Position numbers and translations under genes: made by a program. Shown piece by piece: positions 1 to 14,999 of a stretch of DNA of 14,999 bases. The stretch is from Candidatus Undinarchaeales archaeon SRR5007147.bin71 (lineage in GTDB: Archaea; Undinarchaeota; Undinarchaeia; Undinarchaeales; Undinarchaeaceae). The stretch lies in contig DVAE01000007.1 of the NCBI GenBank assembly GCA_014189675.1, positions 1 to 14,999 on the forward strand. The letters run 5' to 3'. Numbering within the stretch: position 1 is the stretch's first letter; the number at the start of each line of letters is the position of its first letter. Below the pieces are notes generated by a model. The model ran no database searches and was not told the DNA's origin. It saw nothing but the letters and a program-made list of their open reading frames with translations.

Positions 1-312
1 AACGAGACTTCAGAAGCGATTGAAAATATTACAGAAGATATTATTTCAGGAGCAGAGGAAAGTCCCTGTACAACGAGTGGGACAACATTAGTCTATCTCA
101 AGGGGATTTACGAAGCTGAAGGAGGAGCATACAAAGCAAAATTTGAGGTTTTTAAAGATAATAGTACTGAAACAAAATACATAGTTTCAGGAACCACGGA
201 AGGTGTTAATAGCGTCACCATACAAGTAAATGAAATACTGGTGAGCAGTACAGGAGGAGGCGAAGTAAATGCATATATATTTGGAGAAAACCAGACCTGC
301 GTGTATTCATAA
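1..312 (+). CDS. C-terminal part of a probable secreted or surface protein (5' end outside window)
   Basis: Frame 1 is open from the first base to TAA at 310-312 and gives 103 residues with no internal stop. I do not recognise a family. What can be seen: the chain is rich in Thr, Ser, Gly and Glu, alternates short beta-like stretches (TTLVYLKGIYEAEGG, YKAKFEVFKD, NSVTIQVNEILVSS), and has only two cysteines, at residues 23 and near the end (NQTCVYS), which could form a disulfide. It carries four N-X-S/T sequons (NET, NIT, NST, NQT). Archaeal pilins, archaellins and S-layer-like proteins are often N-glycosylated at such sites, so an exported location is inferred. It ends 2 bp before the next gene on the same strand, so co-transcription is possible. 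A TATA-like stretch inside its 3' end may serve the next gene. Confidence 0.6.
   Translation, partial: NETSEAIENITEDIISGAEESPCTTSGTTLVYLKGIYEAEGGAYKAKFEVFKDNSTETKYIVSGTTEGVNSVTIQVNEILVSSTGGGEVNAYIFGENQTCVYS
273..280 (+). promoter_or_regulatory. Possible TATA box for the lipoate ligase gene
   Basis: The sequence ATATATAT is centred about 38 bp before the ATG at 315, so transcription would start near 303 and give a leader of about 12 nt. It lies inside the upstream coding region, where AT-rich codons make chance matches likely, so this is weak. Confidence 0.3.
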
Positions 313-314
313 TA

Positions 315-1061
315 ATGAGACTGATTAAACTAAGAGAAGAGGATGGTGCTATGGCAATGGCAGTTGACGAAGCAATATTGAAAGCACGTTCAAAGGGACT
401 TGTTCCGGACACTTGCAGGCTTTTTGTTTTCAATCCATCGACAGTTACGATTGGCTACTTTCAGAGCTATGCAGAGGAAATATATGATGAAAAGCGCAGA
501 GAAGTTGGAATAGACGCAGTTCGAAGGATAACAGGAGGAGGCGCCGTTTACCACGACCAGCAAGGGGAAATAACCTATTCTGTTGTAATGGGAGAAGACA
601 CATTGAACAAGAAAATACCAGAATCTTATGGATTCCTCTGCCAGCCCATAATAGAAGCTCTTGATATTCTGGGAATAAAATCTGAATTCAAGCCAATTAA
701 TGACATACTGACGAATGGAAAGAAAATATCAGGAAGTGCTCAGACGAGGAAATGGGGAGCAGTTCTTCAGCACGGAACTTTGATGTACAAGACCAATATA
801 GATGAACTCTTTTCAGTTCTTAATGTGTCAAAAGCAAAAATTGCAGATAAAATTCTTGATGCAATAAAAGACAGAGTTACAACTGTAGAGAAGGAAATTG
901 GAGATATCTCACGAAAGGAAGTTGAGAAGGCAATGATAGAAGGATATAGACGAGTTTTCGGGGAGCTTGAAGAAGAAGAGCTCACAGCAGAAGAGCTTGA
1001 GATGGCAAAGGAGTTAAGAGAAAGTAAATACGCGACAAGTGAGTGGCTAAATCAGAAATAG
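315..1061 (+). CDS. lplA: Lipoate-protein ligase A family protein (catalytic domain only)
   Basis: The 248-residue protein belongs to the BPL/LplA/LipB ligase fold. These cytoplasmic enzymes activate lipoate with ATP and attach it to a lysine of lipoyl domains in 2-oxoacid dehydrogenases or glycine cleavage H protein. Visible motifs: RRITGGGAVYHD at residues 70-81 (lipoyl-AMP binding loop), NDILTNGKKISGSAQTR at 129-145 with the expected substrate-binding lysine at about 137, HGTL at 153-156, and the C-terminal KYATSEW typical of LplA. The ATG at 315 gives a normal family N-terminus. The long accessory domain of bacterial LplA is absent; archaeal LplA is known to need a separate LplB (accessory domain) partner, and none is in this window. 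A transferase (LipM/octanoyl type) is an alternative reading, but the C-terminal motif favours a ligase. Its stop codon directly abuts that of the converging gene. Confidence 0.85.
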   Translation: MRLIKLREEDGAMAMAVDEAILKARSKGLVPDTCRLFVFNPSTVTIGYFQSYAEEIYDEKRREVGIDAVRRITGGGAVYHDQQGEITYSVVMGEDTLNKKIPESYGFLCQPIIEALDILGIKSEFKPINDILTNGKKISGSAQTRKWGAVLQHGTLMYKTNIDELFSVLNVSKAKIADKILDAIKDRVTTVEKEIGDISRKEVEKAMIEGYRRVFGELEEEELTAEELEMAKELRESKYATSEWLNQK

Positions 1062-2714
1062 CTATTCAAGCCTTTCAAGAATCTGATCAACCTTCTGCTC
1101 AATTATTCTGAGGCGCTCATCTACACCAGGTTCAGATTCCTGCTCTCTTTGAGCTGGCTGTTCTGAAGTGATTTCTGAAACAGGAGTAGATACTATTCTA
1201 GAAAACATAGTGTTGAGAAGATCTGTGTGAGCAGCCTCGAGATCTGAATAGTCACTTGTCTTGACTATGTACGCCCGTTCGGATCCCTCAAGCATATTCA
1301 CTCCAGCAAGTGCGGCAACTTTCTGACCTGAGCCGTATCCGCTGACAATTGAAGACAGTGCATAAAGACGGTTCTGGCTATCCTGATAGATCTGAACCTG
1401 CTGAGGAACCCAGCCTTCGAAGTTTTGGACTTCTGTCCTTGCAAGTCTAAGAATCTTGTTCACCCCAGGAATGTTCTTTTCTAAATCATCAAATTTATAC
1501 ATCTTTACTTCCCCGGCATTGTTATAATCCGCTCCAATTAGGACAATGGCCGCAGTTCTTGCTCCACGGGACTCTCCCCCAACAGGCTCGTATAATGTGG
1601 CCCAGTAAAGCTCATCGTTATAGACAGAAAGTATGGGATATTTTTGGAAGGTCTCAGCTCCACCAGCTGATATTTGACCCCCTGGAATTTCATAAAGGGA
1701 CTCGCCTTCAGATGACCTTTTTGTTATTTCACGGGCAATGAAACCAAAGCGGTTGGCTCCATAAATATAAGATTGTGCCAAAGCCAGTGACTCTGGATAA
1801 ACACGAAGATTGTCCTGACCTATAAATTCCTTGAGAGCACCAAGCTCGTCTGGATTATAATGACGAATTTCTGGATTCTGAGCGCTGACCAAAGTTACGC
1901 CTTCAAAGGTTTGGGAATACGTAAAAGAAAACCATTTAATGGATATTCTTGGATAGAGCCACCATATTCCTCCGTCAGTTCCGCTTGTTAGATAGCCGTC
2001 TCCAACAATCCAGAACCTGTTTGCATACCAAGCCCTCCTTTTAGATTTCTGATTGAACATACGATTTTCTGTGTATCTGAGGTCCATCTCTGAGACTTCC
2101 GGACTAAGCTCAATCATTCCAGAAGTTTGTGAAAATCCAGGTGAAGTCCTGACAAGTTGGTTGACGACTCCGTTTGGCTCCAATGCTGCTCTCCACAATA
2201 AAACTCCGTCTTCGTAGACTGGTTCAGTATCTAAAATCGTAGTCCAGCCAAAACGGTTTGCCCTTAATCTTATCTCCCCTGTATTATGAGGAACTCTCCT
2301 ATAGACATCAGTGGTGAACAGATTTCTGGATTCAAGATCGCTAAGAACTAGCTGCTCCGACTGGAAATCAGTTCCATCCTCCATTTCATAAAAACCCGGA
2401 GAAAGACCGACCCATATTACTTTCCATGCCAGTCCAGCCAAGAAAAATAGAACGAAGTATGCTGTAAGAGTATAAATGAGCTTCCGACTGGCCACGTCTT
2501 TGACAGCTCCGGCACCTATCTGGATGAATCCTGTCCTTGCCCTGGGTCTGAAAAGAAAAGGTGCGGCAAGACGAAGATAAAGAAATAATGGAATTGCAAG
2601 AAACACAAATACGTAGACTATACGGACGTCAAGAGTCAGCCACCAGGAAAGATATCCTGCAAGCAGAAGAACTAAGAAAGAACTCCAGCTGTTACGCAGT
2701 GTCTTTGGAATCAT
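1062..2714 (-). CDS. Unrecognised membrane-anchored protein with a large C-terminal domain and coiled-coil tail
   Basis: The 550-residue protein matches no family I can name. Three hydrophobic segments are visible near the N-terminus: about residues 11-28, 31-50 and 79-104, with a basic stretch (RPRARTG) between the second and third. About 420 residues follow that are soluble in character, rich in Tyr/Trp and beta-like, with repeated aromatic motifs such as WWLYPRISIKW and GANRFGF. The last 20 or so residues (VDERLRIIEQKVDQILERLE) have heptad spacing expected of a short coiled coil, after a polar linker near 510-528. If the N-terminus is inside, three spans put the big domain outside, but topology is not settled. 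It follows the MIP18-type gene by 35 bp on the same strand and also has its own TATA-like box 25 bp upstream, so it may be leaderless and separately transcribed. It converges on lplA with no spacer. Confidence 0.75.
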   Translation of the reverse strand: MIPKTLRNSWSSFLVLLLAGYLSWWLTLDVRIVYVFVFLAIPLFLYLRLAAPFLFRPRARTGFIQIGAGAVKDVASRKLIYTLTAYFVLFFLAGLAWKVIWVGLSPGFYEMEDGTDFQSEQLVLSDLESRNLFTTDVYRRVPHNTGEIRLRANRFGWTTILDTEPVYEDGVLLWRAALEPNGVVNQLVRTSPGFSQTSGMIELSPEVSEMDLRYTENRMFNQKSKRRAWYANRFWIVGDGYLTSGTDGGIWWLYPRISIKWFSFTYSQTFEGVTLVSAQNPEIRHYNPDELGALKEFIGQDNLRVYPESLALAQSYIYGANRFGFIAREITKRSSEGESLYEIPGGQISAGGAETFQKYPILSVYNDELYWATLYEPVGGESRGARTAAIVLIGADYNNAGEVKMYKFDDLEKNIPGVNKILRLARTEVQNFEGWVPQQVQIYQDSQNRLYALSSIVSGYGSGQKVAALAGVNMLEGSERAYIVKTSDYSDLEAAHTDLLNTMFSRIVSTPVSEITSEQPAQREQESEPGVDERLRIIEQKVDQILERLE

Positions 2715-2734
2715 AACTCGATTAAGGAAAGGTA

Positions 2735-2742
2735 GTTTTTAT
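2735..2742 (-). promoter_or_regulatory. TATA-like box of the 550-residue membrane protein
   Basis: On the minus strand this reads ATAAAAAC. Its centre is about 25 bp upstream of the ATG at 2714, which predicts a leaderless or nearly leaderless transcript. It lies in the 35-bp gap after the MIP18-family gene. Confidence 0.45.
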
Positions 2743-2749
2743 GCTTTGC

Positions 2750-3052
2750 TTAAATGCCCAGCATTGTCCTAACTTTCGCAGGAGGCTCCCAAGGAGGATT
2801 GAAAGTAAGTTCAACCTCAACGTCGGATGCCCCACCAGAAAGTTTCAGACGGTCTTTTATCTCAGAAATCATCATTTGTCCAAAGGGACAGGTTGGAGAA
2901 GTCAAAGTCATTTTTATTTTCACTGAAGAAGCTGATACATCCAGTTCGTAAATGAGTCCGAGGGTCCACACATCCAGACCAAGCTCCGGGTCCTTGCATT
3001 CTTTAAGAAGTTCGATAGCTTTCTCTTTAGTAAGTTCTTGATTCATCCCCAT
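2750..3052 (-). CDS. MIP18/SufT-family (DUF59) iron-sulfur cluster assembly protein
   Basis: This 100-residue protein has the whole MIP18 (DUF59) domain. Characteristic features are CKDPELGLDVWTLGLIYEL near residues 19-37, where the family has the D-P-E/D pattern, and TSPTCPFG near 51-58, holding the conserved reactive cysteine. Family members act in the cytoplasm in Fe-S cluster assembly or delivery. The gene overlaps the end of the ferredoxin gene; an alternative ATG at 3046 would give a 98-residue product and a classic 4-base ATGA stop-start overlap, implying translational coupling. Pairing with a ferredoxin supports an Fe-S maturation role, though which clients it serves cannot be told. 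The fold assignment is firm and the precise role is inferred. Confidence 0.9.
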   Translation of the reverse strand: MGMNQELTKEKAIELLKECKDPELGLDVWTLGLIYELDVSASSVKIKMTLTSPTCPFGQMMISEIKDRLKLSGGASDVEVELTFNPPWEPPAKVRTMLGI

Positions 3053-3324
3053 TTAATTTTTACCCTACCCTTTTGAATTCTGCACTGGCAGGCAAGCCTC
3101 TGTTTTTCCTTAGAACCACAGGTAGCGAGAGTTCTGCTTTCATGCGGTGCAATTGGACTAAGGTTTTCTTCACCTTCTTCGACAGTTACAAGACAGGTTC
3201 CGCAAAGACCGTTTCTGCATCCAAAGGGGAGGGAACTGTCTACCTCTCTGGCAAGGGCCTCTAGAGAATCTCCCTCTTTTGCTTTCACCGTTTTCTTGTC
3301 ATTTAAAAAATGAACTTCTACCAT
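3043..3324 (-). CDS. Plant-type [2Fe-2S] ferredoxin
   Basis: The 93-residue protein has the beta-grasp 2Fe-2S ferredoxin pattern: FGCRNGLCGTC gives Cys36, Cys41 and Cys44, and the fourth ligand is Cys79 in RLACQC. Two further cysteines, 69 and 81, are not part of the standard ligand set. Such proteins carry single electrons in the cytoplasm. The length is normal for a stand-alone small ferredoxin. The ATG at 3324 is supported by a TATA-like box centred about 27 bp upstream, which predicts a leaderless mRNA. The gene heads a minus-strand unit with the MIP18-family gene, which overlaps its stop codon. The redox partner is not in the window. Confidence 0.92.
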   Translation of the reverse strand: MVEVHFLNDKKTVKAKEGDSLEALAREVDSSLPFGCRNGLCGTCLVTVEEGEENLSPIAPHESRTLATCGSKEKQRLACQCRIQKGRVKIKWG

Positions 3325-3334
3325 AAGAAGAAAG

Positions 3335-3342
3335 TATTAAAT
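3335..3342 (+). promoter_or_regulatory. TATA-like box of the MBF1 gene
   Basis: The sequence TATTAAAT is centred about 27 bp before the ATG at 3366, which predicts a leaderless transcript. It sits between the ferredoxin start codon and the ferredoxin TATA-like box. Confidence 0.55.
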
Positions 3343-3347
3343 CTTGC

Positions 3348-3355
3348 TTAATATA
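3348..3355 (-). promoter_or_regulatory. TATA-like box of the ferredoxin gene
   Basis: On the minus strand it reads TATATTAA and is centred about 27 bp before the ATG at 3324, as expected for a leaderless archaeal transcript. It lies downstream of the oppositely directed MBF1 box, so the two core promoters cross. Confidence 0.55.
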
Positions 3356-3365
3356 GTTACTATAT

Positions 3366-3728
3366 ATGGAGTGCGAGCTGTGCGGACTGGTGCTGGACAT
3401 AGAAAGAAAAGTAAGTGTCGGTGGCTCGACCGTTTCGGTCTGTGAGCACTGCACCCGCTACGGAAAGGAGATTTTTACGAGTAATGTAGAAGCCTCCAAA
3501 ATCAGCCAGTCTAATTATAAAATGCCTGAGGAGACTCTTCTTGTTGATGATTTTGGAAAAATGATTTCACAGCAAAGACAGAAGCTTGAGATGACTCAGA
3601 AAGAATTCGGAGTTTTTCTCGGAGTGAAACTCTCAGAGCTGAAAATGATAGAGAATGGGAAGCTAAGACCAGATGACGCGACTGTTAAGAAAATGGGAAA
3701 TAAACTAGGATTAAGTCTTTTCGAGTAA
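3366..3728 (+). CDS. Archaeal multiprotein bridging factor aMBF1 (zinc ribbon + HTH)
   Basis: The 120-residue protein has the two-part MBF1 layout: an N-terminal zinc ribbon with Cys3, Cys6, Cys26 and Cys29 (CELC and CEHC), then a Cro/C1-type helix-turn-helix from about residue 64 to 118, including RQKLEMTQKEFGVFLGVKLSELKMIENG. MBF1 proteins are transcription co-regulators; the archaeal form has also been linked to ribosomes and translation. It is shorter than the usual archaeal protein of roughly 150-160 residues because the linker between ribbon and HTH is short. The ATG at 3366 is the first possible start after a TATA-like box at the leaderless distance. It diverges from the ferredoxin gene and ends 2 bp from the end of the converging unknown gene. 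Confidence 0.9.
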   Translation: MECELCGLVLDIERKVSVGGSTVSVCEHCTRYGKEIFTSNVEASKISQSNYKMPEETLLVDDFGKMISQQRQKLEMTQKEFGVFLGVKLSELKMIENGKLRPDDATVKKMGNKLGLSLFE

Positions 3729-3730
3729 AA

Positions 3731-4210
3731 TTAAATTATATTGAAGGTTTTTGCAAGGTTTCTCAGATGCTTTGCCTGTTTTGTGTCTTTTGATGAGTGT
3801 TTTTCAATTCCAGCTAGAAGGGAATCCACATCAAGAACAGTGAGAACTTTCTTGCCCTCATCTGAAAAGGAGGAGGACTCCCACTTTCTACCAGTTATGA
3901 GAACTAATTCATCTCTGTCCTTGTCGAACTCATCGCTTTTATTCAGGTCGGAAACATATTGAGTAAGAATTTCAGAAGCGAGAGACTCTATGAAGTCATT
4001 GTGCTCTTCAAGAAGGACAATTATTTTTTTTACAAGCTCATCCTCTTCTTCTGCAATGAGAACGCAGGAAGCTCTTAGAGAGTAAGCAGCAGCGTCGACA
4101 TCGACTCCACAATCAGAACTGAGACCTGGGTATTTTGCCGCGAAAAGAGCGCAGACTAGCTTTTCCTTGTTATCCTGACTTAGTTCGTCGTATGCCTTCT
4201 TATTAATCAC
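3731..4210 (-). CDS. Unknown acidic alpha-helical protein, 159 residues
   Basis: I recognise no family. The sequence is rich in Glu, Asp, Lys and Leu and reads as soluble and mostly helical, for example DELVKKIIVLLEEHNDFIESLASEI in the middle and the basic C-terminal helix KDTKQAKHLRNLAKTF. There is no signal peptide or membrane span, and two cysteines near residues 34 and 49. The start is a GTG at 4210; no Shine-Dalgarno precedes it, but a TATA-like box centred about 25 bp upstream fits a leaderless GTG-initiated transcript, and there is no internal Met to use instead. It lies downstream of hisS on the same strand with a 45-bp gap, and converges on MBF1. Coding is supported by length, absence of a better opposite-strand reading and tight gene spacing. 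Confidence 0.65.
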   Translation of the reverse strand: MINKKAYDELSQDNKEKLVCALFAAKYPGLSSDCGVDVDAAAYSLRASCVLIAEEEDELVKKIIVLLEEHNDFIESLASEILTQYVSDLNKSDEFDKDRDELVLITGRKWESSSFSDEGKKVLTVLDVDSLLAGIEKHSSKDTKQAKHLRNLAKTFNII

Positions 4211-4230
4211 AAGAGGAGTAATGCTTGGAT

Positions 4231-4238
4231 ATTATTAA
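4231..4238 (-). promoter_or_regulatory. TATA-like box of the 159-residue unknown gene
   Basis: The minus strand reads TTAATAAT, centred about 25 bp upstream of the GTG start at 4210 and inside the 45-bp gap after hisS. Confidence 0.4.
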
Positions 4239-4255
4239 GCTTGTTGGAAAAGGGA

Positions 4256-5521
4256 TTAGTTTGATAATTTACTAATTATTTTCTCAATGCCGAGCTCTTC
4301 CTGCTTTCCGCTTTCCATATTCTTCAAGGTGTATTTCTTTGATTTTACTTCTTTCTCGCCGACTACGAGTGAATAAGCTATACCAAGAGAATTTGCATAA
4401 TTGAATAGCTTGCTCGGACCACGCTTCATCAAGTCTATTGATGATGGAATTCCAGCATCTCTTAGCTGCTGGACAATTTTTGCGGCATCTTTGAAGGTGT
4501 TCCCAATTGGAATGACGAGGACTTTAGTCTCAGTTTTTGGGATGTCTACCATTTTTCGCTCCTTCATTATCTCAATTATCCTTTCAACTCCGATGGAACA
4601 GCCTGTTGCCGGCATATCGGATTTTCCGTAGACTCCAATGAGATCATCATAACGGCCACCAGCCCCAACACTTCCGTATTTCTCCATTCCCTTCACTTTT
4701 ATCTCGAACACGAAACTGGTATAGTAAGCAAGTCCGCGCACCATAGACAGAGTAAGTTTTAGCCATTTTCCAAGGCCGAGGGATTTTGAAGCCTTCAGAA
4801 GCTCCTTTGTTTTGGCAAGTTCGGCGCTTTCAGGCAGTTTTTCTTCAAGCTCCTTCATGCCGGCAGTTTCTATAAATTTCAGGAACTTGTCAACATTTTT
4901 GATTCCTTTGTCCTCTATTTCCTTTTTGACAGAATTCATCCCTATCTTGTCAAGCTTGTCTATGCATCTGAACAAATCAGGGCACTTAACTCGTGGAATT
5001 TCGAATAGTTCGGCAAGTTCCTCTAGAAGTGCTCTGTTATTTACTTCAACTATGAAATCTTTGAAACCCAGGGCTTTAAGCGAGGCTACAACGGCCCCTA
5101 CTGCATCAAGATCTGCCTCGACCTCCGTGGAGCCTACAACATCGACGTCTGCCTGCCAGAACTCGCGGTAACGTCCAGCCTGAGGCTGGTCATAGCGCCA
5201 TACGCGCCCTATCTGGAAGCGCTTGAAAGGCCTTGGAATCATCGGATTGTTGGCAATATAGCGCGCCATTGGAACTGTTAAATCGAAACGGAGACCCATC
5301 TCACGCTCACCATAGTCAGTAAAACGGAATATCTCTTGTGAGACATCTTCTCCACCAGCACTCTTAGCGCTAAGCGTTTCCCAGCGCTCGAAGGCCGGAG
5401 TTTCCAGCTCCTGATATCCGTAGGTCTTGTAAACTCTCCTGATTGTGTCGAAAACATAGTTTCTCAAAGACATTTCCTGCGGACTGAAATCACGTGTTCC
5501 TTTTGCTTTTTCAAAAGCCAT
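4256..5521 (-). CDS. hisS: Histidyl-tRNA synthetase
   Basis: The 421-residue class II enzyme joins histidine to tRNA-His in the cytoplasm. Visible elements: KGTRDF near residues 7-12; RFDLTVPMARYIANN at 78-92; motif 2 with FKRFQIGRVWRYDQPQAGRYREF from about 99 to 121; histidine-binding RGLAYYT at 263-268; GAGGRYDDL at 287-294; motif 3 GCSIGVERI at 307-315; and a C-terminal anticodon-binding domain from about 332 (KVLVIPIG). I start it at the ATG at 5521, preceded by AAGGTGAT as a Shine-Dalgarno. The frame stays open 20 codons further, but that extension runs into tRNA-His and lacks family similarity. The tRNA-His gene lies 21 bp upstream on the same strand, so tRNA and synthetase are likely on one transcript. 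The length is normal. Confidence 0.97.
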   Translation of the reverse strand: MAFEKAKGTRDFSPQEMSLRNYVFDTIRRVYKTYGYQELETPAFERWETLSAKSAGGEDVSQEIFRFTDYGEREMGLRFDLTVPMARYIANNPMIPRPFKRFQIGRVWRYDQPQAGRYREFWQADVDVVGSTEVEADLDAVGAVVASLKALGFKDFIVEVNNRALLEELAELFEIPRVKCPDLFRCIDKLDKIGMNSVKKEIEDKGIKNVDKFLKFIETAGMKELEEKLPESAELAKTKELLKASKSLGLGKWLKLTLSMVRGLAYYTSFVFEIKVKGMEKYGSVGAGGRYDDLIGVYGKSDMPATGCSIGVERIIEIMKERKMVDIPKTETKVLVIPIGNTFKDAAKIVQQLRDAGIPSSIDLMKRGPSKLFNYANSLGIAYSLVVGEKEVKSKKYTLKNMESGKQEELGIEKIISKLSN

Positions 5522-5542
5522 AGCAATCACCTTGAGACTGAG

Positions 5543-5615
5543 GGCCCGGACCGAGAATTGAACTCGGATCTCTAGCTCCACAAGCTGGAAGGATAACCAT
5601 TACCCCATCCGGGCC
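5543..5615 (-). tRNA. tRNA-His (GTG)
   Basis: The minus strand folds as a full cloverleaf. The acceptor stem begins GGCCCGGA; position -1 is an encoded G (5615) that can pair with the discriminator C73 (5543), the hallmark of tRNA-His. The anticodon GTG is at 5581-5579, with U33 before it and G37 after. The T arm is CCGAG, TTCAATT, CTCGG. No CCA is encoded. One oddity is a C28-A42 mismatch in the anticodon stem (5587 with 5573); other stem pairs are good. Because the G-1 is encoded, no guanylyltransferase step would be needed if 5' processing leaves it. It sits just upstream of hisS, with a degenerate copy further upstream. Confidence 0.93.
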
Positions 5616-5626
5616 ATTTTTATTGA

Positions 5627-5633
5627 TTATATA
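5627..5633 (-). promoter_or_regulatory. TATA-like sequence upstream of tRNA-His and hisS
   Basis: The minus strand reads TATATAA, only about 15 bp before the tRNA 5' end, which is too close for the usual archaeal spacing. A second A/T stretch at 5673-5681 (AATAAAAAT on the minus strand) would start transcription near 5650 and give a leader of about 35 nt that includes part of the remnant. I cannot say which is used. Confidence 0.25.
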
Positions 5634-5635
5634 TT

Positions 5636-5672
5636 GGACCGGAGTTACACGCTTGCGTGTTTGATCCGGGCC
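5636..5672 (-). pseudogene. Degenerate 37-nt tRNA-His remnant (acceptor mini-helix)
   Basis: Reading the minus strand, this stretch starts with GGCCCGGAT, identical to the first nine bases of tRNA-His, and ends with TCCGGTCC, which matches the tRNA-His 3' acceptor strand TCCGGGCC at seven of eight bases. The two ends can pair over eight positions with one C-U mismatch. All arms between are gone and are replaced by a perfect 14-bp palindrome (5647-5660) that can fold as a 5-bp hairpin with a CAAG loop. The 13 bp upstream of the tRNA are also copied here, so a whole tRNA plus leader was probably duplicated and then lost its interior. Whether it is transcribed or bound by anything is unknown. 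Confidence 0.6.
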
Positions 5673-5807
5673 ATTTTTATTGATTGTGAAAACAGCTGAA
5701 GCTGTAAATGAAATTTTTTTAGAATCCTGACTAAAAGCTTTGTTTTCCTCAACTATGAAGACACTCACTTCTAATCATTTTGATCAACATAGCTATGAAA
5801 AACCCAC

Positions 5808-5814
5808 TATTTAA
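5808..5814 (+). promoter_or_regulatory. TATA-like box of the DUF5679-like gene
   Basis: TATTTAA is centred at 5811, predicting a start near 5837 and a leader of about 55 nt before the ATG at 5893. This is one of the few leadered transcripts in the window. The rest of the 277-bp gap between tRNA-His and this gene holds the tRNA-His remnant and otherwise nothing I recognise. Confidence 0.45.
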
Positions 5815-5861
5815 GGATTTTCACGAATAGAAACACTATTAAACAGTGGAATGTATGGGAC

Positions 5862-5880
5862 TTTAAGCGTATCGCTTAAA
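5862..5880 (+). promoter_or_regulatory. Perfect inverted repeat directly before a Shine-Dalgarno
   Basis: TTTAAGCG and CGCTTAAA form a perfect 8-bp stem around a 3-nt TAT loop. The last base of the stem touches the strong Shine-Dalgarno AGGAGGG at 5881-5887, five bases before the ATG at 5893. In the predicted leader this would be a hairpin next to the ribosome-binding site; as DNA it could be a dimeric operator. The structure is seen; the function is inferred. Confidence 0.5.
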
Positions 5881-5892
5881 AGGAGGGTTAAA

Positions 5893-6045
5893 ATGGCTGA
5901 CTACAAAGGAAGGTGCATGAAGTGCCAGAAGGAAGTAGGCATTACAGGCGCAGAAGTTGTAACCACAAAGAACAACCGTAAAATGGCAAAGGGAACATGT
6001 GGAAGCGGATGCGGAACAACAGTTTGCAGATTCCTTCCAAATTAG
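5893..6045 (+). CDS. Small DUF5679-like zinc-ribbon protein, 50 residues
   Basis: The product is 50 residues and resembles the archaeal DUF5679 family: a short protein with KGRCMKCQKEV at the N-terminus, a central TTKNNRKMAKGTC and a C-terminal CGTTVCRFL. Cysteines are at 8, 11, 36, 40 and 45. The first pair is a normal C-x2-C knuckle, but the second is C-x3-C, with an extra Cys at 45, where the family usually shows C-x2-C-G. The function of the family is not known; zinc binding is inferred from the cysteines. The ATG at 5893 is chosen over an in-frame ATG at 5851 because it has a strong AGGAGGG Shine-Dalgarno five bases ahead and matches the family start. A hairpin lies directly before that site. 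It converges on the glutamate dehydrogenase gene. Confidence 0.85.
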   Translation: MADYKGRCMKCQKEVGITGAEVVTTKNNRKMAKGTCGSGCGTTVCRFLPN

Positions 6046-6065
6046 TAATTAATTAGAAATAAAAG

Positions 6066-6100
6066 AGAGGGGCTCTAGTGGCCTCTTTCTTTTACTTTTT
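6066..6100 (+). terminator. Possible terminator after the DUF5679-like gene
   Basis: AGAGG (6066-6070) and CCTCT (6082-6086) form a short stem, followed by the pyrimidine run TTTCTTTTACTTTTT to 6100. T-rich tracts are what archaeal RNA polymerase uses to stop. It overlaps the end of the converging glutamate dehydrogenase gene. Confidence 0.4.
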
Positions 6101-7346
6101 CTGCTACTTTGTGAACTGCGAGTATGAAAGCTGCAGTTCGCATGTCTATTTTATCCTTATCCGATTTTTCTGAAACCTTAACAAAAGCCTTTGTCAAGAG
6201 TGTGTCAAGCTTCTTGAATACATCTTCTTCCGTCCAGCGCTCATTATTCATGTTCTGATACCACTCATAATAACTTACGGAAACACCGCCTGCATTCGCG
6301 AGTATGTCCGGAACAACAGTAATTCCGTTCTTGAATAGAATTTCATCAGCTGCAGGTGTCGTCGGACCGTTTGCCAATTCAACGACTGCTTTTGCTTTTA
6401 TTTTGTTCGCATTCTCTACAGTTATTTGATTTTCAAGAGCAGCAGGTATTAATATGTCAACTTCAAGTTCCAGAAGCTCCTCATTTGTTATCTTCTGGAA
6501 TTCTGCACCCTCTGCAAGAACGCCTATATGCCCGCATTCTCCGACTGTGCCGACCTCGCTTTTGCAGGTAAGAATTTTATTGGGGTCAAAACCTTTCTCA
6601 GAGTAGATTCCTCCTCGTGAATCACTGACAGCAACAATTTTATAAGACATTTCATGAAGTTTCTGCGCCGCTATAGAACCGGCGTTCCCATAGCCTTGAA
6701 TAGCAACAGTAGTTTCCTTAGGCTTGAGGCCAAGTTTTTTTGAAATTTCTCTGACAATAAAAGAGCCTCCAACACCAGTTGAAATATTGCGCCCTTCTGA
6801 ACCGCCATTTTCAACTGGCTTCCCGGTGAATGTGGCAGGTAGCTCTTTACCGACGATCTTGTTATATTCATCGGACATCCACGCCATTATCTGAGGATTC
6901 GTGTAAACATCAGGAGCAGGAATGTCCACAGTCGGACCTATACAGTTTGCAATTGCCTGAACATAAGCCCGGCTGAGCCTCTCAATTTCTCCTTCAGACA
7001 TCTCCTTTGGATTGCAAATTACACCGCCTTTCGCACCGCCGTAGGGGAGTCCGGCTACTGAACACTTCCAGGTCATCCAAGAGGCAAGAGCCATTATCTC
7101 ATCGAGACTTACCTGAGGATGATATCTTATACCACCCTTCGTTGGACCAGGAGCATCATTGTACTGGACACGATAGCCTGTGAAAAATTTTAATTCTCCA
7201 GAGTCCATTTTAACTGGGATAGAAAGCTCTATTATTCGCTGAGGACGTCTTAGAATTTGATATATATCATCGTCAATAGGCTCTATATTTTGTGCATTTT
7301 CCAGTTGCTTTAATGCGTTTTCAAAAGGATTTAGTGATGCGTCCAT
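6075..7346 (-). CDS. gdhA: Glutamate dehydrogenase (hexameric type)
   Basis: The 423-residue enzyme interconverts glutamate and 2-oxoglutarate plus ammonia with NAD(P), linking carbon and nitrogen metabolism in the cytoplasm. Visible: substrate-site GPTKGGIRYHP (67-77) with Lys70; AGLPYGGAKGGV (98-109) with catalytic Lys106; PAPDVYTNPQIMAWM (144-157) with catalytic Asp146; and a Rossmann loop IQGYGNAGS (216-224). The coenzyme pocket segment VSDSRGGIY resembles that of archaeal enzymes but does not let me choose NAD or NADP. I start at the ATG at 7346, which gives the family length; a frame extension upstream would overlap Sec61-beta and has no family match. A TATA-like box 33 bp upstream supports this start with a very short leader. 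It diverges from Sec61-beta over 81 bp. Confidence 0.96.
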   Translation of the reverse strand: MDASLNPFENALKQLENAQNIEPIDDDIYQILRRPQRIIELSIPVKMDSGELKFFTGYRVQYNDAPGPTKGGIRYHPQVSLDEIMALASWMTWKCSVAGLPYGGAKGGVICNPKEMSEGEIERLSRAYVQAIANCIGPTVDIPAPDVYTNPQIMAWMSDEYNKIVGKELPATFTGKPVENGGSEGRNISTGVGGSFIVREISKKLGLKPKETTVAIQGYGNAGSIAAQKLHEMSYKIVAVSDSRGGIYSEKGFDPNKILTCKSEVGTVGECGHIGVLAEGAEFQKITNEELLELEVDILIPAALENQITVENANKIKAKAVVELANGPTTPAADEILFKNGITVVPDILANAGGVSVSYYEWYQNMNNERWTEEDVFKKLDTLLTKAFVKVSEKSDKDKIDMRTAAFILAVHKVAEKVKERGH

Positions 7347-7375
7347 TGTTTTGTAGGAAGAGAAAGCTCTAGAAA

Positions 7376-7382
7376 CATATAA
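7376..7382 (-). promoter_or_regulatory. TATA-like box of the glutamate dehydrogenase gene
   Basis: The minus strand reads TTATATG, centred about 33 bp before the ATG at 7346, for a leader of roughly 6 nt. Confidence 0.45.
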
Positions 7383-7397
7383 GCCTTTCCAAAAAGC

Positions 7398-7405
7398 TTT
7401 AAAAA
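7398..7405 (+). promoter_or_regulatory. TATA-like box of the Sec61-beta gene
   Basis: TTTAAAAA is centred about 27 bp before the ATG at 7428, so the Sec61-beta mRNA is probably leaderless. Confidence 0.5.
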
Positions 7406-7427
7406 GTCCACACACCACAGATAATTC

Positions 7428-7598
7428 ATGGCAAAGAAGACAAACATAAATATGCCAGGAAGCGGAGGCGGGATCTTCCGTGTTTCTGATGAAGAAGGAA
7501 CAGGACTTAAGTTTAAGCCTGAGCACGTAATAGTGGCATCAGGACTGATAGTTGTAATCGAGCTAATTCTGCACCTTTATGGAAGAGTTCTTTTATAA
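7428..7598 (+). CDS. Preprotein translocase subunit Sec61-beta (SecG equivalent)
   Basis: This 56-residue membrane protein is the small third subunit of the archaeal SecY/E/beta protein-conducting channel. It shows the family plan: a short basic N-terminus, MPGSGGGIFRVSDEEGTGLKF near residues 9-29 (family pattern M-P-x-S/G-G-G-[LI]-x-R-x-x-D-E-E), then KPEHVIVASG leading into one C-terminal membrane helix at about 33-50. The length is typical. The ATG at 7428 is fixed by the family start MAKK and a TATA-like box at the leaderless distance. It diverges from glutamate dehydrogenase and converges on the Lrp gene with 11 bp between stops. Confidence 0.93.
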   Translation: MAKKTNINMPGSGGGIFRVSDEEGTGLKFKPEHVIVASGLIVVIELILHLYGRVLL

Positions 7599-7609
7599 AA
7601 AAATAAAGA

Positions 7610-8083
7610 TTAAAGGAAAACCCTTCTTGAATCCTTGGTGCTTGAGAGTATTATTCCTGTTTTTGTTTTGAGTATGCCAGGAATCTCCCTGAGTGTTTTT
7701 ATTACAAAGGCCCCTATATCCCTGTCAGTTTTACCAACAACTTTGATGACAATATCCTCTAGACCTGTGACCATGTGAGCCTCCTGAACATTAGGAAGTT
7801 TTGAAATTTTTTCCACGAGAGTTTCCTGAGACAAATTATTTTTCTTTGCCTCATAATGATTGTACTCTATGAATATTATTGCAGATGAATTGTAGCCGAC
7901 TTTTTCAGGATTTACAATCGCTGTATAACCAGAGATGATTCCTGATTTTTCAAGCTTCTTAATTCTCTGATGAATTGTCGAAGCTGGCAAATCTAATTTC
8001 TTAGAAAGATCCCGAGAGGACTGTCTGCAGTTATCCTGCAGCTCATGAAGTATCTTTTTATCTTTATCGTCAAGCTTCGCCAT
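7610..8083 (-). CDS. Lrp/AsnC-family transcription regulator
   Basis: The 157-residue protein has the complete Lrp layout: an N-terminal winged HTH at about residues 2-55 (LDDKDKKILHELQDNCRQSS, then LPASTIHQRIKKLEKSGII) and a C-terminal RAM ligand-binding/oligomerisation domain at about 65-150, with VQEAHMVTGLEDIVIKVVG as the usual effector-site region. These proteins control amino acid and nitrogen genes as dimers or octamers; the effector cannot be read from the sequence. I start at the ATG at 8083 (MAKLDDKD), which has AGGT just ahead in a leader of about 10 nt after a TATA-like box; an in-frame ATG at 8104 would lie at or before the predicted transcription start. It diverges from a stand-alone RAM gene and is near glutamate dehydrogenase, a plausible but unproven target. 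Confidence 0.93.
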   Translation of the reverse strand: MAKLDDKDKKILHELQDNCRQSSRDLSKKLDLPASTIHQRIKKLEKSGIISGYTAIVNPEKVGYNSSAIIFIEYNHYEAKKNNLSQETLVEKISKLPNVQEAHMVTGLEDIVIKVVGKTDRDIGAFVIKTLREIPGILKTKTGIILSSTKDSRRVFL

Positions 8084-8115
8084 AGTACCTGCACAAATGA
8101 TCATAGGAAGTGGGT

Positions 8116-8123
8116 ATTAATAA
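8116..8123 (-). promoter_or_regulatory. TATA-like box of the Lrp-family gene
   Basis: The minus strand reads TTATTAAT. Transcription would start near 8093, leaving a leader of about 10 nt that contains AGGT. Confidence 0.45.
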
Positions 8124-8183
8124 GCTTTTTGCTTAACTTTTTCTCTTTTTTTATTAATTTGTCCACAAAAATTGCGGCAAGGG

Positions 8184-8221
8184 ATATATAGCTACACCCC
8201 CTATCCAGAGTAGGTGGTGAT
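8184..8221 (+). promoter_or_regulatory. TATA box and Shine-Dalgarno of the RAM-domain gene
   Basis: ATATATA at 8184-8190 predicts a start near 8213, followed at once by the strong Shine-Dalgarno AGGTGGTGAT (8212-8221) and the ATG at 8227. The leader therefore consists of little more than the ribosome-binding site. Confidence 0.6.
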
Positions 8222-8226
8222 GCCCA

Positions 8227-8454
8227 ATGGTAACAGCGTTTATCCTGGCAACAACAAAAACAGGGAAAGAGAGAGAGGTCCTCAACGACCTAAAAGAGAT
8301 AGGGGAAATCAAGGAAGTACACAATGTATATGGAGACTATGACGTCTTCATAAAAGCGGAATCGAGTAGTCTTGATAACCTAAATGAATTTTTGGTGCGT
8401 AGAATCCGGAGCGTTCCGAACATAATGATGACAACAACGATGATAGGGCTCTGA
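8227..8454 (+). CDS. Stand-alone RAM (Lrp/AsnC ligand-binding) domain protein
   Basis: The 75-residue protein is only the alpha-beta RAM domain of Lrp/AsnC regulators, with no HTH. It runs from MVTAFILATTKTGKEREVL through VHNVYGDYDVFIKAES (the effector-pocket region, with the typical G-x-Y-D) to SVPNIMMTTTMIGL. Such stand-alone RAM proteins are known in archaea; they can oligomerise and bind amino acids, and some are thought to mix with full Lrp proteins. A strong Shine-Dalgarno fixes the start. It diverges from a full-length Lrp gene 143 bp away, so a sensor/partner role is a reasonable inference. A hairpin terminator follows directly. Confidence 0.92.
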   Translation: MVTAFILATTKTGKEREVLNDLKEIGEIKEVHNVYGDYDVFIKAESSSLDNLNEFLVRRIRSVPNIMMTTTMIGL

Positions 8455-8462
8455 CTTGTCAT

Positions 8463-8502
8463 GAGGCGGCGCATTTTTTGCGCTGCCTCTCTTAATTTTT
8501 TA
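8463..8502 (+). terminator. Hairpin plus T-tract terminator after the RAM-domain gene
   Basis: GAGGCGGCGC (8463-8472) and GCGCTGCCTC (8480-8489) form a 10-bp stem, complete in RNA when one G-U pair is counted, with a T-rich loop. TCTTAATTTTTTA follows. This looks like an intrinsic terminator, placed just after the stop at 8454. Confidence 0.7.
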
Positions 8503-8511
8503 TATGAAAGG

Positions 8512-8519
8512 TTTAAAAT
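8512..8519 (+). promoter_or_regulatory. TATA-like box of tRNA-Pro
   Basis: TTTAAAAT is centred about 37 bp before the mature tRNA 5' end, giving a precursor leader of about 10 nt, as is common for archaeal tRNA genes. Confidence 0.5.
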
Positions 8520-8552
8520 ATAACTTAAGCTAGGTCTATTTGTTTAAGACAC

Positions 8553-8626
8553 GGGGTCGTGGTCTAGCTTGGTATGATGCCTGCTTTGGGAGCAGGAGAT
8601 CAGGAGTTCAAATCTCCTCGACCCCA
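8553..8626 (+). tRNA. tRNA-Pro (TGG)
   Basis: The sequence folds as a full cloverleaf. The acceptor stem pairs GGGGTCG with CGACCCC, with A73 at 8626 and no encoded CCA. The anticodon arm is CCTGC, TTTGGGA, GCAGG with anticodon TGG, read as proline. The T arm is AGGAG, TTCAAAT, CTCCT. I see no intron. Confidence 0.95.
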
Positions 8627-8679
8627 TTGAATTTTTTTCATCAATGTTTTTTCCGAGGAGTAAAAACGACGAGGGAAAA

Positions 8680-8707
8680 GGATTGGTTCCGAATCTCCTC
8701 AACCCCA
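8680..8707 (+). pseudogene. Partial 3' copy of tRNA-Pro
   Basis: Positions 8692-8707 repeat the last 16 bases of tRNA-Pro (8611-8626) with one difference, A for G at the second base of the acceptor strand. The match weakens upstream through the T loop (GTTCCGAATC against GTTCAAATC). GGATTG at 8680-8685 can pair with CAACCC at 8700-8705 with one mismatch, so it may also form a small acceptor-like hairpin. It lies 81 bp after the intact copy in the same direction. It may be a tRNA remnant or a trace of a past integration end. Confidence 0.5.
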
Positions 8708-8721
8708 CTCCTAATTATTTA

Positions 8722-9297
8722 TTATAAATTTAGGAATTCGCCAACAATTCTTCGAAGCTCTTCCTGGACATCATCCTTATTTTTCTTGGCATCCACAATT
8801 TTAAATCTATCAGAAAATTTCATGTAATTCTCTCGTGTAGTGGTTAGGAAATCCAGAGCCTCAAATTTTTCACTTTCGTCTGAACGCCGCAATGCAAGAT
8901 CAGATTCCAAGTCTAGGAAAAGTGATAGGTCAGGCTCCATTGCGAACTCGTTGAGTCCGATAAGCCAGTCCATATCTTCTCCCTGTGCCGCCTGATAAGC
9001 TATTGTTGAGTACTTGTAGCGCTCACAAATCACAATATCACCCCGCTCTATGGCCGGAATTATTTCTCGTTCAAGATGCTCCGCTCTGTCTGCAGTAAAA
9101 AGAAGAGCATCAACGCGACCACCCGAATCCTTGTCTTTAAGGTAGTCTCGGAGAAGCTTTCCTATTTTTCCCTGGCTTGGCTCTTTGGTATGTAGAACTT
9201 TAAGACCCTTTGACTCAAGCCACTCTGAAAGAAGTTTTGCGTGTGTAGATTTTCCGCTGCCGTCCAATCCTTCAAATATTATGAATTTCCCAGTCAT
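8722..9297 (-). CDS. tmk: Thymidylate kinase (dTMP kinase)
   Basis: The 191-residue enzyme phosphorylates dTMP to dTDP with ATP for DNA synthesis. It shows the P-loop EGLDGSGKST at residues 9-18, EPSQGKIGKLLRDYL at about 39-53, TADRAEHLE at 68-76, the CERYKYSTIAYQ motif at 91-102 (the D/E-R-Y dTMP-binding segment), and a lid region LALRRSDES near 134-142. The length is slightly below the usual 200-215. I start at the ATG at 9297, one base after the stop of the upstream gene, because MTGKFIIFEGLDGSG matches the family start; an in-frame ATG at 9321 inside the upstream gene is an alternative. It is the second gene of a two-gene unit with the glmU-like gene. Confidence 0.95.
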   Translation of the reverse strand: MTGKFIIFEGLDGSGKSTHAKLLSEWLESKGLKVLHTKEPSQGKIGKLLRDYLKDKDSGGRVDALLFTADRAEHLEREIIPAIERGDIVICERYKYSTIAYQAAQGEDMDWLIGLNEFAMEPDLSLFLDLESDLALRRSDESEKFEALDFLTTTRENYMKFSDRFKIVDAKKNKDDVQEELRRIVGEFLNL

Positions 9298-9298
9298 A

Positions 9299-10522
9299 TC
9301 ACTTGTAATCTTCCCCGTCATCAAGATCCTTCGTGACTACAGTTCCTGGCCATATGTTGCAGTTCGCTCCAATTTTTCTTCCAGGATTAACAACAACATT
9401 TGAACCAAATTTGGTGTTATCTCCAACTATTGCTCCAAGTTTTTTCCTTTCTGTGTCCACAAGATCCCCTTTGATTTCCATCTTTATGTTCTTTTTATCC
9501 AGACGGAAATTAGCGAGAACTGTACCTGCACCGAAGTTTACATTCTCTCCAATTACTGAATCTCCAATATATGAAAGATGGGGAACGTTTGTCCCGTCAA
9601 AAATGACGGAATTTTTTATCTCAACTGCATTTCCTACTCTGCAATTATTTCCAATTGTTGTGTAAGCCCTGATGAAGCAGTTTGGACCTATTGTACAATT
9701 TTCTCCGATGAGAACAGGACCCTCTATGTAGGCGCCTGATTTTATTACTGTGCCTTTTCCAATAGAGACTTTTCCTTTCAGAACAGCTCCTTCTTCTATT
9801 GTTCCCTCTCTCGCCTCTTCCATTATGTCGAGGAACACAACAGTTTCGCTGAGCATGTCCCAAGGATGGCTGAGGTGCTGAAACTGCTCTGTTTCAACCC
9901 AAGTCATCTCTTTTCCATCCCTCAGCATCAGATCCATCGCGCTCGGGAGTTCGTACTCTCCGCGAGGGGATTTCTCAACCTTATCTATGTAATCAAAAAT
10001 CTCAGGAGAAAATGCGTAGGTTCCTATGGATGCATAGGGACTTAGTTCCTCACCGGATTTGGGCTTTTCTATGATCTTCAGAACCTTATTTCCATCAAGC
10101 TCACAAGTACTCAGAGATGAAAGGTCCTCAGCCTTTAGAAGAGTTATGGTTGCCGTTCCGTTGAATTTCTCGACAAGTTCATTAACAACTGAACGAGGAA
10201 CTAAGTTGTCACCATTTACAAGTATAAAGGGCTCAGTTACCATTTCCTTGACAAGGGAAATTGCGTGTGCAGTTCCGAGCTGCTCTTCCTGAACTGCGTA
10301 CTTTAATTTCACCCCGAGTTTAGAACCGTCTTCGAGCAGCTTTTCGAGTTCCCCTGAAGTGTTTACAATGATTACTATATCCTCTATTCCTGCTCCCTTA
10401 AGGGAAGCTATTATGTGCTCTATAAGAGGCTTATTAGCCACTGGGATTGCAGGCTTCGCCCGTGTGTTAGTCAGAGGGGCAAGGCGGGTTCCACCACCAG
10501 CCGCCAGAATTACTCCTTTCAT
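9299..10522 (-). CDS. glmU: Bifunctional sugar-1-phosphate nucleotidylyltransferase / N-acetyltransferase (archaeal GlmU type)
   Basis: The 407-residue fusion has an N-terminal nucleotidylyltransferase (about 1-230: GVILAAGGGTRLAPLT at 3-18, EKP at 152-154, VNGDN at 102-106) and a C-terminal left-handed beta-helix of hexapeptide repeats (about 243-400). The archaeal model is Sulfolobus ST0452, which acetylates GlcN-1-P and transfers UMP or dTMP. Its reported acetyltransferase residues His308, Tyr311, Asn331, Lys337 and Lys340 appear here at a constant offset as His315, Tyr318, Asn338, Lys344 and Lys347 (recalled, not aligned by computer). So UDP-GlcNAc synthesis, feeding glycans or glycolipids, is likely. 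The ATG at 10522 lies about 28 bp from a TATA-like box. tmk follows one base after its stop. Exact sugar and nucleotide preference cannot be read off. Confidence 0.92.
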   Translation of the reverse strand: MKGVILAAGGGTRLAPLTNTRAKPAIPVANKPLIEHIIASLKGAGIEDIVIIVNTSGELEKLLEDGSKLGVKLKYAVQEEQLGTAHAISLVKEMVTEPFILVNGDNLVPRSVVNELVEKFNGTATITLLKAEDLSSLSTCELDGNKVLKIIEKPKSGEELSPYASIGTYAFSPEIFDYIDKVEKSPRGEYELPSAMDLMLRDGKEMTWVETEQFQHLSHPWDMLSETVVFLDIMEEAREGTIEEGAVLKGKVSIGKGTVIKSGAYIEGPVLIGENCTIGPNCFIRAYTTIGNNCRVGNAVEIKNSVIFDGTNVPHLSYIGDSVIGENVNFGAGTVLANFRLDKKNIKMEIKGDLVDTERKKLGAIVGDNTKFGSNVVVNPGRKIGANCNIWPGTVVTKDLDDGEDYK

Positions 10523-10546
10523 CCTTAATTTACCGTACTACTACTG

Positions 10547-10553
10547 CTATAAA
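10547..10553 (-). promoter_or_regulatory. TATA-like box of the glmU-tmk unit
   Basis: The minus strand reads TTTATAG, about 28 bp before the ATG at 10522, which predicts a nearly leaderless transcript. Confidence 0.5.
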
Positions 10554-10590
10554 GCTTTCTAAAATAGTTTTTATTTGGATTGTAGATAAT

Positions 10591-10598
10591 TATTTAAT
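10591..10598 (+). promoter_or_regulatory. TATA-like box of the carAB operon
   Basis: TATTTAAT predicts a start near 10621 and a leader of about 9 nt holding AGGT (10623-10626) before the GTG at 10630. It is about 40 bp from the divergent glmU box. Confidence 0.5.
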
Positions 10599-10629
10599 CT
10601 TCAAATGATTAGCGGGCTTAGTAGGTAGA

Positions 10630-11724
10630 GTGGATATTGTGGGAGAAAAAGCGCTACTTGTACTCGAGGATGGAGTTGTTTTTAAAGGGGAGTTTTTCGG
10701 AGCATCTTCTGAGGTTTTTGGAGAGGTTGTATTTAGCACAGGAATGACTGGATATCAGGAGGCTCTTACTGACCCTTCATACCGAGGACAAATACTTACT
10801 ATGACATATCCGCTTGCCGGGAATTATGGAATAAATAGTGAGGATTTTGAATCAAATGAAATACAAGTCCGTGGGCTCCTGGTTTCAGGAGCCTGTGAAT
10901 TTCCCTCAAACCACAGGAAGGAAAAAACACTTGGAACTTTTCTTAAGGACTATAAAATCCCAGGACTGCAAGGAATAGACACAAGAGAACTTACCAGAAA
11001 ACTACGCAAGCATGGAACAATGCGCGGAAAAATTTGCAGAGAGGGTATTGACACAGAAAAAGTTGCAGAAGAGCTTCGGAAAAGGCCTTATCCTGACAAT
11101 GAGGATCTGCTTCCGGAAGTCTCGAGAAAGAATGAAGAAATCTACGAAGCAGATGGAAATCTGAAGGTTACTTTGATAGACTGTGGTGCCAAAGAGAATA
11201 TAATTAGGTGTCTTGTTAGGAGGGGAGTTACCGTCCGTGTTGTTCCAGCAAGAACTGGAGCAGAAGATATTCTTAAAGAAGCAGACGGAGTAATGATTTC
11301 GAACGGACCAGGAAATCCGTCGAAAGCTTCCTATCTTATCGATACTGTAAAGAGTTTGTTTGGTGAAGTCCCACTTTTTGGGATTTGCCTTGGTCACCAG
11401 ATAATAGGGCTGGCGGCTGGGGCTAAGGCTTACAAGCTTAAATTCGGACACCGTGGATTAAACCACGGAGTAAAGGAGCTGGAAAGTGGACGAGTTCACA
11501 TAACAACCCAAAACCATGGCTACTCTATCGATGAAAAAAGTTTGGAAAAGACTGGTTTTGAAGTTACCCATGTAAACCTTAATGATGGATCTGTCGAAGG
11601 AATACGTCACAAGGAGCTTCCAATATTTTCAGTACAGTACCACCCAGAGGGATGCCCTGGCCCGATGGATAATGAATATTTGTTTGACAAGTTTGTGGAG
11701 GTAATGAATGCCAAAAAGAAGTGA
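10630..11724 (+). CDS. carA: Carbamoyl-phosphate synthase small (glutaminase) subunit
   Basis: The 364-residue subunit splits glutamine and passes ammonia to CarB. The N-terminal CarA-specific domain has STGMTGYQEALTDPSYRGQI and GIDTRELTRKLRKHG; the C-terminal class I amidotransferase has the nucleophile elbow FGICLGHQIIG with Cys253, and the His338/Glu340 pair in QYHPEG. The triad is complete and the length is normal. The start is a GTG at 10630; a second in-frame GTG at 10639 would shorten it by three residues and fits the family start equally well. The gene overlaps carB by 17 bp, and its last codons carry carB's Shine-Dalgarno. Confidence 0.97.
   Translation: MDIVGEKALLVLEDGVVFKGEFFGASSEVFGEVVFSTGMTGYQEALTDPSYRGQILTMTYPLAGNYGINSEDFESNEIQVRGLLVSGACEFPSNHRKEKTLGTFLKDYKIPGLQGIDTRELTRKLRKHGTMRGKICREGIDTEKVAEELRKRPYPDNEDLLPEVSRKNEEIYEADGNLKVTLIDCGAKENIIRCLVRRGVTVRVVPARTGAEDILKEADGVMISNGPGNPSKASYLIDTVKSLFGEVPLFGICLGHQIIGLAAGAKAYKLKFGHRGLNHGVKELESGRVHITTQNHGYSIDEKSLEKTGFEVTHVNLNDGSVEGIRHKELPIFSVQYHPEGCPGPMDNEYLFDKFVEVMNAKKK
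11697..11702 (+). promoter_or_regulatory. Shine-Dalgarno for carB inside carA
   Basis: GGAGGT lies five bases before the carB ATG at 11708, within the last codons of carA. This fixes the carB start and indicates coupled translation of the two subunits. Confidence 0.8.
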
Positions 11725-14700
11725 TATTAAAAAAGTTCTTGTGATTGGAGCAGGTCCCGTTGTTATTGGTCAGGCTGCCGAATTTGACTACTCAGGTTCC
11801 CAGGCTCTCAAATCTATAAGGGAAGAGGGTCTGAAAACTGTGGTGATAAACTCGAACCCTGCAACTATACAAACAGATACCGATATGGCTGATTCTGTAT
11901 ATATTGAACCATTGACACTTGAGTCTCTTACAAGAATAATAGAAAAGGAAAAGCCGGACGGAGTTCTCTCCAGTTTTGGAGGGCAGACCGGGCTTAATCT
12001 GACAGCAGAGCTCGCAGATGCAGGAGTTCTTGAGAAAAATGATGTTGAAATATTAGGAACTCCTCTGAAAGCGATAAAAGACTGCGAAGACAGGAAACTT
12101 TTCAAAGATATGATGATTGCTATAGACGAACCAATACCAGAATCAGGAGTAGCTAATAGTATTGATGAAGCACTGAATATAGCAGAGAAAGTGGGATTTC
12201 CTGTGATAGTACGTCCGGCTTATACTTTAGGAGGAACAGGGGGAGGAATAGCTGAGAATATGCGGGACCTCGAAAATATTGCTGCAGGGGGAATAGCAAA
12301 CAGTAGGATAGGGCAAATTCTGATTGAGGAATGTGTGACCGGGTGGAAGGAAATAGAATATGAAGTAATGAGAGACTCAGCAGACAATTGCATAACAGTC
12401 TGTAATATGGAAAATTTTGATCCTGTTGGAATTCATACAGGAGACAGCATAGTTGTCGCGCCATCCCAGACTCTGACAGATAAAGAATATCAGATGTTGA
12501 GGAGTGCTTCCCTGAAAATAATAAGAGCTCTGAAAGTAGAAGGAGGATGTAATATACAGTTTGCTCTGGATCCGGAAAGTGATAGGTATATTGTAATAGA
12601 AGTAAATCCACGGGTTTCCAGAAGCTCGGCGCTGGCCTCAAAAGCAACCGGATACCCAATAGCACTGATTGCTGCAAAAATATCTATAGGAATGACGCTT
12701 GATGAAATTGAGAATCCTATAACAGAAGAAACAAAGGCTAGTTTTGAGCCGGCTCTTGATTACATTGTAACCAAGATACCACGGTGGCCTTTTGAAAAAT
12801 TCTATCTTGCAGATAGAACACTTGGAACTGAAATGCGCTCGACAGGAGAAGTTATGGCAATAGGGAGAACTTTTGAAGAAAGTCTTGAAAAAGCTGTGGC
12901 AAGTCTGGATATTGATAAGGAAAGCCTTGAAGAGGGGGCTGAGGATTTTGAGAGGCCCTATCATCTGGAAATACCAACTCACAAGAGGCTTTTCTATATA
13001 GCTTCTGCTCTGAAAAAGGGGATGGATGTTATGGAAATACGCAAAATGACTGGAATAGACCCTTGGTTCCTTAATGGTGTCAAAAAAGTCTTTTCAAAGA
13101 GAGAAGAACGCAATGGATTTAAGATGGTTGATACATGCGCTGCCGAGTTTGCGGCAAAAACTCCGTATTTTTATTCGGCCAAGGGGGAGAATGAAGCTGA
13201 AACAGAAAAGAAGCGGAAGGTCATGATATTGGGTTCTGGTCCAATAAGGATTGGACAGGGGATAGAATTTGACTACTCTACTGTTCATGCACTAGGAGCA
13301 ATAAAGGAAGAAGGTATAGAGTCAATAATAATAAACAATAATCCTGAAACTGTATCAACAGATTATGATACATCAGACCGTCTTTATTTTGAACCGCTGA
13401 CATTTAGCAGTGTGATGAGGATAATTGATAACGAAAAGCCTTACGGAGTGATGACTCAATTTGGAGGACAGACTTCTGTGAATCTTTCTCTTTCATTAGA
13501 AAAAGCCGGAGTGAATATATTGGGGACTTCTCCTAAGAACATGGACCGGGCTGAGGACAGGGATAAATTTTCAAAAGTTATAGAAAAATTAGGAATACCC
13601 CAAGCAGAGAATGGTATTGCGCACAGCATTGAGGAAGCAAGGAACGTAATAGAAAGAATTGGATACCCGGTGCTTATACGACCGAGCTATGTGATAGGGG
13701 GAAGGGCTATGGAAATTGTGTTTAATGATTTAGATCTTGAGCGATATATCAGTGAGGCTGTCAAGGTTTCGAAAGATCATCCAGTATTGATAGACGAATT
13801 CCTTGGAAGTGCGACGGAAATAGATGTAGACGCTGTTTCTGACGGAACAGACACACTAATAGGAGGAATAATGGAGCATATAGAACAGGCTGGAATCCAT
13901 TCAGGAGACTCGAGTTGTGTTACACCAACACAAACTTTGACGGAGGAAGAAATCAGAACAATTAAGAAATATACCAGGGAGCTTGCACAGGAACTCGGGA
14001 TAAAGGGACTCCTGAATATACAGTACGCAGTCAGAGATTCTGTTGTCTACGTTCTAGAAGTCAATCCCAGAAGTAGCAGAACTGTTCCATTCATAAGCAA
14101 GGCATCAGGGATTCAGCTTGCAAAAATTGCGGCAAAGGTGATGCTTGGAAAAAGTCTGAAAGAGATTGGAAATGTTGAACCAGAGAAAAATCAGCATGTA
14201 TCTGTGAAATCCGTTGTTTTCCCTTTCAACAAAATACCAGGCTCAGATACCGCGCTCGGACCTGAGATGAAAAGCACTGGAGAAGCTATGGGAATTGCTG
14301 ACAACTTCCCGATTGCTTATTACAAGGCACAGCAGGGAGCCGGTCTGAGGCTGCCGGAAAATGGAAAAATTTTCTTTGCTGTACGGAATAGAGATAAGGA
14401 AAAGGCTGTAGAAATTGCAAGGGAATTTGAAAATATGGGGTTCAAGATAGCAGGAGCAGGAAGAACCGCTAAAATGTTGAGAGTTAATGGAATTAAGGTA
14501 CAGAAGGTTTTGAAATCCGGGGAAGGGATACCAGACATAGTCACTATGATTAAAGAGAAGGGAATTGATTTAGTGATAAATACACCGACAACTGCAGGAA
14601 GCCGAGAAAGAGCAGGTTATAAAATACGGAGAGCCTGTATAAAACATGAAATACCATGTATAACGACAATGTCCGGAGCGGGGGCAGCTCTTGAGGCAAT

Positions 14701-14770
14701 AAAATTCAGAAAGTATAATGGAGTCCTCAACGAAGCAATGTCCTTGCAGGATTATCACAGAAAGCGATAA
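11708..14770 (+). CDS. carB: Carbamoyl-phosphate synthase large subunit, with shortened oligomerisation domain
   Basis: The 1020-residue subunit makes carbamoyl phosphate from bicarbonate, ATP and ammonia for pyrimidine and arginine synthesis. Two homologous ATP-grasp halves are visible: the first from LVIGAGPVVIGQAAEFDYSG near residue 12, with NPRVSRSSALASKATG; the second from VMILGSGPIRIGQGIEFDYS at about 505, with NPRSSRTVPFISKASG. A C-terminal MGS-like allosteric domain covers about 886-1020 (FFAVRNRDKEKAVEI). The usual length is about 1060-1075. The shortfall is in the oligomerisation domain: only 18 residues separate GIDPWFL from VDTCAAEF, against about 65 in the E. coli protein as I recall it. 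The frame is intact on both sides, so this is a real internal deletion and not a broken gene. No part of the catalytic halves looks affected. Confidence 0.97.
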   Translation: MPKRSDIKKVLVIGAGPVVIGQAAEFDYSGSQALKSIREEGLKTVVINSNPATIQTDTDMADSVYIEPLTLESLTRIIEKEKPDGVLSSFGGQTGLNLTAELADAGVLEKNDVEILGTPLKAIKDCEDRKLFKDMMIAIDEPIPESGVANSIDEALNIAEKVGFPVIVRPAYTLGGTGGGIAENMRDLENIAAGGIANSRIGQILIEECVTGWKEIEYEVMRDSADNCITVCNMENFDPVGIHTGDSIVVAPSQTLTDKEYQMLRSASLKIIRALKVEGGCNIQFALDPESDRYIVIEVNPRVSRSSALASKATGYPIALIAAKISIGMTLDEIENPITEETKASFEPALDYIVTKIPRWPFEKFYLADRTLGTEMRSTGEVMAIGRTFEESLEKAVASLDIDKESLEEGAEDFERPYHLEIPTHKRLFYIASALKKGMDVMEIRKMTGIDPWFLNGVKKVFSKREERNGFKMVDTCAAEFAAKTPYFYSAKGENEAETEKKRKVMILGSGPIRIGQGIEFDYSTVHALGAIKEEGIESIIINNNPETVSTDYDTSDRLYFEPLTFSSVMRIIDNEKPYGVMTQFGGQTSVNLSLSLEKAGVNILGTSPKNMDRAEDRDKFSKVIEKLGIPQAENGIAHSIEEARNVIERIGYPVLIRPSYVIGGRAMEIVFNDLDLERYISEAVKVSKDHPVLIDEFLGSATEIDVDAVSDGTDTLIGGIMEHIEQAGIHSGDSSCVTPTQTLTEEEIRTIKKYTRELAQELGIKGLLNIQYAVRDSVVYVLEVNPRSSRTVPFISKASGIQLAKIAAKVMLGKSLKEIGNVEPEKNQHVSVKSVVFPFNKIPGSDTALGPEMKSTGEAMGIADNFPIAYYKAQQGAGLRLPENGKIFFAVRNRDKEKAVEIAREFENMGFKIAGAGRTAKMLRVNGIKVQKVLKSGEGIPDIVTMIKEKGIDLVINTPTTAGSRERAGYKIRRACIKHEIPCITTMSGAGAALEAIKFRKYNGVLNEAMSLQDYHRKR

Positions 14771-14795
14771 AAAGACCCTATTCCATAGTTTTGTC

Positions 14796-14870
14796 GGGCC
14801 TGTAGCCTAGTCTGGATAAGGCGATTGCCTTCTAAGCAATAGATCGGGGGTTCAAATCCCTCCAGGCCCA
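14796..14870 (+). tRNA. tRNA-Arg (TCT)
   Basis: The cloverleaf is complete. The acceptor stem pairs GGGCCTG with CAGGCCC, with A73 at 14870 and no encoded CCA. The anticodon arm is ATTGC, CTTCTAA, GCAAT with anticodon TCT, reading AGA (and probably AGG). The D arm is GCC...GGC and the T arm is GGGGG, TTCAAAT, CCCTC with one G-U pair. It starts 25 bp after carB on the same strand with no clear promoter of its own in the gap, so it may be processed from the carAB transcript. A T-rich stretch (CTTTCTTATTT) follows. Confidence 0.95.
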
Positions 14871-14879
14871 CTTTCTTAT

Positions 14880-14999
14880 TTAGAAAATCGTTTTTATAAA
14901 TAACCACAGAGAGCCTGTTTCCCAGCCGGGAATTCCAAGAGAAAGTAAAATTGGACCGGCGAAAAACTGCATTACAAGAGCAGTATAGAATATTGTAAA
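14880..14999 (-). CDS. C-terminal end of a probable membrane protein (start outside window)
   Basis: On the minus strand the frame is open from the window edge for 39 residues to TAA at 14882-14880. The peptide is strongly hydrophobic, with FTIFYTALVMQFFAGPILLSL as one likely membrane helix, a GIPGWETG turn and a second hydrophobic stretch SLWLFIKTIF at the very end. This pattern is coding-like, but too little is present for a family call. It converges on carB and tRNA-Arg. Confidence 0.5.
   Translation of the reverse strand, partial: FTIFYTALVMQFFAGPILLSLGIPGWETGSLWLFIKTIF

What the first reader, a model, noticed from the sequence alone, without database searches (positions are those of the whole stretch)
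13060..13150. CarB lacks about 47 residues of its oligomerisation domain
Both ATP-grasp halves and the MGS-like domain are intact and in frame, yet between GIDPWFL and VDTCAAEF there are only 18 residues. In the E. coli protein, as I recall it, about 65 lie there, including the helical segment with the LKRKGF motif. The oligomerisation domain contributes to tetramer formation and to linking the two active sites, so the assembly or regulation of this enzyme may differ from the textbook form.
Basis: partly seen in the sequence, partly recalled or inferred. Interest (0 to 1): 0.6.

Follow-up and report, generated by a model that had tools for sequence, protein, structure and literature searches.

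The report
Shortened central domain in archaeal CarB
A group of marine archaea makes an otherwise normal enzyme for carbamoyl phosphate (a nucleotide building block) from which one helical module of the central "oligomerisation" domain has been cleanly deleted, showing that this widely conserved piece can be lost from an enzyme still under strong selection.

Summary
CarB (window 11708-14770, 1020 aa) has 18 residues between GIDPWFL and VDTCAAEF. E. coli has 65, and 117 other full-length CarB sequences have about 46-75. The missing piece is the second helical hairpin of the D3 ("oligomerisation") domain, the K..GFSD...VR..R module.

It is not an assembly error. Three of the four readable CarB proteins of this phylum (Undinarchaeota) share the deletion; the fourth, matching Ca. 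Naiadarchaeum limnaeum, keeps a full-length but eroded version and is sister to the short ones. So there was probably one loss. Among roughly 190 archaeal genomes with the domain, every other intact single-chain CarB keeps at least part of the hairpin. Split archaeal CarB genes break in the same loop, yet the CarB2 halves read start with it. One bacterium (G511) lost it independently.

The rest is ordinary: all 12 catalytic positions checked, MGS domain and CarA are intact, dN/dS is 0.058, and the AlphaFold model superposes on E. coli CarB (1013 residues, 1.3 A). Most likely it is an active CarAB with D3 reduced to a one-hairpin spacer. Altered oligomerisation is plausible but untested. A new variant of a known enzyme, of modest interest.

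The parts
10630..11724 (+). carA, glutaminase subunit of carbamoyl phosphate synthetase (364 aa), ordinary, overlaps carB start by 17 bases
   Evidence: TIGR01368 487 bits over cut-off 307; GICLGHQ and HPE motifs present, no unusual insertion against relatives
11708..14770 (+). carB, large subunit of carbamoyl phosphate synthetase (1020 aa), short form
   Evidence: NF003671 1526 bits, TIGR01369 1460 bits; Pfam CPSase_L_D1 x2, CPSase_L_D2 x2, MGS
12962..13108 (+). retained first half of the D3 (oligomerisation) domain, hairpin A with TGIDPWFL (PF02787 positions 2-50 of 80)
   Evidence: AlphaFold pLDDT about 90-94 over residues 421-460
13073..13126 (+). 18-residue remnant NGVKKVFSKREERNGFKM that replaces the 65-residue stretch of E. 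coli (residues 464-528); deletion of the second hairpin (B)
   Evidence: pLDDT about 69 over residues 461-480
13127..13150 (+). VDTCAAEF, start of the second synthetase half, intact

Best explanation
The window encodes an otherwise canonical glutamine-dependent carbamoyl phosphate synthetase (CarAB) of a marine Undinarchaeota archaeon. An ancestor of the marine lineage lost, by one in-frame deletion, the second of two related helical hairpins that make up the central D3 domain. What is left is one hairpin (A), which still bridges the two ATP-grasp halves, followed by a short linker that ends in the usual FKM-VDTCAAEF. The enzyme most likely still makes carbamoyl phosphate from glutamine, bicarbonate and 2 ATP through the usual tunnel-linked sites and, in this genome, feeds pyrimidine synthesis (pyrB and pyrI present). 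D3 acts as a spacer between the halves. Shown: the deletion, its distribution, intact catalytic residues, purifying selection. Predicted: an unchanged monomer fold. Inferred and untested: that the enzyme is active, and that assemblies made across D3 (the E. coli-type tetramer) are weaker or absent while the CarAB heterodimer and contacts through the allosteric domain remain.
For: 18 versus 65 residues, single open frame. The same short form in G001 (91%) and G005 (66%). The tree of CarB without D3 puts the four phylum members in one clade (support 1.0), with full-length G003 sister to the three short ones (0.934). G003's second hairpin is already eroded: AKKFGFIYEQIENITHKKLKKEFLRN. dN/dS 0.058 against G001. 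All positions equivalent to E. coli R129, R169, E215, E299, N301, R303, R675, R715, E761, E841, N843, R845 are kept (window R129, R169, E215, E298, N300, R302, R618, R658, E704, E784, N786, R788, invariant in 46 sequences; their catalytic role is from general knowledge). AlphaFold pLDDT 88.6, pTM 0.90; 1013 residues superpose on E. coli CarB 1bxr at 1.3 A, Z 53.2. ATCase catalytic and regulatory subunits are in the genome. Hairpins A and B of D3 are similar to each other (hhalign score 23.5 against 8.6 +/- 2.0 for 200 shuffles, none as high), and the deletion (47 aa) is close to the A-to-B spacing (50 aa in E. coli), consistent with loss of one repeat unit.
Against: No activity or oligomer data exist. 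AlphaFold was trained on E. coli CPS and given an alignment of long forms, so the unchanged architecture is partly expected. The lost module holds four nearly invariant residues (K, D, R, P) and is kept even where CarB is split in two, so its loss probably has some cost or compensation that was not identified. The deletion boundary is not exactly one repeat period.
Confidence: 0.78

Rival explanations
1. The deletion abolishes the D3-mediated tetramer and alters allosteric control: an obligate heterodimer or dimer with changed UMP or activator response.
For: In E. coli, tetramers form by two dimers meeting across their oligomerisation domains, and the small subunit also contacts that domain (PMC6245113). 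About half of D3 is gone here.
Against: The same review says oligomerisation per se does not affect regulation, and human CPS1 is mostly monomeric yet active (PMC4655335). From memory, the E. coli tetramer mutant residue L421 lies in the retained half, so the lost hairpin may not be the contact. The predicted fold of the allosteric domain is unchanged.
Confidence: 0.35
2. The hairpin was lost because the arginine branch was lost and CarB now serves pyrimidines only.
For: G000, G001 and G002 show one carbamoyltransferase each; those of G000 and G001 are aspartate carbamoyltransferases.
Against: G005 has the short CarB and both ATCase and ornithine carbamoyltransferase, so the deletion predates or is independent of that loss. 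The genomes are only 75-86% complete.
Confidence: 0.05
3. Assembly or binning error, or a decaying gene.
For: The genome is a metagenome bin of 39 contigs, 83% complete.
Against: Independent assemblies share it in frame, dN/dS is 0.058, catalytic residues are intact, and hairpin A evolves at a normal relative rate (2.16 against a control median of 2.13).
Confidence: 0.02
4. The missing hairpin is supplied in trans by another gene, as in a split CarB.
For: Several archaeal families split CarB at this very loop and start CarB2 with hairpin B.
Against: Only one PF02787 match exists in the genome and CarB here is one chain. 17% of the genome may be missing, and the Pfam model covers only part of hairpin B, so a short orphan hairpin could be overlooked.
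Confidence: 0.03

Closest known systems
E. coli carbamoyl phosphate synthetase large subunit CarB (PDB 1bxr, 1jdb)
   Same: Domain order, both ATP-grasp halves, MGS-like allosteric domain, catalytic residues; 1013 residues superpose at 1.3 A, about 48-51% identity
   Different: E. coli residues 464-528 (65 aa) are replaced by 18; second hairpin of D3 absent
CarB of Ca. Naiadarchaeum limnaeum (G003, matched by its 97,397-base contig to PMC7414124 Table 1)
   Same: Nearest full-length relative, same phylum, sister in the CarB tree
   Different: Keeps the full length (1080 aa frame) but with an eroded hairpin B
Split archaeal CarB1/CarB2 (handles in families f15, f25, f44, f73; Methanocaldococcus jannaschii is the textbook case, from memory)
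   Same: Chain interrupted in the same inter-hairpin loop of D3
   Different: CarB2 starts with hairpin B, which is therefore kept
CarB of bacterium G511 (L174)
   Same: Also lacks hairpin B: 28 residues between WFL and VDTCAGEF
   Different: Bacterial, independent loss; carries an insertion of roughly 60 aa upstream of hairpin A in D3; no other genome among 56 of its order matched in one gapless piece

Membership tests
Glutamine-dependent carbamoyl phosphate synthetase large subunit (TIGR01369 / NF003671) | Whole-protein score above the curated cut-off | tested here: met
   1459.8 bits against 1027 (TIGR01369) and 1525.7 against 599 (NF003671)
Glutamine-dependent carbamoyl phosphate synthetase large subunit (TIGR01369 / NF003671) | Two pre-ATP-grasp plus ATP-grasp halves and a C-terminal MGS-like domain | tested here: met
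   Pfam D1 x2, D2 x2, MGS
Glutamine-dependent carbamoyl phosphate synthetase large subunit (TIGR01369 / NF003671) | Catalytic residues of both phosphorylation sites | tested here: met
   12 of 12 equivalent positions identical and invariant in 46 sequences; their role is from general knowledge
Glutamine-dependent carbamoyl phosphate synthetase large subunit (TIGR01369 / NF003671) | Partner glutaminase subunit CarA | tested here: met
   carA at 10630-11724, TIGR01368 487 bits
Full-length-D3 form of CarB (usual, but not required by the family models) | Complete D3 (oligomerisation/integrating) domain with both hairpins | tested here: not met
   PF02787 positions 2-50 of 80 only; hairpin B absent. 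The family models above are still passed, so this makes it a variant, not a non-member
E. coli-type (alpha-beta)4 oligomer | Ligand-dependent tetramer through the oligomerisation domain | not testable with these tools
   needs purified protein
Split CarB1/CarB2 enzymes | Two chains broken between the D3 hairpins | tested here: not met
   one uninterrupted frame of 1020 codons

The most novel reading that the evidence does not exclude
The second hairpin of D3 is a removable module: marine Undinarchaeota, and independently one bacterium, run a functional CarAB without it. The module's conserved role (quaternary assembly or folding of the two halves, rather than catalysis) has then been lost or taken over, which makes these enzymes natural deletion mutants for finding out what D3 is for.
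Probability: 0.45. Interest if true: 0.45.

Novelty: new variant of a known kind. Interest (0 to 1): 0.33.

Why it matters
D3 has been called a domain of unknown function, an integrating domain and an oligomerisation domain, and it carries human CPS1-deficiency mutations. A natural enzyme that lost half of it while staying under strong selection separates what the domain is needed for from what it merely accompanies. The nested distribution (intact, eroded, deleted, within one phylum and its relatives) and an independent bacterial loss make this testable by direct comparison. It remains a detail of one well-known enzyme.

Tried and rejected
Arginine-branch loss as the cause: rejected, because G005 has the short CarB with both carbamoyltransferases. 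Relaxed selection on the retained hairpin: not seen; the rate ratio is at the control median. Compensating change in CarA: none visible (G005's CarA was not in that alignment). Hidden diverged hairpin B in the window protein: a profile of hairpin B gives only 5.8 bits on the window's D3 segment, against 60 for profile A. Hairpin B supplied elsewhere in the genome: no second PF02787 match. 'Most archaeal CarB are short': rejected. Literature searches for a D3-deleted CarB found nothing. Weak helix-turn-helix Pfam hits to a typical hairpin-B sequence that I composed (below cut-offs) were not pursued. Bacterial sampling listed only about 150 best rows per search, so other short forms may be missed.

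Full report
Observation. CarB is an uninterrupted frame at window 11708-14770, behind carA (10630-11724). Between GIDPWFL (residues 449-455) and VDTCAAEF (474-481) lie 18 residues. PF02787, the D3 domain, matches only its positions 2-50 of 80. Everything else scores as a normal CarB: TIGR01369 1460 bits, NF003671 1526 bits.

Which organism. The phylum is represented by six held genomes. Three sizes match Table 1 of the Undinarchaeota paper (PMC7414124). The G003 contig of 97,397 bases is the largest contig of Ca. Naiadarchaeum limnaeum (SRR2090159.bin1129), and the G005 contig of 74,625 bases is the largest of GCA_002502135.1. G000, with 623,718 bases in 39 contigs and about 42% GC in the first 10 kb of the window, fits SRR5007147.bin71 (0.62 Mbp, 39 contigs, 42.0% GC). 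So the window is very probably from a marine Undinarchaeota bin. This is inference from sizes, not a sequence match to named records.

Distribution. The short form is in G000, G001 (same genus, 91% identical) and G005 (another family, 66%, 20 residues). G003 (98% complete) keeps a frame of 1080; G002 has only fragments and G004 no match. Of 393 archaeal genomes, 190 have PF02787, and the weaker matches were re-read. Intact single-chain CarB reach profile position 76-80. Matches ending at 46-60 belong to split carB1 genes, apart from a few fragments at contig edges and the own-phylum short forms. In families f25 and f44 and f15 and f73, the carB2 genes that were read begin with the missing piece (for example MDIKKLKRMGFLDSQLGDEAAVRKMRKEAGVNAVFKMVDT in G171). 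Two other archaea (L131, L156) have a trimmed but present second half (46-47 residues). In bacteria, 288 of 377 and 324 of 399 sampled genomes matched a profile of the short region. Only the top hit of the first set, G511, proved short: 28 residues and no K..GFSD motif, PF02787 3-45. The other 55 genomes searched in its order did not match in one gapless piece. The listings show only the best rows, so this is a lower bound.

History. In a tree built without D3, the four phylum proteins form one clade (1.0) and full-length G003 is sister to the three short ones (0.934). The simplest reading is one deletion in the marine lineage after its split from Naiadarchaeum. G003 itself shows an eroded second hairpin, so constraint may have relaxed before the deletion. 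G511 groups with bacteria, so its loss is independent.

What was lost. The lost module contains four positions nearly invariant across the 46-sequence alignment, in which all but the window are long forms (K, D, R, P). Profile comparison shows that the retained hairpin A (G.sv.EI..lT.IDxWFL) and the lost hairpin B (GFSDxxIAxLxxxxExxVR) resemble each other: hhalign score 23.5 against 8.6 +/- 2.0 in 200 column shuffles, none as high. The spacing from A to B is 50 residues in E. coli, close to the 47 deleted. D3 can therefore be read as two related hairpins joined by a loop that tolerates both gene splitting and deletion. This is my inference; I found no paper that says it.

Is the enzyme alive? 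dN/dS against G001 is 0.058 for the whole gene. The retained hairpin changes about twice as fast as the rest, which is what 194 control pairs of long CarB also show (2.16 against a median of 2.13). All twelve catalytic positions checked are invariant. AlphaFold gives pLDDT 88.6 and pTM 0.90, with the new linker at about 69; 1013 residues superpose on E. coli CarB at 1.3 A, Foldseek TM 0.97. Because the method knows E. coli CPS and saw long forms, this shows compatibility, not proof. CarA has no unusual insertion. The genome has ATCase catalytic and regulatory subunits, so carbamoyl phosphate has a use.

Consequence. In E. coli, dimers form through the regulatory domains and tetramers across the oligomerisation domain, the small subunit also touches that domain, and oligomerisation per se does not affect regulation (PMC6245113). 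Human CPS1 is active mainly as a monomer (PMC4655335). The equivalent domain in CPS1 is called integrating and carries 29 of 264 reported mutations (PMC6713721). I judge that the short enzyme is active and keeps its monomer architecture. Whether it has lost the tetramer is open. Loss of the arginine branch does not explain the deletion, because G005 has both carbamoyltransferases.

Verdict. It is a new variant of a known enzyme, real and lineage-specific, of modest interest (0.33).

Noticed in passing
G003 (L024, L115, L117), D3 region: The full-length CarB of the sister genome has an eroded second hairpin (AKKFGFIYEQIENITHKKLKKEFLRN) without the GFSD and VRxxR motifs: a possible intermediate before deletion.
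   Followed up: partly
L174 (G511), residues about 405-560: A bacterial CarB that independently lost hairpin B and also carries a low-complexity-like insertion of roughly 60 residues upstream of hairpin A.
   Followed up: partly
G171: C1 483875-484783 (-), 511515-511844 (+), 703519-705243 (+): CarB appears broken into at least three separate pieces at distant places of a single-contig archaeal genome (L168, L171, L150).
   Followed up: no
L131 and L156 (G131, G340): Two archaeal CarB with a trimmed second D3 half (46-47 residues): GFSD or GFSP kept, the following VRxxR helix lost.
   Followed up: no
L125, L128, L130, L144-L154 (families f15, f73): carB split into carB1 and carB2 on different contigs or distant loci, with the break in the same loop of D3 where the Undinarchaeota deletion starts.
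   Followed up: partly
window 5543-5614 (-), 8553-8626 (+), 14796-14870 (+): Three tRNA genes; the first overlaps the mechanical GTG start of the histidyl-tRNA synthetase-like frame (4256-5581), which therefore probably starts further in.
   Followed up: no
G000/G001/G002 against G003/G005: Ornithine carbamoyltransferase is present in G003 and G005 but was not found in the window's genus, suggesting loss of the arginine branch there; the genomes are incomplete.
   Followed up: partly
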